Position numbers and translations under genes: made by a program
The notes under the pieces: model-generated
Seen by the model: the letters and a program-made list of their open reading frames with translations, nothing else
The model's database searches: none
Told to the model about the DNA's origin: nothing
Assembly (NCBI GenBank): GCA_001028815.1
Contig: LDJB01000001.1
Coordinates: 1,029,550-1,093,549, forward strand
Direction: 5' to 3'
Length of the DNA: 64,000 nt
From: Peptococcaceae bacterium 1109
GTDB taxonomy: Bacteria; Bacillota; Limnochordia; Darwinibacteriales; Darwinibacteriaceae
Shown here: positions 1 to 64,000 of the stretch, one piece after another
Layout of the letters: every line of letters starts with the position of its first letter
How positions within the stretch are numbered: position 1 is the stretch's first letter

Positions 1-30
1 GGTAGAATCAATGGGCAAGGAGGAATGGCC

Positions 31-1053
31 CATGACTAAACACAGCAAGCTTCTCCCAGGTATTCTGCTTTGCCTCGCAGTAGTGGTCGGGGGCAGTTAT
101 CATAAATTACCTGCTCCCAGCAGGCCTTCTCGGACTCGCTTTGCTCTCGCTGCTTCTAGGGATGATGCTCAAACCCCCTGACATCCAAGTACAATGGACT
201 TGAGGCGGGGATCAACTGGACTTCCAAGTGGGTTCTAAGAACTGGTATTATCCTTACTGGGATTACCTTGAGCATTGCCCAAGTTTTTCAAGCTGGCAAA
301 TATGCCTTGCTCCTCATGGCCTTTACCTTAAGCACAGCCTTTGGAGTTGGATACATCTGCAGCAAAGTGTTCAAGATCAACTGGAAGCTCTCCAGTTTGC
401 TCTCCGTAAGCACCGCAATCTGCGGAGGTACCGCTGTTGCCACGGTAGGCCCTGTGATTAAAGCCCGGGACAGGGAAATCGCCTATGCCCTTTCCGCAAC
501 GTTCATCTTTGATCTCCTCACGGTAATCCTCTTCCCTTGGTTTGGCAAGCTCCTGGGCCTGAGCGATACAGGTTACGGCCTCTGGGTCGGCACCGCGGTC
601 AACGACACCTCATCAGTGATCGCCGCGGGATACGCCTTTTCTGATGCTGCAGGCAGCCTGGCCACTATTGTGAAGCTCACCCGGACGCTGTTTATCGTAC
701 CCATAGTGTTGATCTTTTCATGGATTTACACAAAGAAGGAGCTTAACGAGGGCAGCGGCGAAGCTCAGCAGAAGGTGCGGATCAGAAAAATCTTTCCCTG
801 GTTTATCCTGGGGTTCTTGGCTGTGGTGGGCATTAGGAGTACAGGGATCTTGCCTCCTACAGCGGTCAGCGGTATCGCGTTCTTGGCAAAGTTGTTCCTC
901 GCCGCGGCACTAGGAGCAATTGGAATGAAGACAAGCTTCAAGGAAGTGGCCGGGGTTGGAGTCAAGCCCATGGTGGCCGGAGTGGTAATTGATACTGCAG
1001 TGGTGATCGTTTCCTTATTCGCACAGGCGATGATCCTCAACTTCTTAGGGTAA
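31..1053 (+). pseudogene. YeiH-family putative exporter, double frameshift
   Basis: This is a member of the YeiH/UPF0324 family, multi-helix membrane proteins annotated as putative sulfate exporters. An ATG at 31 with an AAGGAGG site just upstream opens a typical N-terminus (MTKHSKLLPGILLCLAVVVG). The frame then breaks near 91-96, in a run of G. The family sequence continues in the +2-shifted frame (AVIINYLLPAGLLGLALLSL and on) until about 183, where it returns to the original frame at SKYNGLEAG (184 onward) and runs to 1053. The last 280 or so residues are intact and hydrophobic, including the conserved STAICGGTAVATVGPVI and VGTAVNDTSSVIAAGYAF blocks. With the shifts repaired the length (about 340 residues) is normal. 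Either it is a recent pseudogene or the assembly has two indel errors. A TTG at 268 could at most give a truncated protein. Confidence 0.8.
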
Positions 1054-1067
1054 CAGGCGGTGTTTTG

Positions 1068-1095
1068 CCGATGGTGCTCCGGAGAGCTCCATCGG
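1068..1095. repeat. Inverted repeat after yeiH-like gene
   Basis: CCGATGG and CCATCGG form a 7-bp stem around a 14-nt loop just after the stop codon. It lacks a T-run, so it is at best a weak terminator or an RNA 3'-end stabiliser. Confidence 0.35.
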
Positions 1096-1203
1096 CGCCC
1101 TGGAGTCCACGCTCATCGGCGGCTAAGGACGGCAGTAAATCGCCACGGAGGCGTACCGGTAACGCTGTTAGCACACTCGTTCATGCGGTAGGAAGCGAAA
1201 TAG

Positions 1204-1236
1204 AAAGGTGCAGGGAGCATACTTCCCTGCACCTTT
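1204..1236. terminator. Bidirectional terminator between convergent genes
   Basis: A perfect 13-bp inverted repeat (AAAGGTGCAGGGA, 7-nt loop, TCCCTGCACCTTT) lies between the converging yeiH-like and APH-like genes. It ends in TTT on both strands, so it can serve both. Confidence 0.7.
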
Positions 1237-1266
1237 GTGGCCCCAGGCTTCCGACAAGTACCCGCC

Positions 1267-2052
1267 TTAGAAGAACTCGTCAAGGAGGATGAAAAAGTCA
1301 ATCTTGGCCTGATCCAGGCGTTCAACACCGTAAACCTCTAGAAAGAACTCCACCCACTTCTCAGAGTACGAGTTATGGCGGAAAGACCTCACCGCCAAGG
1401 CAAGATCTTGGTAGCGATCGGATACCCCCGCCCGCCCTAGATCGATAAATCCGCTCAGCTTGCCGTCGTGCACGATCACGTTGGGAAAGCAGTAGTCGCC
1501 ATGGGTGAAAACCAGGTCCTCTACGGTAGGCTTGGTGGCCAGCACCAGGCCATACAATTCACGGGGATCTTGCCCGAGATACTCATCCTCAAGGTTTTCC
1601 GCATCGACGAGGCCTCTTTCAATGTTTAGGCGGGCCTTCTCCAGCTTAACCTGGATGGTCTGATCAAAGGGGCAGCCAGTAATGTCTAGGCTGTGCATCA
1701 GCTGCAAACCCTCGGCGAGGCTCCGCACCATCGCCTCTGGAACGGCCCGGTGCACCTCGCTGGAACAGTCTATCCCCGGGATCTCGGAGATCAGAAGGTA
1801 CTCTTTGTCCTGCCAGCGCTCGTAGTAGTGCACCTTCGGGACAGGGAGCTTGCCCTCGAGCCACTCCAACACGGCCGCTTCATATGCTAGTGGTTCGATT
1901 TCATTGTAGGGAGCGATCTTGAGATAGCTATTCTTATCTTTGACGTGCAAAACCACCGCGCTGGAGCAGCCCAGCGTGTTCTCCGCGAAATCGCTCCCTT
2001 TTATCAAACGGCGCAGCCCCTGTGGCAACTGCAACTCCTTTGCCTGCACCAA
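1267..2052 (-). CDS. APH(3')-like aminoglycoside O-phosphotransferase
   Basis: This is a 261-residue member of the APH(3') kinase family, which uses ATP to phosphorylate the 3'-OH of kanamycin or neomycin-type aminoglycosides. Its length is close to that of known APH(3') enzymes (about 264). Visible signatures: ATP-site Lys45 in the SYLKI segment, the EGKLPVPKV strand, the catalytic loop HGDYCFPN (Asp186, Asn191), the metal-binding GFIDLGRAG (Asp204), then DRYQDLALA, and the family C-terminus ending ILLDEFF. The catalytic Asp and Asn spacing equals that of APH(3')-IIIa. No mobile element flanks it directly and base use matches the neighbours, so it may be an intrinsic chromosomal gene. Real drug resistance is an inference; a related small-molecule kinase remains possible. 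Confidence 0.9.
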   Translation of the reverse strand: MVQAKELQLPQGLRRLIKGSDFAENTLGCSSAVVLHVKDKNSYLKIAPYNEIEPLAYEAAVLEWLEGKLPVPKVHYYERWQDKEYLLISEIPGIDCSSEVHRAVPEAMVRSLAEGLQLMHSLDITGCPFDQTIQVKLEKARLNIERGLVDAENLEDEYLGQDPRELYGLVLATKPTVEDLVFTHGDYCFPNVIVHDGKLSGFIDLGRAGVSDRYQDLALAVRSFRHNSYSEKWVEFFLEVYGVERLDQAKIDFFILLDEFF

Positions 2053-2092
2053 AACCCCTCCCTGCAGCAGTTATTCCGGTTATACATCCATG

Positions 2093-2329
2093 TTACGCTC
2101 CCCTCACCTGGGCAAGGAACTCCTTGTAGAGGGGATCAAACTCGCAGCCGCAGCTGCCGCACTCCACATCTGCCTGTTCCACCGCGGCTATGAGGGTTTC
2201 GGTAAGCGAACTGATCTCGTCCCCGGCCCCCAGCCCATCCAGCCAATCTTGTGCGGGCCCAGCAATTAGGTCCCAACCTGAGTGGGCAAACTTCTCCACG
2301 ATTCCAACGAGCACATCATCACGTTGCAT
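2093..2329 (-). CDS. Small acidic hypothetical protein
   Basis: I do not recognise this 78-residue protein. The ATG at 2329 is preferred over longer in-frame starts because GGAAGGGAGAAGC sits just upstream. The sequence is acidic, with a hydrophobic patch (SGWDLIAGPAQDWLDGL) and a C-x2-C-x-C group near residue 60 (CGSCGC), possibly a metal site. It has no membrane segment or signal peptide. It lies between the CPBP protease gene and the APH-like gene on the same strand, 41 nt ahead of the latter, so the three may be co-transcribed. Confidence 0.6.
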   Translation of the reverse strand: MQRDDVLVGIVEKFAHSGWDLIAGPAQDWLDGLGAGDEISSLTETLIAAVEQADVECGSCGCEFDPLYKEFLAQVRGA

Positions 2330-2379
2330 CGATGCTTCTCCCTTCCATAGTTGTGGATGCGAGACTCCTCCAAGCATAG

Positions 2380-2928
2380 TTAAAACAGATTGTTTAAAAA
2401 ATGAGCGATGATCCCGCCCATAATAGAACCTGAGCGCTTGGTGGCGTAGCCAAAAGCCAAGCCCAATAGAAAAACGGGCAGCGCATGATTTAAGGCCGTA
2501 CCCATGAACAGCCATCCAGGTACGTGGAGAATGAGGAACATCAGTGCAGACATCCCGTTAGCTATCCAGAAGGAACCCCCGCGTTCTAAGTTCCCCATGA
2601 TGGCGCCGCGCATTAAGAACTCTTCCAGGATAGGTGCTGTCACTAAGACGTTCACCAGGGGCCAGCTTAACTCCGTGGGGAAGATAGGCTCCCCCTGCCA
2701 GTAGTTTGAAACGATGCCCATAAGCCCTAAGATTGCCCCTAGCCCGCCTCCCCAAGCCAGCCACTTCCGCCAGTTGGAAAAGTTAAAGAGGGACAAGAGG
2801 CTGCGCTGGGAAATCCGAAGAAGGCAGAGGGCAGGCATGATCCAAAGCAGAAGTTTGGCAAAGGACCAGTACGGGAAGCTATTCCTCGCCTGGTACGCCT
2901 TTTCCTGTTTGCTTGTAACGAGGGGCAC
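2380..2928 (-). CDS. CPBP-family intramembrane metalloprotease
   Basis: A 182-residue CAAX/bacteriocin-processing (CPBP, Abi) family membrane protease. The three conserved motifs are present in order: EExxxR as EEFLMRG, FxxxH as FLILH, and a C-terminal HxxxN as HFLNN; their Glu and His residues bind the metal and catalyse cleavage. Four or more hydrophobic segments surround them. The GTG at 2928 lacks a close ribosome binding site, because the nearest GGAGG belongs to the terminator hairpin upstream, so the true start may lie a few codons further in. Known relatives process prenylated or peptide substrates, or mediate bacteriocin self-immunity; nothing nearby identifies the substrate. Confidence 0.85.
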   Translation of the reverse strand: MPLVTSKQEKAYQARNSFPYWSFAKLLLWIMPALCLLRISQRSLLSLFNFSNWRKWLAWGGGLGAILGLMGIVSNYWQGEPIFPTELSWPLVNVLVTAPILEEFLMRGAIMGNLERGGSFWIANGMSALMFLILHVPGWLFMGTALNHALPVFLLGLAFGYATKRSGSIMGGIIAHFLNNLF

Positions 2929-2933
2929 AAGAT

Positions 2934-2966
2934 AAAAATGCGCCTCCGCTTTCCGCAGGGGCGCAT
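2934..2966 (-). terminator. Intrinsic terminator of radical SAM gene
   Basis: On the minus strand ATGCGCC and GGCGCAT pair, enclosing a GC-rich inner stem, followed by a T-run. It sits 12 nt after the stop of the radical SAM gene and separates it from the CPBP protease gene. Confidence 0.7.
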
Positions 2967-2977
2967 CTCGTGGCCTG

Positions 2978-4342
2978 CTAAGAGACGGCTTGTTCGGTTT
3001 TCTCCGCGTGGCGGCCGTTCCACAGTTGGTCAGCCACTTCTCCCCACTGGTCCGCGGCTTCCCGGCATTTTTCAGCTAGTGACTCCGCATCCTCGTTGTC
3101 CCGCCGCTGAGTTGAGTAAGCACCGGCGGTTTTCACCATAGCCACCAGTTCATCTGGGTTATCCAGTAAGGGGCAGGGCCTAAGGTGGTTGGGGTTGAAG
3201 GGATGCCGTTCCCGGTACTGCATAAAGAGGGGCGACGTAAGGGCTTCTATTAGGGATACATCGCGAATGTTCACGTTGGAGTAGTGTATAAAGGCGCAGG
3301 GCTCCACATCTCCATGGGCATTAATGTGCAGATAGCGGCGTCCTCCAGCGATGCAGCCGTTAACGTACTCCCCGTCATTCCAGAAATCCAAGACGAAAAT
3401 GTCCTTGCTTGCCCGGTACTCCCGAACCTTTGCATACATAAGCTTGCGCTGCTCAGGCGTTACTAAGAGTCCAGGCTGTGCGTTTCTCCCCAATGGGATA
3501 TAGGTGAAGAACCAGCCGAAGAAAGCTCCCTTGTCAATCATGGCATCAATAAACTGCTCCGATGCGACTTCCTCAGTGTTGTACCGGTGATAGCACGCGG
3601 AAAACCCGAAGGGTGCTCCCGCGTCCCTTAAGAGGTCCATCGCCCGGACCACGTGGGCATAGCTCCCCTTCCCCCGGCGAAAGTCGTTATCATCTGCGAA
3701 GCCCTCCACGCTGATTGCGAGCATGATGTTGCCTGCATCCGCAAGCTCCTGCGCGAGCTCCGGAGTAACCAGGGTAGCGTTGGTGAATGCGCAGAAGATG
3801 CAGTCTTGGTGTTTCCGAGCCAACTTCAGAATATCATCGGCACGGAGGAGGGGTTCGCCACCTGAGTACAGGTAGAAGTATATCCCCAGTTCCTTGCCTT
3901 GCGTGATGATACTATCAAGTTCTTCCAAGCTGAGGTGCCCGCCTCGCTCGTACTCCTCTGCCCAGCAGCCCTTGCAGCGCAAGTTGCAGTCGGAGGTGGG
4001 ATCCATCAAGATGGCCCAAGGCACATTGCACTGCAGCTCTTCCTCCATTTCCTGCCGCCTTTGCACGCCAATGAGCGCCGCATTGAGCAAGAAACTGGTG
4101 ACAAACTTCTCCATAACTCCCGGTGACAATTGGGCAAAGGCCCTTTCTGTCATGCGGCGCCAGTTGTTCTCAGGGTCCTGCCACACCTCCTCCACCTGGC
4201 AAAGGATCTCCCGATGCTCTGGCACACGGGCAAAGGGTTTGAGCAAGTTCACCAGCTTGCCGATGTTCTCCCCAGGGTTCCGTCCAACGTAACGCAGGCT
4301 CTCCCGCACGGCAGCCGCCTGCAGGCTGTGTTTCAGCGCCAT
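2978..4342 (-). CDS. Radical SAM protein with SPASM-like C-terminus
   Basis: A 454-residue radical SAM enzyme. The 4Fe-4S cluster motif CxxxCxxC is at Cys119, Cys123 and Cys126 (DCNLRCKGCW), followed by the YSGGEPLL block that contacts SAM. The C-terminal third has extra cysteines (NGCIAGG, VEPCAF, RPCPLL) that resemble a SPASM-type auxiliary cluster site. The first 105 residues form a helical N-terminal extension. Such TetR-paired radical SAM proteins are common in Firmicutes but their substrate is unknown. The start at 4342 has a GGGAGGAG site. A TetR-type palindrome at 4388-4411 lies in its promoter region, downstream of the interrupted tetR gene, so expression was probably repressed by that TetR and may now be deregulated. 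Confidence 0.88.
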   Translation of the reverse strand: MALKHSLQAAAVRESLRYVGRNPGENIGKLVNLLKPFARVPEHREILCQVEEVWQDPENNWRRMTERAFAQLSPGVMEKFVTSFLLNAALIGVQRRQEMEEELQCNVPWAILMDPTSDCNLRCKGCWAEEYERGGHLSLEELDSIITQGKELGIYFYLYSGGEPLLRADDILKLARKHQDCIFCAFTNATLVTPELAQELADAGNIMLAISVEGFADDNDFRRGKGSYAHVVRAMDLLRDAGAPFGFSACYHRYNTEEVASEQFIDAMIDKGAFFGWFFTYIPLGRNAQPGLLVTPEQRKLMYAKVREYRASKDIFVLDFWNDGEYVNGCIAGGRRYLHINAHGDVEPCAFIHYSNVNIRDVSLIEALTSPLFMQYRERHPFNPNHLRPCPLLDNPDELVAMVKTAGAYSTQRRDNEDAESLAEKCREAADQWGEVADQLWNGRHAEKTEQAVS

Positions 4343-4387
4343 GCTTTGCTCCTCCCTCCCTAAAAGCGATTTCGTCCTCCTATGCCT

Positions 4388-4411
4388 CCTTAACTAACCG
4401 TTCGGTTAAGG
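4388..4411. promoter_or_regulatory. TetR-type operator before radical SAM gene
   Basis: The imperfect palindrome TTAACTAACCGTTCGGTTAA lies 46 nt upstream of the radical SAM start. It shares the ACTAACC...GGTTAA core with a second site at 7634-7652 before the tetR gene itself. Shared operators of this form are typical of TetR regulators that repress themselves and a neighbour. Confidence 0.7.
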
Positions 4412-4439
4412 ATGGCCAAAAGGAAAGAACCCTCCTGGG

Positions 4440-4916
4440 CTAGCTTTCCTTTAGGGCCGATACCACGAAATGCCGCTCCTGTGCACCTCTCACCAGATTC
4501 TCCAATGAGCGGATGGTCAGTTCCTTCATACTTTCATCACTTAAGAGAGTCTTGGCTTTATATTCATCATAGTAAGCGGCAATGCTGATCAGGGGAATCC
4601 ACGAAAAGAAGAACTTGAAAAAGATGGTGTCCTCGTTGTAGTCAAAATCCTCATCAGTACTCTGCAAGGTGCGGTAAATGGGGTTGCTGGGATCTTTGTC
4701 CATCAGTTTCATCAAGCGGAAGAGGATGCTCTTGTGTTTGCCGCTGCGCAGGGATTCGAACATCAGGATGCGTACTACGGCCCTGTTGGTGAGGAGGTAG
4801 TCTACAAGCTTTTCGTAGTACCTACCCATGTGCATCTGGAAGTACTCCATGGCTTCCCCGTCGGCGAACTCAAAGCGTTCGCCCACAATATCTAAACGGC
4901 CTGCCTTGATCATGGG
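4440..4916 (-). pseudogene. tetR C-terminal fragment (split by IS21)
   Basis: This fragment holds the ligand-binding, all-helical part of a TetR-family regulator (from PMIKAGRLDIVGERF onward, about 158 residues). The gene was cut by the IS21-family element at 4917-7370. If the element and one CATGGG copy are removed, the N-terminal fragment at 7371-7616 joins this one exactly in frame (…SYIVPM / IKAGRL…) and restores a protein of about 238-252 residues. The in-frame Met codon just inside the element could start a short peptide, but it would lack the DNA-binding domain. The fragment is otherwise undamaged, so the insertion looks recent. Confidence 0.85.
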
Positions 4917-4987
4917 TGTTTTTGGCAATCAAAAATTCCAGAGCATGGCAGTGTAGACGTACATAGCACCCTGACCTGAATCGTTGT

Positions 4988-5740
4988 CTAGTCCATCTGA
5001 GTTGTCTGTGAAATACCTTCTGCTCTAGCAGCGATGGCTTCTCTGTAGCGGTAGCTGGGGCCTGAGAAGCCAAGAATATAGGCATGGTGTACCAGCCGAT
5101 CAATTATGGCTGCAGTCAAGCGATCATCACGGAAGATTTCGTTCCAACGGCCGAACTCTGAGTTAGAGGTAATTATGACGCTCTGTTGCTGGTAGCTGTT
5201 CGAGATCACATGGAATAACAGTTGCGACGAGGTTTTGTCTATCGGAATGTATCCCAACTCGTCCAGGATCAGCAAGTCGAGTTTCAGCAACTGCTCCAGA
5301 GTCTTGCCCAGGTGACCTGTGCGGTGTTTTTCAACTAGTTCCGTCACCAGGTCAATTGTCCGGTAGAAGCGCACTCGTTTCCCTTGTGTGCAGGCCTTTA
5401 CTCCTAGTGCCGTGGCCAAGTACGTCTTTCCAGTCCCCACAGCACCGAGACAGAGGATGTTCTGCTTCTTCTCAATGAAATCAAGGCTGAGCAGTTGTTC
5501 TTTGTCAAAGCCCTTCGGCCAAGAGATGGGATCAAACTTGTAATCGTCGAATGTTTGTATGACCGGAAACTTCGCTTCCTTGATCAGCCTTTCTATGCGC
5601 TTGTCTTCTCTGTTTTTCAAGGCTAGCCTGAGGACGTCGGTTAAGTACTGTATTTCGTTCTCAAAAGCCACTTGCGATGCCAGCTTCGTTAAGTCACTCA
5701 ACTTAAGCTGTTTGCATATGGCAGCCAGTTCACCTACCAT
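4988..5740 (-). CDS. istB: IS21 helper ATPase IstB
   Basis: A 250-residue AAA+ ATPase that assists the IstA transposase in target selection and strand transfer. The Walker A motif is GAVGTGKTYLATALG near residue 98, and Walker B is LLILDELGYIP near residue 155. The N-terminal helical region matches IstB/DnaC-like proteins. The start overlaps the end of istA by 11 bp, the usual IS21 arrangement with coupled translation. Length is normal for the family and no damage is seen. Confidence 0.95.
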   Translation of the reverse strand: MVGELAAICKQLKLSDLTKLASQVAFENEIQYLTDVLRLALKNREDKRIERLIKEAKFPVIQTFDDYKFDPISWPKGFDKEQLLSLDFIEKKQNILCLGAVGTGKTYLATALGVKACTQGKRVRFYRTIDLVTELVEKHRTGHLGKTLEQLLKLDLLILDELGYIPIDKTSSQLLFHVISNSYQQQSVIITSNSEFGRWNEIFRDDRLTAAIIDRLVHHAYILGFSGPSYRYREAIAARAEGISQTTQMD

Positions 5741-7265
5741 GGGCTTCCACCCCCAACAGATCGTAGATCGACAAATCTGGCCGCCACTGAGCTACCTCTG
5801 AGGGAGTCCATGGTTCCTCCAGTGGGCTCGGCTCCGCCGCCGCTGTGCTTGCAAACAGAGCGGCAAGCATCCTTAAGCTGTTGACGTCTGTCCTGCCGTC
5901 ACTTACCGCTTGTTCGGCGGCTTTCACAGCAATATCCAGAGAGTACTCCCGCAGGATGGTGACGACAGCGATTATTCGCTGACGTCGCTCTTTTAGGGTC
6001 GGTGCGGACAAGATGTAAGTCTTCAGCGCATCAGGCAAGGCTCTCAGGTATACTGCTCTCTCTGCTGCACGTGGGCGATTGATGAAGATCTCCAGTTCCG
6101 CTGCCCAGTCGATGTTCTCGGCTTTCTGGTAGTAGACCCTTTTCACAGTGTGTAGCACTGCCTCGCCATGCCTGTCTAGGATCTCAAGATGATCTCCATA
6201 TGCCTTGATCAGGACCCGCGTTCCCGGTCGTACCTGAGGTACTCTGTAGAGCTGCTCGTCCACTACCACCTCTCCGTACTTGTTCACCGTACGGACGAAC
6301 ACCTGAAAGATGTCCAACGGCAGCTCAGGCAGTGGTAGTAGTTGTTTTGCGTCATCTTCCCACAGTTCTCGGATCAAAGTGCCTTTGGTGTAGTGTTCAC
6401 GCTCCCAGTCTGCCATCATCGCTTCGTGAAGGGTTCTGTTGAACTCGGCCAGATCGTCTAAGATCGGCGGAGGGCTGAAGTTATTCCGGCGAACATAGCT
6501 AATCTTTCTTTCTACATGGCCTTTCTCTTGGCCCTTTCCCGGATTGCAGAACTCGGCCTGGAAACGGTAATGCCACTGGAATGTCTTGAACAGTTCTGTC
6601 AACGAGCGTTCTTCCGCTGAGAGGATCTTGGCCACAATCGCAGAATCGTTGTCGAACCTGATTACCCTCGGCACACCGCCGATCATCTGGAAAAGCGTCT
6701 GCAGGCCATGCAGGAAGCAGGTACCATTATCAGCAGGAAGAACTATACACACTTGAGCATTACTATACGGGAAGGACAGAATAAGCTCATGGTAGGTCTT
6801 CCGCTGGTTATCCGAGATGGCTTGAAACTCTCCCAGATCAACTTGAGCTTCTCCGGGTCGGTGTTCAAGCCTTACGACCTGTTCTTTCGCTCCTGAGCGC
6901 ATTTCGTTCTTTTTCTTGCGAACATAATCGCGGACGGTACGATCAGAACCTTGGTAGCCAATCCTCAGGAGGTCTTCAAACATCTTCTTGGCAGTTCGCC
7001 GCTGCTTCCGAGGTAACCGCTCATCCTCTAGGAGCCAGGCTTCTATGTACTCCTCGAAACCCTCCATGGCGGTTTTCTTTCTGGCTCGCCGGCCTCTTTG
7101 CCTAAGATCCACGCTGCCATCGGCGTACTTCTTGGCCGTCTTCCAATCACACTTCACTCTGGCGGCAATTTCGCTGATGGATGCACCTTCGACGTCACGG
7201 AGATGTCTGATATAATCGATCTGAGTCACTGATAGCACTCCTTTGAAATGCCTCCTTACAAACAA
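5730..7265 (-). CDS. istA: IS21 transposase IstA (DDE integrase fold)
   Basis: A 511-residue transposase. Residues 12-50 form a helix-turn-helix (EGASISEIAARVKCDWKTAK). An rve-type DDE core follows, with the first Asp in HRPGEAQVDLGEF and the second in VIRFDNDSAI; the Glu lies in the GQEKGHVERKISYVRRN region. The C-terminal domain has the beta-barrel-like stretch seen in IstA (DEQLYRVP...VLIKAYGDHLEI). The gene begins 105 bp inside the right end of the element and overlaps istB. It appears functional. Confidence 0.95.
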   Translation of the reverse strand: MFVRRHFKGVLSVTQIDYIRHLRDVEGASISEIAARVKCDWKTAKKYADGSVDLRQRGRRARKKTAMEGFEEYIEAWLLEDERLPRKQRRTAKKMFEDLLRIGYQGSDRTVRDYVRKKKNEMRSGAKEQVVRLEHRPGEAQVDLGEFQAISDNQRKTYHELILSFPYSNAQVCIVLPADNGTCFLHGLQTLFQMIGGVPRVIRFDNDSAIVAKILSAEERSLTELFKTFQWHYRFQAEFCNPGKGQEKGHVERKISYVRRNNFSPPPILDDLAEFNRTLHEAMMADWEREHYTKGTLIRELWEDDAKQLLPLPELPLDIFQVFVRTVNKYGEVVVDEQLYRVPQVRPGTRVLIKAYGDHLEILDRHGEAVLHTVKRVYYQKAENIDWAAELEIFINRPRAAERAVYLRALPDALKTYILSAPTLKERRQRIIAVVTILREYSLDIAVKAAEQAVSDGRTDVNSLRMLAALFASTAAAEPSPLEEPWTPSEVAQWRPDLSIYDLLGVEAHGR

Positions 7266-7370
7266 GTTGCTTAGAGGCTTATTTCCAGGGTGCTATGCGG
7301 TGACTCCTTTTTCTACCCAACTCTGGAAAATTAGACTGCCATTTTCGCCATTCTTATACTACCAAAAACA

Positions 7371-7616
7371 CATGGGCACTATGTAGCTGTTGATAAACTC
7401 CATGGACGAGGCAGAAAGCTTTGCCAAGACTGCTTCCAGGAGCGTATCTAGAATGTCTTCCTTGTTTTTGAAGTAGTAGTAGATCAGGGCCTTGTTGACT
7501 CCAGCGGATTCCGCAATCTCGTTCACCCGCGTTGCGTCAAAACCTTTACGGGAGAACAGATCTATTGAGGCACTTAGAATCCTTTCCTTTGCATCCTCTG
7601 TGTTCAGTGTATTCAA
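7371..7616 (-). pseudogene. tetR N-terminal fragment (DNA-binding domain)
   Basis: This is the DNA-binding half of the TetR regulator split by the IS21 element. The helix-turn-helix reads VNEIAESAGVNKALIYYYFKNKEDIL, a canonical TetR_N motif. I prefer the TTG at 7616 as start because AGGAG lies 8 nt upstream; the ATG at 7658 would translate through the operator palindrome. In the present sequence translation runs three codons into the element (CFW) and stops at 7359. A peptide of about 85-99 residues containing only the HTH could still be made and might bind DNA weakly. Confidence 0.85.
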
Positions 7617-7633
7617 ACTGTCCACTCCTGTCT

Positions 7634-7652
7634 CAACTAACCAGTTGGTTAA
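7634..7652. promoter_or_regulatory. TetR-type operator before tetR (autoregulation)
   Basis: CAACTAACCAGTTGGTTAA is a palindrome nearly matching the operator before the radical SAM gene. On the minus strand it lies between a likely promoter (TTGACA at 7697-7690 region, then CACAAT near 7660) and the AGGAG ribosome site of tetR, the usual position for autorepression. Confidence 0.65.
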
Positions 7653-7679
7653 TCCCATTGTGCCATAATGTGGGACAGT

Positions 7680-7697
7680 TTGTCAATAACTTGACAA
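7680..7697. promoter_or_regulatory. Inverted repeat overlapping tetR -35 region
   Basis: TTGTCAA-taac-TTGACAA is a perfect 7-bp inverted repeat. Its minus-strand copy contains the TTGACA hexamer proposed as the tetR -35 box, so it may be a second operator or simply a bidirectional -35 element between tetR and the divergent catE-like gene. Confidence 0.4.
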
Positions 7698-7776
7698 GTA
7701 ATCGCGCTGCTTCCCAGAAGGGAATTGGGGGCAAGTCTTGAACAGGCTTGGTAAAACCACGCTGAGGAGGATGAGC

Positions 7777-8637
7777 ATGCAGTTTCACCGTCCCCCTGCC
7801 ATTTATCCAGCAAGCGTCCAGCTTAAGGCCACTGATCTGAAAAGGTCACTAGAGTTCTACCAGAAAATCGTTGGTTTTAAGGTGTTTGAGGAAAGCAGCA
7901 GCCACGCGAATCTTGGCGCCGACGGAAAGACCGCCATTCTGTCGCTGGTCCAACCCGAAGATGTGGTTCCCAAGCAAGGCCGGACCACAGGCCTCTACCA
8001 CTTCGCCCTGCGCCTGCCTGAGCGGTCCCATCTCGGGCTGTTTGTGAAACACCTTGCGGAAAAAGGCATTGAGTTCGGCGCCGCGGACCACCTGGTAAGT
8101 GAAGCCATCTACTTCGAAGATCCTGACAAGAACGGAATCGAAGTCTATGTGGATACAGACCCAGAGAGTTGGGAGTGGACCAATGGGGATGTTAACATGG
8201 ACACGCTCCCCCTAGACTTGGACAGCCTCCTCGAGGAAGCAGAGCAGTCTAGCCAGAGCTGGGCCGGCCTCCCCGGCAGTACTATCGTGGGCCATATCCA
8301 CCTGCATGTGTCAAACCTAGTGCAAGCAGAGACGTTCTATGCCCATGGGTTGGGTTTCGAGGTAGTACTGCGCTTTCGGGGGAGCGCCTCGTTCTTGTCC
8401 ACGGAGAAGTACCACCACCACGTAGGGGTCAACATCTGGAATGGCGTAGATGCCCCCCGTCCTCCAAAGCACAGCGCGGGCCTGGACTATTTCACCCTTG
8501 TTTTCCCCAGTCAAGAGAGGCTCGAACAAGCTGTTTTCGATCTCTCATGCATCGGGGCCTATGTAGAGAATGTCGATGGGAAGCATTTCGTGGAAGACCC
8601 GTCAGGAAACGGAATAGTCCTTACTGCGGTATCTTGA
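7777..8637 (+). CDS. VOC-family CatE-like dioxygenase/glyoxalase
   Basis: A 286-residue vicinal-oxygen-chelate protein resembling CatE (catechol 2,3-dioxygenase type) of Bacillus, with the same length. Two betaalphabetabetabeta modules are visible. In the first, conserved residues are in ASVQLKATDL, TGLYHFALRLP and DPDKNGIEVY. In the second, GHIHLHVSNL supplies a metal His, YHHHVGVNIW a second, and FVEDPSGNGIVL aligns with the Glu strand. The ATG at 7777 is chosen from several in-frame starts because GAGGAGG lies 6 nt upstream. Actual ring cleavage of catechols is not proven; no aromatic pathway genes are adjacent. It is divergent from the broken tetR gene, which may once have influenced it. 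Confidence 0.85.
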   Translation: MQFHRPPAIYPASVQLKATDLKRSLEFYQKIVGFKVFEESSSHANLGADGKTAILSLVQPEDVVPKQGRTTGLYHFALRLPERSHLGLFVKHLAEKGIEFGAADHLVSEAIYFEDPDKNGIEVYVDTDPESWEWTNGDVNMDTLPLDLDSLLEEAEQSSQSWAGLPGSTIVGHIHLHVSNLVQAETFYAHGLGFEVVLRFRGSASFLSTEKYHHHVGVNIWNGVDAPRPPKHSAGLDYFTLVFPSQERLEQAVFDLSCIGAYVENVDGKHFVEDPSGNGIVLTAVS

Positions 8638-8666
8638 GTAAGTCTATGGTTTTGCGGCAAAACAAA

Positions 8667-8698
8667 CCCCCGGGAAAGTGGACTTCACTTCCCGGGGG
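8667..8698. terminator. Bidirectional terminator
   Basis: A long GC-rich inverted repeat (CCCCCGGGAA...TTCCCGGGGG) with a one-base bulge lies between the converging catE-like and TPP-enzyme genes. Confidence 0.65.
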
Positions 8699-8706
8699 CC
8701 TTGCTG

Positions 8707-10311
8707 TTAAGTGTGAGCGGTTGGTACGGGGACTGGTTCGACCTGAAGGTCAATGAGAGCCGGTTTCCCCGCCTCCTTTGCCTGAAGGAGTGCGTCCTTG
8801 AACTCTCTTGTGGTGATGCGCCAACCCATTCCCCCGCACGCTTCTGCCACCTGGCAATAGCGAATATCCTGCAGTTCCACGCCGAGGGGCTTCAGCCCCC
8901 CAGCAGCCATGGCGCTTTTTTCCATCGCGTAAGCCCTGTTATTCATGAGTACAAAGGTAATGGGAAGCTGGAGTTCAACACAGGATGCGAACTCCCCCAT
9001 GAGCATGGAGAAACCACCATCTCCTATGAGGCAAAACACCTGAGCATCGGGGCGGGCAAGTTTGGCGGCAATGCTTGCTCCCAGGGAAAACCCCATGCCC
9101 CGCCAGCGGCCGGAAACAAGGACCGGCTGGCCTTTGCCTTGGAAAAAGCGGTTAAACCACAAAACGTGATCGCCAACATCAAGGCAGAATACGGCCTCAG
9201 AGCCTGCGTGTTCGGATAAGAGGCGCACTGCCCTGCCAGGGTGGCCCTCTTGGCCTTGAGCAAGCTCCTTGGCAAGTCTATCTTCCCAATCGCCCGCGGA
9301 CCGGGCTACCTGTTCGCGCCAGGTTTGGTTTGCCGGACATGCACCAAGCTTGCTGAGTAAGGTGGAAAGCACTCTCTTAGCATCGCCAACCACCCCAAAG
9401 TCCGCGGGTACTCCCCTACTGATATTCGCAGGATGCGCATCAATGGCTAGAACTTTCTGCCGGTCAGTGGTCAGAGAAGTAGGCCAGTAAGTGGCCCCAA
9501 TCTTATTGAGGCCGTCGCATTGGCTCATGAGCTCCACCGCGGCCTCAGAGCCGCCCTCCCCGATCCCCCCCACTGCCAGAGGATGGCTGGGGATCATGCC
9601 GGCCATGGGCAGGGTATGCATCACTCCCGCTCCGATCCTCTCCGACAAGGCCATTACTTCTGCCATCGCCCGAGAGGCGCCTCGTCCAGCGAGAATCATG
9701 GGCTTGCGCAGGCGGCCGACCCAGTCAGCGGCTTCGTCTAGCACTTCCTCAGGGGACTGGGGGACCTGGGTTAAGTAGGGCTCCGCCTTGAGCTGCACCG
9801 CTTTGACTTTGTGCTGCCAGAAGTCTTTGGGGACGCTCAGGTGGACCGGCCCCCCTTGCGCCACCGCAGTGCGGAGCAAATCTGTGGCTATCGTGCTGAG
9901 GCTCTGGGGATTGGCCAGATTCTCCGACCGGATGGTAACAGAACCCAAGAGCTTTTGCTGGTTGATGTACTGCTTGTGGCCTGTGCCCATGTACATGGAC
10001 TCCACCTGCCCGGTGATTGCCATAACGGGCACCGCATCGCTTGTGGCATCCGCTAGGCCGTTCACCAAGTGGCCTGTTCCCGGGCCTCCATCGGCCAAAA
10101 CGACCCCCAGTTCCCCTGTGAGCTTAGCGCAGGCAGAAGCGGCATAAGCCGCACTCTCCTCATTGCGCAGGGGGATAAAGCGGATCGAGTGCTTCCCTAA
10201 GATCGAGACGAAGGGCAGGATAGAATCTCCCACCAAGCCGAAGATGAACTTCGCGCCCCAGGAGGCGAGGATGTCTGCAAGGTGCTGGGCGAGGGATGCG
10301 GTCTTAGCCAT
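8707..10311 (-). CDS. TPP-dependent enzyme, acetolactate synthase/pyruvate oxidase-like
   Basis: A 534-residue thiamine-diphosphate enzyme of the acetohydroxyacid synthase/pyruvate oxidase superfamily. It has the N-terminal TPP_enzyme_N domain with the activating Glu in RNEESAAYAA, a central domain, and the C-terminal cofactor motif GDGGFSM followed about 25 residues later by NN (VLMNNRAYAM). It ends about 30-40 residues earlier than typical catalytic ALS subunits and no small regulatory subunit gene is adjacent, so a role in isoleucine/valine synthesis is doubtful. Pyruvate oxidase, sulfoacetaldehyde acetyltransferase or another 2-oxoacid-decarboxylating activity is possible. The gene stands alone with a terminator behind it. 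Confidence 0.85.
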   Translation of the reverse strand: MAKTASLAQHLADILASWGAKFIFGLVGDSILPFVSILGKHSIRFIPLRNEESAAYAASACAKLTGELGVVLADGGPGTGHLVNGLADATSDAVPVMAITGQVESMYMGTGHKQYINQQKLLGSVTIRSENLANPQSLSTIATDLLRTAVAQGGPVHLSVPKDFWQHKVKAVQLKAEPYLTQVPQSPEEVLDEAADWVGRLRKPMILAGRGASRAMAEVMALSERIGAGVMHTLPMAGMIPSHPLAVGGIGEGGSEAAVELMSQCDGLNKIGATYWPTSLTTDRQKVLAIDAHPANISRGVPADFGVVGDAKRVLSTLLSKLGACPANQTWREQVARSAGDWEDRLAKELAQGQEGHPGRAVRLLSEHAGSEAVFCLDVGDHVLWFNRFFQGKGQPVLVSGRWRGMGFSLGASIAAKLARPDAQVFCLIGDGGFSMLMGEFASCVELQLPITFVLMNNRAYAMEKSAMAAGGLKPLGVELQDIRYCQVAEACGGMGWRITTREFKDALLQAKEAGKPALIDLQVEPVPVPTAHT

Positions 10312-10466
10312 AGAATCACCTCATCGCTTGATACCTCTCCTCTATGGTGTGCCAGCAGGTGCTGAAGTATCCACCATCGGGAGAAGCTACGCTTGCACGC
10401 AGGGTAAGCTTCAGGATGAGGGATATAACGGGATAATCAAGATGCGGAGTCTATCCTCGCTGTCCA

Positions 10467-11231
10467 CTAAAGGCTAGCCAGTGCGCCCTGGGGCTTCTTC
10501 AGGATATAGATAATGAAGTTCGGAACACGCAGTTCGTCATCAAGCTCGGGATAGCGCTCTACCATTTCTGCAGAGACCGTTGGTTCTATGATATCTTCCA
10601 GGATAAACCCGGCTTTGAGAAAGCCCCGGACATATGTGGCCAAGGTTCTGTGGAAATTAGTGATCTCCACGCACTTCATTTTAAAGTGGCGCTCTCCCTC
10701 AGCGAAGTAGTCATCTAGGATTACATGTACTTTTGCACCATCTGGCTGCCGCTGCCAAAGGCCCGTAGCGGACCGCATAGGATGAATGTTCACGATTATG
10801 AAGCGCCCGCCATCCTTGAGCACGCGAAAGACTTCGTGGACGTTCGCCTCGAAGTCTGCCAGATCGCAGTGATTGAGATAGGAGACACCCAAATCGAAGC
10901 TTTCATCTTGGAGGAAGGGCATGTGCTCGACGTCGCCGAGGATGTACTCCTCTTTGCTTGACTGCAGCTCCCGGGCGGCCTCAATCATGGGCTCGCATGT
11001 ATCCACGCCTACTACGAAACCCGCTCCCCGTTCTGCTAGCATTCTGCAGAACCTGCCCTCACCGCAGCCACTGTCCAGGATGCTCATGCCTTGTACATCA
11101 CCGCAGGCAGCCAGCATATACGCATCGAGCATACCTCTCCTGGGTACATCTCCCCCTTGGCGCGCCTCTGCGATCCAATGGGGTGCTAGCTTAATCCATT
11201 CTTCTCTGAGTCCCTGTTGCTCCTTGGGCAT
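10467..11231 (-). CDS. Class I SAM-dependent methyltransferase
   Basis: A 254-residue Rossmann-fold methyltransferase. Motif I is ILDSGCGEGRFCRMLAERGA; the acidic strand end is VVGVDTCEPMIEAA; motif II region is ILGDVEHMPF and the post-motif is VFRVLKDGGRFIIVN, all typical of the Methyltransf_11 group. The ATG at 11231 has GGAGGAGG upstream and is preferred over the longer frame from 11348, which would run through a terminator hairpin. The substrate is not evident. The C-terminal part is wider than a minimal domain and may cap the active site. Confidence 0.87.
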   Translation of the reverse strand: MPKEQQGLREEWIKLAPHWIAEARQGGDVPRRGMLDAYMLAACGDVQGMSILDSGCGEGRFCRMLAERGAGFVVGVDTCEPMIEAARELQSSKEEYILGDVEHMPFLQDESFDLGVSYLNHCDLADFEANVHEVFRVLKDGGRFIIVNIHPMRSATGLWQRQPDGAKVHVILDDYFAEGERHFKMKCVEITNFHRTLATYVRGFLKAGFILEDIIEPTVSAEMVERYPELDDELRVPNFIIYILKKPQGALASL

Positions 11232-11250
11232 ACCTTGCCTCCTCCCGAAA

Positions 11251-11272
11251 TAAGGGGGCAGAGCCCCCCTGT
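11251..11272 (-). terminator. Intrinsic terminator of secreted-protein gene
   Basis: On the minus strand GGGGGGC-tct-GCCCCCTT is followed by TTATTTC. It lies just after the stop at 11288. Confidence 0.6.
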
Positions 11273-11287
11273 TGCCACTATCCTGTC

Positions 11288-11926
11288 TCAGCGAGCGCTT
11301 CCTCGCCCAGTTAGGATCAGCATAATCGAGTCGTATGGATGTGGACACGACAATTCTTGCGTTATCTCTTTGCCGGGCTTTATTTCATTGTGCCGATCCG
11401 TGAAGTAGCGCGAGTTGTAGTAGACCACCTCATCACCACTAAAGAACAAGCAGTGAACCTTCACATAGCGAGCTGGCTCGTGGCCATGGTTGATTACAGA
11501 GACGATTTCCTTCTTCAGTGCGGTATGACTCTCAAAAGCAAGGTTTTGAATCACAGGAGTATACCAACTCTCTTCCGCTTCCACGTTGTACTCAACCGTA
11601 GTGAAGGGCTCGTCGAAGTAGAATTGCATGATCGTCTTTTCCCCTGGAGGAACGGCCCGCTCGTCGTTGCTTTTCGCCCCCACGATTTGCCCAGCAGCGT
11701 TGAAGACCTTTACAGAAGCATAGACGTCCAGCGTTTCTGGGGACGCATTTTGGAAGATGGAGTAAAGGTACACCCTCCCCGTGCTGCTTGTATACGTATA
11801 GTGGTCTACAAACCGGACCGCATGGGAATAATCTGTTTGCCCATGGGCAACTGCGCTGTGGCCCACCCCCACTATGGCGAGCAAAACCAAGGCATAAACC
11901 AGGAAGGTCCTTTTCACGGCTACCAC
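11288..11926 (-). CDS. Secreted protein of unknown function
   Basis: A 212-residue protein with a clear signal peptide (MVAVKRTFLVYALVLLAIVG, cleavage probably after SAVAHG near residue 28). The mature part is beta-rich: strands such as RVYLYSIFQNASPETLDVY and VKVFNAAGQIVGAKSN resemble FxLYD-like or Ig-like extracellular modules that follow the pattern of a modified backbone with PPGEK turns. I do not recognise a specific family and see no catalytic motif. It is probably exported across the membrane and is transcribed alone; a terminator follows. Confidence 0.65.
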   Translation of the reverse strand: MVAVKRTFLVYALVLLAIVGVGHSAVAHGQTDYSHAVRFVDHYTYTSSTGRVYLYSIFQNASPETLDVYASVKVFNAAGQIVGAKSNDERAVPPGEKTIMQFYFDEPFTTVEYNVEAEESWYTPVIQNLAFESHTALKKEIVSVINHGHEPARYVKVHCLFFSGDEVVYYNSRYFTDRHNEIKPGKEITQELSCPHPYDSIMLILTGRGSAR

Positions 11927-12088
11927 CCCTTCTCCTGCTTTGACAAGATTTTACTTCTGTATGAACGCATAAATCCCTTTTGTGCAGGCAGTATTCCAGT
12001 GCGTAGTTCCCGTTCGCCTTTCCGGCAGGATTTGGACTATTCAGAACAGAATACCGTTATGAGTGCAGGGGAAAGGGGGACCAACGGC

Positions 12089-12976
12089 ATGCAGGAAGAT
12101 GCTATTCGGTTAGCCGTCTTCCAGTGGCTAGAAGAGCAGACTAGGTTTGACGATGTGCTTGATTGGTTCGATCTACGGGACAAGTTCTACTACCAGGGGC
12201 AGCAGATTAGCCTCGTTGGGCAGCAGGGCATTTGGAAACCTCGGGTCTTTGGGTCCGTTCCAATCTCCATTCGAACCTCCCCGAAAGGGCCCTATAACGA
12301 TGGATTCACCGCGGATGGGTTGCTGTACTACAAGTACCGGGGAACCGATCCCAACCACCATGAGAACAGGGGCCTGCGGGAAGCGATGGAAAGGCAAGTG
12401 CCCCTCGTGTACTTCCATGCTCTAATGCCCCGAAAGTACTTGGCCGCATGGCCGGTGTTCATTGTTGGGGAAGACCGGCGGAGCTTAACGTTTATTGTGG
12501 CAGTAGATGATAAACACCACCTCACCCCGGTTCAATCACAGAGTGAGGCTGCACAGTACCGCCGGCAGTATATCACCGTGAGTTTTAGGACGCGGCTTCA
12601 TCAAAGGTCCTTCCGAATGAGGGTCCTTGACGCTTATCGCAGCCAATGTGCCTTTTGCCGCCTCCGCCACGCGGAACTCCTAGATGCCGCCCACATTATC
12701 CCCGACAGCGATCCCCTAGGCGAGCCCATCGTCAACAATGGCCTATCTTTGTGCAAGATTCACCATGCAGCTTTCGACCGCAACTTTATCGGGGTTACGC
12801 CCGACTATGAAATTGTGGTGCGGGGCGATTTACTCTCGGAAATCGACGGGCCAATGCTCCGCCACGGCATCCAAGGACTGCACAACACCAAGCTCCTCTT
12901 GCCGAGCCGCCCCACTCAGCATCCAGATAGAGACCGCCTCGCCATGCGCTATGAACAGTTTAAGAAAGCCATATAA
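12089..12976 (+). CDS. HNH endonuclease, COG3440-like
   Basis: A 295-residue protein with a C-terminal HNH nuclease domain. Two zinc-type cysteines open it (CAFCRLRHAELLDAAHI), the first catalytic His follows (AAHI), then Asn (NNGLSLC) and the last His (KIHHAAFDRNFIGV). The N-terminal 190 residues match the recognition part of the COG3440 predicted restriction endonucleases (DGFTADGLLYYKYRG, with a PLVYF strand). The ATG at 12089 has AAGGGGGA at good spacing; the frame is open far upstream only because it shadows the secreted-protein gene. No methyltransferase partner is adjacent, so it may be a modification-dependent or solitary nuclease. Confidence 0.85.
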   Translation: MQEDAIRLAVFQWLEEQTRFDDVLDWFDLRDKFYYQGQQISLVGQQGIWKPRVFGSVPISIRTSPKGPYNDGFTADGLLYYKYRGTDPNHHENRGLREAMERQVPLVYFHALMPRKYLAAWPVFIVGEDRRSLTFIVAVDDKHHLTPVQSQSEAAQYRRQYITVSFRTRLHQRSFRMRVLDAYRSQCAFCRLRHAELLDAAHIIPDSDPLGEPIVNNGLSLCKIHHAAFDRNFIGVTPDYEIVVRGDLLSEIDGPMLRHGIQGLHNTKLLLPSRPTQHPDRDRLAMRYEQFKKAI

Positions 12977-12981
12977 CGGCG

Positions 12982-13014
12982 AAAAGCGAGCCTAGCCTGA
13001 GCTAGACTCGCTTT
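12982..13014. terminator. Intrinsic terminator after HNH gene
   Basis: AAAAGCGAG...CTCGCTTTTTT with an inner CTAGC/GCTAG stem forms a strong hairpin with T-runs on both strands. It can end both the HNH gene and the long minus-strand ARH operon, whose last stop codon is at 13016. Confidence 0.85.
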
Positions 13015-13015
13015 T

Positions 13016-13324
13016 TTAGTCAATGTTCAGTTCAAAGAGGGGCGAGCTTTGCTGCGCTCCATACAGGTCCGCGCATGTGGGATCGTCTGAAGGGACAGGC
13101 TTTAGGAATGAAATCTTGATACCGAGGCACTCATCTACAAACCAGATGCCTAAGACGTCCTCTAGAGGAATCTTGTAAAGCTCAGCGATAGCCTGGGGAG
13201 TAATGGCCTCTGAATCACGCACCGTTTGGTACTTCTCCCCATCGCTGAAGAAGATGTCCAGCGTGGTAATGAACGGCGATGCGTTCTTGCTCCGAATCAC
13301 TTCAGCGTAATCCATCAAGCGCAT
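13016..13324 (-). CDS. DUF4387-family protein
   Basis: A 102-residue protein of the DUF4387 family, which is almost always encoded next to AtuA/DUF1446 proteins and is sometimes fused to them. The start at 13324 has AGGAG 9 nt upstream and overlaps the end of the AtuA-like gene by 23 bp, so translation is likely coupled. Core features: the MRLMDYAEVIRSKNASPF N-terminus, FFSDGEKYQTVRDS and the GIKISFLKPVP strand. The pair probably forms one enzyme complex. It is the last gene of the ARH operon. Confidence 0.85.
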   Translation of the reverse strand: MRLMDYAEVIRSKNASPFITTLDIFFSDGEKYQTVRDSEAITPQAIAELYKIPLEDVLGIWFVDECLGIKISFLKPVPSDDPTCADLYGAQQSSPLFELNID

Positions 13325-14729
13325 GGGGCTCAACTCCTCTCCACGAGAAACGCTCCACTGATGTGCGGAACGGCTCTCCAGGATCCTCCAGGGGCCATGC
13401 ATGCCAGATGCTAAACTCAAACACAGGCCCAACGGGCACTGCTCTCCCTGGGGAAAACGGAATAGCGATGTTCCCTGCAGTGCTCAGCCGCCCAGGAAAG
13501 CCGTGATGGGCCAAGGTTGAGCTAGCAAAGGAACAGACACTATCTGCGAGCTTCTGGGCCTCGGCTACCACATCGAGAAGCACACAAATCTCGTGGCCAT
13601 CAATAGCTGGACTTGGCTCGCAGTTCCCTAGCACCGCATTTCTGCCGTAGACCTTGAAGTTTAGCGCATATTTCTCCCTGCCAAGATGGGCGAAGAAGCC
13701 CTCCACAAGGACCCTAGTGTCGTCTAAGATAAGGTCCAGATTGGCAATGACCCTTGGATCCCGCACACCCGCAATGCAGATGCTGCGATACCCCACTTGG
13801 CGCACTCCCTCAAGCTTAACGGTGTACCGCTCTGCCTCAACCCAGCGCCCCCCTGTAACCTTCACGGTGCGCTCGTCCACTTGCTCGTAGCTGGCTCCGC
13901 TCACATCTAGCGCTCCCCCTGGGTTGACTTCCTGGTTCGGGTTAGAACGCTCATAGAACGCATGGCCTGTGACGCTTTCAGGGGTGCACCGCCTCGCAGG
14001 GTTCGTGGGCAGTACGCAAAATGAGCCCCCAGAGATTATCCCAAGCAGGCCATCGTTGCCGCTGCCTGGAGTGGCCGCCAAAGCGCCATCTTCCATGATC
14101 TTGCCGAAATGCATGGCAAGGCCTTTGTCAAAACCGTGCAGCAGAGGCAGAGCTGCATAGAGCCCCACATCAAGGGCTCGCCCGCAGATTATCCCGTCCA
14201 GGCCCGGGTTTTCCTCCCAAAGCTGCATTACCACTTCCGGCCCTACCTGAGCCACTATGCGAGTAGCCTGGCGCACATTGTCCTCCGTTAAGATTGGCTC
14301 AAGCCGCCCATGGGGTACGATGCGCTCAGCCTGAACTCCGTCCCTGATTCCTTGAATAAGGTAGTCATGAGACACGTCGCTCCAAATCACGCCCACAGTA
14401 AGGTCCATCTCGTGCTGGACGCAGATATCCTTGACCAAGTCCAGGGAGAGCCGGGTGGTGGCATCTGCCCCGCACCCCCCTGCAGATACTATAAACGGCA
14501 CACCGTTTCGCTTAGCGGTGGTGATGATCAACTCCAGGTCCCGTCGAAGCGCCTCTTCTGCCATGACAGGCTTGCCCACGCCCAAGTAATACGGCCCCGC
14601 ATCAGTGGTGGTCCCTTGTGCGATTATCCCGTCCAGCCCCAAGCGGGCTGCTTCCTGAAGAGAACGCTCATCAACGCCGTGCCCCAAGAACGAAGTGGCA
14701 GAGTAGATCTTCAGTTCAGATTTTGCCAA
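13302..14729 (-). CDS. AtuA-like (DUF1446) protein
   Basis: A 475-residue protein of the DUF1446/AtuA family, named after a Pseudomonas acyclic-terpene utilisation gene; the biochemical activity is not well established. Family features: an early GTTTDAGPYYLG, the glycine-rich VSAGGCGADATTRLSLDL, the GRALDVGLYAALPL block and GNCEPSPAIDGHEICVLLDV. The start is a TTG (14729) with GGGGGA upstream. It lies 18 nt after an ARH gene and overlaps the DUF4387 gene. No acyl-CoA carboxylase or dehydrogenase is nearby, so terpene degradation is unlikely here. Its position behind four ARH proteins suggests it acts on a product of that pathway. Confidence 0.85.
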   Translation of the reverse strand: MAKSELKIYSATSFLGHGVDERSLQEAARLGLDGIIAQGTTTDAGPYYLGVGKPVMAEEALRRDLELIITTAKRNGVPFIVSAGGCGADATTRLSLDLVKDICVQHEMDLTVGVIWSDVSHDYLIQGIRDGVQAERIVPHGRLEPILTEDNVRQATRIVAQVGPEVVMQLWEENPGLDGIICGRALDVGLYAALPLLHGFDKGLAMHFGKIMEDGALAATPGSGNDGLLGIISGGSFCVLPTNPARRCTPESVTGHAFYERSNPNQEVNPGGALDVSGASYEQVDERTVKVTGGRWVEAERYTVKLEGVRQVGYRSICIAGVRDPRVIANLDLILDDTRVLVEGFFAHLGREKYALNFKVYGRNAVLGNCEPSPAIDGHEICVLLDVVAEAQKLADSVCSFASSTLAHHGFPGRLSTAGNIAIPFSPGRAVPVGPVFEFSIWHAWPLEDPGEPFRTSVERFSWRGVEPHALDGLR

Positions 14730-14747
14730 GATAGATCCCCCTTAGTC

Positions 14748-15692
14748 CTACTTGATCAGCGCGGTTAACTCTTGGGCCACTTCCCGGAGGTCCTTGCCTT
14801 TGGTAAACTTCAGGCAGGTACCTGTTGGGTAGCGGGTCTTTTCCACCCAACGCCTGGGGATGGCCTCACAGCCGTTCAGGGCCCCGAGCAAGGCCCCCAC
14901 AATGGCGGCAATGGTATCCGCATCGCGGCCAAAGTTACCGCTGCAGATAATCCCCCGGCGAAAATCGCCGCCGCTGAGGCGAAATAGGGCAAAGGCCTGG
15001 GGGACTGCTTCCGGCGCCGCGGCTTTGTACGTTGTCCACAGCTCTGTGTGAAGGGGAATCCACGCCTCTTCATAGCTAGGGAACTGATCTACGATGGCCA
15101 TCGCTTTCTGGAATGCGTAAGCCAGCCACGAATCCGGGGGGATTACACTCTGGGCGGCGGCGATGATCTCATCCACCGTCCCCCCAGCCATCGCCCGGGA
15201 GACCCCTGCTGCCACAGCCTGGGCACCCCAAATCCCGTCCCGGAAATGGCTAACGGAGGCATCGGCTTCAGCCCAAGCTGCCGCTTTGGCAATGTCGCCG
15301 CCGGCCACAATGCCAATGGGTGCAGCCCGCATAGCTGCTCCATCGCTGATGTGGTAGGCGTTATACATCCCGCTGAAGGGAGGCCTCAGGCCTCGTCTGA
15401 GGTTATGCGCTGCTTCGATTTCACTGGAACCACCCCGATGGTACTCATCTTGCCCTAAGACGTACCTTTCCCAGGCCCTGACCACCGCATCAGCATCTAG
15501 GTTGCCGCCGCTGTCAATGATGGCCTGAGCAGTAAGAAGGGCAAACTCAGTATCATCGGTGCTCCAGGAACTCTCCTCGGTGAAATCAGTTGTGATGCCA
15601 AACCTTTGGTGATTCTCAGGCATGCGGGCTGCATCGCCGAATGAATCGCCGATGGCAAGGCCCGCCAACGCCCCGTATGCTTTATCAAACAT
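14748..15692 (-). CDS. ADP-ribosylglycohydrolase-fold protein (ARH-D)
   Basis: A 314-residue ARH/DraG-family protein, a helical fold with a two-metal site that cleaves N- or O-glycosidic bonds to ribose. All metal-ligand motifs are present: GLAIGDSFG (Asp16), STDDTEFALL (Asp46, Asp47) and the late GRDADTIAAIVGALLGAL. It therefore looks catalytically competent. It starts 5 nt after the stop of the preceding ARH gene and is followed by the AtuA-like gene. Family members act on ADP-ribosylated proteins, ADP-ribose derivatives or nucleoside-like glycosides; the linked sugar transporter favours a small imported substrate. Confidence 0.9.
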   Translation of the reverse strand: MFDKAYGALAGLAIGDSFGDAARMPENHQRFGITTDFTEESSWSTDDTEFALLTAQAIIDSGGNLDADAVVRAWERYVLGQDEYHRGGSSEIEAAHNLRRGLRPPFSGMYNAYHISDGAAMRAAPIGIVAGGDIAKAAAWAEADASVSHFRDGIWGAQAVAAGVSRAMAGGTVDEIIAAAQSVIPPDSWLAYAFQKAMAIVDQFPSYEEAWIPLHTELWTTYKAAAPEAVPQAFALFRLSGGDFRRGIICSGNFGRDADTIAAIVGALLGALNGCEAIPRRWVEKTRYPTGTCLKFTKGKDLREVAQELTALIK

Positions 15693-15697
15693 TATCC

Positions 15698-17038
15698 TTA
15701 CCTCCTGTCCAAGGAGAAGCGCTGTGCAAGCTTAACTGTCCTCGCGGCCAGCTCGGGGAAGGTAGTTCTGTCAAAGCCCCGCAAGCTGGTACGGATCGAG
15801 TTACGTAGCGGAGCAATCCACTTCTCAGGCAGCCTGTCCGCACCGTGAATGACCCCTAGAATGGAACCCACCGTAGCTCCGTTGCAGTCTGTATCCCAGC
15901 CGCCGGCTACCGCGTATGTGATCCCCCGTTCGTAGTCACCCTCGCTGTAGAGCAAAGCCGCGGTGACTAAGGCTGCGTTATTGATGGTGTGCACCCAGTG
16001 GTAGCGTCCGTAGAGTTCGTAGAGGCGGTCAACTGCTGATTCAAAATCGCGGATCTCCTCGTACATCCGGAACACTTCTCTGATGGCCTCTGCAAGGCGT
16101 GAGCTTTGGGGAATGTATTCAAGCCCAATACGGATTGCTTCCGCAGCTGTGTCAACCACGAAGCTTGCAGCGATGGCCGCAGCGATGAAGATCTCGCCGT
16201 AGATGCCGTTCTTCACATGGCTAACTGCAGCATCCCGGTAAGCCAGTTCCGCTGCAAGGCCAGGGTTCCCTGGGCAAATCCAGCCCCACAGGTCAGCCCG
16301 GATCTGTGCCCCAATCCACTCCCGGTAAGGATTTTGGAAGCGGGCAGTATGGGGCGGCTCAAGCTGCCGTAAGGCGTTGTAGTACGCCATGCGTTCCGCA
16401 GTGAAGACCTGCATTACAGGGAGGTTTACCAGCCACTCTTGGAGTACATCCCAGGGGGCGAACTCTGGCCCGTACTTCTCCGCGACCATCAGGTTCAGCA
16501 TGGGGTAGTTCATGTCATCATCTTCAGGCATGCACTCAATTGTCTCCCGGAGAGACTCCTGCGATGACTTGTGCCACCCAAACCTTTGCAAGAGCTCCTC
16601 CGGTACCCCTTGAGCTGTGAAATAGTCATCCAAAGGCCAGTTGCCGCTAGCCTCTAAGATTTCCCGAATCCATTCCCGGGGCCGCCCTTCCACAGGCTTG
16701 CCCAAGAGGCAGCCTGCAGCCCGCCCCAGCCATCCGCCTAAGATGCGATTGCGGAGCTCATCGGAGGTGCCTTCCCACCGGAGGGCAGTCTTGACCTGGG
16801 CAGAGGCCGCAGCAATACCCGGGAGATCCGACGGCTCAGCGGGATTGTCATCGGGAACCTCTTTATCCATCAACGCCATGAGGCTCTCCGCCTTTTCCCG
16901 GAGCTTCCCTTCCTCAGGGTGGCGTTCTCTGTATGCGGCCCACTCCTGGGCAAAGGCGCTCACGTCCCGCCCCTCTTCCTCAGCCTGCCGAAACTCGAAT
17001 TCCACTAGTTCCTCTGGTTTGATCCACGGGACACTCAT
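15698..17038 (-). CDS. Long ADP-ribosylglycohydrolase-fold protein (ARH-C)
   Basis: A 446-residue ARH-family protein with an N-terminal extension of about 90 residues (charged, EF/RQAEEEGRD helices) before the fold. It belongs to a distinct subfamily: the first motif is GGWLGRAAGCLLGKPVEG (Cys where other copies have Asp), the second is MPEDDDMNYPML, and the third is AGGWDTDCNGATVGSILG. The DDD and DTD motifs are intact, so metal binding is plausible. The ATG at 17038 has GGAGG 6 nt upstream and overlaps the stop of the previous gene as ATGA, showing coupled translation. Confidence 0.88.
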   Translation of the reverse strand: MSVPWIKPEELVEFEFRQAEEEGRDVSAFAQEWAAYRERHPEEGKLREKAESLMALMDKEVPDDNPAEPSDLPGIAAASAQVKTALRWEGTSDELRNRILGGWLGRAAGCLLGKPVEGRPREWIREILEASGNWPLDDYFTAQGVPEELLQRFGWHKSSQESLRETIECMPEDDDMNYPMLNLMVAEKYGPEFAPWDVLQEWLVNLPVMQVFTAERMAYYNALRQLEPPHTARFQNPYREWIGAQIRADLWGWICPGNPGLAAELAYRDAAVSHVKNGIYGEIFIAAAIAASFVVDTAAEAIRIGLEYIPQSSRLAEAIREVFRMYEEIRDFESAVDRLYELYGRYHWVHTINNAALVTAALLYSEGDYERGITYAVAGGWDTDCNGATVGSILGVIHGADRLPEKWIAPLRNSIRTSLRGFDRTTFPELAARTVKLAQRFSLDRR

Positions 17039-18081
17039 TCTAAGCCTCCGTTCTTTATACCCACTTCTACTAAGCGATCCACCACTTGGCGCCAACTGCG
17101 CCCCTTCAGCCTGGGAAGGCAAAGGCCGTGCAGCTCATCGATGACCGGCTCCCACTGCTTCAGCCAAGGCACGGGCTCATCACACAACGCACCGCACAAG
17201 GCGCCCACCAAGGCAGGCAGGCTGTCCGCGAGTTTGGGGAAGGTATTTGCCAGCAGGATGCCTCTTTCTAAATTGCCCTGTGCAGCCTTGGCCACTGCTA
17301 AAGTGAGGGCTAGCACTTCTGGAGCTGCCCCTCCATAGCTGTACTCTTTGTTTACCAAACGGTCGAGGGAAGGAACCAGCCCCAGCCCGGAAGCCTCTCC
17401 GCCCTGCAGCGCCTCCTCTGCAACCCGCACGGCCCAAGAATCCTGTGGCAACACCTGAAGGGCTGCAGCAAGGGACTCTTCCAAGGACGCTCCGCCGCAA
17501 GCCATGGCAAGGGCCGCAGCCACTGCCTGGGCTGCCCACAGCCCGTCAAAGGCGTTGGTAACTTCCCCATCGATCTCCGCGGACATCGCCGCTTCTTGGG
17601 AACGCCCGGGAAAGGCGATACCGATCACAACTGCCCTAGAACAGGCGCCATCATCGAAGTAGTGAGGATTGTCCCGGCCGGTAACGGGCGGCTGCAAGCC
17701 TTCCCTGAAATTATGTAAAGCCCCTTGTATGCTGATGGTGCCCCGTACTTCCGTAGCAGCGTTGGCCAGCTGCTCCCAAGTTTCCGCCACAAACTCCCTG
17801 GTTAACTGGCCGCCGCAGGCAAGGAGCATATCCGCAGTAAAGCATGCCCATTCTGTATCATCGGTTGGGTAAAACTGCAGGCTTTCTGTGGCGCGGTTCA
17901 AGGAAAAGGGCATGGGAAAGCGCAGGATACCGCGCTCTTCTTGGGCAGCATCGATTTCCCGGCGCAAGCGCCTGGTCCAAAACGGTAAGGCATAAGTCCG
18001 GTGGTAAAAAGCTGGCCACCCCAGTGCATCACCTGCGGCCAAGGCGTAAAGGGCGTTGCGCGCCCGTTCAGCGTAACCCAT
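17035..18081 (-). CDS. Degenerate ADP-ribosylglycohydrolase-fold protein (ARH-B)
   Basis: A 348-residue ARH-family protein. The first two motifs are kept (LAAGDALGWP at Asp18; YPTDDTEWACF at residues 72-82). The third motif is altered: where the sister proteins read GRDADTIAA, this one reads PKLADSLPALVGALCGAL, losing the first Asp. It may be a weak enzyme, a pseudoenzyme partner of the others, or a variant with a different metal site. It overlaps the upstream ARH-A gene by 14 bp and the downstream ARH-C gene by 4 bp, so the three are made as a unit. Confidence 0.87.
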   Translation of the reverse strand: MGYAERARNALYALAAGDALGWPAFYHRTYALPFWTRRLRREIDAAQEERGILRFPMPFSLNRATESLQFYPTDDTEWACFTADMLLACGGQLTREFVAETWEQLANAATEVRGTISIQGALHNFREGLQPPVTGRDNPHYFDDGACSRAVVIGIAFPGRSQEAAMSAEIDGEVTNAFDGLWAAQAVAAALAMACGGASLEESLAAALQVLPQDSWAVRVAEEALQGGEASGLGLVPSLDRLVNKEYSYGGAAPEVLALTLAVAKAAQGNLERGILLANTFPKLADSLPALVGALCGALCDEPVPWLKQWEPVIDELHGLCLPRLKGRSWRQVVDRLVEVGIKNGGLE

Positions 18082-19075
18082 GGCTCCCCCTCCCTTCCGC
18101 TATCTCCAACAGGTCATCGGCAGTGGAAAGGACATGCATCCCTCCGACTACTTTAATGCAGATCCCTCGAACTTCCTGGATGCGTCTGCCCCACTCTGGG
18201 GGAATAGCCTCCACACCCCAGAGCGCTCCCGAGAGTGCGCCGGCAATGGCGGCGATGGTATCTGCATCCCGGCCGATGTTAGTGCCGCCCAGGACGCATT
18301 CCTCAAAGGTACCACGAGCCGCGGCAAAGATCCCGAATGCAAGCCCTACAGCTTCAGGAGCCAGGTCGCTCCAGTGATAATACAGGCAGGCAATTCTGTG
18401 GTAGAGTGCGGGAAGGGCTTCCCAAACGTCTCCGCAGCCCTCTCCGATGGCCACTCCCCGCCTGATGGCCCGTGCAGTCCAGGAATCCTCGGGAATAACC
18501 ACTAAGGCCGCGCTCACAACATCCTGCCAGCTGTGGGGAGAAGGATCCGAAATTGCCACAGCTGCCGCGATAGCCCCAGCCACCGCTTGCCCGCCGTAAA
18601 TGCCTTCTCGGGCATGGCTCACCTGCCCATCTATCTCCGCAATCTCTGCCGCGCGCATTGGATCGCCCCAGGCGGCAATCCCGTAAGGGGCAACCCGCAT
18701 GGCAAGGCCATCACTCCAAGAATGTGTGTGTTCGCCGCTCTGAGGCGGCCTCAGGCCTTTCCGGAGGTTCTCGATGGCTGCCATCTCGCTAAAGCCCGCG
18801 CCTTTGAACCCTTCTTTCTGAGTTGCCAGGTGAGTGAGCCACGCCTGGGCCACAAGCTCACTTGTGAGGGCAAAGCCGTGTTCCAGGAGGAGGCGTGCGC
18901 AGAACATCGCGTATTCTGTATCGTCGCTCCCTACCGGATCATCAGATAGGAAGCCGGTGATTCTCCCCCACCGCTCTTGAATAAACTCCATGGTTTTCCC
19001 TTCAGTGGGCTGGCCGAGGGCATCGCCCACGGCCAAACCCAAGAGAGTACCTCGTGCCTTTGCTTGTGCAAACAT
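18068..19075 (-). CDS. ADP-ribosylglycohydrolase-fold protein (ARH-A)
   Basis: A 335-residue ARH-family protein, first of four in the operon. Motifs: GLAVGDALGQPTEG (Asp18), GSDDTEYAMFC (Asp51, Asp52) and GRDADTIAAIAGALSGAL, all intact. It resembles ARH-D more than ARH-C. It begins 11 nt after the stop of the sugar-binding protein gene, tying it to the ABC transporter. Hydrolysis of an imported glycoside or ADP-ribosyl-type bond is the likely role; the exact leaving group cannot be told from sequence. Confidence 0.9.
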   Translation of the reverse strand: MFAQAKARGTLLGLAVGDALGQPTEGKTMEFIQERWGRITGFLSDDPVGSDDTEYAMFCARLLLEHGFALTSELVAQAWLTHLATQKEGFKGAGFSEMAAIENLRKGLRPPQSGEHTHSWSDGLAMRVAPYGIAAWGDPMRAAEIAEIDGQVSHAREGIYGGQAVAGAIAAAVAISDPSPHSWQDVVSAALVVIPEDSWTARAIRRGVAIGEGCGDVWEALPALYHRIACLYYHWSDLAPEAVGLAFGIFAAARGTFEECVLGGTNIGRDADTIAAIAGALSGALWGVEAIPPEWGRRIQEVRGICIKVVGGMHVLSTADDLLEIAEGRGSHGLR

Positions 19076-19086
19076 GTGCCTCTTCC

Positions 19087-20382
19087 TTAACGGTAGCGCT
19101 GGAGGATGCGGTTGCCTTCGCTCTCCATGCGCTGGGCCGCTTCTTCAATGGTAATCTGGTTGGCAAAGAGTTCTTGCATCACAGGAGTTGCCACCCGGTC
19201 CTTCCATTCTGGGAAGCCAGGAACGCCGTGCCAGGGCCCCACGGTGAGGAACTGCACAGTCTCACTGGAAACCTTCCAGCCCGCTTCTTCCGTCTGGAAC
19301 TCAGGCATGGCCAGTGCAGACTTCCTGGTAGGATACATCCAGTCGCCCAGGGCCAATTTCGTGACGTTCTCTTTGGCCACAAAGAACTTGATGAACTCCA
19401 TAGCCTCCGCTTGGTGCTTGGAGGCTTTGGGAATGCTCAAGGTCTGCGGGTTCGCGCCTTGCAGCTGGGTCTGCCCCTTCACCGGCGGGAGTACGCCCCA
19501 ACGGAAGTCTTCTGGAGCATTTTGCATAATCTGCTGGCGGGCCCACACGCCGATGCCTGGGAGCAAAGCGTAGTCCCCTTCATAGAAGGCAGGCAGCACC
19601 GCCGTGCCAGAAAGCCCCACGGCCCCTGGATAGGCAGATTTGTCTTCGTAGATCATGTCCATGATCACTGACAAGAGTCCCTTCTCAGCCTCGCCTACCC
19701 GCACGGTGTAGCGGCCATCTTCTTCCACAAAGTATCCGCCGCCAAAGCCCAGGGTCAGGTTGAGGATGCGGTTGACAGGAGCCCTAAGGGGGATGGCAGC
19801 TCCCCACTGGTCGATCTCGCCGTCGCCGTCAAAGTCCACGGTGAGCTCCTTGGCAACGCTGCGGATATCATCCCAGGTCCAAGGATTCTCTGTGGTGGGC
19901 AGTTCGATTCCTGCTTCTTCCAAGATGTCCTTGTTGTAGAGGATGATCAGGGATTCCCAGATGAAGGGCATGCCCCAGATTTCGCCGTTGTCGCCTGCAA
20001 CAGTTGCCCAAGCTCCTTCGAAGGTGTCTTCCCACAGTTCATCGTCGATGTACGGCCGCAAATCTGCCAGGTAACCCCTGCGGGCGAAATCGCCGATCAG
20101 GGCCGCTTCGTAGTGGAAGATATCGGGTACGTCGCCAGTTTCAAAGGATGTTACCATGTAGTCGTGGATGGAATCCCAGGAACCAGGGATGTACTCCACC
20201 TGAATGTCTGGGTTTAGCCTATTCCACTCGTCCACGATCTCGTAGTTTGCCGCAATGGACTGCTCTTGCCATGCAAGGCTTACAAACCGGATCTTAACAG
20301 GTTCTGCACTGGCAAGTGCACCAAAGCTCAAGACTACCAACAGGACCAACACGCTGCTCAACAATGCTTTCTTTCCACTCAT
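19087..20382 (-). CDS. Family-1 sugar ABC transporter binding protein
   Basis: A 431-residue extracellular solute-binding protein (SBP_bac_1). The signal peptide is MSGKKALLSSVLVLLVVLSF with cleavage near GALASAEP; no lipobox Cys is seen, so it is either secreted or kept by its signal anchor. The mature part has the hallmark IVDEWNRLNPDIQVEY and the later PASKHQAEAMEFIKFF-type block (IPKASKHQAEAMEFIKFFV). The ATG at 20382 is preferred over GTG and TTG codons just upstream; AGGAGG is 10 nt before it. It delivers its ligand to the two permeases encoded upstream in the operon. No ATPase gene is in the operon, so a shared MsmK-type ATPase is probably used. Confidence 0.92.
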   Translation of the reverse strand: MSGKKALLSSVLVLLVVLSFGALASAEPVKIRFVSLAWQEQSIAANYEIVDEWNRLNPDIQVEYIPGSWDSIHDYMVTSFETGDVPDIFHYEAALIGDFARRGYLADLRPYIDDELWEDTFEGAWATVAGDNGEIWGMPFIWESLIILYNKDILEEAGIELPTTENPWTWDDIRSVAKELTVDFDGDGEIDQWGAAIPLRAPVNRILNLTLGFGGGYFVEEDGRYTVRVGEAEKGLLSVIMDMIYEDKSAYPGAVGLSGTAVLPAFYEGDYALLPGIGVWARQQIMQNAPEDFRWGVLPPVKGQTQLQGANPQTLSIPKASKHQAEAMEFIKFFVAKENVTKLALGDWMYPTRKSALAMPEFQTEEAGWKVSSETVQFLTVGPWHGVPGFPEWKDRVATPVMQELFANQITIEEAAQRMESEGNRILQRYR

Positions 20383-20404
20383 CACCAACTTGCCTCCTTG
20401 TTTT

Positions 20405-21253
20405 TTATTGCTTCACCGCTCCTGACATCAAGCCTGAGATGAGGCCTTTCTGCAGGAACGCAAAAACCACAAGCGTGGGCAGGGTGGCCACCAAGCACGA
20501 GGCGGCCAAGGGCCCAAGGCGGGTCATCCCTTCACTGCCGGTAAAGCGGGAAAGATAGACTGGTAAAGTAGTCAAGCTAGGGGTCTTCAGCAGAACGAGG
20601 GCGAAGAAGAACTCGTTCCACGCTGAGACGAAGGCAAAGAGCCCTGAGGCAACAATCCCTGGCAAGAGCAGTGGAAACACCACTTTGGACAGTACCTGCC
20701 AGCGCCCCGCGCCATCTACAAAGGCTGCTTCTTCAAGCTCAATTGGGATTCCGTTGATATACCCCCGCATCATCCAGAGGACAAAGGGTAAACTCCACAC
20801 CGTATAGACTAGGGTGATGCCTGTATGTGTATTTGTGAGAGCTAGGTTCCGCAAGACCAAGAACAGCGGAATGATGATGAGAATGGATGGGAACAGCTGC
20901 GACACCAGTACCCAGCCCATAACCGCCTTGTTGACGAAGGTGCGATACCGCACAAGGGCATAAGCACAGGGGACGGCTAATAGCAGCACTATCACGGATG
21001 ACAGCACCCCGATCTTTAGGCTATTAGCGATGCCCAAGAGCAAGTTTTGCTCCCCAAAGGCGGTTGCAAAGTGGCTCCATGTAGGATGCTTCGGGATTAA
21101 GGTCGGCCAGCGGGAGTAAATCTCGCTGTTTGGTTTGAGGGCCGTTGAGAGCAGCCAAACCAGGGGAAAGGCCAGGAACACAACGTACGCGAGGAGTGCA
21201 GCATACATGGCAGTTTTGGCTGTCCAAAGCTTGACTTTGCGCTTCATCTTCAC
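20405..21253 (-). CDS. Sugar ABC transporter permease (MalG/UgpE-like)
   Basis: A 282-residue inner-membrane permease with six predicted segments. The ATPase-contact EAA loop reads [20 protein letters not shown], close to the C-terminus as in MalG. N-terminal [16 protein letters not shown] is typical of the second permease of family-1 carbohydrate importers. It overlaps the first permease gene by 4 bp (ATGA) and is followed after 22 nt by the binding protein gene. Confidence 0.93.
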
Positions 21254-22128
21254 ATCCCACCTTCTTCTGCAAACTGCCGACGCAAGTAGATGATAAGCAA
21301 CGCAGAGACCACAAGGACCATCACATTCCCCAAGGCAGCGGCATAGCCAGCGTTTCCGTAGCGGAAGCCTTCTTCATAGGCGAAGAGCATGGGAAGCCGT
21401 GTCCTGCCCCCAGGCCCCCCTTGGGTAAGGGCATAGACAAGGCCGAAGGCGTTGAAGTTCCACATAAACCTGAGCGAAACGATGGCCACGATCACCTGTC
21501 GAAGTCCTGGCAAGGTCACATGGCGGAACTGGGCCCACACACCTGCGCCATCAAGCCCAGCAGCCTCATAGAGCTCTTTGGGGATAGACTGGAGCCCCGC
21601 CAAGAGAACCACAGAAGATTGGGGCAGGCCGCCCCAGATCCCCACGAGGATGATGGTAGGCAAGGCCCAGGAGAAGTTGTTGAGCCAGTTGATGGGCTGG
21701 CTGATTATTCCTAGCTGCGTTAAAAGATAGTTCAGCGGCCCGCTGGTATCTGGCAGCAGGACCATATTCCACATAAGCCCTCGAATGATGGGCGGCATGG
21801 CCCAGGGCACAAGGATCAACACTCTCGCAAGCCACTGGAAGCGCAGCTTCGCGTTAAGCAGCAGCGCTAGGCCAAGCCCGAAGAGAATTTGCCCGGCGGT
21901 GACACCAAAAGTCCAGATGAAGCCGATACGAAATGATGACCAGAAGTAGCTGTCGCCGAGCATGTAGATGTAGTTGTCTAGGCCGTTGAACTTGGGGTCC
22001 CACCCGAACTGGTAGTCAGTAAACCCGAGGTAGATGCCGGAGACTAGCGGGATTACGGACAGGAGGAACACAGGAACTAGGAAAGGCAAGACGAGGCCTA
22101 GCTGCCCGAGAACCGATCTCTGCTTCAT
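21250..22128 (-). CDS. Sugar ABC transporter permease (MalF/UgpA-like)
   Basis: A 292-residue inner-membrane permease. Features: [17 protein letters not shown] as the first segment, the EAA loop [20 protein letters not shown], and an ending typical of UgpA-like proteins. The ATG at 22128 overlaps the stop of the HAD phosphatase gene as ATGA. It pairs with the downstream MalG-like permease. Confidence 0.93.
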
Positions 22129-22877
22129 GATTGACTCACGATCCTCTCCCATGGAATCTTCCCACAAGCACACTGCTCAAGCAGATAAAGGGGAATGCCG
22201 TCCACAACTGGTACAACGCCGTCAGAAACAGCCTTAAGAGCTGGATGGGCGGTCTCAACTGCTAAGCCCAACCCCGCGGTCTTGAGCAGGGTTATGTCAT
22301 TCTGGTCGTTGCCAAGTGCTATGATGCTTTGCATGTCTTTCCCCAAAAGCCCGGCCAACATCTGAAGGCCGTGCCCCTTGTCTGCCCTTTTCGGAGTCAG
22401 TTCATAGGTTGACTCACCATCACAGAATAACCAGAAGGGCCAATCTTGTTTTTCTACCACAGGCGCTTCGCTGGTGAATGTCAGGCGTTTCACGGGCCCT
22501 CGGAAGTGTTCCAGATCATTTGCGGAAACGTTTACGCACCGAGTTCCATCGGAAATGCATAGGTATTTCACGTTTGGTATGTACTGCTTCCAAAACTCAA
22601 GAATAAGGGCCATATCCATATCTTGGGCGTAGAGCAGGTGGCCGCGCGCATAGTTGTAGACCTGTGCCCCCGATGCTAGTACTACGGGTAGGGTAATGCC
22701 TAGAGCTTCAACAAAGGGCTGCGCTTCCCAGATGTTGCGCCCAGTTGCGAAGGTAACCTCACAGCCGCATTTCTTGAGAACATCCACTGATGCACATACG
22801 GAAGGAGCAAGTTTGCCCCTTAGGTACAGGGTCCCATCGATATCCGATACCAAGAGAGAGTACTGGACCTTAAGCAC
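22125..22877 (-). CDS. HAD-superfamily (Cof-type) phosphatase
   Basis: A 250-residue Cof/IIB-type haloacid dehalogenase phosphatase. Motif I is VSDIDGTLY (nucleophile Asp), the ATGR of motif II is in VTFATGRNIWEA, a Lys lies in PKRADKGHGLQML, and the metal motif IV is ALGNDQNDITLL. Such enzymes dephosphorylate sugar phosphates or similar small metabolites. I place the start at the GTG at 22877, which overlaps the stop of lacI; a longer frame to 22958 lies inside lacI. In this operon it may remove phosphate from an intermediate released by the ARH enzymes. Confidence 0.85.
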   Translation of the reverse strand: MLKVQYSLLVSDIDGTLYLRGKLAPSVCASVDVLKKCGCEVTFATGRNIWEAQPFVEALGITLPVVLASGAQVYNYARGHLLYAQDMDMALILEFWKQYIPNVKYLCISDGTRCVNVSANDLEHFRGPVKRLTFTSEAPVVEKQDWPFWLFCDGESTYELTPKRADKGHGLQMLAGLLGKDMQSIIALGNDQNDITLLKTAGLGLAVETAHPALKAVSDGVVPVVDGIPLYLLEQCACGKIPWERIVSQS

Positions 22878-23928
22878 CCCCTGTGACCGTTTCCACAACC
22901 ACGCTTGATTCCCGCACCACCAGTTTGGGCAGGACTTTAACCTGCTTGGGCGGTGCATCGGAGCTGCCTTCCAGGCGTTCCATCAGAAGCTCCGCGGCCA
23001 TCCTCCCCCGCTCCGCGGCAAGGAGCGACACAGTGGTAAGCGGGGGGACGGCCAAGGATGCGTGTTCGATGTCGTCCATGCCAACTACGGCCATATCCCG
23101 CGGTACACGGAGGCCCTTTTCGCCCAGGTAGCGCATAACGCCAAGCGCCATGAGATCGTTGGCGCAGATCACTGCCTCGGGCCGGGGGGAAATCTCTAGG
23201 AGCCTGCTCGCGGTCATGTATCCGCCGGATAGGGTGAAATCTCCGCCGTCGATAATAAGGCCTTCGTCGATGGGTAGGTTGTGCTCAACCAAGGCGGAGT
23301 AATACCCATTAAGGCGGGCTCTGCCTGGAACAGTCTGAGATGGCCCGTTGATGAAGGCCACTCGGCTGTAGCCTTGGGATAGAAGGTGCTCCATTGCCAG
23401 GCGGATGCCGTGGCCAGAATCTACTAGGACGCTGTCCACATCTGTCTCCTCTGCTATGCCAGAGATGACAACCACGGGCTGCTTAAGGCGCTTAATCCAT
23501 TTGCGATGTTCTTCGCTGTACAGTAGGGGCGAGATAATGAGGCCATCTGCAAAGTGTTTGGCCATGCTTTTGAGTATCCCGATTTCCTCATGGACCAGTG
23601 CTTCGGTGCTTAAGAGGATGAGCCGGTAGCCGTGGTCTTTTACCACTTGCTGAATGGACTTGGCCATGGCAACATACACCGGGTTGCCGATGTCTGAGAT
23701 CGCGAGGGCAATCTGCTCTGTGCGCTTGCGTTTTAGGGATTTGGCCATATGGTTAGGTGCGTAACCGATTTCGCGCGCGGCAGCCTCTACCCGGCGCTGG
23801 GTTTCCACGCTGTACCGGCCTTTCCGGTTTAGGACGCGAGACACCGTAGCAATGGAAACACCGCACTTTTCCGCCACATCGGCTATGGTTACATCTCTTA
23901 CTGGCTTGCGCATCTTGTTATCAGTCAT
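22870..23928 (-). CDS. LacI-family transcriptional regulator
   Basis: A 352-residue LacI/GalR repressor and first gene of the ARH operon. The N-terminal HTH is VTIADVAEKCGVSIATVSRV followed by the hinge helix region YAPNHMAKSLKRKRT. The C-terminal periplasmic-binding-like domain (QIALAISDIGNPVYVAMAKS; GMDDIEHASLAVPPLTTV) would bind a sugar or nucleoside-like effector. The ATG at 23928 has AGGAG 6 nt upstream. The palindrome at 23939-23956 lies immediately before it, so it most likely represses its own operon until the substrate or a breakdown product appears. Confidence 0.93.
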   Translation of the reverse strand: MTDNKMRKPVRDVTIADVAEKCGVSIATVSRVLNRKGRYSVETQRRVEAAAREIGYAPNHMAKSLKRKRTEQIALAISDIGNPVYVAMAKSIQQVVKDHGYRLILLSTEALVHEEIGILKSMAKHFADGLIISPLLYSEEHRKWIKRLKQPVVVISGIAEETDVDSVLVDSGHGIRLAMEHLLSQGYSRVAFINGPSQTVPGRARLNGYYSALVEHNLPIDEGLIIDGGDFTLSGGYMTASRLLEISPRPEAVICANDLMALGVMRYLGEKGLRVPRDMAVVGMDDIEHASLAVPPLTTVSLLAAERGRMAAELLMERLEGSSDAPPKQVKVLPKLVVRESSVVVETVTGGA

Positions 23929-23938
23929 CGCACACTCC

Positions 23939-23956
23939 TGCGTAAAGGTTTACGCA
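23939..23956. promoter_or_regulatory. LacI-family operator of ARH operon
   Basis: TGCGTAAAGGTTTACGCA is a perfect 8+8 inverted repeat with a 2-bp centre, the form bound by LacI/GalR repressors. It lies 11 nt upstream of the lacI start codon, between the presumed promoter and the ribosome site. Confidence 0.88.
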
Positions 23957-24269
23957 AAATACATTTCAACACCAATCACCAAATTCCTCCTTTGGATTTA
24001 CAGCTGTTAAGAAAAAACTGCGGGAGCTTTGGTGATTCCCCCAGGTTCACTAGGTTGTCCCTGTGTGCGTTCCTCTAGGACGGTAGGATGTTACCCCAAA
24101 CGTTAAAGACTTCAGTCTTACAAGAGTGAGTCTCCATTACAGATCCACGGTTTACAGACTGTTTCGTCTTTCCAAACCTTACATGAGTCCGCACTCCCGC
24201 CCGCCTACTCCCTCGACGCATGGTCGAGCACCTTGTTTCGTTCTTGCCAGGAGCCATGGCCTTTCGAAC
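23957..24269. other. Gene-poor stretch upstream of ARH operon
   Basis: I see no convincing gene. On the minus strand it must contain the lacI promoter. It also holds a stray AGGAGGAATTT site with no frame behind it, a CTCGA/TCGAG hairpin near 24210-24228 and an 8-bp inverted repeat GAGCCATG/CATGGCTC at 24251-24278 that overlaps the end of the exonuclease gene. It may be mobile-element debris. Confidence 0.4.
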
Positions 24270-25100
24270 TCATGGCTCTAAAGCAGATGCGCTCTCCTTC
24301 GAACCGCCGAGGTTGAGCATGGCCATAGACTCCTCATCTGATACAATTGCTATACCTCTGGCCAGAGCCTTGTCTAGTTTGCTACCCGCCTTTGTCCCAA
24401 CTACCAGCAATGTTGTAGTAGCCGTTACGTTTTGACTTATCTCAGCCCCGTTCTTTATCGCAATCTCTTGCATGATGTGACGGGGGTATTCACTTTTACC
24501 AGTAAAACAGACCGTCTCTCCAGCCAGAACAGTGGTCGTGGGAAGTGGAAGATGGATTTTGGGCTTACTCTTTGGTCTATTAGAGAATCGTCGGTTCCGG
24601 TGATCCCGCTCGCCGACTTTCAACCACACTTGTGGTCTGATCAGTCTGAGAAGCTCGTAAAGGTTCAGGACATCAGAGAGTGCCCTGTGTTCAACGGTGG
24701 CTGCTATATCGTAAAGAGAAACCAGTTTAGGCAAAGCGTAGCTTTCCAGTGACGGCACTGCCCTTCTGACAGCCCTCATGGCGCAATAAAAAGGATAATC
24801 GCTCTCAACCCAACCGTAGTGCAGAAGGAACTTCTTGTCAAACCCGCAATTGTGAGCCACAATCGGAAAAGGATGCTGCGCAACGAATTCCCTAAACCTG
24901 GCTATAGACTCGGGGTCTCCACTGATATCGTGGAAGCCATAGCCCCACCGTTTATCTCCACGATATCCTTCGATCTCCTTCCCTAAATAGAGCTGATCTA
25001 CAATCTCATAGTCTCGTACCGCTAGACAAGCGACCTCGTATATGCCAGACTCAACCGGATAGCTTTGAGTCTCGAGGTCCAGCAAAAGCATGTCTTTCAC
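24270..25100 (-). CDS. DEDDh 3'-5' exonuclease with BRCT domain
   Basis: A 276-residue protein with two domains. Residues 1-165 form a DnaQ/PolC-like exonuclease: DxE in LLLDLET, the middle Asp in AHNCGFDKKFL, and the closing His/Asp in HRALSDVLNLYELL. Residues 195-265 form a BRCT domain (LAGETVCFTGKSEYPRH, then TTLLVVG and KLDKALARGIAIVSDEE) of the type found in DNA ligase. The GTG at 25100 has AGGAGG 8 nt before it. Similar exonuclease-BRCT proteins are thought to act in DNA repair or phage-related functions. It borders the broken restriction-modification locus. Confidence 0.88.
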   Translation of the reverse strand: MKDMLLLDLETQSYPVESGIYEVACLAVRDYEIVDQLYLGKEIEGYRGDKRWGYGFHDISGDPESIARFREFVAQHPFPIVAHNCGFDKKFLLHYGWVESDYPFYCAMRAVRRAVPSLESYALPKLVSLYDIAATVEHRALSDVLNLYELLRLIRPQVWLKVGERDHRNRRFSNRPKSKPKIHLPLPTTTVLAGETVCFTGKSEYPRHIMQEIAIKNGAEISQNVTATTTLLVVGTKAGSKLDKALARGIAIVSDEESMAMLNLGGSKESASALEP

Positions 25101-25665
25101 GACCCATCCCTCCTTGTGGCGGGCACACTCCGCTTGGTTTGTTCCAACTGCCGTCGCACTGCCCACAAAGCACAACGGTGTTCTCATGGCAACCCTCGTG
25201 CGAAGGATTCCTCGGGCTCCTTAGGGTTCGATGCGTTCAACACAAAGCCCTAGCTGGTGTCTAGGCCGAGGCGCTTATCGGAGAACTCTGTACATCCACT
25301 CGTGGAACGCGCATCGCATCACATGGCGCCGGGCACAGAAACCCGCACGCGTGTTTGATGGTCAACCGTAACAAGTGGCTGGACCATTGAAGGCTGGTCA
25401 TGGTCTCCAGTCACATTGGAAACCAACCATGTGCAGCGTGTCTATACGATCGCCCTGCCACAGCGAAGTTCACGAGCACCGCAAGCTTGGTGAAGGCGCC
25501 AGGGCCTAATCGAGCAAGAGCTGGGGGTTTTTGCTTCTCCGTGAGGGCCTGTTCTGGCCGCCTGCTCAGACAAATCGCCGAGACGAAGTCTCTGCACTCG
25601 GGTATGGTTCCAGCCTGTGTCAAGTGGGCCGCAGCCAAGCACGACACCGGAAGCCAAAGCGCTTC
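25101..25665. other. No recognisable gene
   Basis: Short open frames occur on both strands but none has a good ribosome site together with recognisable protein features. The stretch lies directly after the cut end of the restriction subunit fragment, so it is probably the scar left where the rest of that gene was deleted or replaced. Confidence 0.5.
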
Positions 25666-26010
25666 TTAGTGGTTCTGGGCTGCCAACTCCTCGGCTCTTT
25701 GGGGAAATCCATCGAAGTAAAACCACTCCGTGGCCGCGCCAAGCTTTGCCTTCGTGATACCGTGCAGCTCGTAGAAGCGGTGTAGATCCCTATCCCGAAA
25801 CCATTTGCCGTCGGACCTTCGGGCAAGCTTATCGAAAAGAAGTTGCGGCGTCAGGCCTACGGTTCCTACTTGTTCACAAACCCTGACCCAAGTTTCCCTT
25901 GTCGTTTCCCCCACCTTCACATACCCCTCATGCGAAGGCACCCCTGGCAGAACATAACCATAGATTCGCCGTTCTAACTCCTCATATGGCTTGATGATGG
26001 CCTTACTCAT
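25666..26010 (-). pseudogene. Truncated restriction subunit, N-terminal domain only
   Basis: A 114-residue frame matching the N-terminus of large restriction helicases that start with a GIY-YIG/T5orf172-like module. Characteristic stretches are IYGYVLPGVPSHEGYVKVGE, EQVGTVGLTPQLLFDKLA and DGKWFRDRDLHRFYELHGI. Full family members continue for hundreds of residues with a helicase core; here a stop follows at 25666 and I see no continuation in any frame. Its start overlaps the end of the methylase fragment as ATGA, so the two formed one restriction-modification operon before decay. The short product might still fold as a small domain. Confidence 0.7.
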
Positions 26011-26548
26011 GAACCCGACTCAACTCCTCTCTATGCACAGCAGTAATCTTGCAGGGCAGATATCTTAACTCGGTTCCCCTCGGAACAGCAGCTTGAGGCC
26101 CTTCATCGTTATCCAAGAAAGGAAGAGCTATCTGGCCTTTTGGCTCGAGTGGATTGACGACTGTTCCGGCCTCCTTAGTAACGCCACTCTCGATTTCTTC
26201 CAGAGTGTACTCGGTGCGTTGAACCATCAGCGTCATAGGAAGCTGCTCCAGATTGAGGATCTTCCATTCGCTGAAGACAACTGGCGTTCCTCCCGGACTC
26301 TGCTTTGTCAAGAAATCCCCTTGCACAATGTTAGCGGCAATGATCAACTCGGCACTATACAGTACTGACGACTTGGCCCTCCGACTATGCTTCTTAAGTT
26401 GCTTGAGGTAGGAGTCATAAAATACTCGATAGAGCTCCATGACGCAAATCTTGGTGTTATCCTCCAGGAGTTCAATCCCATAGAGTGTCGATAGAACTAG
26501 CAGCGAATAGTTCTCATATCGCTCTAGCGTGTCGCTATGGTGGGGAAG
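26003..26548 (-). pseudogene. DNA methyltransferase C-terminal fragment
   Basis: About 181 codons continuing the methylase whose N-terminus lies at 29643-29892. Reading in from the IS3 end the frame opens with SLLVLSTLYGIELLEDN, the family motif after the SAM-binding strand, then YRVFYDSYLKQLKKHSRR and NIVQGDFLTKQSPGGTPVVF. A Met at 26440 could give a 145-residue product, but without the SAM-binding motif. It overlaps the truncated restriction subunit gene by 8 bp. The order and spacing match a methylase plus helicase restriction system. Confidence 0.75.
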
Positions 26549-26570
26549 TCAACACTTTTCCGGACATTCC

Positions 26571-27466
26571 TTAAGCGACACCAACTAAAGATAGCTCTTG
26601 GTACTGGTTCAACCATTCTAACGGGCTAAGATAACCTAAGCGTTTTTGGACGCGGCGAGTGTTGTAAAAACCCTCGATGTACGCAAATATCGCTTGCCTG
26701 GCTTCTGCTCGAGTCTGGAAGTGGCGCCAGTGGACGGCTTCTTTCTTCAGATTTGCGAAGAAACTCTCACTCCAGGGGTTGTCCCCAGGTTTGCCGACTC
26801 TGGAAAAGCTTTGCTGGATTCCGTGCTTCTGGAGCAGTTTGGCGACAGACTCCGCTGTAAATTGGCTTCCACGGTCACTATGATGGATACAGCCGGCCAA
26901 CAGCGGCCAGCGATGAAAGGCTTTTGTGAGAGTCCGTTCAACTAGATCTACCTTCATGTTGTCAGCCATTGTGTGGGCGAGAACAAGACCCGTTACCACG
27001 TCTTTGACCGTGCAGAGATACTCAAAGCCCACAGCAGTCCGTATGTAGCTAATATCACTGCTGATAACCTGGAATGGCTTGGTGATATCTAGATTTTGAA
27101 CTAGATTTGGATACCCCGGCCCCCGAGCTTTCCGGCTATCGGTTAGAGAGCGCTGTCGGCGCCGGCGGTGTAGTGATACAAGACCCAACTCATCCATCAT
27201 CTTCTTTACACGCTTGTAGGATGCGGTGTAGCCTTCTTTTCTTAGGCATCCGCAGATGCGGTCCACACCGTAGGTCTTGCCGCTTTTATCGAAAATCCTT
27301 TTGATGGCTTCGGTATACTTCTCTTGCCGCTCATCCCGTTCATCCTTATTGGCCAACCAGTCATAATACGCACTGGTCGACACATCGAGACAGGCGGCCC
27401 ACTTTGTCACAGGATACTCGGGATGAGTACGAATGAGTTCATACTTCACTTCAGATTTTTCGCAAA
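26571..27466 (-). CDS. IS3 transposase OrfB (intron 3' exon)
   Basis: The catalytic half of an IS3-family transposase. It has the helical HTH_21 region (KIFDKSGKTYGVDRICGCL) and an rve core with all three acidic residues: Asp in VISSDISYIRT, Asp in CIHHSDRGSQFTA and Glu in ESFFANLKKEAVH. The 5' part of its frame lies beyond the group II intron at 27468-29325. Once the intron is spliced from the RNA, orfA and orfB become adjacent, and the A7-G run in orfA could support programmed frameshifting. It otherwise looks intact. Confidence 0.9.
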
Positions 27467-27506
27467 GGTAAGTAGACCAGAGGACTCTCACCTCCAGCCC
27501 CTCGCA

Positions 27507-27540
27507 GAACCGTACGTGACACTCTCGCGTCATACGGCTC
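27507..27540 (-). ncRNA. Group II intron domain V
   Basis: A 34-nt hairpin on the minus strand beginning GAGCCGTATGACGCGAGAGT and closing with the complementary ACGGTTC, with the GAGA-type loop and bulge of catalytic domain V. It is followed by a domain VI helix (GAGGGGCTGGAGGTGAGAGTC) carrying the likely branch-point A. Confidence 0.92.
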
Positions 27541-27543
27541 CCA

Positions 27544-28791
27544 TTATCCAGCCGTTGGCATAATCCCAACGCTCCAATGGGCAAAGAGTTCTCTATTGTG
27601 CACGGCTACTTTGGCCAAATACGCTCGCGCCTTTTTCGGCTTGTGCTTGAACCGCAGATACTTCTTCTGGATCCAGCGTTGCAGATGCGCATTGATACTT
27701 TCCAGAACATCAGCCAAGACTGCTTTCCCATACTTCCCGTAATAGCTGAGCCAGCCCCTGATGACCGGGTTGTACCTGTCGGCAATGTCCTCAAGAGTCA
27801 CGTTGGGCGTTTTTAAAAGCGGCCAACGTCTTACCTCCTGCCTTATCCGCTTTTGAGCTTTCTGGCTTATGGCTGGCAAGAAGCTGGTAAACTCAACACC
27901 CTGCCTTCCCTTGGCTTTGCGTGGCATGAAGGTATACCCCAAGAACGTAAAACTCACGTTCTCGTGATTCCCCTTTCGATTGCTGTCTCTGCAGTAGACC
28001 ACTTTAGTCTTTTCGGGATGTAGTTCCAAACCACACTGTTTCAGTCGTTCCCCCAGCCTACCCAGGATCTCTTCAGCTTGGTCTTTACTGTAACAGTGAA
28101 TCACAGCATCATCCGCGTACCTGCAGAATTCATTTCGGGGAAACTCCCTTTCCATCCACCTGTCAAACGCATAATGCATGAAAAGGTTCGCAAGTAGTGG
28201 ACTTACGACCCCACCTTGCGGCACTCCCTTTGTCCGTGGGATTCTGTTCCCCTCCCGGTCTTCCATTGGAGCTATCAGCCATCGCTTGATGTACAGGATT
28301 TCCCATTTGGTATCGGTGTGCTTCGTTACCGCCCTCAGTAGCAACGCATGGTCAATGTTATCGAAAAGCCCCCGAATATCAAACTCCAGAACCCAGTTGT
28401 ACTTCCAACATCTGGTGCGAGTCACCTCTACTGCCTTGTGTGCTCCCCGTCCGGGGCGATATCCATAAGAGTTTTCCGAAAATATCGGGTCGATCTTCGG
28501 TTCCAGACTATTCCTTACCACCATCTGTGCTATGCGGTCGGCAATCGTTGGTATGCCTAACATCCGCGTCCCACCTGTGCTTTTGGGGATCTTCACTCCC
28601 ATGACTGGTGGGGGGAAGTAACACCCCGATGCCATCCTGTTCCACAGCTTGTACAGGTTATCTGCAAGGTTTTCCTCGAACTCCTGCATCGAAACATTGT
28701 CTATACCGGCACCACCTCGGTTAGCTTTGACAGCCTTGTAGGCTCTATACACCATCTCTTTGGTGATACCAAACGACTTCGTGTTAGCCAT
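27544..28791 (-). CDS. ltrA: Group II intron reverse transcriptase/maturase
   Basis: A 415-residue intron-encoded protein. The RT palm shows EFDIRGLFDNIDH, the KGVPQGGVVSPLLANL block and the catalytic YADD at residues 225-228. The C-terminal maturase (GIIM/X) domain reads RYNPVIRGWLSYYGKY. No HNH endonuclease domain follows, so the intron would prime from a nicked or replicating strand. The protein assists intron splicing and mobility. It begins about 530 nt into the intron, as expected for an ORF in domain IV, and appears complete. Confidence 0.95.
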   Translation of the reverse strand: MANTKSFGITKEMVYRAYKAVKANRGGAGIDNVSMQEFEENLADNLYKLWNRMASGCYFPPPVMGVKIPKSTGGTRMLGIPTIADRIAQMVVRNSLEPKIDPIFSENSYGYRPGRGAHKAVEVTRTRCWKYNWVLEFDIRGLFDNIDHALLLRAVTKHTDTKWEILYIKRWLIAPMEDREGNRIPRTKGVPQGGVVSPLLANLFMHYAFDRWMEREFPRNEFCRYADDAVIHCYSKDQAEEILGRLGERLKQCGLELHPEKTKVVYCRDSNRKGNHENVSFTFLGYTFMPRKAKGRQGVEFTSFLPAISQKAQKRIRQEVRRWPLLKTPNVTLEDIADRYNPVIRGWLSYYGKYGKAVLADVLESINAHLQRWIQKKYLRFKHKPKKARAYLAKVAVHNRELFAHWSVGIMPTAG

Positions 28792-29324
28792 TTAGCTCCT
28801 CCCATTTCTGGTTGACTACTTGCCAACACTGGATAACACAGCCCCTTTGCTCCACTTCCATTACAGAAGGTTCATCACTACTACGAGCTGTTCCGCCCCT
28901 ACAACTTGCATCGGTACTTTCGCCCTTGTGTTGCCCCACTTGTGGCTTTTCCCTTCACATCAAGCTGCAGGTTCTCACGTTCCGTACGAGAGCCTATGTA
29001 TGGCTCATGCCGCCCTTATCCCGGTTACCATCCGGCCAGTAATCAGGCATCTTCCGGACTTGTCCCATGGTAGCCAACCTCCATGGTTTCGATAACAACT
29101 GAGCTTTTCGAGACGGATTCAGCGGTTCACTTGCGTTCATCTTCCATACACTCATCTGACAGGTCTTTCCCTGCCTTTTCCTTAACGCTCAGCACCACCG
29201 GTTTACCCGACAGCACCTTAAGGTGATTTGAAATCTCTGCCTGAACAGCGATTCCGAGGGGCCCTCCCTCATCTCTCGTACAGCATGCAGTGCCCTATTC
29301 CTGGGCATCTGCGTCGTGACACAC

Positions 29325-29585
29325 GTAGGCCGCGGCTTTTTTTAGCATTTCGTTCTCCATCTTCAATTCAGCGAGTTCTAGCTGCAGCTTTCGAAGCTGG
29401 TCCTGTTGCTCAGCTACCTTGGTCTTTTCACCGCTTTCGGTATAGATTTTCCGCCAACGATATATCATGCTGTGGTGAATACCAAGATCTGCGCAGAACT
29501 CCTTAATGGGCTTTGTAGTGACGTAACTGAGTTTGACTGCGTTCTTGCGGAACTCATCGTCATAGCGCTGTCGGATTTTGGACAT
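29325..29585 (-). CDS. IS3 OrfA (intron 5' exon)
   Basis: The DNA-binding protein of the IS3 element: an HTH (KPIKEFCADLGIHHSMIYRW) followed by a leucine-zipper-like coiled coil (EQQDQLRKLQLELAELKMEN). The exon ends after KKAAAY, where the group II intron begins; in the unspliced RNA translation would read nine more residues and stop. A run of seven A before G (in LKKAA) is the classic IS3 -1 frameshift site. Spliced, the frame would continue to a short FAKNLK-type end. The start ATG at 29585 has AAAGGAG upstream. Confidence 0.88.
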
Positions 29586-29642
29586 GATCAGTCTCCTTTG
29601 CTCTCATAGTACTATCTTATCATCATGTCCGGAATTGTAACA

Positions 29643-29892
29643 TAGACCCGTGTTTCTCCACTGTGCGAAGCTTCCGCTTTAGCACTTCAACCAAGAAAGC
29701 ACCTTCGCCCGCTCCAGGTTCAAAAAAAGTCGCCGTGAGATCTTCGCATGCTTCACTGATAGAAGGGACGTCAAGCATCTTCTTGACAATGTGAGAAGGG
29801 GTAAACACTTCGCCATGCTTACGGACCCTTCGCTTGTTGTTTATGAGCCTCTCGGTGGAAGGTTCCCCGAAGCCGCTGTTGTCTCGATCCAT
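29643..29892 (-). pseudogene. DNA methyltransferase N-terminal fragment
   Basis: About 83 codons of an adenine-type DNA methyltransferase. RVRKHGEVFTPSHIVKKMLD is the usual N-terminal block of type I/II M proteins, and ATFFEPGAGEGAFLVEVLKRKL contains the SAM-binding motif I. The frame enters the IS3 element and stops within it. The remainder is at 26003-26548. It is preceded by a GGGGGG site 9 nt before the ATG. The loss probably inactivated modification together with restriction. Confidence 0.78.
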
Positions 29893-30214
29893 TGACCCGC
29901 GCCCCCCAATATCTTAATCCCAAGATGATGGTGTTCACAAATGAACTGCACTGATCTACTCTGAGCTGTATCTTCCCCATATCGGAACCCAAGTCCTGCT
30001 CAGATGGGCATTTCGCACGTGATGCGAAACGCCCATCGACACAAAGAGCAACGGAAGTTCCCTATCGGGCCAGAGTGCCGAAAACCAACTGAGCCCCTAA
30101 GGTTCAACGCGTTAGCGTAACACAGCACTCGGATTGACTGCTATCACCTGCAAGTTTCTCGGCCGTATTCCACGCCCCTTTGGATGGACAGCCCGTGTGT
30201 AATCTCTTAAAACA
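29893..30214. other. Intergenic stretch before methylase fragment
   Basis: No gene is seen. It should contain the promoter of the broken methylase operon. The main structure is the long hairpin at 30003-30037. Confidence 0.4.
30003..30037. repeat. Long hairpin (14-bp stem)
   Basis: GATGGGCATTTCGC and GCGAAACGCCCATC form a stem with one A-C mismatch around the loop ACGTGAT. There is no T-run on either side. It could be the terminator remnant of the gene at 30215, a protein-binding site or a mobile DNA hairpin. Confidence 0.45.
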
Positions 30215-30574
30215 CTACCTCCCCCCAGCCCTCACCCACTTTTCCCAGTTCTTCTTATCTTGCTCAGCCCAACGCTCAGAGCGTTCCCGTTCTTCATCCA
30301 TCTTCTTCTGTGTCCACTCCTGTCGCAGCCTCACAAACTCTTCCTGCGAAGTCCGTTCGCCGCTTGTCAACTCTTTCTTGATGCACTCGTACTCCACTGG
30401 ATAAACGCTTTGGAGTCCTTTAAAAAACATCGCCTCCACCGCGGACGATGGTCCCCGCCTCTTCATAATGCTCTCCAACAAGCATAGGTCTGCGATGTAA
30501 CGCCTATTCTCCCACTCCGTTTCCTTCAACCTGTCCCGCACAAACTCAGTAGCAATCCTCGCTAGATACTCCAT
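30215..30574 (-). CDS. Unknown charged protein under SAM riboswitch control
   Basis: A 119-residue soluble protein I do not recognise. The first half is helical (MEYLARIATEFVRDRLKETE; ADLCLLESIMKRRGPSSAVE) and the C-terminal 45 residues are a very charged Glu/Arg/Lys helix rich in Trp (RSERWAEQDKKNWEKW), likely coiled coil or nucleic-acid or protein binding. The start at 30574 has AAGGAGGG 6 nt upstream. It is the only gene directly behind the SAM-I riboswitch at 30595-30749, so its expression should rise when SAM is low. That would link it to methionine or SAM metabolism, or it may have displaced the original target gene. Confidence 0.75.
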   Translation of the reverse strand: MEYLARIATEFVRDRLKETEWENRRYIADLCLLESIMKRRGPSSAVEAMFFKGLQSVYPVEYECIKKELTSGERTSQEEFVRLRQEWTQKKMDEERERSERWAEQDKKNWEKWVRAGGR

Positions 30575-30594
30575 GCTTTTCCCTCCTTAGAAGT

Positions 30595-30749
30595 AAAAAA
30601 CGGCCTTCCCAGATAACCACACCAGGAAGGCCGAAATCACACACTCATCTCTCAGGCTCCTTCATCGGTTACCTGCAGGAATTAGCACCTTGCCTCATGG
30701 CAGGTTGCCGGGGTTCATAGGGCCAGTCCCTCCCCCACTCTGGATAAGC
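30595..30749 (-). ncRNA. SAM-I (S-box) riboswitch with terminator
   Basis: On the minus strand the aptamer runs from 30749 to about 30644 with the S-box landmarks CTTATCCAGAGTGG, GGAGGGACTGGCCC, ATGAACCCCGGCAACC, GGTGCTAATTCC and GCCTGAGAGATGAG; P1 pairs CTTATC with GATGAG. The expression platform is the hairpin CGGCCTTCC...GGGAAGGCCG followed by TTTTTT at 30595-30633. High SAM should favour termination before the downstream 119-residue protein gene. Confidence 0.95.
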
Positions 30750-30781
30750 TCACTATTCAATTGTCGGGAAATGCCACTTAC

Positions 30782-30810
30782 ATTTTATCCCAATTATGCT
30801 GGATTGTCAA
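30782..30810 (-). promoter_or_regulatory. Sigma-A promoter of SAM riboswitch
   Basis: On the minus strand TTGACA (30810-30805), a 17-bp spacer and TAAAAT (30787-30782) form a near-consensus promoter about 30 nt before the aptamer. Confidence 0.88.
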
Positions 30811-30875
30811 GCTAGAGTACCCCGTTCTGCGAAACTACCCTCGCGGTCAACCTTGCTCCCTTTCTGATGTACAGG

Positions 30876-31949
30876 TTACGCGGGAATCACGTGCACCACC
30901 TGCGGTGCGAAGTACACGCCCACCTCATCGCCAACACTACGGATGCCCTTCTCAATTGGGGACGAAACAACCGCATGGAGATTGGTTTCCTGTACAATCA
31001 GGTCATACTCCACAACAGAGCCGAGGTAGACCACTCTGTTCACCACTCCCGTGGCGTACGCCTGTGCTTCTCCCAGGTGCACAGCTTCGGGGCGCAGCAC
31101 AAGACTTACTAGGGATCCCACAGGCAAGTTCTCTTCGTGGTCGATAGTGATCACCTTGCCCCACACCTTCACATCCAGCTTGCCTGGGGCCGAGCCCACC
31201 ACTTCTGCTTCCACGAAGTTCACCTGCCCGATAAAGTCCGCAACGAAACTTGTGCGAGGCCGGTTGTAGATTTCCCAAGGGGTGCCCATCTGCTCAATGC
31301 GGCCCTTGTTCATCACCACGATCCGGTCAGAGATGGCCATGGCTTCCCCTTGGTCGTGGGTTACGTAAACTGCTGTTATCCCCAGGTGCTGCTGGATCCG
31401 GCGGATCTCAAGGCGCATCTGTTCCCGCAGCTTTGCATCGAGGTTGGACAAGGGCTCGTCAAAAAGGAGCACCTTTGGTTCTGTGATGATGGCCCTTGCG
31501 AGGGCTACCCGCTGCTGCTGGCCTCCAGATAGCTGGTCAGGCATGCGCTTACCCAATCCTGCCAAGCCAACCAGTTCCAAGATGGAGTCGACCCTCTGGG
31601 CAATCTCTGCCTTAGGTATCTTCCTAAGTGACAAGCCAAACCCCACGTTATCTGCTACAGTCATGTGGGGGAAAATCGCATAGTTCTGGAACACCATCGA
31701 TGTATCCCGCTGGTCAGGTGTAAGGTTGGTAATATCCTTGTCGCCTAAGAAAACCTGCCCCGCGGTGGGGATTTCGAATCCTGCAATCATCCGCAGCGTA
31801 GTAGTCTTGCCGCAACCAGAAGGCCCTAGGAGGGTAACCAGCTCCCCTTCCTTAATCTCCAGGTTGATGCTATCCACCGCAATGACTTTCGCCTGGCGAT
31901 CGTCGGGACTGTCAAACTCCTTCCGCAAATTCTTAAGTGTAACTCCCAT
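30876..31949 (-). CDS. Ferric-iron-type ABC transporter ATPase (copy 1)
   Basis: A 357-residue ATPase of the FbpC/PotA group. Walker A is LLGPSGCGKTTTLRMIAG, the signature is QLSGGQQQRVALARAI, and Walker B is KVLLFDEPLSNLD, with the H-loop in VTHDQGEAMAI. The C-terminal 110 residues form a TOBE-like domain. It powers the double permease encoded upstream (gap 11 nt). Family members transport Fe3+, thiamine, polyamines or aminoethylphosphonate; the fused permease and COG1840-type binding protein favour iron(III), but the substrate is an inference. Confidence 0.9.
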   Translation of the reverse strand: MGVTLKNLRKEFDSPDDRQAKVIAVDSINLEIKEGELVTLLGPSGCGKTTTLRMIAGFEIPTAGQVFLGDKDITNLTPDQRDTSMVFQNYAIFPHMTVADNVGFGLSLRKIPKAEIAQRVDSILELVGLAGLGKRMPDQLSGGQQQRVALARAIITEPKVLLFDEPLSNLDAKLREQMRLEIRRIQQHLGITAVYVTHDQGEAMAISDRIVVMNKGRIEQMGTPWEIYNRPRTSFVADFIGQVNFVEAEVVGSAPGKLDVKVWGKVITIDHEENLPVGSLVSLVLRPEAVHLGEAQAYATGVVNRVVYLGSVVEYDLIVQETNLHAVVSSPIEKGIRSVGDEVGVYFAPQVVHVIPA

Positions 31950-31960
31950 GGTATACCCTC

Positions 31961-33658
31961 CTAAAATCGCGTTTCAAATCTGACGCCAAACAGGCGGTCT
32001 ACAATCAAGCGTATCACAATGATCGCCACCACGATGATCCCCACAAGCAGCAAACTAAACGCTGCCGCCGCCCCGAGGCGCCCAGAGCCGACTTGGTTCA
32101 GGATCTGGACTGTCATGAGGTTCCAGTCTGCAGAAACCAAGAATATCGCCGCACTAATGGCTGTCATCGCCCGGACAAAGGCAAATACCAGCCCGCTGAA
32201 GAACGCCGGGGAGATTAGGGGCAAAGTAATGCGGCGGAACACGGTCTGAGAGTTAGCTCCCAGGTTCGTTGCGGCTTCCTCAATGCCCGGATCGATTTGG
32301 TGCAAGGCAGCGATCCCGTTTTGAATTCCCACAGGCACATACCGGAACACGAAGTTAGCCACCAAGATGGTGAGCGTGCCTGTAAGCAAGAACGGCCGTT
32401 GGTTAAACGCCAAGATGTACCCAATACCAATTACTGTACCTGGCAAGGCAAAGCTCAGCATGGAGGTAAACTCCATCGCAGACCGGCCCAAGAAACGCTT
32501 CCGCACTACTAAGAAGGCAATGAACATGCCGATGAGCCCGCTGATGGGCGTCGAGGTGACTGCCACAGTTAATGTATCAAGGATGGTTTCAAAGCCCACG
32601 TCCAGGACATAGGTAAAGTTCCGCAAGGTAAAGCCATAGTCAAAGCCCCAAGCCTTGGAGAAGGCACCCACCACAATGACACCGTAAAAGCCCAAGACTA
32701 TAACACAGATGGCCATGGCAAAACCGAACAGTACCCAGCGCATTACCGGCCCCACTGCTTTAACCGTTGAGCGGGTAGGCTTCCCAGATACTGTGACATA
32801 GCTCTTCCTGCTTACCCAATACTTCTGCAAAACGAAGGCAGTGATGGATGGGATGAGCAGGGTAACTGCGAGAGCCGCGCCGCCAGGGAGATCGTACATT
32901 CCTGTAATCTGGAGGTAGGCCTGCACTGCGAGCGTGGGAAAGGCACTGCCAGCAAGGACCAGGGGGTTCCCGAAGTCCGCGAGAGATTCAATAAACACCA
33001 CTAGCATCGCGCTGGCAATCCCTGGTACCGCAAGAGGCAACGTGATCTTCCGAAACACTGTCCACCGGCTCGCACCAAGGTCAAAGGCAGCATCCTCTAG
33101 TGCAGGGTTAATTGCCTCTAAAACACCCTTTAGCGACAGATATGCCACGGGGAAAAACGTCACCGTCTGCGCAAGCAAGAGCCCCCGGATCCCGTAGATG
33201 GGGAAGTTTCGGATGCCGAAGAGATTATACGTAATAAGTCCGTTATTGCCAAAGAGCAGCAAGATGCTGAGTGAGCTTACAAAAGGCGGCGAGATGATGG
33301 GTATGATGGCGATCATATCGATGAGGCGCTTAAAGGGAATATTCACCCGCGTCACCGTATAAGCCAAGATAAAACCAACCACCACTGAAGTCAGCGCAGA
33401 AAGCGCCCCCATAAGCAGGCTGTTAGTGAAAGCACGCCGCATATACCAGCTCTTAAAGAGATTGGTGTAAATCTCAAATGGCGAGCCATCGCTAGCTACG
33501 CTCATGTCCACCACTTTAATCAGTGGCAGGATAATGAAGATGCCAAGCATTGCGAAGATCAGCAAGATAGAGATGAGCAGCCACGGTTCCCGAAGCAGCC
33601 GTCCCAGATCTTGCATGACTGGGCGGAGTCTGCGCCCCGCTGCCGGTGTTGAAAGCAA
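31961..33658 (-). CDS. Iron-type ABC transporter permease, fused double domain (copy 1)
   Basis: A 565-residue FbpB/ThiP-like permease with about twelve membrane segments in two homologous halves. Each half has an EAA loop: ALEDAAFDLGASRWTVFRKI and IEEAATNLGANSQTVFRRI. The two halves form the whole pore by themselves, explaining why only one permease gene is present. The TTG at 33658 has GAGGAGGGG 5 nt upstream. It follows the binding protein gene after 50 nt that contain a hairpin. Confidence 0.92.
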   Translation of the reverse strand: MLSTPAAGRRLRPVMQDLGRLLREPWLLISILLIFAMLGIFIILPLIKVVDMSVASDGSPFEIYTNLFKSWYMRRAFTNSLLMGALSALTSVVVGFILAYTVTRVNIPFKRLIDMIAIIPIISPPFVSSLSILLLFGNNGLITYNLFGIRNFPIYGIRGLLLAQTVTFFPVAYLSLKGVLEAINPALEDAAFDLGASRWTVFRKITLPLAVPGIASAMLVVFIESLADFGNPLVLAGSAFPTLAVQAYLQITGMYDLPGGAALAVTLLIPSITAFVLQKYWVSRKSYVTVSGKPTRSTVKAVGPVMRWVLFGFAMAICVIVLGFYGVIVVGAFSKAWGFDYGFTLRNFTYVLDVGFETILDTLTVAVTSTPISGLIGMFIAFLVVRKRFLGRSAMEFTSMLSFALPGTVIGIGYILAFNQRPFLLTGTLTILVANFVFRYVPVGIQNGIAALHQIDPGIEEAATNLGANSQTVFRRITLPLISPAFFSGLVFAFVRAMTAISAAIFLVSADWNLMTVQILNQVGSGRLGAAAAFSLLLVGIIVVAIIVIRLIVDRLFGVRFETRF

Positions 33659-33679
33659 GTTAACCCCTCCTCAACTTGG

Positions 33680-33705
33680 AAAAAGGGGCCCGAAGGCCCC
33701 CTTTT
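33680..33705 (-). terminator. Intercistronic hairpin/attenuator
   Basis: On the minus strand AAAAGGGGGCC-ttc-GGGCCCCTTTTT lies between the binding protein and permease genes. Such partial terminators raise binding protein levels above those of the membrane components. Confidence 0.75.
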
Positions 33706-33708
33706 AGA

Positions 33709-34707
33709 TTACTGGCCCCGCAGAACCTCGTCGATCCACTTGTTGACCAGGTACTCCCGGTTGTCGCCAGCCCAGAGCGCATCGTAGTCAATGGTGGGAA
33801 TGTCGCTGAATGCAGGCAGACCTTCACCGGTGGATGCTTCTGGATGGACTGGGAAGAAATAAGTCTTCAGCTCACTGAGCTTGTTTTGGCCTTCCACGGA
33901 GATGAGCCAGTCGACCAGAGCTTGAGCAGCCTCGATGTTGGGCGCACCCTTAATGATGGAAACGGCCGGTGCTTCGTAGCCTACACCTTCCTTGGGGAAG
34001 ATGAGCTTCAGCGGATAGCCCTCATCCATAAGCTTCAGGAATGCCGGGGTAAACTGGATGGCAACTCCAGCTTGTCCAATGGCCACTGCCTGGGAAGGCG
34101 CGGTTCCGCTTTGAGTGTACGACTGGATGTTCTTGTGGAGTTCCTTCAGGTAATCAAAGGCTTCGTCCTCGCCCCATGCCAGAACCATAGAAGCCACGAG
34201 GTTGTAGGCGGTCCCGGAAGACTGGGGTGTGGGCATCTGGATCTCGCCTCTAAACTCTGGTTTCAGCAGGTCGTACCAGGATTCAGGCATTTCAATGCCT
34301 GCCCGCTCTGCCCAACCAGTGTGGATGGCTACGCCCATGGGGTTCATGTAGAAGCTTGTCCAATAGCCCTCTGGATCATAGAACTTCGCATCGAGAGCGG
34401 CTGCGTTAGGGGACATATAAGGCTGGGTCAAACCTCTATCCTTAGCCAGGACGTGGTTCTCCGAAGGAGCGCCTAGCCATACATCTGCTTGAGGATTGTT
34501 CTTCTCTGCTTCCATCCGGGCCAAAGCCGGGCCAGAAGAAAGGAACACAAACCGCACGTCAATGCCAGTGGACTGTGTAAAGGCATTCAAGAGAGCACGG
34601 GCGTTTTCCTCGTCAACACTGGAATACACCGTCAAAGTGTTCGCCGATGCGCTAACTGCTAAGCTTAGAACAAGTAAAACTGCCACTACCAAGATACTTC
34701 TTTTCAA
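33709..34707 (-). CDS. Iron(III)-type solute-binding protein (copy 1)
   Basis: A 332-residue extracellular binding protein of the FbpA/AfuA (COG1840) type. Signal peptide MKRSILVVAVLLVLSLAVSA with cleavage near SAN. The mature start TLTVYSSVDEENARALLNAF is characteristic, as is the PQADVWLGAPSENH block. No lipobox is seen. It is the first gene of a binding protein, double permease and ATPase operon and has a long, structured leader. Iron is the most likely ligand, but other COG1840 members bind phosphonates, phosphosugars or thiamine. Confidence 0.9.
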   Translation of the reverse strand: MKRSILVVAVLLVLSLAVSASANTLTVYSSVDEENARALLNAFTQSTGIDVRFVFLSSGPALARMEAEKNNPQADVWLGAPSENHVLAKDRGLTQPYMSPNAAALDAKFYDPEGYWTSFYMNPMGVAIHTGWAERAGIEMPESWYDLLKPEFRGEIQMPTPQSSGTAYNLVASMVLAWGEDEAFDYLKELHKNIQSYTQSGTAPSQAVAIGQAGVAIQFTPAFLKLMDEGYPLKLIFPKEGVGYEAPAVSIIKGAPNIEAAQALVDWLISVEGQNKLSELKTYFFPVHPEASTGEGLPAFSDIPTIDYDALWAGDNREYLVNKWIDEVLRGQ

Positions 34708-34949
34708 GGTTTTCCCTCCCGAAGATTTTGATTTTGCAGCTGAACTAACCTAAGGCTCCTTCTAAGCGCACCACCCCTTTCAAGACTTCTTTTAGTGATA
34801 AAAAAATAGGCAGCTTCAAGAAACACCGACAAAGTCAGTATTGTCCAAAAGCAGCCTACTCCTTCAGCAACCTGCTTTTCCGCTCACTGGGGAAAAGCCT
34901 GTTCCAAACTAGTAGTGCACCAGTTCTATTTCACTGTGATTATATAGTA
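34708..34949 (-). promoter_or_regulatory. Structured 5' leader with terminator, candidate riboswitch
   Basis: Between the promoter and the start codon lie about 235 nt. On the minus strand a hairpin GCTTTTCC...GGAAAAGC (34898-34874) precedes a longer hairpin TAGGC-GCTT...AAGC-GCCTA followed by seven T (34859-34800), a likely intrinsic terminator. About 90 nt follow before the ATG. This is the architecture of an attenuator or riboswitch. I cannot match it to a known class: T-box, TPP, FMN, cobalamin and S-box landmarks are absent. Confidence 0.6.
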
Positions 34950-34973
34950 ACACATGAGAAGAATCCTTGTCAA
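34944..34973 (-). promoter_or_regulatory. Promoter of iron-type operon 1
   Basis: On the minus strand TTGACA (34973-34968), 18 bp, then TACTAT (34949-34944) overlapping a TATAAT five bases further. Confidence 0.65.
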
Positions 34974-34978
34974 TTATG

Positions 34979-35008
34979 AATAAAAAGGCGCTAGCTGGTG
35001 CGGCGCCG
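34979..35008 (-). terminator. Terminator of DUF2294 operon
   Basis: GGCGC and GCGCC pair around the end of the last DUF2294 gene and are followed by TTTTTATTC on the minus strand. The stop codon lies within the loop. Confidence 0.65.
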
Positions 35009-35383
35009 TGCCTGGGGCCGGAACATCGCCTCAAGGTTGGTATCTAAAGCACATACGATGAGTTTTTCCGAATCTTGTACACTGATATCCGTATACAGCG
35101 TGCGGATAGATGCCCCTGTGACGCTGTGGAGGAGCGCCTTAAAGGCCTCTTGATTGCTCTTCAGCAGCGTTTCCCGGAGGCGTTTAATCAGGTCCACGCT
35201 TTCCGGATTGTCCCGTACCTGCTCCTCTGCAGGGGTAAGGATGCCTCGCTGCCTTATGATAATCATGTCCTGCACGATAAAGGTGTTAATCTCCTTGGGG
35301 CCCCTGCCGAAGTACTCCCGTTCGAACTTCATCACAGCACTACCGATTTTCGATTCCAGTTCTCCCTTTGTGCGAAAATCCAT
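34991..35383 (-). CDS. DUF2294-family protein (copy 1)
   Basis: A 130-residue DUF2294 protein. The family pattern is clear: KGELESKIGSAVMKFEREYF, then GRGPKEINTFIVQDMIIIRQ, RGILTPAEEQ and the late SIRTLYTDISVQDSEKLIVC. The function of the family is unknown. The ATG at 35383 is preferred to an upstream GTG because a GAGG site lies 6 nt before it. It follows the sensor-like protein gene after 8 nt and ends the three-gene unit. A second, diverged DUF2294 gene starts the unit. Confidence 0.85.
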   Translation of the reverse strand: MDFRTKGELESKIGSAVMKFEREYFGRGPKEINTFIVQDMIIIRQRGILTPAEEQVRDNPESVDLIKRLRETLLKSNQEAFKALLHSVTGASIRTLYTDISVQDSEKLIVCALDTNLEAMFRPQARRRTS

Positions 35384-35391
35384 GCTATCCC

Positions 35392-36648
35392 TCACTCTCC
35401 CCTGCGCCACGCCGCTCGGGCCCAGAGCGACACAACATTGGCAGGCGGCGGGTTTAGGCCCACATCCGAAATGCTGCTTTCAATCAATCCCACGACGGCA
35501 AAGCGGTAAAGGTAGCGCTGGACCCTCTCAGGGGTCCACCCTAAGTCTCTGGCATACTGCGTCACAGTGCGCTGATCATCGATAGCTTCCCACAGGTAGA
35601 GCTCATCAGCGGTGAGGTCCAAGCGGACTTGTTCCTCATCAAAGCCATGCTGAGACTTTTTCGCCACGTAGCGAAAATCTGGGACGTATTGCTCAATGAA
35701 CCGCAGGGAATGCACACGGCGGGCGGCGTAGAGCAAAACCGCATGCCACGACAAAGTCTGCAGCTCGTCTTCGAGGGGCTTCATCTTCGGGTTGAACTTA
35801 AACGTCCCCTCTTCCAGAAGAAACAGTGCATAAAAGGCCCTGCGCCCTCTGTACTCACGGAATGCCGCTCCCCGGATGTTTCCGTTCTGGACATAGACCA
35901 GGCCTAAATCGGAGCGGGACATAATCGCAAGCATCCCTGTCTGCCGGGTAAAGCGGAGCATCATGAGGAGCATAGACAGAGGATAGAGTTCTAGGTTTCC
36001 TTCCCAGATCATGGCGTGGGTGATGGCACCCCCCACAAGCTGGCGGAAGCGCAGACGCATTTCCTCTAAGACCCGGGCCATATGCTGAACTTCCCGGGGA
36101 CCGGAAATCTCAATGTGCCGGTCAAACTGACCAGCCAAAAGGCCAGACCCTACAGAGGCAAGGCGCCTTAAAGGGCGGAGCTCAAAGCTTACAACCAAAG
36201 CGGTGAACATGCACAGGCCTACAGCTGCCACTGTGAGAAGCCGCGAGACGGCCGTGCGCACTTCCCCATATACCTCTAAGATGGGCGAAGCGATAGTAAC
36301 CTTCAGCCGCTCCCCTGCCACGGTCAGCTCATAACTCTCAACCGTCAAGGTCTGACTTGAGGACAGAGACCACAACGGATGAAGCAGTCCGTGGGCGTCG
36401 TAGTAATCCAGCTGGGTGATTTGCCATTCATCGAGGCTGCCGTCAAACTGGCTGAGGTAATCAAGAACGGTCATGTCAGGAGAGGAAAACAACCCCCGGC
36501 GCTCGGCAAGCCACTCAAGCATGCCCCGCTCGATCTGGGCAGTGACCACGTGCTCGACGCGGGCATCGATTACAGCTCCCACAACCCATATGGAGAGCAA
36601 AGCGGCAACTAAGACGTAAAGCCCTGTCCTGCCCGCAACGGAGCGCAC
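35392..36648 (-). CDS. Membrane sensor with HAMP and PATAN (DUF4388)-like domains
   Basis: A 418-residue two-pass membrane protein. TM1 is at residues 8-27, an extracellular sensor spans 28-135, and TM2 lies about 136-157 (LLTVAAVGLCMFTALVVSF). A HAMP-like linker follows (ELRPLRRLASVGSGLLAGQF). Residues 215-310 resemble the PATAN/DUF4388 module (GNLELYPLSMLLMMLRFTRQ, GLVYVQNGNIRGAAF, FYALFLLEEGTFKF). The C-terminus (TADELYLWEAIDDQRTVTQ) looks like a winged helix. There is no kinase or methyl-accepting domain. It is sandwiched between two DUF2294 genes, which are its likely partners. Confidence 0.8.
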   Translation of the reverse strand: MRSVAGRTGLYVLVAALLSIWVVGAVIDARVEHVVTAQIERGMLEWLAERRGLFSSPDMTVLDYLSQFDGSLDEWQITQLDYYDAHGLLHPLWSLSSSQTLTVESYELTVAGERLKVTIASPILEVYGEVRTAVSRLLTVAAVGLCMFTALVVSFELRPLRRLASVGSGLLAGQFDRHIEISGPREVQHMARVLEEMRLRFRQLVGGAITHAMIWEGNLELYPLSMLLMMLRFTRQTGMLAIMSRSDLGLVYVQNGNIRGAAFREYRGRRAFYALFLLEEGTFKFNPKMKPLEDELQTLSWHAVLLYAARRVHSLRFIEQYVPDFRYVAKKSQHGFDEEQVRLDLTADELYLWEAIDDQRTVTQYARDLGWTPERVQRYLYRFAVVGLIESSISDVGLNPPPANVVSLWARAAWRRGE

Positions 36649-36659
36649 GGCATCACATC

Positions 36660-37058
36660 CTACCCGTCACTTCGCGCAACAGGACAGTAGATGACCAGTT
36701 CATCTGCTTCCGGCAGGAGGCTCACTCCCACACCCAAAGCCCGGGCACCTAGCCTTTCCTGGATGCTCTGCATGATTACGGGCTGCAAAGCCCGCCACTG
36801 CTGTTCTAAAAGGTCGCGGATCATTTTCGCCCCTTCAGGATCGTCCCGCACCAAACAGCGTTCTGCTTTGCTGAGCACCCCGCGGGCGCGGTAAACCACC
36901 AGGTCATCTAGGAGGTAGACCTGAGCTGACTCAGGGACCCGTTCAGTATACCTCTCCTGAAGCTGAGATAGATCGCGACATAGATAAAAGGTTGTGGGGT
37001 CACCGGGGAATCCCCGTACTACAGATTGCATCCTGTTCATCCTCTCGTACATGAGCAA
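36660..37058 (-). CDS. Diverged DUF2294-like protein (copy 2)
   Basis: A protein of up to 132 residues that shares the DUF2294 pattern in its second half (VYLLDDLVVYRARGVLSKAE, then VIMQSIQERLGARALGVGVS and ADELVIYC). The N-terminal third does not match the family well. Met codons at 37058, 37040 and 37031 are all possible starts; ribosome sites are weak, so the exact start is uncertain. It is the first gene of the DUF2294-sensor-DUF2294 unit, 11 nt before the sensor gene. Confidence 0.72.
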   Translation of the reverse strand: MLMYERMNRMQSVVRGFPGDPTTFYLCRDLSQLQERYTERVPESAQVYLLDDLVVYRARGVLSKAERCLVRDDPEGAKMIRDLLEQQWRALQPVIMQSIQERLGARALGVGVSLLPEADELVIYCPVARSDG

Positions 37059-37195
37059 TTCTACAACAAGTTTCCCACTCCTGCCATAGAGCCCCGATTG
37101 CCACTACATGGTACCATTTGCCCAGACAGTCAGGCTTCTGACGGACTTCGGAAAACGGAAAACTTGTGACTGAGCCGCGCATCATGTCTGAGAGT

Positions 37196-37344
37196 CTCGA
37201 CCTGCATCCCACGGGGGATCGATCTAAAGCGCGCTACCTTGGGGTGGTAGCGGTCGCATGACTCCCGCACGCGGGGATAGACCAAACCGTTGGTGTTCAA
37301 TCTCGCTCACCTGTGCGTCTCCCCCGCACACGCGGGGATCACCC
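37196..37344. CRISPR. Remnant type I-E-like CRISPR repeats
   Basis: Two degenerate repeats with the type I-E core, CCCGCACGCGGGGAT (about 37255-37283) and CCCCCGCACACGCGGGGAT (about 37316-37344), are exactly 61 bp apart, the I-E period of 29-bp repeat plus 32-bp spacer. A weaker third match, CCCACGGGGGAT, lies 59 bp further left (about 37196-37224). No cas genes are in the window. The minus-strand frame through it shows the SPRAG/DPRVCGG peptides that mis-called ORFs over I-E arrays usually have. Confidence 0.5.
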
Positions 37345-37947
37345 CACATCGCCTGCAGTCGACTGCGCAACGGAGACCAAGTCAAGGGTGTTACCGTGAC
37401 TCTCGCTGGACCTCGTCTTCCACAGACTTGGGCGACCGCGCCTTCTATCCATATCCAGGCCATCCGTTGCAGAACGTTCTCTTGAAGTGCGGGTCTTGAG
37501 TGCCTTCCATTCTCGCGAGAGCCAGGTTCATCCGAAAACGGAGATCCGCACAGGCGAAACTTAAGATGCGATACCTTCCAGAGGCAGCAAAGGGGGTGAA
37601 TAGCCCGCGCCTGACCGGTTGGGAGAGCGCTTGAATGGCATTCAAGGGTCCATCCCACCCCCGCCAAAAATGATCTCCTGCCCGTCTTTGGCCGCCCCAC
37701 GCCTTCCCCACAGGACCGATGGCACCCTGACTCTTCATCAGGGGCCGATGGTCTGAGTCCTCCTTGTCCCAGCCCTTCCAGCCAGCAAAACACTCATAAC
37801 CAGTACCAGAGGAGTGTCGGCTCCATCGCCGTCCCCAAGGGCTCCTTTCCAGGATCTCAACGGAATGCGCCTTTGTCAGTCTTTAATAATTCCTCTGCAA
37901 AAACTCTGACATCGCAAAAAGCCCAGAAAGATCCCAATAGATCCAAG
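37345..37947. other. Gene-free stretch
   Basis: No credible gene: open frames here lack ribosome sites and protein-like composition. It may be the remains of a CRISPR leader or cas region. Confidence 0.45.
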
Positions 37948-37976
37948 TGGACAAAATGTTTCTTTTAGCGTAGAAT
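37948..37976 (+). promoter_or_regulatory. Promoter of YtfQ-like transporter operon
   Basis: TGGACA, a 17-bp spacer, then TAGAAT; near-consensus sigma-A promoter reading toward the sugar-binding protein gene 372 nt away. Confidence 0.7.
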
Positions 37977-38347
37977 ATGTTATAGAACTTATTCTCACAA
38001 GCCCAATATAGCCGGCTTCCGAAATCTCCGGCCAGCCCAGGGCTTGAGCACGTTTGGGCCTTCAATGGCGGTGTTGCATCTCTGTTTGTGAAGAAAATGT
38101 CGAACTAGATGTTTAGTGCTGCTGGAGCTAAAAGGCCAGCTGTTTTCTTTAGCTAATCCCACGAGAAGACTTCTATTAAGCTTGAACGGCCCGTACTTAT
38201 GAATAACAGCTTCATAGCCAAGTTTGGCAAGAGCAGATCAAAAGAAGGGGGAGAGTTTCGGGGCCAGCTAACCAGTTTCAGACGACAGTTTGCGAAGCGT
38301 TGGACAGGTTACCTTGCTTGCTACAAAAATTCCGAGGAGGTAGAGTG
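37977..38347 (+). other. Long untranslated leader of sugar transporter operon
   Basis: About 360 nt between the promoter and the first gene carry no open frame of note. Short inverted repeats (GCCGGC-type around 38010-38040; AAAGGCCAGCTGTTTTCTTT near 38129) suggest folding, but I cannot assign a riboswitch class. A second promoter nearer the gene is possible. Confidence 0.4.
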
Positions 38348-39337
38348 ATGACAAGGTTGCCGAAAGCAGGTTTATTGCTGTTAGTGGCTGTCTTGGTTTT
38401 GTCGTGGGGTTCTGTATTCGTAGCTGCCCAAGAACTGATTAAAGTTGGGATTGTGAACTTGCCACCGGAAGAATCCGGCTACCGTCAGGCTAATGTGGAA
38501 GACATGACCGCTGTCTTCTCCAGGGAGAACGGCTATGACGCCAAGCAGACCAACACTGCCGATAACAGCGAACAGATCTCAGCGGCCAGAGGGTACATTC
38601 GCGATGGCGTTGACTATCTCCTGATCTCCGCGGCAAATGCGACTGGATGGGACGATGTCCTGCAGTCCGCAAAGAGAGCGGGCGTAAGGGTTATCCTCTT
38701 TGACCGGGCAATTGATACCGATCCCTCCAACTATGAAGCTGCTCTGCTCTCCGACATGCATTACGAGGGCCAGCTGGCAACAGATTGGATTCTGAACAAC
38801 GTCCCAGAACCTCGCAATGTCATCCTCATTCGCGGGCAGCTGGGAAGCGCCGCAGAGATCGGGCGCAGCGCACCATTACTTAAGGCTGCAGAAGAAGGCA
38901 AGTTGACCATTGTGGCTGACGGAACAGGCGGAGACACGTGGAGCCTTGAAGAAGCCCGTAAAGTGGTTGAAGCAGCCATTGCTGCGGGCAAGGACTTCAA
39001 CGTCATCTATGCACAGAATGACGGTATGGCCCAAGGCGCTGTCCAGGCCCTCGAAGCGGCTGGGATCAGCCATGGGAAAGACGGCAAGGTCAAGATCATC
39101 GGCTTTGACTTCAACCGTTTTGCCCTCAGAAACGTCCAAGCCGGTTACTGGGATGCGGATGTACAGTGCAACCCACGCCAGGCATCCCAAATTGATCAGT
39201 GGATCAAGAGCGGTAATATCCCCAAGGGAATTATCTATCAGGAAGAGTTGATCCTCGATACTGATACGATCACCGATGAACACATCGAGAAATACGGCAT
39301 CAATGCCGACCCTGGCAAGGGTGTAATCACACGGTAA
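38348..39337 (+). CDS. Sugar ABC transporter binding protein (YtfQ/RbsB-like)
   Basis: A 329-residue periplasmic-binding-type protein of the ribose/galactofuranose class (Peripla_BP_4). Signal peptide MTRLPKAGLLLLVAVLVLSW with cleavage after VAAQ. The mature core has KVGIVNLPPEESGYRQANVE, the DYLLISAANATGWDDVL strand, ILFDRAID and the hinge NVIYAQNDGMAQGAVQAL. The high similarity of layout to YtfQ suggests galactofuranose or another hexose/pentose. The ATG at 38348 has GAGGAGG 7 nt upstream. It opens a four-gene plus-strand operon. Confidence 0.92.
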   Translation: MTRLPKAGLLLLVAVLVLSWGSVFVAAQELIKVGIVNLPPEESGYRQANVEDMTAVFSRENGYDAKQTNTADNSEQISAARGYIRDGVDYLLISAANATGWDDVLQSAKRAGVRVILFDRAIDTDPSNYEAALLSDMHYEGQLATDWILNNVPEPRNVILIRGQLGSAAEIGRSAPLLKAAEEGKLTIVADGTGGDTWSLEEARKVVEAAIAAGKDFNVIYAQNDGMAQGAVQALEAAGISHGKDGKVKIIGFDFNRFALRNVQAGYWDADVQCNPRQASQIDQWIKSGNIPKGIIYQEELILDTDTITDEHIEKYGINADPGKGVITR

Positions 39338-39431
39338 CTTTCCATAGTCGTCGCGCAGTGCGGCTGTTCGGACATGCTCCGAGCAACCGCACTGCTCTGT
39401 ATTTATGTCCCTTGGGTAAGGAGGTCTTGGC

Positions 39432-40934
39432 TTGCAGTCAGATATTATCCTCAAAATGGAGGGGATCTGCAAATCCTTTCCAGGAGTCAGAGCTTTGCAC
39501 AACGTAGACTTCACACTCCGAAAGGGTGAGATCCATGCCCTGATGGGCGAGAATGGCGCGGGCAAGTCCACTCTGATCAAAATCATAACTGGTGTTTACC
39601 AAAAGGATGCGGGCCAGATTTACCTGGAGGGAAGGCCCGTGAGCTTCAGATCCCCCCAAGAAGCCCAGGATATGGGAATTGGCACTGTTTTTCAGGAAAT
39701 TGCCCTCTGCCCTAACCTGACCGTAGCGGAGAACATGTTTATCGGGCGCGGCAGGGACCGGTTCGTCCATTGGAAGACGATGAACGGGAAGGCTGCAGAG
39801 ATGCTGAGTTCCCTCGGTATCCCAGCAAGCCCCACCCAAGAACTGGCGAGCTGCTCCATCGCTGTGCAGCAGATGATTGCCATTGCCCGCGCAGTGGATA
39901 TGGACTGCAAGATCCTCATCCTAGACGAGCCAACCTCTTCCCTTGATGAGGATGAGGTGCAGAAACTTTTTGCCCTCATGCGCCAGCTAAAAGCCAGGGG
40001 CGTGGGGATTATCTTCATCACCCACTTCATCGATCAGGTCTACGAGATCAGCGACCGGATCACCGTACTGCGCAACGGCGAGTTAATCGGCGAATACGAG
40101 GCGTCTTCCCTGCCCCAGATCGAGCTAATTTCAAAGATGATGGGTAAAGCCCTCAGTGATGTTTCCTCCATGAAAAAGCTGGAGCCGGGCAAAGCCGATG
40201 ACAGCGTGCCCGTGTTCGAAGCCACTGCCCTATCCAGCGCAGCGGGGGTACGGCCCTTTGATTTCACCATCCAAAAGGGCGAGGTAAACGGCTTTGCCGG
40301 GCTGCTCGGTTCAGGGCGGAGCGAAAGCGTCCGGGCGATCTTTGCCGCGGACAAGGTAACTGGCGGAGAGGTCAAAGTAAATGGAAAACGGGTGAAAATC
40401 AAGTCACCCCTAGACGCTATGAAACAGGGGATCGGCTATCTACCAGAGGACCGCAAGGGCGACGGGATCATCGACGAGCTTTCCGTGCGGGATAATATTA
40501 TCCTTGCCATGCAGGTCATGAAGGGCTTTTTCCGGCCTCTTTCGCGGAAGCAAGCTGAAGAGTTTGCTGAGCAGTTCATCCAGCAGCTAGATATAAAGGT
40601 GCCCTCCCCCAACACGCCCATCAAGTCTTTGTCCGGCGGCAACCAGCAAAAGGTTGTCCTCGCCCGCTGGCTGCTCACACAGCCCATGTACCTGATCCTC
40701 GATGAACCGACCCGGGGAATCGATGTGGGCACCAAGGTAGAAATCCAAAAGCTCGTGCTCAAGCTTGCCGCAGAGGGGATGAGCCTGACCTTCATTTCAT
40801 CAGAAATTGACGAGATGCTTCGGGTATGTTCCCGGATGATCGTGATGAAAGACCGTGAAATTGTGGGAGAGCTCAGCGGCACGAATCTCACGGAGCAAGA
40901 TGTGATGCAAATGATCGCACAGGGAGGTAAGTAA
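39432..40934 (+). CDS. Sugar ABC transporter ATPase, duplicated (YtfR/RbsA-like)
   Basis: A 500-residue ATPase with two ABC modules, as in RbsA, MglA and YtfR. Module 1 has Walker A GENGAGKSTLIKIITG and Walker B KILILDEPTSSLD. Its signature segment (LASCSIAVQQMIAIARA) is degenerate, as is normal. Module 2 has a degenerate Walker A (GLLGSGRSESV), the signature KSLSGGNQQKVVLARWL and MYLILDEPTRGID. Start is TTG at 39432 with GGAGG upstream. It drives the two permeases downstream. Confidence 0.94.
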   Translation: MQSDIILKMEGICKSFPGVRALHNVDFTLRKGEIHALMGENGAGKSTLIKIITGVYQKDAGQIYLEGRPVSFRSPQEAQDMGIGTVFQEIALCPNLTVAENMFIGRGRDRFVHWKTMNGKAAEMLSSLGIPASPTQELASCSIAVQQMIAIARAVDMDCKILILDEPTSSLDEDEVQKLFALMRQLKARGVGIIFITHFIDQVYEISDRITVLRNGELIGEYEASSLPQIELISKMMGKALSDVSSMKKLEPGKADDSVPVFEATALSSAAGVRPFDFTIQKGEVNGFAGLLGSGRSESVRAIFAADKVTGGEVKVNGKRVKIKSPLDAMKQGIGYLPEDRKGDGIIDELSVRDNIILAMQVMKGFFRPLSRKQAEEFAEQFIQQLDIKVPSPNTPIKSLSGGNQQKVVLARWLLTQPMYLILDEPTRGIDVGTKVEIQKLVLKLAAEGMSLTFISSEIDEMLRVCSRMIVMKDREIVGELSGTNLTEQDVMQMIAQGGK

Positions 40935-40935
40935 G

Positions 40936-42027
40936 ATGCTAAAGCCTAAAACCCGCTTCAGCAACCTATCCAATCTCTTCCTGCCCCTCTCTGTGCTGGC
41001 TATACTAATTATCATCAACCTGATTAAGGGTGCGGATTACTTCAGGATTACCGTAGTAAACGGGGCCTTTTACGGAAACATCCCCAACATCCTCTTCGGA
41101 GCATCTGAACTTGTGATTCTCTCCGTGGGGATGACCTTAGTAACCGCCGCTTCCCGGGGGCAGGACATCAGCATCGGTGAGAGCGGCGCGATCAGTTCCG
41201 CCATCTTTGTCCAGTACGTCCTCCGTTCCGGCAATGTTACCTTGTGGACTATCCTAGTGGGCTTTCTCATCAGCTGCGTTGCGGGGATAGTCATCGGGGC
41301 CTTCAACGGCACCCTAGTTTCCTTCTTCAACGTTCAGCCCATGGTTGCCACGCTCATCCTGTTCTTAGGGGGCAGGTCCATCGCCTTTATCATTGACGGC
41401 AAAGTATCACCGATCTTGGCCAACGAGATCTCAAACAGAATCGGGACCGTAATACCAGGGGTGCCCATCCAAACGCCCATTATTCTCACTGCGGTCTTTA
41501 TTGTCTTGGTTGCGATGGTCCTGAAGGCCACCAACCTCCGCCTCTACGTGGAGGCGGTGGGCATCAACCCTAGTGCAGCCAGGCTAAACGGCATTAATCC
41601 GAAACGGGTCATCTTCCTGACCTTCCTGATCATGGGCGTTTGCAGTGCAATCGCAGGTTTCATTGCAGTCAACAAGGCCGGGCGTCACGACAGCGTCAAT
41701 TTGCTTAAGTTTATCATGATGGATGCCATTCTCGCCGTTGCCTTAGGCGGGAACTCCCTGGGCGGCGGAAGGTTTGGCATCACCGGTTCGATTTTGGGAG
41801 CGTACACCATTGAGATGCTGAACCGGACTCTACTCCGGCTGGAGGTCAACCCAGAGGCCATCAAGGTGTTCAAAGCAGTCTTCATTATCGTGCTCATGAT
41901 CGTTGCTTCGCCGGTGGTTAGGGCGTTTGTAACGCAAGCCCTAGACAAGGCAAAGAGTATCATAGCAGGCAGTCCCCTACGCCAGACAGGTGGGACAGCA
42001 GACGCTACAGGAAGGAAGGGGGAGTAG
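40936..42027 (+). CDS. Sugar ABC transporter permease (YtfT-like)
   Basis: A 363-residue BPD_transp_2 family permease with about ten membrane segments. Typical blocks: VILSVGMTLVTAASRGQDIS, GAFNGTLVSFFNVQPMVATL and GINPKRVIFLTFLIMGVCSA. The ATG at 40936 has GGAGG upstream and lies one base after the ATPase stop. Its partner is the next permease. Confidence 0.92.
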   Translation: MLKPKTRFSNLSNLFLPLSVLAILIIINLIKGADYFRITVVNGAFYGNIPNILFGASELVILSVGMTLVTAASRGQDISIGESGAISSAIFVQYVLRSGNVTLWTILVGFLISCVAGIVIGAFNGTLVSFFNVQPMVATLILFLGGRSIAFIIDGKVSPILANEISNRIGTVIPGVPIQTPIILTAVFIVLVAMVLKATNLRLYVEAVGINPSAARLNGINPKRVIFLTFLIMGVCSAIAGFIAVNKAGRHDSVNLLKFIMMDAILAVALGGNSLGGGRFGITGSILGAYTIEMLNRTLLRLEVNPEAIKVFKAVFIIVLMIVASPVVRAFVTQALDKAKSIIAGSPLRQTGGTADATGRKGE

Positions 42028-42028
42028 A

Positions 42029-43108
42029 ATGGGAGCTGTAAGCGCAACCAAACCAAGAACAAGGCTGTCAAACTCCACTCTGCTCTTTATCATCGCCGGG
42101 ATTATCTTCGTATTGATGTATGGGTTCGCCCTAATCAGTTATCCAGGCAGTTTCATGCAGTTTCAGACCTTCTTTGACTTGTTTAACTTCAACGCTGCCC
42201 TATTCATCGTTACCCTCGGCCTGTGCGTGGTAATGATCGGCGGCGGGATCGACATTTCCGTAGGCGCGGTATGCGGCCTTGTAACCATGGCCTGTGCCAT
42301 GCTCCTGGAGTTGGGATCGGGGAACATTTGGGGCGCCTTGTTCCTCGCTCTAGGGATCGGGCTCGCTTTCGGGCTCATGCATGGCTTTCTCATCGCCTAC
42401 TTGGAAATCCAGCCCTTCATCGTGACGCTTGGGGGCATGTTCCTAGCGCAAGGCCTGCTCACAACCTTGCACAGAGAGCCCCTCAACGTGACGCTCCCCG
42501 CTTTTGTCGCCTTGCGAAACTTCACCATCGAGATCCCGTGGTTGGGGACAGTCAACAGGCTTGGCATTTTCATCCCATGTGAAATCAAACCAGGTGTCAT
42601 TGTTGTGGTAGTCCTGGTTGCTCTTTACGCCGCCCTGATGAAGTGGTCACGCTTCGGGCGGAACGTGTACGCTGTAGGAGGAGATCGCCAAAGCGCCCGC
42701 ATGCTCGGGATCAACGTCAAGAGGACCACCTTTTTGTCCTATGTGATCTGCGGGTTTACCGCGGGGATCTCAGGGTTTGTATTCCTCATGACTACTGGTG
42801 CAGGCAACATCGGCAACGGGTCGTTGTTCGAAATGAAAGCCATTGCCTCCAATGTAATGGGGGGCATTCTCCTCAACGGCGGTGTAGGGAACCTGCTGGG
42901 CGCGCCCATCGGCACCATGACCCTGTTGACCATCAATGAGCTGATCAGGGCCGCAGGTGTCCAATCCAACCTACAGGCCATCGTCAGCGGGCTTCTCCTC
43001 TACCTATTTATTGTGCTGCAAAGCATCGTTATGTCCCTTCGGGGCAGCGGCAAGTTCAGGCTTGCTCTCCCCTCCTGGCTGAAATCCCACCAAGTGCAAG
43101 ACAAATAA
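42029..43108 (+). CDS. Sugar ABC transporter permease (YjfF-like)
   Basis: A 359-residue BPD_transp_2 permease, the second half of the pore. Typical blocks: VVMIGGGIDISVGAVCGLVT, FLIAYLEIQPFIVTLGGMFL, AVGGDRQSARMLGINVKRT. The ATG at 42029 has GGAAGGGGGAG upstream and starts one base after the YtfT-like stop codon. The gene ends the operon and a terminator follows. Confidence 0.92.
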   Translation: MGAVSATKPRTRLSNSTLLFIIAGIIFVLMYGFALISYPGSFMQFQTFFDLFNFNAALFIVTLGLCVVMIGGGIDISVGAVCGLVTMACAMLLELGSGNIWGALFLALGIGLAFGLMHGFLIAYLEIQPFIVTLGGMFLAQGLLTTLHREPLNVTLPAFVALRNFTIEIPWLGTVNRLGIFIPCEIKPGVIVVVVLVALYAALMKWSRFGRNVYAVGGDRQSARMLGINVKRTTFLSYVICGFTAGISGFVFLMTTGAGNIGNGSLFEMKAIASNVMGGILLNGGVGNLLGAPIGTMTLLTINELIRAAGVQSNLQAIVSGLLLYLFIVLQSIVMSLRGSGKFRLALPSWLKSHQVQDK

Positions 43109-43112
43109 ACAG

Positions 43113-43140
43113 AGGCTAGGCAAAATCGCCTAGCCTCTTC
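43113..43140. terminator. Terminator between convergent operons
   Basis: AGAGGCTAGGC-aaaatc-GCCTAGCCTCT followed by TCCTT; a perfect 11-bp stem after the YjfF-like gene, facing the second iron-type operon. Confidence 0.8.
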
Positions 43141-43162
43141 CTTGTGGGGCGCCTAAGCCCCT

Positions 43163-44272
43163 TCATGCACCCTTCTCCAACTCCCCGAAGACTTCTTTAT
43201 CCCCGTCGGTGAGGAGGCCGTAGACAATCCGGTCGGCCCCAACGCTCATTTTCACCCTGTCTTTGAGCTTAGGAACAGAACTGTAGAGAGGGTTAGGAAT
43301 CTCAAACATCAGGGCAAGGCCCTGATCAGAGACGACCTCGCCCCGAGCAACAGATCCCAAGGGCTCTAGATAGTCCACTACGCCGCTAATTTGGTTCTCC
43401 CCCGCGGCCGAATCATAGAGCACATCTTGAGGCCTGATGGAGAGCCACACCTCTGCCCCCACCTTCACGTCCTGCCGCTTCTGCACAACCAGGTCACAAT
43501 CCTTAACCTTTACCACAAACCTATCTCCATCAGCGTAGCGCACTACTCCACGGAGCATGGTGGTCTTACCGATGAAGTTGGCCACGAATGCAGAACTTGG
43601 CGCGCCGTAGATGTCCATAGGGGACCCTACCTGCATCAGTTTGGCGGTCTTCATCACCGCGATGCGGTCGGAGATGGACATAGCCTCTTCTTGGTCGTGG
43701 GTGACGAAAACAGTGGTAATATTGAGTTCCTGCTGGATCTGCCTGATCTGCTTGCGAATGCTCACCCGCAGGGCCGCATCGAGGTTGCTGAGAGGTTCAT
43801 CAAGGAGCAGCACTTGCGGCCGGATAACAAGAGCCCGGGCAAGGGCCACCCGCTGCAGCTGGCCGCCGCTCAGTTGGCTGGGCATTCGGTGGCCGTAGCC
43901 AGTAAGCCCCACCAGTTCGAGGACCTCATTGATGCGCCGATCCCGCTCAGGGTTCTCCACCTTGCGGAGCTTGAGCCCGTAGGCCACGTTCGCCGCGACA
44001 GACATGGTGGGAAACACCGCGTAGTCCTGGAACACAATCCCAATGTTCCGCTTCTGAGGGGGGACATCGTTCATTAACTGGCCGTTGATCCAGATCTCGC
44101 CGGATGTGCATTTTTCAAAGCCTGCGAGCATGCGCAGGGTCGTTGTCTTACCACACCCAGAAGGGCCTAAGAGACAGAGGCATTCACCTGCTTCAACTTC
44201 AAGGTTTAGACTGTCAACGGCAACCACAGGACCGAACTTCTTGGTAACGTTCTTTATCTGAATCATTGCCAT
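43163..44272 (-). CDS. Ferric-iron-type ABC transporter ATPase (copy 2)
   Basis: A 369-residue FbpC/PotA-type ATPase, paralogous to the one at 30876-31949. Walker A LLGPSGCGKTTTLRMLAG, signature QLSGGQLQRVALARAL, Walker B QVLLLDEPLSNLDAAL and H-loop VTHDQEEAMSI are intact; a TOBE-type C-terminal domain follows. The gene starts directly (0 nt gap) after the permease gene. Substrate is inferred from the operon type only. Confidence 0.9.
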   Translation of the reverse strand: MAMIQIKNVTKKFGPVVAVDSLNLEVEAGECLCLLGPSGCGKTTTLRMLAGFEKCTSGEIWINGQLMNDVPPQKRNIGIVFQDYAVFPTMSVAANVAYGLKLRKVENPERDRRINEVLELVGLTGYGHRMPSQLSGGQLQRVALARALVIRPQVLLLDEPLSNLDAALRVSIRKQIRQIQQELNITTVFVTHDQEEAMSISDRIAVMKTAKLMQVGSPMDIYGAPSSAFVANFIGKTTMLRGVVRYADGDRFVVKVKDCDLVVQKRQDVKVGAEVWLSIRPQDVLYDSAAGENQISGVVDYLEPLGSVARGEVVSDQGLALMFEIPNPLYSSVPKLKDRVKMSVGADRIVYGLLTDGDKEVFGELEKGA

Positions 44273-45937
44273 TTATATCCCTCCCCGGTCTTTTGTCAGC
44301 CGATTGGCGATGCCGTTCCCCACTGCGATGATCACAATCAGGAGGATTCCCATCGCGGACCCTCTCGCGATTTGCCCCTCGGAGACATAGTAGTAAATGT
44401 AGATCGGTATGGTCCGCCAGCCTGGCGGGTACAAGATGAGCGACGCTCCCAGCTCTGTGATGAGCTTAATGGACAGGATCACGCCAGAGGCCACAATTGT
44501 AGGCTTGAGCTGGGGCAGAATAACATCCTTGAAGGTTTTTGATCTGGAAGCTCCCAGGCTCCATGATGCCTCTTCCAAGCTCTTGTCGATGCGGGCAAAC
44601 CCCGCGCTCAACACTCTGATGGCGTGGGGCATCCGCCTGATGGAGATGGCAATTAAAAGCACCAGCACAGTGCCACCCAGGTCAAATCCCCCGATTTTTA
44701 CCGCTCCCCAAGCCCGGGTAATGGAAAGCCCGATTACAACGCCTGGGATAATAAAGGGCAGCATGGTGATGAAGTCAAACCAACGCATATACGGGACATC
44801 TCTGTTCATCTGCCCGAAGGTGATGGAGAGGAACAAGGTAAAGGGCATTGCCCCTGCCATAAGGATCAACGAGTTCCGAATAGCAACAGAGTCGGTAAAC
44901 GCAGTCTTGTAGTTGTCTAGGGTAAAGGCGTTCGGCAGCCATTTCGTGGTCCACACCGTCCCAAAAGAGCTTACCACGATGGTAGCGTAGGGCAGCAGGA
45001 ACAGGATGGTCACCAAAGCTAAGAACACAGTGGCCGCGCGCCTCAGCCCAGGCAAGTCATAGGTAATCGCCCGGGTCCTGAAAGAGTGCTTCAACTCAGT
45101 ACGCTTTAAGAGGCGGTTTACCACTAGCATCATGAGGCAGGCCATGAGAATAATCCACGCGCTGAACACCACGGGGATGCGGTCATCCCCCAAGAAGCTA
45201 ACGAAGTTAGAGTAAATCTCAACTGGAAGTACCCGGTAGTTCCCTCCAACGAGCAAGGGAGCACCAATATCCCCAAGGGATGTAAGGAAGACCAGGGTAC
45301 CTCCCATTAAGATGTGGGGTAGGATGTAAGGCAAGACAACCTTCCCCATGGTTCCCCAAAAGGATTCACCTAGGGAATGGGCTGCTTCTTCCAGATGGGC
45401 GGGGACGGACTGCAAGCCGGCAACGATCACCAAAAGCGAATAGGGCATTAAGTGCAGAACCTGAGTTATGACCAGTCCCGGCAGCCCGTAGATGGAGAAA
45501 CTGGGAACGCCCAGCATGTTCAAAAAGCGCGTTAAGATGCCCGTCCTTCCCAAGAGAAGGATGGTGGCAAAGCTAGAGATAAATGGCGGAGTAATTAGGG
45601 GCACCGTAAGGAGTACCGTCCAGCCCATCCCTAGAGGCACCCTGAGCTTATTAACAGCAATGGCCACAGGGATCGCGACGGCCAAAGAAACGAAGGTTGT
45701 GAGCAGAGCGAGACGTACGGAGTTCCAAGTAATACGCATCATATACTGCAAAAGGTCCACCGGTAAAGACTCGCTGCCCGCGATCAACCCCAGCGTCTCC
45801 AGGATTACCTTACCAAGGGGGACTACTAAGAACAGCACAACAAACGCGGTCGCGACAACATAAATGGGAATCAGCCAGTTAAACCCCGTCCGCGGCGTTT
45901 CGTAAACCTGCTTCTTCACCTCTACTTCGAGAGCCAT
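44273..45937 (-). CDS. Iron-type ABC transporter permease, fused double domain (copy 2)
   Basis: A 554-residue double permease, paralogous to copy 1. The N-terminal 20 residues are cytoplasmic, then about twelve membrane segments. EAA loops: HLEEAAHSLGESFWGTMGKV and SLEEASWSLGASRSKTFKDV. The ATG at 45937 has GGAGGA upstream. A small hairpin at 45972-45987 separates it from the binding protein gene, as in copy 1. Confidence 0.92.
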   Translation of the reverse strand: MALEVEVKKQVYETPRTGFNWLIPIYVVATAFVVLFLVVPLGKVILETLGLIAGSESLPVDLLQYMMRITWNSVRLALLTTFVSLAVAIPVAIAVNKLRVPLGMGWTVLLTVPLITPPFISSFATILLLGRTGILTRFLNMLGVPSFSIYGLPGLVITQVLHLMPYSLLVIVAGLQSVPAHLEEAAHSLGESFWGTMGKVVLPYILPHILMGGTLVFLTSLGDIGAPLLVGGNYRVLPVEIYSNFVSFLGDDRIPVVFSAWIILMACLMMLVVNRLLKRTELKHSFRTRAITYDLPGLRRAATVFLALVTILFLLPYATIVVSSFGTVWTTKWLPNAFTLDNYKTAFTDSVAIRNSLILMAGAMPFTLFLSITFGQMNRDVPYMRWFDFITMLPFIIPGVVIGLSITRAWGAVKIGGFDLGGTVLVLLIAISIRRMPHAIRVLSAGFARIDKSLEEASWSLGASRSKTFKDVILPQLKPTIVASGVILSIKLITELGASLILYPPGWRTIPIYIYYYVSEGQIARGSAMGILLIVIIAVGNGIANRLTKDRGGI

Positions 45938-45971
45938 GTTGTCCTCCTCTAAACCTGTGATGGAAAGGGGT

Positions 45972-45987
45972 GAGGGGATGCCCCCTC
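45972..45987 (-). terminator. Intercistronic hairpin
   Basis: GAGGGG-ATGC-CCCCTC between the binding protein and permease genes; a short GC stem followed by ACCCCTTTCC on the minus strand. Likely RNA stabiliser or attenuator. Confidence 0.5.
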
Positions 45988-46003
45988 CCCCCTCGAATCC
46001 TCA

Positions 46004-47044
46004 TTACCGCTGGCGGATGTAGCCTTCGAACTTCTCCTGGATGATCCCCCGTGAAGCTTCAGCCTGCTCAGGATCGGGCAGCAGCAGAACGTCGATCTGC
46101 TTAGCCATGTTTTCCAGTGCTACGAAGTTATCTGCATCCAGAACGCCTGGGCGGATGGGTGTGTAGGGATACTCAGCACCAATGCGCTGCATATCCTCGC
46201 CCAACAAGAACTCGATGAACTTCTTAGCCAGTTCAGGGTTCTTAGCACCGTTCACGACGCCAACAGCGTTATCCTGTACCATAGCGCCGTCCCTGGGGAA
46301 GATAAACTCCACAGGCCAGCCCTGCATCTGATACTCAAACACGGGCCGGTTGTTGACGATTCCGATGGCAAACTCACCGCGATTGACGAGGTTGTAGGTG
46401 TTGGATGTGGAATCGGAGTACAACCCGATGTTCGCGTTGATGCCATCCCAGAGCTCCCAAACTTCATCTGGGCCATAGGCCTGGATGGTGGCCAAGACGT
46501 TATTCATGGCCGTAGAGGACAGCAGTGGGTTGGGGCTCACGATTTGGCCTTTATAAATCGGGTTGGTAAGATCTTTGTAGCTGGTTGGCGCTGGCAGGTT
46601 CAGCTCGGCGAGGCGTTCAGTGTTTACCATGATACCGCTGAAGAGCACTGCCCAGCTGAAGTAGTAGTTTTCCGGATCCCGTGTGGGAAGCATGCCGCTG
46701 CCCAGCGGGATTTCTGCGGGAATTCCAATGTCCCCGAGATCAACTGGCTGCAAGATGCCCTGGGACTTTGCGAAGGCATATTCCGTGGAGCCGCCAGAAT
46801 GCATGATGTCGGCCCGGGGGTTGTCCCGTTCAGCGATCAAGCGGGCGATCATAGCTTCAGTGCCGCCAGGATTGATGACATGCACGGTAACGCCTGGGTT
46901 CCTAGCTTCGAACTCTTGCACCATCCGCTCTGCATAGCCTGCAAAGATGGTGCTGTATACCACCAGTTCCTCTGCTGCAGCAACAGCTGTCAAGAGTGTT
47001 GACATGAGCAATACAACTAGCAAAGCTACTGAAATCCGTTTCAT
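46004..47044 (-). CDS. Iron(III)-type solute-binding protein (copy 2)
   Basis: A 346-residue FbpA/AfuA-type binding protein. Signal peptide MKRISVALLVVLLMSTLLTA with cleavage near AAAEE. The start of the mature protein, ELVVYSTIFAGYAERMVQEF, and NPRADIMHSGGSTEYAF match the family. It shares layout but only limited sequence with copy 1, so the two systems are probably not recent duplicates and may have different ligands. Confidence 0.88.
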   Translation of the reverse strand: MKRISVALLVVLLMSTLLTAVAAAEELVVYSTIFAGYAERMVQEFEARNPGVTVHVINPGGTEAMIARLIAERDNPRADIMHSGGSTEYAFAKSQGILQPVDLGDIGIPAEIPLGSGMLPTRDPENYYFSWAVLFSGIMVNTERLAELNLPAPTSYKDLTNPIYKGQIVSPNPLLSSTAMNNVLATIQAYGPDEVWELWDGINANIGLYSDSTSNTYNLVNRGEFAIGIVNNRPVFEYQMQGWPVEFIFPRDGAMVQDNAVGVVNGAKNPELAKKFIEFLLGEDMQRIGAEYPYTPIRPGVLDADNFVALENMAKQIDVLLLPDPEQAEASRGIIQEKFEGYIRQR

Positions 47045-47275
47045 TAAGATCCCCCTTCATTATATATAGTGAAATCGCCGTTCAAGCAATGTTGCTGCTC
47101 CTGACCTCACCTCACTCTCATAAATCATCAGTATAACTTAACACCGTACCTATTTCATTCTGGTTTTTTACCATATCTCCTGCAATCACCTCTAGCTGGG
47201 AAAAGATTCAACTATTCTGACCCTTTCTCCTATTTGTCCCTCAGCCGAAGGCAACGGGGTTGAGGTTCTCACACT
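47045..47275 (-). other. Promoter region of iron-type operon 2
   Basis: No gene. On the minus strand TTAAGTTATACTGATG and a TATATATAATGAAGG stretch just before the start codon are AT-rich promoter-like elements. AAGGGGGATC gives the ribosome site. Unlike copy 1, I see no leader terminator. Confidence 0.45.
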
Positions 47276-47298
47276 AAAAAGGGGAGCCTGAGCCCCCC
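47276..47298 (-). terminator. Terminator of SnoaL-like gene
   Basis: On the minus strand GGGGGGC-TCAG-GCTCCCC is followed by TTTTTAG, right after the stop codon. Confidence 0.75.
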
Positions 47299-47300
47299 TA

Positions 47301-47684
47301 CTAGCTGTGCAACTCGATTCGATACGAGTCAATTGCCTTTAGCTTAGCGTTCTTGCCGAAACTGCCGAACTTGTACACATCGCAGAACTCCACCTGGACA
47401 CCGTCTGCAAACATCAGTGAGCCGTGCACTGCCGCGGTGTTACCGTGGGTGATCACATCCCTGAGGCGGATTTCCTCCAGCCCCTCCTGGGTTAGGCCGT
47501 AGAGTGCTGCAGCCGCCCCCTCCTTCCCTTGCAGCTGTCTTTCTCCCACGATGTTCAGCACCACATCGTCAGCGAGGTTATCCAGTACAAACCTTTGGTC
47601 ACCGTGTACGATGGCCTCATACACCTTTATCAGCTGGAGCTTCTTGGGCGCGTTGCCGCAGTGGTCAGGATACGTGATGCGCAT
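47301..47684 (-). CDS. SnoaL/NTF2-like small protein
   Basis: A 127-residue protein of the cystatin-like NTF2/SnoaL fold: an N-terminal helix pair (KLQLIKVYEAIVHGDQRFVL), then strands DDVVLNIVGE, GKEGAAAALYGL, TAAVHGSLMFADG and VQVEFCDVYKFG. Members bind small molecules or act as isomerases, but no catalytic residues are assured here. The ATG at 47684 is chosen because GGGAAGGTGG lies upstream. It stands alone between the chemoreceptor gene and iron-type operon 2. Confidence 0.75.
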   Translation of the reverse strand: MRITYPDHCGNAPKKLQLIKVYEAIVHGDQRFVLDNLADDVVLNIVGERQLQGKEGAAAALYGLTQEGLEEIRLRDVITHGNTAAVHGSLMFADGVQVEFCDVYKFGSFGKNAKLKAIDSYRIELHS

Positions 47685-47728
47685 GCTTCCACCTTCCCTC
47701 GATAGAGTACAAAGGCCGCTCACAACCT

Positions 47729-49315
47729 TTATACTTTAAACTTCGCTATCACGCCCTGAAGTTCCCCCACCATTCCCGCAACTGTCTCCGCCATACCCGC
47801 AATCTCTGTCATGGATGCTGCTTGCTCTTGGGCAGCGGCTGCCAGGCCTTGGCTGGTGGCATCCATTGCGTTGGTGGAGGCGGCAATTCCGTTGATCCTC
47901 GCAGCAATGCCTTCGATGTTCCCCAAGATCGATTCAAAGCTGGACCGGGTTTGGTTCAGAGCCTTCTGCCCTTCTGCCACTTGTGCCTGGGTTTCCCCAA
48001 TTGTAGCCACAGCCCGGGACACTTCATGCATGAGGGAGCTGTTCATCTGGGCGATCTTGGTAACCGAATCCTGAGTTTGTTCCGCCAGCTTCCTCACTTC
48101 CTCCGCAACCACCGCAAAGCCTCGCCCCTGTTCCCCAGCGCGTGCTGCTTCGATGGCTGCATTGAGGGCTAAGAGGTTTGTCTGTTCCGCGACTTCGGAG
48201 ATGATCTCCAAAACCGTGCCCATGCTCTCCGCAGCCTGACAAACCAGTGATACAGCCCCTTGGGTCTCCCGGGAGCTCTGAACAATACGGTCCATGGACC
48301 TGACGGTGAGCTCCATCTCCCTCTGTCCGCTGCCCGCAAGTTCCTTAACGTCCTGAGCGCTTTCAGCCATTTCAGCCATCTGGCTGTTCACCGTGGAAAT
48401 GCCCTCACTGAACTCGCCAATAGACGACGCCACCTCCTGGAGGGTAGCAGAGTTCTCCTCGCTGGCTGCAAGGAGAGTCTCCCCCGTTTCTGCGGCAGTG
48501 GTTGTCATCTGCTGAAGCGAGTGGACGATGGCCCTTAGGCTTTCGGCGAGGTCCTTGAAGGCTCGCGCTAGCATGCCGATTTCATCTTCTCTCTCCCCGG
48601 CCCGAGCAGCATCATCCACATCTGTCAGATCCCCCTCAGCAATGCGCACTGCGTGCTTGGCCGCGAGGGCAATGGGCTGCAGCACGCCTCGGGAGAGGAT
48701 GAAGTACAGCACCATGGTAAGGAACACGCTCACGATCAGGGAAAGGGCGAGCACGCCTCCTCGAAAGGCTGCGACCGTCTCATGGATGATCTTGGGGGAA
48801 GCGCCCGTGTTAAGCATGCCTACAGCGTTACCTCCCTCATCCAAAAGCGGCCGGTAAGCTGCTTGGTAGCGGTTTCCCGCCACCTCTGCCTCGCCGTAGT
48901 AGGGCTCTTGCTTTCCTAAGACTTGTTCAACTACGTAAGGGGCAGCCTCGGTACCCACCACTCGTTCGCCATCGCTGCGGACGGTGGTGGCCACTCGCAT
49001 TCCCGCCCTGAATATGGTTACAGTGTTCCCTGTAAGGCTGGCAAGCCAGTCAACCAGTTCCTCATCGTTGTTGAGGAGATGTTCACCTTTATAGAGCAGG
49101 GGGCCTTCTCCCCGCCACGCTCCTGGGAGCATCTCGTCCAGGAGTTCATACATCAAGCTGATATCAGAGCGAACCTTGGTCAAAGCCATGGTTTGAGTCT
49201 GTTCGTCAATAATAAACTGAGAGACGATGAAGATCACGCCTACAAGTACAAAGATAGCACCGACAACTGGGATGAGCACCTTCCACCTCAGGGACATACG
49301 TTTCAACAACACCAC
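47729..49315 (-). CDS. Methyl-accepting chemotaxis protein with single Cache domain
   Basis: A chemoreceptor of about 522-528 residues. TM1 is at residues 12-32 and TM2 near 187-210. The extracellular part fits a single-Cache (sCache_3-like) fold, with [20 protein letters not shown] and [25 protein letters not shown] domain follows, then the long helical signalling domain whose tip reads [20 protein letters not shown]. There are several near-start codons (GTG 49315 to TTG 49303) after AGGAG. No other chemotaxis gene is in the window. Ligand unknown. Confidence 0.93.
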
Positions 49316-49462
49316 TCCTCGCTGCTGCTTTGAGTCTAGTTATGACTGTGAGCACATTCACTTAAATGTCCCCAGCTAAACACAATCTCAGGAGACTTAT
49401 TCGGCTGCTCCCAGCATTCTCCTTCTTTTAAGACAGGGGCACCGCTATCCACGCTGCCCCCG

Positions 49463-49672
49463 TTACTCAAAAACGAAAATCTCTTCAATAGGTGCTCTAA
49501 CTGCTCTGGAAATCTCCATGGCGAGCTTCAGGGAAGGATTGTACTTGCCCGCCTCCAGGCGGGAGATGGTTTCCCTGCGCACGCCGATCTTCAGTGCAAG
49601 GTCCTCTTGGGTTAAGCCCGCCATCTGCCGGTACTTCTTCAAGTGACACACAAACTCTGCCATGCTTTTCAC
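49463..49672 (-). CDS. XRE-family transcriptional regulator
   Basis: A 69-residue Cro/C1-type helix-turn-helix protein, essentially only the DNA-binding domain: LTQEDLALKIGVRRETISRL followed by EAGKYNPSLKLAMEISRAV. It ends with the EEIFVFE tail usual for the short YozG-like group. The GTG start at 49672 overlaps the stop of the membrane protein gene as GTGA, so the two are co-translated. It probably controls the pair through the tandem sites at 50051-50087. Confidence 0.9.
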   Translation of the reverse strand: MKSMAEFVCHLKKYRQMAGLTQEDLALKIGVRRETISRLEAGKYNPSLKLAMEISRAVRAPIEEIFVFE

Positions 49673-50025
49673 TTCTCTTCCAGTTGGTAGAGCTTCACTG
49701 CGTAGCCGATGATGAGGGACGCAAACACAAAGGCTATCCCAAAGACGAGCAAATCCCGCTTTCCCGCAAAGAAAACCGAAAGGACAAACAAGGTGGACAT
49801 TCCTATGATGGCCAAGCTCCCCACAAACGCCCTAGCCTGCTGTACGTTGCTGAGGTACCGTTCATCAGGGATGTTAACCGTAAGCTTCCCAATCCAGAAG
49901 TAGGCAAAGAAAGCAAAGGCAGCAAACTGGGATAAATCAGATGGATCACCTGTGACAAAGTAACGAAAGCCCGCAAATCCCAGGAACCCCAAGAACCCCA
50001 TGTATTTATTTGCGTTCTTTGACAT
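49669..50025 (-). CDS. Small membrane protein, DUF3796-like
   Basis: A 118-residue protein with three to four membrane segments (YMGFLGFLGFAGFRYF; FAAFAFFAYFWIGKL; ARAFVGSLAIIGMSTLFVLS; LLVFGIAFVFASLIIGYAV). The GFLGFLGF...YFVTGDPSDLS start is the DUF3796-type pattern, which occurs next to XRE regulators in Firmicutes. ATG 50025 has GGGAGG upstream. Function unknown. Confidence 0.8.
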   Translation of the reverse strand: MSKNANKYMGFLGFLGFAGFRYFVTGDPSDLSQFAAFAFFAYFWIGKLTVNIPDERYLSNVQQARAFVGSLAIIGMSTLFVLSVFFAGKRDLLVFGIAFVFASLIIGYAVKLYQLEEK

Positions 50026-50050
50026 GGCCAAACCTCCCGCGCGTTTCTTA

Positions 50051-50087
50051 GTGACAAATACATCACCTTTTGTTACATATATATCAC
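50051..50087. promoter_or_regulatory. Tandem operator sites of the XRE pair
   Basis: GTGACAAATACATCAC and GTTACATATATATCAC are 16-bp pseudo-palindromes (GTGA...TCAC) separated by 5 bp, i.e. 21 bp centre to centre, two turns of DNA on the same face. They lie 26 nt before the DUF3796-like start. Confidence 0.65.
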
Positions 50088-50118
50088 GCGCGCGAGCAAA
50101 ATGCAAGGGATCAGTTTT

Positions 50119-50634
50119 TTAGCCTACCTGCTGAAGCTCCTTCACTAGCTGCAAAAACTCCTCCGCTGAGCGGACAGTATAGTCGGGAACTGCAAGTTCA
50201 TTGGGAGGAGTGGTGGGATAGCGGTCATTCCAATAAAACCAGATAGTCATCATGCCCAGGGCCTTTGCCCCTCCCATATCCCGCTCAAGGTTGTTGCCGC
50301 ACATCACCGCATCTTCTGGGGCAATACCCAGTTTATTCAGGGCCGCCTGAAACATCCGGGGATCGGGCTTCTCACACCCCACTTCCTCGGAAATGGCAAA
50401 GGCGTCGAAGAGCTCAAACAAGCCGTGCTGCTTCAGGACATTCACATACGTACCTGGGCGAGTATCAGCTACAAGGGCCAGTTTGAACCCGTTTTCTTTT
50501 AAGTGAAACAAGACTTCCTTCATCCCGGGAAAGAGCTCCGCGCGCAGGGTGGTCTTCTCTTCATCTTTGACTTCTGTTTCCTCAATCATGATTGTGTCGC
50601 CTAGATCAAAGCAAAACAACTTGGGGGTGGTCAT
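50119..50634 (-). CDS. HAD-superfamily hydrolase
   Basis: A 171-residue HAD hydrolase. Motif I is FCFDLGDTIM (nucleophile Asp followed by LGDT), motif II ALVADTRPGTYV (Asp-Thr in place of Ser/Thr), motif III Lys in CEKPDPRMF, and motif IV MCGNNLERDMGGA. The order and size match YjjG/Gph-like small phosphatases with a short helical cap. ATG 50634 has GGAGG 7 nt upstream. It follows the DUF4180 gene after 35 nt and is probably co-transcribed with it. Substrate unknown. Confidence 0.88.
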   Translation of the reverse strand: MTTPKLFCFDLGDTIMIEETEVKDEEKTTLRAELFPGMKEVLFHLKENGFKLALVADTRPGTYVNVLKQHGLFELFDAFAISEEVGCEKPDPRMFQAALNKLGIAPEDAVMCGNNLERDMGGAKALGMMTIWFYWNDRYPTTPPNELAVPDYTVRSAEEFLQLVKELQQVG

Positions 50635-50669
50635 ACTGCAGCCTCCGTTTCTGAAATTGTGGTGTGTCA

Positions 50670-51026
50670 CTACCAATGGGCAATTACAGCTTCAAGGGTG
50701 GGGCCAAAGACTATGCGCCCGCCCTGGTTGCTCTCGTAGATAAAATCTTGCAGGCTCTTGCTGGTATACTGAGAAAAGTCTCCCACGATCCCTAGCCTCA
50801 CGCCGTAGTTCGTAAACTTCTGCAGGATCTCCCCTGCAAGTTTGGTCTTCAGGTCAAAAAACTCCTCGCAAATGGCGGACTTATCTAGCACGATAGTGGA
50901 ATGCCCCGTCTCAAAGCTCACCGTGGCAATGAGATCGAGAGCCGATTGCACGTCAAAAATGAGCACTGCCTTGCTTTGCACAACAGCCACCGGCCCGCTT
51001 TGGGACTGAACTACCTGGATGCGCAT
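50670..51026 (-). CDS. DUF4180-family protein
   Basis: A 118-residue protein of the DUF4180 family (VLIFDVQSALDLIATVSFET; KSAICEEFFDLKTKLAGEIL; FTNYGVRLGIVGDFSQYTSK). Family function is unknown; its fold resembles STAS-like/DUF domains often regulated by PadR or TetR proteins. ATG 51026 has AAGGAG 7 nt upstream. It is preceded by a highly structured stretch of about 300 nt. Confidence 0.85.
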   Translation of the reverse strand: MRIQVVQSQSGPVAVVQSKAVLIFDVQSALDLIATVSFETGHSTIVLDKSAICEEFFDLKTKLAGEILQKFTNYGVRLGIVGDFSQYTSKSLQDFIYESNQGGRIVFGPTLEAVIAHW

Positions 51027-51040
51027 GTGGATGCTCCTTT

Positions 51041-51340
51041 CTCTTGTGGGGGAGTGCAAAACCCAAGAGGGGTTACCTGCTTAGGCCGCCTCCACCCCAC
51101 TTGCCTCACGCAGAAAGACAACGGACCCCCGGTAAGGGGGATCAAAAGCACAATCCCCGCAGCAGTCCCAAGATGAACGGAGCTCCCTACGTTGGGTTTC
51201 AACCAGCTGGCCATGGAACAGGCGAACACCTATAAGTTCAATGCAAAGGTCACATTTCCTTTGACCTTCCCTTAGCCTTCTTGTCCCCGAAGCAGCGCGC
51301 ATCCCCGTTTTTTCATGCCGCATTAAATTCACCTAAAACG
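51041..51340 (-). promoter_or_regulatory. Structured leader or ncRNA before DUF4180 gene
   Basis: No gene. On the minus strand two hairpins compete: GGGGAT-tgtgcttttg-ATCCCC and GATCCCCC-ttacc-GGGGGTCC share the GATCCCC segment (51136-51165 area). Upstream, AAGGTCA...TGACCTT (51246-51273 area) and AGG-TGTTCG-CCT form further stems. Mutually exclusive helices are a mark of attenuators, but a free-standing structured RNA such as a 6S-like RNA is equally possible. I could not match a known family. Confidence 0.45.
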
Positions 51341-51505
51341 ATTTTCATGGGTTTTGTTAAGCCCGAACACACGAAAAAACGGCAAACGGATTATATAACC
51401 AGGCTAATGGGATATGCTCGCTCTATATCTGTCTTAATACTTGTTGTGGTTTTAAGTACACACCCCGCGTTTTTTCTCCCACATTTTAATCTAGAAGGAG
51501 GATTA

Positions 51506-51547
51506 TTGAAAAACACGCCTAATGATAACAGTAAACTAATGCAGTGA
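51506..51547 (+). CDS. Possible 13-residue leader peptide
   Basis: TTG AAA AAC ACG ... TGA, preceded by a strong AGAAGGAGG at 6-nt spacing, encodes MKNTPNDNSKLMQ. The stop lies 10 nt before the rpiR start, whose own ribosome site is weak, so it may couple translation of the regulator. It could also be chance. Confidence 0.4.
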   Translation: MKNTPNDNSKLMQ

Positions 51548-51557
51548 GGTTAGTCAC

Positions 51558-52424
51558 ATGTTCAGCGGACACGTTCATCCCATCCAACAAGGGCGTGTTT
51601 TTGCCCTCATCCACAGCTACCTGCCCAATTTGAGCCCAGCGGAGAAGCGGATTGCGGAGTACATTCTTCGGAACCCGGAACGCAGCCTAAACCTGGGTAT
51701 TGTGGAAATGGCCAAGGCATGCAGCGTTTCACCGGCTATGGTAACACGGTTTACCACCAAGATTGGTTTCACCGGTTTCGCCGCGATGAAAGCTACCCTC
51801 CGGGTGGACATTCTCTCTAGTGACGGCCGCTTTTTGGAGGACATTGAAATCGGCGACTCTGCCGCCGCCATCGTGGAGAAAGTCCGCGACCTTGCCATCC
51901 TCGGGCTCCAAGACACAGTGGCCACTTTAGACACAAGCGAGCTGATTCGGGCAGCCAAAGCCATACTCAACGCCAGGCCTCTGTTCTTTGCTCCCGCGGG
52001 AGTAAGTTCATCAGGCGTCATCATGCTTTACCAGCAGAAACTCATCAACCTAGGGATCCTCGCTGTGCCGCCCCCTGACCACTCTGTAGCCTCCACGTAT
52101 GTGTCCATGGTCAAACCGGGCGATGTGGTCTTTGGCATTTCCCATTCGGGAGCTTCCTCCGTCGCCATTGACTTTCTCGAGCAGTGCCAAAAGCAAGGGG
52201 CCACCACCATCTGCCTGACAAACTACAGCAACGCACCCATCACAAAAGTGTCGGACATTCATCTCATAACCGCGGCATCCCGCGCATCCCCCATCTTTGG
52301 GGAAGCCATCACTGTCCGAATCAGCCAAATCGCAGTACTGGATGCTTTGTACGCGACCATGGCGATGATGCGCTATCAGCAGGAAAGGGAACTTTCAGAA
52401 AGCGGCCTGGGAGGTGAGAGATAG
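51558..52424 (+). CDS. MurR/RpiR-family transcriptional regulator
   Basis: A 288-residue regulator. The N-terminal HTH_6 domain (LSPAEKRIAEYILRNPERSL, MAKACSVSPAMVTRFTTKIG) is followed by a SIS sugar-phosphate-binding domain (FFAPAGVSSSGVIMLYQQKL; GDVVFGISHSGASSVAIDFL). Such proteins sense sugar phosphates. It is the first gene of a plus-strand operon with an ABC transporter, a TIM-barrel isomerase and a nucleotidyltransferase-like protein, which it probably controls. Confidence 0.92.
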   Translation: MFSGHVHPIQQGRVFALIHSYLPNLSPAEKRIAEYILRNPERSLNLGIVEMAKACSVSPAMVTRFTTKIGFTGFAAMKATLRVDILSSDGRFLEDIEIGDSAAAIVEKVRDLAILGLQDTVATLDTSELIRAAKAILNARPLFFAPAGVSSSGVIMLYQQKLINLGILAVPPPDHSVASTYVSMVKPGDVVFGISHSGASSVAIDFLEQCQKQGATTICLTNYSNAPITKVSDIHLITAASRASPIFGEAITVRISQIAVLDALYATMAMMRYQQERELSESGLGGER

Positions 52425-52490
52425 AGGGAAGGTAGATCTGTCAAGCTGTGTCGGCTATGTACTACATCAAAAAACGAAGGGGGATTTGCG

Positions 52491-53762
52491 TTGAAAAAGG
52501 CTCATGTATGTTTGGTTCTGGTCGTTCTGTTCCTGTTTGTGTTTAACCTAGGAGTGAATGCTCAAGTTACCACCATCCGCTACCTGGGACATACGTTTGA
52601 ACCCACGAACGTGCTTGTGCAAGAGCTAATCGCGGAGTTTGAAGCTCTTAACCCGGACATTAAAGTGGAGTATGAATGGGTCACCTCTTCCCAGTACGAA
52701 GAGAAACTCTTGACTGAACTGGCCGCGGGAATCGGCCCCGATCTGTGGCATGTGCGGGACCGCTCCTTCTTAACGTTCTTCCGCGTGGGTGCTTTTGCCC
52801 CCATCATGCCCAGTGCTTTTGGAGTGGAAACTCAAGAAGACATCCTGGCCCTCTATGATCCTGGAACCATGGAGCCGTACATGATGGACGGCGTGCTCTA
52901 CGGCGTACCAAAGGAACACAACATCCTGACCCTTTACTATCGGATGGACCACTTCCGGGAAGCCGGTTTGGACCCGAACAAACCGCCTACAACTTGGGAC
53001 GAGTTAGTTGAGATGGGCAAACTCCTTACCCAGCGGGATAACCGCGGCCGTTTGCTGCGCTCTGGCTTCGAATGGAACAACGCCGCTTCAGGCAAACTGA
53101 CTCGCTTTGCATCTATTCTGTATCAAGCGGGCGGCGACTTCTTCAATGAAGATATGACCGAGTCTATCATCAACAATGAAGCAGGCTTGAAAGCAGCTGA
53201 AACCTACATCGCCCCCATCAAGGCTGGCATCTACGACCCAGGCTTCCATCTGGAAGAAGACTTTGAAAACGGCCGCGTCTCCATGACAACCAGCGGCCCA
53301 TATCTGCCCTCTAACATCTCCCTGAAGTATCCACACCTTGAATACGGGGTGGACTATGCAGCAGCACCTTACCCAGTAATTGAGGGTGGCGAACCAGCTG
53401 CTATCTTTACCGGCTGGGGATGGGTAGTGAATGCCCGCTCGCAGAATCAGGAAGCTGCCTGGAAGTTCATCGCTTTTATGGCTGAACACCCAGGCCTGTG
53501 GCTGCAGCGCACTGGCTTTATTCAGCCTAGGAAGGGCCTCCTTGATGACCCCGTTGCCGAGACTATCCCGCAGCTCGAGACATTCCTCGATCTGAACCCC
53601 ATCATGCGGACAATGCCTCGCACGCCCATCTATGTGGAAATGCAGGAACCGTTTGTGGAGATGATCGACCGGATCGCTCTTGAGGGCATGGATCCTCAAG
53701 AGGCACTGGATATTCTCAAGGCAGAGCTTGATGAACTGCTGAGAATCTACAACCAGAAGTAG
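52491..53762 (+). CDS. Family-1 sugar ABC transporter binding protein
   Basis: A 423-residue SBP_bac_1 protein. The signal peptide MKKAHVCLVLVVLFLFVFNL is cleaved near GVNAQ. The mature part has ELIAEFEALNPDIKVEYEWV and AAWKFIAFMAEHPGLWL-type blocks. TTG start at 52491 with AAGGGGGAT upstream. Ligand is unknown, but the downstream isomerase suggests a monosaccharide, polyol or uronate derivative. Confidence 0.92.
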   Translation: MKKAHVCLVLVVLFLFVFNLGVNAQVTTIRYLGHTFEPTNVLVQELIAEFEALNPDIKVEYEWVTSSQYEEKLLTELAAGIGPDLWHVRDRSFLTFFRVGAFAPIMPSAFGVETQEDILALYDPGTMEPYMMDGVLYGVPKEHNILTLYYRMDHFREAGLDPNKPPTTWDELVEMGKLLTQRDNRGRLLRSGFEWNNAASGKLTRFASILYQAGGDFFNEDMTESIINNEAGLKAAETYIAPIKAGIYDPGFHLEEDFENGRVSMTTSGPYLPSNISLKYPHLEYGVDYAAAPYPVIEGGEPAAIFTGWGWVVNARSQNQEAAWKFIAFMAEHPGLWLQRTGFIQPRKGLLDDPVAETIPQLETFLDLNPIMRTMPRTPIYVEMQEPFVEMIDRIALEGMDPQEALDILKAELDELLRIYNQK

Positions 53763-53826
53763 ATCCAAACACCGCCTGGGACAGAGCATTCTCTGTCCCA
53801 GGCACCACTCTAAGGAGGTGCGTGGT

Positions 53827-54732
53827 ATGCCCAAGCGGCCGGACAGCACGCCTAGGCGCAAGAAGTTCCATCTAAAGCCCTCGCACTGGGGCATCATCTT
53901 TTTGCTTCCCGCCTTGGCGCACATGCTTATCTTCAAGTTTCACCCGTTGTTTAACGCCTTTTATATGAGCCTGCACGAGTGGGATCTTCTAAATCCACCC
54001 ACTTGGATAGGGCTGGACAACTACGTGCGTTTGTTCAACGATGCGCGGTTTCACAACTCAGTCAGCGTGTCGGTGCGCTACGCATTGAGCACTACGCTCT
54101 GCCTCACAACACTAGGTCTAGCCCTCGGCCTAATGTTCAACAGAGCCACCCGGGGCATAGCAGTCATGAGAGCGGCTTACTTCGTCCCTTCCATCATGTC
54201 CACCGTTGTCATCGCCATCATCTGGCGCTTCATTTTCCACCCTAGCTTCGGCTTGCAGACTTTCTTCACCGAACCATTGGGATACTTTAACGTGCGGTGG
54301 CTGAACAACTCTCGCCTGGCACTTCCTGCTCTAGTGATCGTAGGTGTCTGGCGGCACTTGGGCTACTACAGCCTGATCTACCTCGCGGGGCTCCAAGCGA
54401 TTCCAGAGGAGCAGTATGAAGCGGCTAAAATTGATGGGGCAAGGCCATACCAATCTCTGCTCTATATAACCCTGCCCTTGCTGAGGCCCACATTCTTGTT
54501 TGTGGCCATTGTGTCGGTTATCAACTCCTTCCAATCGTTCGCACCAGCCCAATTGATGACCGATGGGGGACCGGCTGGAAGTACCCTTGTAATTCCCCTC
54601 TTCCTGTACCGGACAGCATTCCAAAACCTCCATATGGGCTATGGTACAGCTATAGCCGTAATCATGTTCCTCGTCCTGATGACAATCACGCTGCTGCAGC
54701 TTAAACTGTTCGGCATGGGCTCCGGTCAATAA
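53827..54732 (+). CDS. Sugar ABC transporter permease (UgpA/MalF-like)
   Basis: A 301-residue permease with six membrane segments; the EAA loop reads QYEAAKIDGARPYQSLLYIT. A basic N-terminus (MPKRPDSTPRRKKFHLKPSH) precedes segment one. ATG 53827 has AGGAGG 8 nt upstream. No ATPase gene is in the operon, so a shared MsmK/UgpC-type ATPase from elsewhere is expected. Confidence 0.92.
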   Translation: MPKRPDSTPRRKKFHLKPSHWGIIFLLPALAHMLIFKFHPLFNAFYMSLHEWDLLNPPTWIGLDNYVRLFNDARFHNSVSVSVRYALSTTLCLTTLGLALGLMFNRATRGIAVMRAAYFVPSIMSTVVIAIIWRFIFHPSFGLQTFFTEPLGYFNVRWLNNSRLALPALVIVGVWRHLGYYSLIYLAGLQAIPEEQYEAAKIDGARPYQSLLYITLPLLRPTFLFVAIVSVINSFQSFAPAQLMTDGGPAGSTLVIPLFLYRTAFQNLHMGYGTAIAVIMFLVLMTITLLQLKLFGMGSGQ

Positions 54733-54746
54733 GGAGGTTAGCGCAG

Positions 54747-55592
54747 ATGACACACGTGTTGGTTAATGTTAGGCGTCGAGTAGCCAGTCTAGGAGTACAC
54801 ATCATCCTCTATCTAGGCGGCTTGTTTTCCATTTTGCCCCTCCTGTGGATGCTTTCCACAGCCACAAAACCAGCGTCGGAAGTATTCAGTTTCCCCATTC
54901 GGTGGATACCTGAGACCTTCCAGTTTTTCGATAACCTGCAGGCAGTCTTTAAGACCGTGCCCTTCGCCACTTACTACTTCAACAGCCTTTTCGTTAGCTT
55001 GGCTGGTACTGCCCTAACTGTCCTTTTCTGCACCCTTGCAGGGTACAGCTTCGCCAAGTTCGACTATCCTGGGAAGAATATCATCTTTGTACTGGTCCTA
55101 GGAACCATGATGATCCCGTTCCAGGCCATCCTTATCCCTCTCTTCTTGACGGTCCTGAAGTTTAACTGGACCAACTCCTATGTGGGGCTCATCGTCCCAG
55201 GAGCGATCACGAGCTTTGGTATCTTCCTGACTAGGCAGTACCTCTTGTCCCTGCCAAGTGAGTTCATTGATGCGGCAAGGGTGGACGGCTGCGGCGAGTT
55301 TAGAATTTTCCTGACAATTGTCATGCCCCTTGCCAAACCTGTACTCGCGACCTTGTCTATCTTAACATTTATGAACAACTGGAACGACTACCTGTGGCCG
55401 CTGGTAATCATCAATAATCCACGTTACCGCACCATTTCCCTAGGCCTTGCCATGTTCCAAGGAGAGTATTCAACCCAGTTCAACTTACTCATGACCGCAT
55501 CACTGCTTGCTACCATACCTGTTCTCCTAATCTTCTTTGTGTTCCAGAAGCAGTTCGTGCAGAGCATGATGAGCTCGGGACTAAAAGGCTAA
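54747..55592 (+). CDS. Sugar ABC transporter permease (UgpE/MalG-like)
   Basis: A 281-residue permease. LPLLWMLSTATKPASEVFSF is the typical start, and the EAA loop reads EFIDAARVDGCGEFRIFLTI. AAGGAGG precedes the ATG by 12 nt. It pairs with the previous permease, 14 nt upstream. Confidence 0.92.
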   Translation: MTHVLVNVRRRVASLGVHIILYLGGLFSILPLLWMLSTATKPASEVFSFPIRWIPETFQFFDNLQAVFKTVPFATYYFNSLFVSLAGTALTVLFCTLAGYSFAKFDYPGKNIIFVLVLGTMMIPFQAILIPLFLTVLKFNWTNSYVGLIVPGAITSFGIFLTRQYLLSLPSEFIDAARVDGCGEFRIFLTIVMPLAKPVLATLSILTFMNNWNDYLWPLVIINNPRYRTISLGLAMFQGEYSTQFNLLMTASLLATIPVLLIFFVFQKQFVQSMMSSGLKG

Positions 55593-55612
55593 CTTCTAGG
55601 AAGGAGCATCTG

Positions 55613-56416
55613 ATGAACATCAAGTTACTGGCCAACGACCGTATCTTCCGCAACAAGCCTCTGAAACTGCACGAATACGCTGAAAGGTATCAGCTAGATG
55701 GCATCGAGTTTTCTTTGAATGACCACCGGATACCGGTGAACAAGTTCTATCGCGCGATGTACTTCTCCAGGTTTAAGGAGTTTAACCTGTACTCTTTTCA
55801 TCTGCCCTTCCTCGACATCGAGGTGGCAAGCAGAGATGCAGTCACCGCACAGAGCTCTACGCTGATGCTCAAATCGTACTTCCAGATTCTAAAGCTCCTT
55901 GAACCGGCATATCTCAATCTGCATGTGGCCACGGATGCGTACGAAGATGAGGTAGACCCCAAGATTGCCATCGCGAACATCAAGGAGCTGGTCAAGGTAG
56001 CCACCGACTACGGCTTAGTCCTCTGCGTGGAAAACGTCCGGCGCGGCATTACCAGCGTCCCGCAGGTTTATAAGGAAATCGTTGCGGAATCGGGTGCCAA
56101 GGCAACAATTGACATCGGACACGCCCGGGGAAGCGACTATGTACTCGAGACGGGGACAGATCCCATGGAGTTCATCAGGGGAATTGAGGACCGGATTGTC
56201 ACTGCTCACGTCTATTCCTTTGAAGATGATCGGGGCCATCACCCCATCACTAACCTCGCGGAAGTGGAAGGATTCCTCACCGCTTTCCTGGCGAACGGTG
56301 TAGAAAACTGGGTTTTGGAACACCACACGGAGGCAGACTTCGCTGTCACATTGGAAGCAGTGCGGGGCTGGCTCCAGGGGCAGATCGGTATTCCAGAAGC
56401 AGCTGAAGCAAAATAG
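55613..56416 (+). CDS. TIM-barrel sugar isomerase/epimerase (AP endonuclease 2 family)
   Basis: A 267-residue protein of the xylose-isomerase-like TIM-barrel fold. Strand-end metal or substrate residues are visible: DGIEFSLNDHRI, LYSFHLPF, LNLHVATDAY, GLVLCVENVRRG (Glu), ATIDIGHARG (Asp, His), TAHVYSFEDDRGHH and VLEHHTEADF (Glu). Such enzymes isomerise or epimerise sugars, ketoses or inositol intermediates with a divalent metal. AAGGAG precedes the ATG. It lies in an ABC sugar operon and likely acts on the imported sugar. Confidence 0.87.
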   Translation: MNIKLLANDRIFRNKPLKLHEYAERYQLDGIEFSLNDHRIPVNKFYRAMYFSRFKEFNLYSFHLPFLDIEVASRDAVTAQSSTLMLKSYFQILKLLEPAYLNLHVATDAYEDEVDPKIAIANIKELVKVATDYGLVLCVENVRRGITSVPQVYKEIVAESGAKATIDIGHARGSDYVLETGTDPMEFIRGIEDRIVTAHVYSFEDDRGHHPITNLAEVEGFLTAFLANGVENWVLEHHTEADFAVTLEAVRGWLQGQIGIPEAAEAK

Positions 56417-56433
56417 GAAGGGTGATTGGGGCT

Positions 56434-57471
56434 ATGCTGGTGAGAGATGCGAAAGCGCTCGCGGGGCAGTGGGTGCTGCAAGAAGCTGTCAATCTCCACG
56501 GGTTTCAGGGGGCCTTTTACCACGGATCCGTGAATGAGCTGGCTGATGGTGCCCTTTATCCGACGAGTTCAGATTTAGACATCTGTGTGGCCTTAGACAG
56601 TGAAGAGGTGCCCCCCAAGCCCGGTAAGTTCCCATATCACGGTGTACTCTTAGAAGTCTCGTATGTGTCGTGGGACGAAGTCTGTTCGCCGGAAAAGGTG
56701 CTGGCCCAGTATCACCTGGCGGGAAGTTTTCGGGGGCCCAGCATTATTCTTGATCCTTCTGGGAAACTCACTCAAGTTCAAGCCGTCGTTTCCGCCAACT
56801 TCCCCAAAGAGCAGTGGGTGCGTAAGCGCTGCCAGCACGCCATGTGCCGGATTCTTCACGGACTAATGTTCGATAAGGACGCTGCTCTTCCTGATCAAGT
56901 CAATGCCTGGCTTTTTCCTGCGGGCATCACAACCCACGTCCTGCTTGTGGCGGGGCTAAAAAACCCCACCGTCCGAAAACGGTTTGTGTCCGCCCGCAAG
57001 TTGCTTGCGGACTATGGCTTTATGCACTTTTACCCCGAATTGTTGGACTTATTGGGATGCACTTACCTCACTCCGCAGCAGGTGGAACAAGGCTTGCAGC
57101 TCCTGGAGGTAGTATTCGATCTGGCAAAGGAAGTGCCTAATCCTCCATTCTTTTTTGCCAGCGATGTTTCAGACGGAGCCAGGCATATCGCCATCGACGG
57201 CAGCCGTGACTTAATATCTACCGGCAGCCATCGGGAAGCGGTGTTTTGGATCCTGGCTACGCTGTGCCGCTGCCACAAAATCCTCGCCTTCGGAGGCAGC
57301 CCAGAAGCTTTAGCGAAAGCTGACCAATCCTTATGGGACTTTCTTGGCCTCCTTGGCATTGAATCCCGGGCAGATATTGCCGCGGCCCAAGCAAGAGTAA
57401 AGGCCATCCTCCCGGAGGTCTGGGAAGTGGCCGAAGGGATTATAGAGAAAAATGGAGACATTATCCGTTAG
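56434..57471 (+). CDS. Nucleotidyltransferase-like protein of unknown role
   Basis: A 345-residue protein. The N-terminal part has a nucleotidyltransferase-fold signature: YHGSVNELADGALYPTSSDL with the Asp pair in SSDLDICVAL, then a strand LLEVSYVSWDEV that would carry the third acidic residue. The C-terminal 200 residues are helical and might bind a second substrate. ATG 56434 is preferred over GTG 56422 on spacing from AGGAAGGG. It follows the isomerase after 17 nt. It could transfer a nucleotide to a small molecule, as aminoglycoside nucleotidyltransferases do, but that is speculation. Confidence 0.72.
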   Translation: MLVRDAKALAGQWVLQEAVNLHGFQGAFYHGSVNELADGALYPTSSDLDICVALDSEEVPPKPGKFPYHGVLLEVSYVSWDEVCSPEKVLAQYHLAGSFRGPSIILDPSGKLTQVQAVVSANFPKEQWVRKRCQHAMCRILHGLMFDKDAALPDQVNAWLFPAGITTHVLLVAGLKNPTVRKRFVSARKLLADYGFMHFYPELLDLLGCTYLTPQQVEQGLQLLEVVFDLAKEVPNPPFFFASDVSDGARHIAIDGSRDLISTGSHREAVFWILATLCRCHKILAFGGSPEALAKADQSLWDFLGLLGIESRADIAAAQARVKAILPEVWEVAEGIIEKNGDIIR

Positions 57472-57475
57472 CATT

Positions 57476-60076
57476 TTACACCGGGCTCTGGCTTAAGGCC
57501 TGCAAGACCTGCATACCCATACCGATTCTATACCCTGTAGATACATACACAACTTCCCCCCGGGCGTTAACCGCGAATACAAGCGGGAAATCTCGGGGGA
57601 ATGTTTTTCCCAACGCACTTTCCACAAGCCCCACGCCAACGTAGGACCCATCCAAACAGAATACGGTCCCTTGGGGGAGCGTGGGGTAGGCGCCAGGGGC
57701 CAATGAGCTGCTAAGCCGTTCTTCCCCCACAGCCAGCACCACCGCGCAGCCCAGGGATTCGTATTCCTCTCCCAGTTCGCCCAGCTCTTTCAAGAGGTGC
57801 TTGGAAGGCTCCCGATCTGGTTCAATCCAGGCAAGAAGCATACCCTTTGCCCACGTGTCCGGAGTAACCTGCACTGCCTTTCCGGAAACCTCATGCAGCG
57901 CCAGTTCCCCCATGTACCCTAGGCTGTCCCCCTGGAGAGCATCGCTCTGCAGGGCCAAGGGGACCGTTCTTGTTTCTCCCGGACGAAGATAGAAGGGCTG
58001 TACCCACCCGCGCACACTCCCATCGGGGAGGCGCAGGCCAACGGTAAGCCAGTAGTAACCTGGACGGGCCTCCAGTAGATCGGAGAAACCTACCTCATCA
58101 AAGCTCGCTTCATCCAAGTCCCGAAACCGCAGAACCTGGAATGTGTTGTTCGTTAAGCGGGATAGGGCGAAGTGACGGTAGTACTCCAGTTGGCTGGCGG
58201 CATCACCCTGCCGGGTGAGGTGGATTACCCCAGCCTGGGCTTGCCCGTCCGGTTCTACCCTTTCCCTCCCCAAACGCACATCTACCCAAGCCCCTCCCTG
58301 GCGGAACTGGGGCCTGCGGCCTATTGGGTCGAGCCGCGCTGGTATGCCGAAGCTCCGCGCCATGGCCACGAACAAGATCTCCTTAGCGTGAATGTCGCCG
58401 ATGCCAAGCTCATACACACCCCGCGGCGTCGGGAAACCACGCACCGCTCTTAAAGGCACTTCCCGGATGTTCTGCCTAATCCAACGGGCGATCCTGGCTG
58501 GGTCCTTCCTGAACTCTCCCTGCTGCTTTGCGCTGAAGGCAGAGCGGAAGAAAGCTCTATAGGCCCGAATGGGTTCCAAAGATATGCGAGGACAGAGGAC
58601 GTAATGGGCGAAATCTTGGCCTGAGCAGCCCTTCTGCTCAAGGAGGGCATACTCAAGGTGATCCATGAGTATCTCCCCGGTACTATCGGTGAGGTCCTTA
58701 GGGGAAAGAACCTGCAAGATCCTGAGGGCCCACTGGCCGTATCTCGGCCCCACTTCCCTAAGGAACTCGGCCATGGGCCCGCTGTTGCCCCGTGCTTTCC
58801 CGAGGATGTCTACCACAGCCCCTTCATCGAAGCCCAGTTCCTCGGCGAGGGCCCGAGCCTCACCTTCCCTCAAAAAGGTAGCCTCATAGGCAGTGCGAAC
58901 CTCATCTTCGTACTTCAACCTGGCGTTATTCGCAGCCCGCTCCGCCTCTGTGACTGGGGGTTCTTCCCCAGGGATCTCCGGTGGAGGGGCCATCGTAAAC
59001 TGGAAGCCCTCTGAAGGCGGCTCGGAACAAAGGACTACTTCCGCACTGAACTCGCTGCCCTTTACCAGGGAATACCCCCAGCCTGCTGGGCTGGATGCAA
59101 AGGCCATGAGATCGCCCCGGCCGGTGCTAAGGCGAGCTTCACCTTGGTGATCGCTGGTAAGGCGTGCAAGGGTGGAAAAGCGCCCGAAGTTGAACACCTG
59201 GAATTCCACAGCTGCTCTAGGGACGCCCCGGCCCGATTCATCCTTGACCGCCACGGTCAACTCCCGTGTGGGAGCATAGCGGCTAGTCAGGTTGAGTTCG
59301 GTGAAATCTCCACATACCTGGACCCTAGGTTCAGGCCCGTCGTAGATCCGGCCCGGCACCCGGGTGTGGACTAGCATTGCCCGCTGGGCGGGCCCGGAGA
59401 ACCACCCCATATTGAGCTTCGGTTCCGGTTCGCAGGCGCCCAGGAAGCCCCACTCTCCATCAGCCCAAGCCTCAACCCAGGCGTGGTTGCTGTCTGTGTG
59501 GGCCCAGCGGGGGGCGTAGCACTGCCTAGCAGGGATGCACAGGCTCCGTAGGGCCGCCACCACCAAGGCCGACTCTTCCCCGCAGCGTCCCTTAGCCTTT
59601 CGAATCACCGTCAAGGGAGAGGCAGTGCGGGGATCCGCCGGCTCATAGGTGGCCTTCTCATGGGCCCAGTGGTTCACCTCGAGAATGGCTTCCCCCATTG
59701 ACATCCCCTTGGTCCGGCCTAAGAGCCCTTCCAGGAAGTAAGGACGGTAGTCCTCCAGGGTTTCAATACTGATGCGAGGCGGCAAAACGAAGTGGAGGAA
59801 TAGGTTTCCGGGCACCTTCCGCCCCCACGGAGTAATCTCCCGCGCCCTAAGGGCATTCCGTACGTGGCTTAGGAATAGCTCGCCGTGGTAATCCGCAAGA
59901 TCTGTTAAGGTCATGTAGGCGTAGAGGAACTTCAGCGCTGTGATTTCTTCCTCATCCGTAAGCTCCTCAAACACGCTAAAGAGGGCTCCCCACCGCCTAT
60001 GTGCTAACCTTTGTTTCCACTGAAAGCTCTGTTCTATCTCCCCCATACTGGCATCGCTTAGCTGAAACGGGTTCAA
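57476..60076 (-). CDS. Large transglutaminase-like protein with thioredoxin-like C-terminus
   Basis: An 866-residue protein (frame open to 60169). Residues 170-240 are a transglutaminase-like core with Cys in KGRCGEESALVVAAL and His in SNHAWVEAWADGEW; an acidic residue follows in GACEPEP. A carbohydrate-binding-like beta domain comes next (ELTVAVKDESGRGVPRAAVE). A second transglutaminase-like repeat (residues 520-640) lacks the Cys: GDIHAKEILFVAMARSFGIP. The last 130 residues resemble a thioredoxin-like/AhpC-type fold (FPLVFAVNARGEVVYVSTGY) without a CxxC pair. TTG 60076 has AAGGAGG 8 nt upstream. There is no signal peptide, so it is probably cytosolic. The converging gene upstream ends 5 nt away. 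Confidence 0.82.
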   Translation of the reverse strand: MNPFQLSDASMGEIEQSFQWKQRLAHRRWGALFSVFEELTDEEEITALKFLYAYMTLTDLADYHGELFLSHVRNALRAREITPWGRKVPGNLFLHFVLPPRISIETLEDYRPYFLEGLLGRTKGMSMGEAILEVNHWAHEKATYEPADPRTASPLTVIRKAKGRCGEESALVVAALRSLCIPARQCYAPRWAHTDSNHAWVEAWADGEWGFLGACEPEPKLNMGWFSGPAQRAMLVHTRVPGRIYDGPEPRVQVCGDFTELNLTSRYAPTRELTVAVKDESGRGVPRAAVEFQVFNFGRFSTLARLTSDHQGEARLSTGRGDLMAFASSPAGWGYSLVKGSEFSAEVVLCSEPPSEGFQFTMAPPPEIPGEEPPVTEAERAANNARLKYEDEVRTAYEATFLREGEARALAEELGFDEGAVVDILGKARGNSGPMAEFLREVGPRYGQWALRILQVLSPKDLTDSTGEILMDHLEYALLEQKGCSGQDFAHYVLCPRISLEPIRAYRAFFRSAFSAKQQGEFRKDPARIARWIRQNIREVPLRAVRGFPTPRGVYELGIGDIHAKEILFVAMARSFGIPARLDPIGRRPQFRQGGAWVDVRLGRERVEPDGQAQAGVIHLTRQGDAASQLEYYRHFALSRLTNNTFQVLRFRDLDEASFDEVGFSDLLEARPGYYWLTVGLRLPDGSVRGWVQPFYLRPGETRTVPLALQSDALQGDSLGYMGELALHEVSGKAVQVTPDTWAKGMLLAWIEPDREPSKHLLKELGELGEEYESLGCAVVLAVGEERLSSSLAPGAYPTLPQGTVFCLDGSYVGVGLVESALGKTFPRDFPLVFAVNARGEVVYVSTGYRIGMGMQVLQALSQSPV

Positions 60077-60167
60077 CCCCACTTCCTCCTTCCAGGCCAG
60101 CCCATGCGCGGGGCCTTCCCACAGGACTTCTACCCAACAAGGCACTTCCCTCCCCCACTGCAGGTAC

Positions 60168-60194
60168 AAAAAACCGGAGCCCTACGGGCTCCGG
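60168..60194 (-). terminator. Terminator after ccm genes
   Basis: CCGGAGCCC-tac-GGGCTCCGG followed by TTTTTT on the minus strand; a perfect 9-bp stem just after ccmD. The transglutaminase gene must therefore start from its own promoter or by read-through. Confidence 0.88.
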
Positions 60195-60198
60195 CGCT

Positions 60199-60339
60199 CT
60201 ATCTCTGACTCTGTTGTTGTACCAACTCTTCCAAGAGGCTGAGCTCCTGTTCGAGCTTGTCCTGCCCTCTTTTAATGGCTGCTGTATAAAGGAAAATAGC
60301 CGCCCAGATGATGATATAGCCTGCGAGGAAAAATGTCAT
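60199..60339 (-). CDS. ccmD: CcmD-like haem exporter small subunit
   Basis: A 46-residue single-pass membrane protein in the position expected for ccmD. It reads MTFFLAGYIIIWAAIFLYTA followed by a basic and then acidic, coiled-coil-like tail (KRGQDKLEQELSLLEELVQQ). The ATG at 60339 has GGGGGAT upstream. CcmD connects the CcmC-haem complex to CcmE release. Too short for automated calls but its topology, size and context fit. Confidence 0.8.
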   Translation of the reverse strand: MTFFLAGYIIIWAAIFLYTAAIKRGQDKLEQELSLLEELVQQQSQR

Positions 60340-60370
60340 CCCAATCCCCCTTCTTCCAGAATGAACGGCC

Positions 60371-61042
60371 TCAGGCAAAGAGCTGCGCCTTGAGGCGCTT
60401 AACCCTGTGCTTGAGGGATATTGATCCCATGCGTATCCTAAGCAGATGTATATAGAGCAGTGAAAATACCGCTACGCTGAGGAACATCGCTGTCCTCATT
60501 TTCGGAGTCAGACCAATCCCTTCAGTGGAGATTACCACAGGGTGGATGGAGCGCCACCAGCGGGTAGAGAAAAAGACCAAGGGGACATTCATAAAACAGA
60601 TGATCCCATATACCGCCGCGAGGCGCTTGCGAGTGTCTGTGACGTCACCTCCGTGAAGAGCGATGTATGCGACGTACATGAACCACAAGACTAGTGTAGT
60701 TGTGAGCCTTGGATCCCATGTCCACCACGTATTCCAGATAGGATACGCCCACAGGGGGCCGGTGAGCAGAGTACAGCTGATAAACACTGTCCCGATTTCC
60801 GCAGAGGCCAGAGCCAAGTTGCTGGCCTGGTCCGTGCGTTTCCATAGGTAATGAATACTGGCGCCGCATACAACCGCGAGAGCCAACAACCCAACCCAAG
60901 CTGAGGCAACGTGGAAGTAAAACACCTTTTGGACAATCCCCATAGTCTTCTCCACAGGGGCATAGAAGACAATTACCCACATGTTTATGAGTATGATCAG
61001 CGTTAAGGCCCAAAAAACAGGGCTCTTCAGTCCGTGTTGCAT
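60371..61042 (-). CDS. ccmC: Haem exporter protein CcmC
   Basis: A 223-residue six-segment membrane protein of the CcmC/haem handling family. The tryptophan-rich loop reads WAYPIWNTWWTWDPRLTTTL, the haem-binding signature. Conserved His residues lie in YFHVASAWVGL and near RWWRSIHPVVI. It lies 3 nt after ccmB and presents haem to the chaperone CcmE. Confidence 0.94.
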   Translation of the reverse strand: MQHGLKSPVFWALTLIILINMWVIVFYAPVEKTMGIVQKVFYFHVASAWVGLLALAVVCGASIHYLWKRTDQASNLALASAEIGTVFISCTLLTGPLWAYPIWNTWWTWDPRLTTTLVLWFMYVAYIALHGGDVTDTRKRLAAVYGIICFMNVPLVFFSTRWWRSIHPVVISTEGIGLTPKMRTAMFLSVAVFSLLYIHLLRIRMGSISLKHRVKRLKAQLFA

Positions 61043-61045
61043 GGG

Positions 61046-61735
61046 CTAACCCTCCAAGATGTAGTCAAAGAGCAGCAAAGGAATTACTGTAAACAGAAGA
61101 TCGAAGATCATGAGCAAGTAGAGCCACCCCAGGACGCTCTGCCTGTCCCCCGCCAGTGCCCCTTGGGTGCAAAGAATGGCCCCGATGAGCACAGGAATCA
61201 ACAGCGGAAAAGCTAGAATCGGGAACAGCAGCCGAGCGCCGGCAAGCTGCACCGTGATGGCATTTAGCAGTGTGCCCACCGCAGCCAAGCCCCAGCTCCC
61301 AAAAAAGATCGCGGCCAACAGAAAGAGGACATCCGCTTTACGCCACGCCACGCTAATGAAAACCCACAACAGGGGCACGACCACAGCCTCCAGTAGAAGC
61401 AAAACAGTGAGGCTGAAGAGGAACTTCGCGTAAAACAGAATGCTGCGATCGCCCGCGGCCAGCAGGAGAGCGTCCAAAGCGCCGCTGTCCACTTCCTTGG
61501 CAAAGGAGCGCTGGAGGGCTAAGACTGCCATAAAGAAGATGCTCACCCAAAGGACTGCAGGAAACACATCATTGGTGGAGACGTCCACGAGCTGGAGGGC
61601 AAAACTGGTCACAAACACCAGCATGATGCCAAATACAACTGTGGAGAGGAGGTGATCTGTGGTGCGGAACTCATCAGTGAGGTCCTTGCGGTAAATCAGC
61701 CAAGCTTTGCGCCAGAAGCTAGGCACTGCTCCCAC
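61046..61735 (-). CDS. ccmB: Haem exporter permease CcmB
   Basis: A 229-residue ABC permease with six membrane segments, the partner of CcmA. Typical blocks are AWLIYRKDLTDEFRTTDHLL at the N-terminus, VLWVSIFFMAVLALQRSFAK, DSGALDALLLAAGDRSILFY and LLIPVLIGAILCTQGALAG. It overlaps ccmA by 17 bp and precedes ccmC by 3 nt. Confidence 0.93.
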   Translation of the reverse strand: MGAVPSFWRKAWLIYRKDLTDEFRTTDHLLSTVVFGIMLVFVTSFALQLVDVSTNDVFPAVLWVSIFFMAVLALQRSFAKEVDSGALDALLLAAGDRSILFYAKFLFSLTVLLLLEAVVVPLLWVFISVAWRKADVLFLLAAIFFGSWGLAAVGTLLNAITVQLAGARLLFPILAFPLLIPVLIGAILCTQGALAGDRQSVLGWLYLLMIFDLLFTVIPLLLFDYILEG

Positions 61736-62342
61736 CCCCCTCCACTATGCGCCCGTCTTCCAACCTGAGTTCCCGGTATCCCAGCCCTGCGAAATTCTGC
61801 AGCTCATGGGTGATGGCAAGTTGGATCGTAACCTCACGGCACGCTGTAATCACTTCCCGCAGGACTTCTCGGCCGCCCGCATCTAAGCTCGTGAAAGGCT
61901 CATCGTACAACAACAAGGCAGGCTCAGCCATGAGAGCCCGGGCGATAGCCAAACGCTGCTGCATCCCTCGGGATAAATTCGCCGCCTTCTCCAACCGGTA
62001 AAACCACAAACCCACGAGCTCTAGGAGTTCCTGGAACCGGCCTTGGCTCGGGGCCCCGTACATCTCCCCAAAGAAGGCCAGGTTCTCTTGGACAGATAGG
62101 TTGGGATAGAGCATGGGCTGGTGAGCCACATACCCGATCCTGCCCCCTTTCCACAAAACCTCTCCCCCGCTTTTGGGAGTAAGGCCTGCCAGGATGCGGA
62201 GCAAAGTGGTTTTGCCCGCACCATTGGGGCCGGTAATGACCACAAGCTCCCCTGGCTCCGCCTGGAATGAGACATCCTTCAGGACCTGCTTGTGTCCGAG
62301 CTCCTTCTTAAGATGCTTGACGGTTAGGACGTCCTTTGCCAC
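61719..62342 (-). CDS. ccmA: Haem exporter ATPase CcmA
   Basis: A 207-residue ABC ATPase. Walker A is VITGPNGAGKTTLLRILAG, the signature is NLSRGMQQRLAIARALM, Walker B is LLLYDEPFTSLD and the switch His is in QLAITHELQ. The GTG at 62342 lies within the end of ccmF (19-bp overlap); a longer frame to 62423 would lie inside ccmF. It drives release of holo-CcmE in System I cytochrome c maturation. Confidence 0.92.
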   Translation of the reverse strand: MAKDVLTVKHLKKELGHKQVLKDVSFQAEPGELVVITGPNGAGKTTLLRILAGLTPKSGGEVLWKGGRIGYVAHQPMLYPNLSVQENLAFFGEMYGAPSQGRFQELLELVGLWFYRLEKAANLSRGMQQRLAIARALMAEPALLLYDEPFTSLDAGGREVLREVITACREVTIQLAITHELQNFAGLGYRELRLEDGRIVEGGGSSA

Positions 62343-64000
62343 CGGGCTTTCACCTGCTTGTGTAGTTTCCCTACCGATGCTAGGCGGAAAAGGGATAGAG
62401 CTGCCCCAAAATAGGCAAGCCATGCACCGAACCAGATCCAGCTCACCAAAGCAAAGCGCTCAAGGTGCAACTGGGCAGCTTGGCCTTCCCACCCTGCAAG
62501 GTTAAGGTACAGATCTTCCTTAATGGTACTGAACACCCCCACCTTTGTAGAGGGCTGAGTGCGGTTTTCCCAAAAGGTCTTCGCGGAAGCGAGCTCGCCC
62601 ACGGAAGTCCCGTTCCGAGCGAGGCTGAGCGTTGTGCTCACCGTATAGCGATCCACCCCGTAACGGGTGGTCAGCCCAGTGTAGCCCACCTGGTACTCGC
62701 CGAAGTGGAATACCTCGCCTGGCTCTACAGAGATAAAGATCTCGTCAGTGAATACGGAGGAACCAGCCACCCCTACCAGCATGAGCAAGACGCCAACGTG
62801 AACCGCTGTACTTCCCAGCTTGAAGCCTTTCTCACCTGGCCAAACAAGGGAACCGAGGTGCGCGGCAAGCCCCAAGGCAGCAATAGCAAATGCCGCGCTC
62901 ACGGCAAGCCCTCCGCCCGCTGCAACATAAACGTAGAGCCCCGTTAAGGCTCCTAGGAGGACGGGGATGCCCGCAGCTCTAAGCAGCGGCCGCAGCCCCC
63001 TCCCCCCTTTAGCTAAGACCGGGGATAAGGCCATCAGTGCGAATAGGACAAGAAAGAGCGGAACTGTAACTTGGTTGAAGAAGCTTTCGTCCAGCACGAT
63101 TTCCCGTCCCACAACGGCTCGGGACAGCAGGGGAAACATGGTGCCAAACAGAACTCCGGCCAGGAGAAGTAAGAGCAGCACAACGCCCCCTTGAACTCCC
63201 CATCCAAGGAGCCCATGAAAGCCTACCTGTCCGTGCCCATCGCCCCTAAAGGCGCCTCTTCGCCAGTAGGCCAAAGCTGAGGCGAAAATGAGAATGGCCG
63301 CGAGCACTGCCATAAAGATAGGGCCCAAGGGCCCGCCTGAGAACGCATGGACAGAGTCAAGCACCCCGCCTCTGGTTAAGAAGGTGGCAAAAATGGTGAG
63401 TGCAAAGGAGAGGACGATTAGAATGTAGCTCCAAACCTTCCGGCCGGGGTATCCCTTGCTGAGCTGCAAAGTGAGGACAAGGGCTGTCCCCGTTAGCCAA
63501 GGAAAGAGGGACGCATTTTCCACCGGATCCCAAGCCCAGTACCCGCCCCACCCTAGTTCGTTATAGGCCCACTGGCCACCGGTGACGATCCCCGCCGTTA
63601 AGAACAGCCACGCAAAGAGGGCCCACGGCCGAGACAGCTCAAGCCAAGCATCAAAGCGGCCCCCCGCCCACAGCTGGGCCACGGTAACAGCAAAGGGGAC
63701 GGCAAACCCGCTGAATCCCAGAAACAACAAAGGCGGGTGCACCACCATGCCCAGGCTCTGCAGCATGGGATTAAGCCCTGAGCCGTTATAGGGAGGGTTT
63801 TGCAGCACTTCAAACGGTGAGATAACAAAGACGAGTAAGAGCATAAACAAGAGCCGTACAGAGTTGATAACCACATTGACGGGCACATCCAGCCCCACTT
63901 CTCTTAAGCCGCGAGACTTCTGAACAGCAATGGTGAAGAGGGACATGATGAAAAGCCACAAAAGCAAAGAGCCGCTCTGTCCCGCCCACAAACCGCTCAC
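62324..64000 (-). CDS. ccmF: Cytochrome c haem lyase CcmF (N-terminus beyond window)
   Basis: At least 558 residues of CcmF, with the N-terminal ~80-90 residues outside the window. The tryptophan-rich WWD domain reads GWGGYWAWDPVENASLFPWL, with conserved His in MVVHPPLLFLGFSG. Many membrane segments precede a soluble domain near residues 430-500 (DEIFISVEPGEVFHFGEYQV). CcmF reduces and attaches haem to CXXCH motifs on the outer membrane face. It is followed by overlapping ccmA. Confidence 0.95.
   Translation of the reverse strand: MSGLWAGQSGSLLLWLFIMSLFTIAVQKSRGLREVGLDVPVNVVINSVRLLFMLLLVFVISPFEVLQNPPYNGSGLNPMLQSLGMVVHPPLLFLGFSGFAVPFAVTVAQLWAGGRFDAWLELSRPWALFAWLFLTAGIVTGGQWAYNELGWGGYWAWDPVENASLFPWLTGTALVLTLQLSKGYPGRKVWSYILIVLSFALTIFATFLTRGGVLDSVHAFSGGPLGPIFMAVLAAILIFASALAYWRRGAFRGDGHGQVGFHGLLGWGVQGGVVLLLLLLAGVLFGTMFPLLSRAVVGREIVLDESFFNQVTVPLFLVLFALMALSPVLAKGGRGLRPLLRAAGIPVLLGALTGLYVYVAAGGGLAVSAAFAIAALGLAAHLGSLVWPGEKGFKLGSTAVHVGVLLMLVGVAGSSVFTDEIFISVEPGEVFHFGEYQVGYTGLTTRYGVDRYTVSTTLSLARNGTSVGELASAKTFWENRTQPSTKVGVFSTIKEDLYLNLAGWEGQAAQLHLERFALVSWIWFGAWLAYFGAALSLFRLASVGKLHKQVKARWQRTS

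Follow-up and report, generated by a model that had tools for sequence, protein, structure and literature searches.

Insertion sequences of the IS21 family duplicate a short stretch of their target, i.e. 4–8 bp. They are organised in two genes and carry a −10 box in the left end and a −35 box in the right end, which together give a promoter at tandem junctions, as described in the part of PMC10122671 that deals with these features. Inactivation of a repressor gene by insertion, with derepression as the outcome, is likewise a known effect of transposition, according to the part of PMC9330008 that deals with such effects. Here, we describe a complete and structurally intact IS21-family element of 2454 bp that interrupts a tetR gene upstream of a gene for a radical SAM/SPASM protein (rSAM) in the window, i.e. 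the whole stretch of 64 000 nucleotides of DNA that was analysed (Table 1). The nearest solved relative of the element is IS5376 (IstA, 8q4d/8b4h; IstB, 8q3w/8q4d). The sequence-only reading had placed the insertion at 4440–7658; these positions delimit the tetR frame, whereas the element itself spans 4917–7370.

Table 1. Features of the interrupted tetR–rSAM locus, in window coordinates
Feature	Coordinates	Strand	Evidence
rSAM, radical SAM/SPASM protein gene, 454 aa, downstream of tetR in the pair	2978..4342	-	Domain and profile matches
Operator 2 (predicted), TTAACCGAACGGTTAGTT	4392..4409	-	Palindrome; between tetR and rSAM
3' part of interrupted tetR, ligand-binding/dimerisation part	4440..4916	-	77 % identity with the uninterrupted congener gene
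Target-site duplication CATGGG, istB-end copy	4911..4916	.	Repeat match; 6-nt flank overlap on G001
Complete IS21-family insertion sequence	4917..7370	-	Tips, length, gene content, ends; istA-istB co-directional with tetR and rSAM
istB, helper ATPase, 250 aa, Walker A GAVGTGKT	4988..5740	-	NF038214; 11-nt overlap with istA
istA, IS21 transposase, 511-codon frame from TTG	5730..7265	-	NF033546; alignment to IS5376 IstA
5' part of interrupted tetR, 96 TetR codons, then CFW and a stop from the element	7359..7658	-	TetR_N domain
Target-site duplication CATGGG, istA-end copy	7371..7376	.	Repeat match; 6-nt flank overlap on G001
Operator 1 (predicted), TTAACCAACTGGTTAGTT	7635..7652	-	Palindrome; directly downstream of the −10 of the tetR promoter
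Sigma-70-like tetR promoter, TTGACA-18-CACAAT	7657..7686	-	Promoter scan; conserved in relatives

Membership of the IS21 family, as proposed from the letters alone, is borne out by both gene products, i.e. the istA product scored 237.4 bits against NCBIfam NF033546 (IS21 transposase; cut-off 160) and the istB product 245.2 bits against NF038214 (IstB; cut-off 200), the latter also reaching 224.7 bits against Pfam IstB_IS21 (cut-off 24.1). Against Pfam Mu-transpos_C_2, the istA product scored 24.1, under the cut-off of 27. Residues 26–356 of IstA align to the IstA of IS5376 (E 6.5e-24), with D143, D205 and E252 falling on its catalytic positions (DDE triad), and IstB aligns to the IS5376 IstB with an E of 3.2e-42. 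The tips of the element (TGTTTTTGG at 4917 and CCAAAAACA ending at 7370; 9-bp perfect) start with TG and end with CA, as do IS21-type terminal inverted repeats, and the internal motifs ATGGCAGT, TTCCAGAG and CATAGCACCCTG are common to both ends, as expected of IS21 multiple terminal repeats. A tandem arrangement with a 2- or 3-bp junction would place 17 or 18 nt between the element's TTGCCA and TAGTAT, a match to the consensus only. The target duplication noticed earlier holds as well: CATGGG is repeated on both sides over exactly 6 bp, none of the other lengths tried (2–5 and 7–11 bp) matching, and this fits the target-duplication length of the family. No named element matching this insertion sequence was found in the plasmid records compared.

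Its own genome (G000) contains one full copy plus five or more further copies or copy ends. Four ends of 50–153 bp are 100 % identical and each adjoin an N run, and a 28-base end is located close to where contig C1 ends. The 6-bp edges match in two gapped copies, i.e. CAGGGG on C5 (gap of 2330 N) and GACCAG on C3 (gap of 2385 N), both gaps being near the element length and both duplications being read from gap edges, and two others (C2, gap 3763; C3, gap 25) showed no matching edges. Since the full copy is accompanied by further ends, two of them with matching edges, the element is multi-copy and probably recently active; the identity of the copy ends likewise suggests recent transposition. 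Matches were found in 13 of 198 genomes, G000 included, the only one with a complete copy being G000. In G048, which belongs to another family, contig C51 opens with 120 bp of the istA end (L084 1–120; 100 % identity), reflecting either recent transfer or cross-contamination, and the matches in the remaining genomes are partial and 64–84 % identical, except for one exact match of 23 bases. Isolated 32-bp istB-side ends with 97 % identity, the rest of the element being absent, were observed in G000, at L006 1501–1532 and L007 1501–1532, and are either relics or ends of a related element. No match to the element was found in G001, a genome of the same genus and the only congener searched.

Joining the flanks with one copy of CATGGG gives an open TetR frame of 252 codons (…IVPM-IKAG…), and the in-frame rejoining of tetR claimed in the sequence-only reading is thereby upheld. 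The comparison with an uninterrupted tetR that it had proposed agrees: the corresponding gene of G001 is intact, and window 4459–4916 aligns to C59:97–554 (73.1 %, BLASTN) and window 7371–7691 to C59:549–869 (72.3 %, BLASTN), i.e. the flanks are contiguous and overlap by exactly 6 nt (549–554), the pattern that an empty site and a 6-bp duplication would give and one that fits a clean insertion. The VOC and TPP-enzyme homologues are kept on the same contig of G001, and those of rSAM, of the CPBP protease and of a neighbour that we take to be YeiH-like are kept on C26; tetR and rSAM each lie at the end of one of these two contigs and are presumably adjacent in G001. A total of 20 TetR relatives were extracted (one further partial match, L059, was left out). 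Of these, 18 are uninterrupted, with 236–278 codons: one is a paralogue in G000 and 17 come from as many other genomes. The remaining two are truncated by a contig end or an N gap.

The 96 residues retained in the 5' remnant comprise the DNA-binding domain and helix 4 and score 67.1 bits against TetR_N (HTH). An AlphaFold2 model of L095, an intact relative (nine sequences; mean pLDDT of 77.2), has the TetR family features, i.e. an N-terminal TetR_N HTH and an all-helical C-terminal domain, and matches TetR structures, with modest TM values by query length (0.26–0.53 among the matches listed). Because the junction after residue 96 coincides with the end of helix 66–98 in this model, the ligand-binding and dimerisation part is detached. 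Given how TetR proteins generally work, the 96-residue remnant is probably inactive. The earlier claim that the insertion removes the repressor is therefore well supported, everything past residue 96 (past helix 4 in the L095 model) being lost to it.

A profile search of genome contigs with an rSAM alignment yielded 513 confirmed loci, the best 80 of which (L095–L174) were used; the relatives with names in this set are mostly anaerobic Bacillota, with many MAGs. The rSAM product itself reached no NCBIfam cut-off (e.g. NirJ2 TIGR04055, with a best score of 106.5 bits against 500). Among the best 80 of the 513 loci, 38 have a TetR-like gene on the same strand at most 400 nt upstream; contig ends truncate some of the remaining 42. 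The commonest neighbour clusters of rSAM in these best 80 are TetR-like (28 and 9 loci), followed by an ABC ATPase-like cluster (17/80). In seven relatives among the best 80, the gap between tetR and rSAM is only 19–28 bp, as in operons.

Both operators were said to remain after the insertion, and both are indeed present. The exact pattern TTAACCNNNNGGTTAGTT occurs at 8 sites in 60 genomes (6 genomes), all at tetR–rSAM loci by coordinates, compared with 2 occurrences of the reversed control in 60 genomes. Within the 38 tetR-bearing loci of the best 80 of 513, an operator of type A (TTAACCNNNNGGTTAGTT, ≤2 mismatches) precedes tetR in 5 and occupies the gap in 5, with 4 loci having it at both positions, and the corresponding counts for type B (TGACANNNNTGTCA, ≤1 mismatch) are 21, 9 and 7; shuffled controls gave at most 0.3 loci on average. 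The operators thus appear to be real, conserved and specific to tetR–rSAM loci. An operator-like site (type A or B, ≤2 mismatches) is found in 19 of the 28 gaps of at least 70 bp vs none of the 10 shorter ones (best 80 of 513 loci), with thresholds that were picked after viewing the table. In the search for a wider regulon in G000, up to two mismatches gave 7 sites vs 13 for the reversed control, and only two exact operator sites can therefore be claimed there. A second TetR–rSAM pair of G000 lies on C3 (L068 9163–11016), its tetR being cut by an N run and its gap holding one two-mismatch operator site.

Since the promoter ends in the region of 7658 and operator 1 would lie inside the first codons, ATG 7658 is an unlikely start of tetR, and translation probably begins later, at a TTG near 7616 after AGGAG. 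Residues 1–20 of the L095 frame have a mean pLDDT of 32–35. The conserved N-terminal peptide LTN(R/W)LVE of these TetR frames corresponds, at window 7616–7658, to operator DNA read as codons, and the annotated starts of such tetR genes may be too early.

The position of the rSAM promoter is central to what the insertion does. In shuffles preserving base composition only, a sigma-70-like promoter was detected at 0.05 upstream of tetR in 28/38 loci vs 3/29 tetR–rSAM gaps (gaps below 60 nt left out), again among the best 80 of 513. The upstream test failed in 10 of these 38 loci, including L097, whose failure is probably due to a frame that begins far ahead of the likely start. The tetR promoter was equalled by 0–4 of 200 shuffles in all seven regions tested, and the gaps by 85–200 of 200 in all eight tested; no sigma-70-like promoter stood out in the window gap, where the best score was equalled by 195/200 shuffles. 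Given these counts, transcription of rSAM probably relies on the tetR promoter, and the element would lie between the likely promoter and rSAM, since the promoter precedes tetR, none is seen in the gap and the spacing is operon-like. Our preferred reading is that there is one promoter only, ahead of tetR, and that operator 2 would serve as an auxiliary or roadblock site. A gap promoter that is weak or not of the sigma-70 type may escape a consensus scan, and the very presence of operator 2 hints at regulation there. No terminator-like site was found inside the element on the minus strand, and one weak terminator-like site lies just past tetR (4441–4428), in a scan whose total was no more than chance. 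A hybrid promoter formed by the outward −35 of the element towards tetR and rSAM was rejected: no −10-like hexamer is present at 16–18 nt, and across the 769 nt between istB and rSAM the best score was no higher than that of 114/200 shuffles.

We consider it rather probable that the insertion, which breaks tetR, derepresses its promoter and leaves rSAM to unregulated read-through. A multi-copy IS21 element has transposed by the usual route of the family into tetR, duplicating 6 bp; the truncated TetR could not dimerise and would be inactive, and because of this the autorepressed tetR promoter would be permanently on. It would then feed istA-istB, and rSAM, reached only by read-through of ~3.3 kb instead of ~0.86 kb, would most likely lose its regulation, at a level that may exceed the repressed one or fall below the fully induced one of a relative. 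The earlier suggestion that rSAM may be constitutively expressed is retained in part, i.e. the repressor is lost and the operators are kept; it assumes a promoter at operator 2, however, and no gap promoter stands out and the element is interposed.

If rSAM did have its own operator-controlled promoter at 4392–4409, loss of TetR would make it constitutive and the element would be irrelevant to its transcription. Operator 2 is retained and is conserved in the gaps of relatives, those carrying it being the longer ones, but the shuffle result for the window gap (195/200) and the low count of gap promoters (3/29 vs 28/38) lead us to regard such a promoter as unlikely. A polar knock-down, in which rSAM expression is lowered by the 2.45 kb element together with a poorly translated tetR remnant of ~0.5 kb, would suit a promoter only upstream of tetR, the gaps of 19–28 bp in seven of the best 80 of 513 loci and the lack of a hybrid promoter at 16–18 nt from the outward end of the element. 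However, istA and istB are on the same strand with no terminator-like site there, so that read-through from the derepressed promoter is possible, and we hold this outcome to be doubtful. The insertion might also be without consequence if the intact TetR paralogue of G000 (L069 8877–9596, contig C5) bound the same operators and kept the promoter repressed: it has 239 aa, is 68 % identical over the C-terminal part, shares the promoter layout and has an operator of similar sequence, TTGACCAACCGGTCAGT. Still, 1873 bp of C5 match G005, which belongs to a different genus, at 99.1 % identity, so this contig may be mis-binned or recently transferred. TTGACCAACCGGTCAGT differs from the window operators at several positions, and any cross-binding is putative; such rescue is quite improbable.

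Little weight is also given to the idea of a self-activating insertion, i.e. that by landing co-directionally the element destroyed the repressor of the promoter that now reads into istA-istB, turning a host circuit into a constitutive driver of its transposase and helping identical copies to spread. Finally, gap filling could have misplaced the element, given that four other copies lie at N gaps and only the window copy is fully assembled. There is no N in the window, however, and two junctions, an exact duplication and two gene halves with a 6-nt overlap on the congener would not come from misjoining, which makes an artefact hardly conceivable. With read-through as the preferred outcome, rSAM expression may have changed in either direction, up or down, since read-through, polarity and the paralogue all bear on it.

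While an IS21 element inactivating a regulator is routine, the conserved TetR–rSAM module with its two operator types is more interesting than the insertion itself and a usable lead toward the signal to which this uncharacterised rSAM enzyme responds. A search of paper listings found nothing on such a module, and its absence from print is not claimed. The insertion provides a clean natural knock-out of a TetR which, judging by the conserved operators, seemingly controls only one adjacent rSAM gene, and a comparison with the congener, whose tetR is uninterrupted, could reveal the role of the regulator.

As in the cases covered in the relevant part of PMC9330008, a local transcriptional repressor is lost by transposition and derepression is expected. 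Unlike in those cases, the target gene heads the transcription unit of the regulated gene itself and the element is interposed in it, so that the effect on rSAM may have either sign. The element is distant from known IS21 members, its best IstA match in plasmid records being 40.4 % identical. Nevertheless, it shares with the family and with IS5376 the istA-istB order with overlap, the DDE triad, the IstB ATPase, the TG...CA tips, the repeated terminal motifs, and the short target duplication; a putative −35-like hexamer at one end and a putative −10-like hexamer at the other, matched by consensus only, would agree with this. With all testable features present, it is best regarded as a member of the IS21 family and as nothing of a new kind.

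Follow-up and report, generated by a model that had tools for sequence, protein, structure and literature searches.

A two-pass HAMP-PATAN receptor flanked by two MpsC (DUF2294) proteins recurs with AfuABC-type importers and a structured leader RNA

Three genes in the order MpsC-A, receptor, MpsC-B, encoded head to tail on the minus strand of a stretch of 64,000 nucleotides (the window), constitute a real and repeatedly conserved unit. This trio is best explained as the signalling half of a nutrient-uptake locus. Searches with receptor alignments identified strong homologues in 12 genomes from six families of the phylum, at each of which the receptor is accompanied by at least one MpsC gene and by importer genes.

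The preliminary description of this DNA had placed two DUF2294 genes on either side of a two-pass receptor, in agreement with the coordinates (Table 1), the Pfam matches and the two hydrophobic segments of the receptor (residues 9-27 and 137-155). DUF2294 carries the current Pfam name MpsC (PF10057), and both small proteins pass its gathering score (105.3 and 40 bits, cut-off 23) with most of the domain matched. The receptor passes DUF4388/PATAN (PF14332; E 1.3e-16, 61.2 bits, cut-off 25, profile positions 1-119 of 122) and has a sub-threshold Pfam match to HAMP (E 6.8e-5). No kinase, cyclase or MCP domain was found in it by Pfam, with HisKA, His_kinase and HATPase likewise unmatched, which agrees with the earlier claim of a PATAN/DUF4388 module and no kinase, cyclase or methyl-accepting output. 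Its layout is TM1, an extracytoplasmic domain of ~100 residues (a helix and four strands), TM2, HAMP, DUF4388/PATAN and a winged-helix-like tail. The AF2 model of the receptor was built from two sequences (mean pLDDT 50.5), and its usable part comprises residues 40-120.

MpsC-A is separated from the receptor gene by 11 nt. MpsC-B follows the receptor gene after 8 nt if it begins at the ATG at 35383, which is its likely start, or overlaps it by 19 nt from the GTG at 35410. The compact spacing of 8-11 nt described earlier thus holds with the ATG start. PADLOC returned no match for any of the three proteins, on which ground a defence-system reading of the trio was rejected, and no relatives were found in viral collections. 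Upstream of the trio (37200-37345) are two or three decayed CRISPR-like repeats (CCCGCACGCGGGGAT), ~60 nt apart, with no array left.

Table 1. Positions of the trio, the leader RNA and the importer genes in the window.
Feature	Position	Strand	Basis
MpsC-A, divergent MpsC/DUF2294 protein, 132 aa	36660..37058	-	Pfam PF10057, E 4.7e-10
Receptor, HAMP-DUF4388/PATAN, 418 aa	35392..36648	-	Pfam, hydrophobic segments, alignment of relatives, partial AF2 model
MpsC-B, canonical MpsC/DUF2294 protein with GRGP motif	34991..35410	-	Pfam, E 2.4e-30; AF2
Promoter-like site, TTGACA-18-TACTAT with TG before the second hexamer	34944..34973	-	Consensus scan
Structured leader RNA of the importer operon	34800..34911	-	Covariation, model matches, fold z -5.8
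Substrate-binding protein, AfuA-like	33709..34707	-	Pfam SBP_bac_6; PDB 4r72, E 3.7e-63
Permease, AfuB/PhnU2-like double permease	31961..33658	-	Pfam BPD_transp_1; TIGR03262, E 2.8e-90, below its cut-off
Importer ATPase	30876..31949	-	Pfam ABC_tran and TOBE_2

Relatives of the same genus, family and class, with receptors 75%, ~50% and 30% identical, respectively, keep the order of the trio, which is therefore not due to chance. Start and stop codons of the trio touch or overlap in these relatives. Both MpsC genes are visible in 10 of the 12 loci, the remaining two lying on short or incompletely called contigs. Three arrangements were observed. MpsC-A/receptor/MpsC-B adjoins the importer in the window and in L009, L095 and L007. 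The order MpsC-A/SBP2/receptor/SBP/permease/ATPase/MpsC-B is present in L083, L085 and L086, and probably in L113 and L114, and MpsC-B/MpsC-A/SBP2/receptor is divergent from the importer in L084, L115 and L116. The gene for SBP2, an extra AfuA-like binding protein, overlaps the receptor gene in all loci of the latter two arrangements (8 of 12). No response regulator gene was seen in the 12 loci. The gene-neighbour check of the link between DUF2294 and such sensors thus found it to recur in 12 genomes of six families. Of the self-contained signalling unit of unknown type that had been suggested, the recurrent signalling-type unit stands; its self-contained nature was rejected, because an AfuABC-type importer lies alongside at every locus (12 of 12). 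A gene for a secreted-looking protein of 349 aa lies upstream of MpsC-A in L083, L085, L113 and L114, and occurs also in L131; Pfam does not match the protein, which has an HExxH-type motif (in L131, VAHEVGHHVH).

The receptor domain and the A-type MpsC are close to exclusive to this set of genes. Of the 398 genomes sampled from the phylum, five contain full-length DUF4388, and all five have a strong A-type MpsC and the importer. Strong A-type matches were confined to genomes with the receptor-importer system, the sole further one being a congener's gene broken by unread bases near a contig end. Within the class (73 genomes), DUF4388 occurs in five genomes, four of which carry the trio; the fifth, G043, encodes a lone soluble relative without MpsC. 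Hypergeometric co-occurrence probabilities, which ignore kinship, were 5e-6 and 7e-11, the latter for the 398-genome phylum set.

In the window the genes for binding protein, permease and ATPase lie directly downstream of the trio (30876-34707). The binding protein is ~41% identical to AfuA over 251 columns, and its best PDB relatives include AfuA (4r72-4r75) and the pyridoxal-phosphate binder P5PA. SBP_bac_6 proteins are often called iron transport proteins; given these structural relatives, iron uptake is not favoured. AfuA binds hexose and heptose phosphates, contacting the phosphate through S37 and T150 and the sugar through H205, D206 and E229 (PMC4546632). The phosphate contacts are kept as S and T in the window protein. 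In general, the system's binding proteins have AfuA as their best match and retain its residues on the phosphate side. The sugar contacts correspond to P, A and E in the window and its class; among 16 binding proteins from the other lineages, 15 have H, D and E and one has Q, D and E. Thus, the importer belongs to the same family as AfuABC and keeps S37, T150 and E229, but differs in H205 and D206, which are essential in AfuA; no receptor trio of this kind has been described for AfuABC. Retention of S37 and T150 with changes at H205 and D206 makes another phosphorylated substrate likely, and judging from these residues the window importer probably takes up a phosphorylated compound that is not simply a hexose phosphate. 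Phosphoheptose-isomerase-like SIS genes and one half of a transketolase, close by in L007 and L095, would fit a sugar-phosphate substrate. No SIS or transketolase neighbour was found near the importer of the window.

Several other features of the window were noted. A SAM riboswitch (RF00162, 83 bits; 30642-30750, minus strand) lies just after the ATPase gene and apparently precedes 30215-30574 and further genes, and a group II intron reverse transcriptase/maturase (RVT_1 and GIIM) is encoded at 27544-28791. A second SBP_bac_6 importer (ATPase, permease and binding protein; 43163-49315) is preceded by a SnoaL-like gene and by a gene for a single-Cache chemoreceptor (47729-49315), a dedicated receptor for another importer.

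The leader RNA of the importer operon is located between MpsC-B and the binding protein gene. It comprises a hairpin (34854-34911), in which two small internal loops flank a short helix, and after it an intrinsic terminator hairpin with a U-tract. The promoter-like site is upstream of the terminator; its hexamers are kept in L009 and less clear in L095. Since the terminator is downstream of this site and within the structured leader, we read it as an importer attenuator and not as a terminator shared by the trio, as had been assumed. Compensatory changes were already visible in the first three genomes compared, and a model made from these three gave a clear match in L084 and weak matches in L083, L113, L114 and L116, each just before MpsC-A. 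After realignment the leader was present in 11 of the 12 loci, the exception being L094; no leader was found in this most distant trio locus (L094/L007). Changes on both sides were seen in 22 of 31 pairs of the leader including the terminator, and in 14 of the 16 pairs of the hairpin part. The leader had a covariation score of 0.574; shuffled alignments gave 0.291, and slid ones did not exceed 0.239. No Rfam family exceeded its gathering threshold at the leader. Identity with a known riboswitch was thus rejected, and likenesses to T-box, c-di-GMP and other elements were dropped by eye.

The two MpsC proteins of the window are only 25% identical to each other. In a tree of 79 MpsC proteins the A copies form a clade of their own (support 100/99), to which neither the B copies nor any other MpsC belong. 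In the alignment they have lost the GRGP motif and carry a PExDE motif of their own near the C-terminus, whereas the B copies keep the canonical motif. We infer from these sequences that MpsC-A and MpsC-B may form a degenerate-plus-active pair. With a mean pI of 7.6, canonical MpsC proteins are only mildly basic; MpsC-A is acidic. The AF2 model of MpsC-B (pLDDT 86) consists of a helix, two strands, three helices and two strands. Foldseek gave no match to the MpsC model at E<=0.001, and the best Z score obtained with VIA (7.6) is inside the uninformative range of that tool. A recurrent but weak likeness to TRAPP, BcsD and H-NOX was not used. A sequence search found no solved MpsC structure.

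MpsC/DUF2294 is far more widespread than the receptor, occurring in 118 of the 398 sampled genomes (~30%). In 11 of 30 loci accC, purE/purK, PEPC or sbtA lies within 1.5 kb of a canonical MpsC gene, which suggests a role of MpsC in inorganic-carbon metabolism outside the receptor-importer system. Genes for bicarbonate-using enzymes or transporters (accC, purE/purK, PEPC, sbtA, P-II) adjoin canonical mpsC in L087, L101, L102, L056 and L058, and such bicarbonate-linked neighbours were noted further in L061, L062, L076, L081 and L082. The neighbours are transporters, with SbtA, DASS and CitMHS among the types, in L087, L090, L059, L071, L075 and L102. Divergent MpsC clades adjoin MCP-CheW genes or Zn-alcohol dehydrogenases, and MpsC may partner other HAMP receptors too. 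MCP and CheW genes stand beside divergent MpsC genes in L092, L093 and L097. The genome of the window has a third, shortened MpsC gene (L098, contig C3, 5616-5894; 93 aa), which matches only profile positions 2-45; in L099, from a congener, a full-length MpsC gene lies by the same Zn-alcohol dehydrogenase gene.

The leader is also found at MpsC loci lacking the receptor. Model R2, trained on the receptor-importer system only, gave matches at E<=0.01 in 13 of the 39 MpsC loci outside that system, against none in 37 control loci. Part of these matches could be ordinary terminators, and a hairpin-only model (R3) was therefore built from the same 11 loci. R3 still recognised a leader upstream of sbtA (L058 and L102), of mpsC-accC (L062) and of the mpsC/accC operon (L058), with E 4e-5 to 1e-3. 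Control loci totalling 119 kb contained no match to it at E<=1, nor was a leader detected by it at the divergent MpsC clades beside MCPs or Zn-alcohol dehydrogenases. Once these leaders were added, double changes were present in 16 of 16 hairpin pairs, in an alignment fitted to the model. The motif CCAGYYGYAANGTAAGCCAA, allowing up to 2 mismatches, occurs in 10 of 39 MpsC loci, 0 of 37 controls and 0 of 16 divergent-clade loci; note that it was read off some of the MpsC loci tested, so that only its absence elsewhere is informative. Several leader copies begin 6-8 nt after the mpsC stop codon and precede the next gene, in the order regulator, attenuator, target.

Parts of this system resemble known ones. 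HptA binds glucose 6-phosphate (G6P), upon which its contact on HptS shifts and the movement reaches the HptS HAMP domain (PMC8774646). Common to HptA-HptS-HptR and the receptor-importer system are an AfuA/HptA-type binding protein, a two-pass HAMP receptor and adjacent sugar-phosphate uptake genes. The binding protein gene is coupled to the receptor gene in eight loci, where the overlap of SBP2 and receptor genes is as expected of an HptA-HptS-like binding-protein-coupled receptor; the window has only the importer's own binding protein. In contrast to HptASR, the new system lacks a histidine kinase and a response regulator gene, its output consists of PATAN and two MpsC proteins, and uptake is by an ABC importer instead of UhpT. 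As a receptor it represents a new form of nutrient sensing coupled to a binding protein. PATAN proteins are believed to work through protein contacts, such as those of PixE with PilB1 (PMC7690835). The receptor shares with the cyanobacterial PATAN-REC proteins PixE, PixG and LsiR the use of PATAN as an output or docking module, but here PATAN is fused to a membrane receptor, without a REC domain or a type IV pilus link. The small proteins belong to the same family as MpsC of the S. aureus MpsABC bicarbonate transporter operon; in contrast to that operon, no MpsA (NuoL-like) or MpsB is encoded alongside at the loci, and an AfuABC-type importer adjoins instead.

The form of the leader recalls transcription attenuation. 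BglG/LicT antiterminators act with RAT hairpins, in which, as in PyrR attenuation, a hairpin with two internal loops and a short helix between them lies ahead of a terminator. The leader resembles these elements in its hairpin form and in the order of regulator gene, attenuator and target gene at several MpsC loci. It differs in that the CAT/PRD and PyrR domains are absent (no Pfam match to the CAT RNA-binding domain in any trio protein), in that RNA binding by MpsC is putative, and in that overlap of the leader hairpin with the terminator is visible only by way of the linker.

We tentatively propose, as a possible rather than a probable scheme, that an organophosphate-sensing receptor controls the importer through PATAN, the MpsC pair and the leader attenuator. 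Outside the cell the receptor would sense a binding protein loaded with substrate, or else it would respond to the importer's state; the protein sensed would be the dedicated SBP2 in eight loci and probably the importer's own binding protein in the window. HAMP would pass the signal to the PATAN module, a putative docking surface for the MpsC-A/MpsC-B pair. MpsC-B, released or re-arranged, would then favour read-through of the leader terminator, so that in the window the importer, and in eight other loci MpsC-A, SBP2 and receptor, would be expressed more strongly. Such a system would work in the manner of HptA-HptS-HptR, with PATAN, the MpsC pair and the attenuator replacing histidine kinase and response regulator. 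That MpsC acts on the leader is a similarly tentative inference. We regard it as rather doubtful that MpsC/DUF2294 is a new family of RNA-binding antiterminators which the receptor controls via PATAN without phosphorylation: the mildly basic charge of MpsC and the acidity of MpsC-A count against direct RNA binding, as the model without a clear structural match counts against the MpsC-RNA reading. The absence of the leader from L094/L007 and from the divergent MpsC clades counts against the best explanation, as does the DUF4388 protein of G043 without MpsC. The L007 receptor has almost no extracytoplasmic domain, and therefore ligand sensing by the receptor is not universal.

Other explanations distribute the same parts differently. 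The leader might itself be a riboswitch or metabolite-sensing attenuator with MpsC operons in its regulon, the receptor and MpsC acting elsewhere, for instance on importer activity. Speaking for this reading are the compactness of the RNA, a hairpin with two internal loops that carries its own terminator, its conservation at loci with unlike MpsC neighbours, its position directly before sbtA, and the proximity of 11 of 30 MpsC loci to bicarbonate enzymes and transporters, which makes a common small ligand conceivable. We consider it about as likely as action of MpsC on the leader. Against it stands that one RNA would then be shared by bicarbonate and organophosphate loci, and that the common denominator found is the MpsC gene. 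Moreover, the leader was unseen away from MpsC loci in small controls, the genome-wide search being that with the narrower model R1 in 51 relatives. Direct control of the importer ATPase or gating by PATAN and the MpsC pair would be consistent with the frequent location of MpsC genes beside transporters (SbtA, DASS, CitMHS) and with the action of the PATAN protein PixE on a motor ATPase. However, some neighbours of MpsC are soluble carboxylases (accC, purK, PEPC), for which gating is needless, and the leader RNA indicates control at the level of expression; we consider this mode of action improbable.

Equally improbable is that the receptor is a membrane-bound transcription factor whose PATAN relays the HAMP signal to a DNA-binding tail, with MpsC as an accessory. 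The winged-helix-like tail is conserved in all homologues, and the likeness seen in the preliminary description persists weakly, through matches to PadR (E 9e-4) and HVO_A0114 (E 2.4e-3) in relatives and to 1uly (E 0.56). DNA binding by the tail, also envisaged there, is not supported, the matches being weak and the wHTH-like region having a net charge of -4 in the window. Furthermore, conservation is poor in the putative recognition helix, inspection by eye revealed no operator common to the window group, and a separate LuxR-type regulator is present at the Halanaerobiia-type loci, at two of three by profile and at the third by position and likeness. This LuxR-type DNA-binding protein, encoded after the receptor in L084, L115 and L116, could be the output there instead. 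The divergent promoter region upstream of the SBP gene in these three loci contains repeated AT-rich motifs, GTTTAAAC near AAAAGTATAA, which are possibly operators of the LuxR-type protein. Finally, receptor, MpsC and importer might travel together as a mobile nutrient island without functional contact, as its patchy occurrence in the class (4 of 73 genomes) might indicate. This is very improbable, since the set stays together despite rearranged gene order and since DUF4388 and A-type MpsC are exclusive to the receptor-importer system.

In the literature searched, DUF2294 and DUF4388 are mentioned in passing and the receptor-MpsC-importer arrangement is not described; the phrases tried brought up no bicarbonate or sugar-phosphate riboswitch there. 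If receptor, PATAN and MpsC feed an attenuator, this would be an output route of HAMP receptors undescribed in that literature; a categorically new output would require that antitermination does depend on MpsC. PATAN/DUF4388 gains a likely function in the phylum, in which the full-length domain hardly seems to occur outside the receptor-importer system. For the MpsC family, the association of the leader RNA with canonical MpsC genes, including those at bicarbonate-linked loci, provides a first concrete and testable handle on its role.
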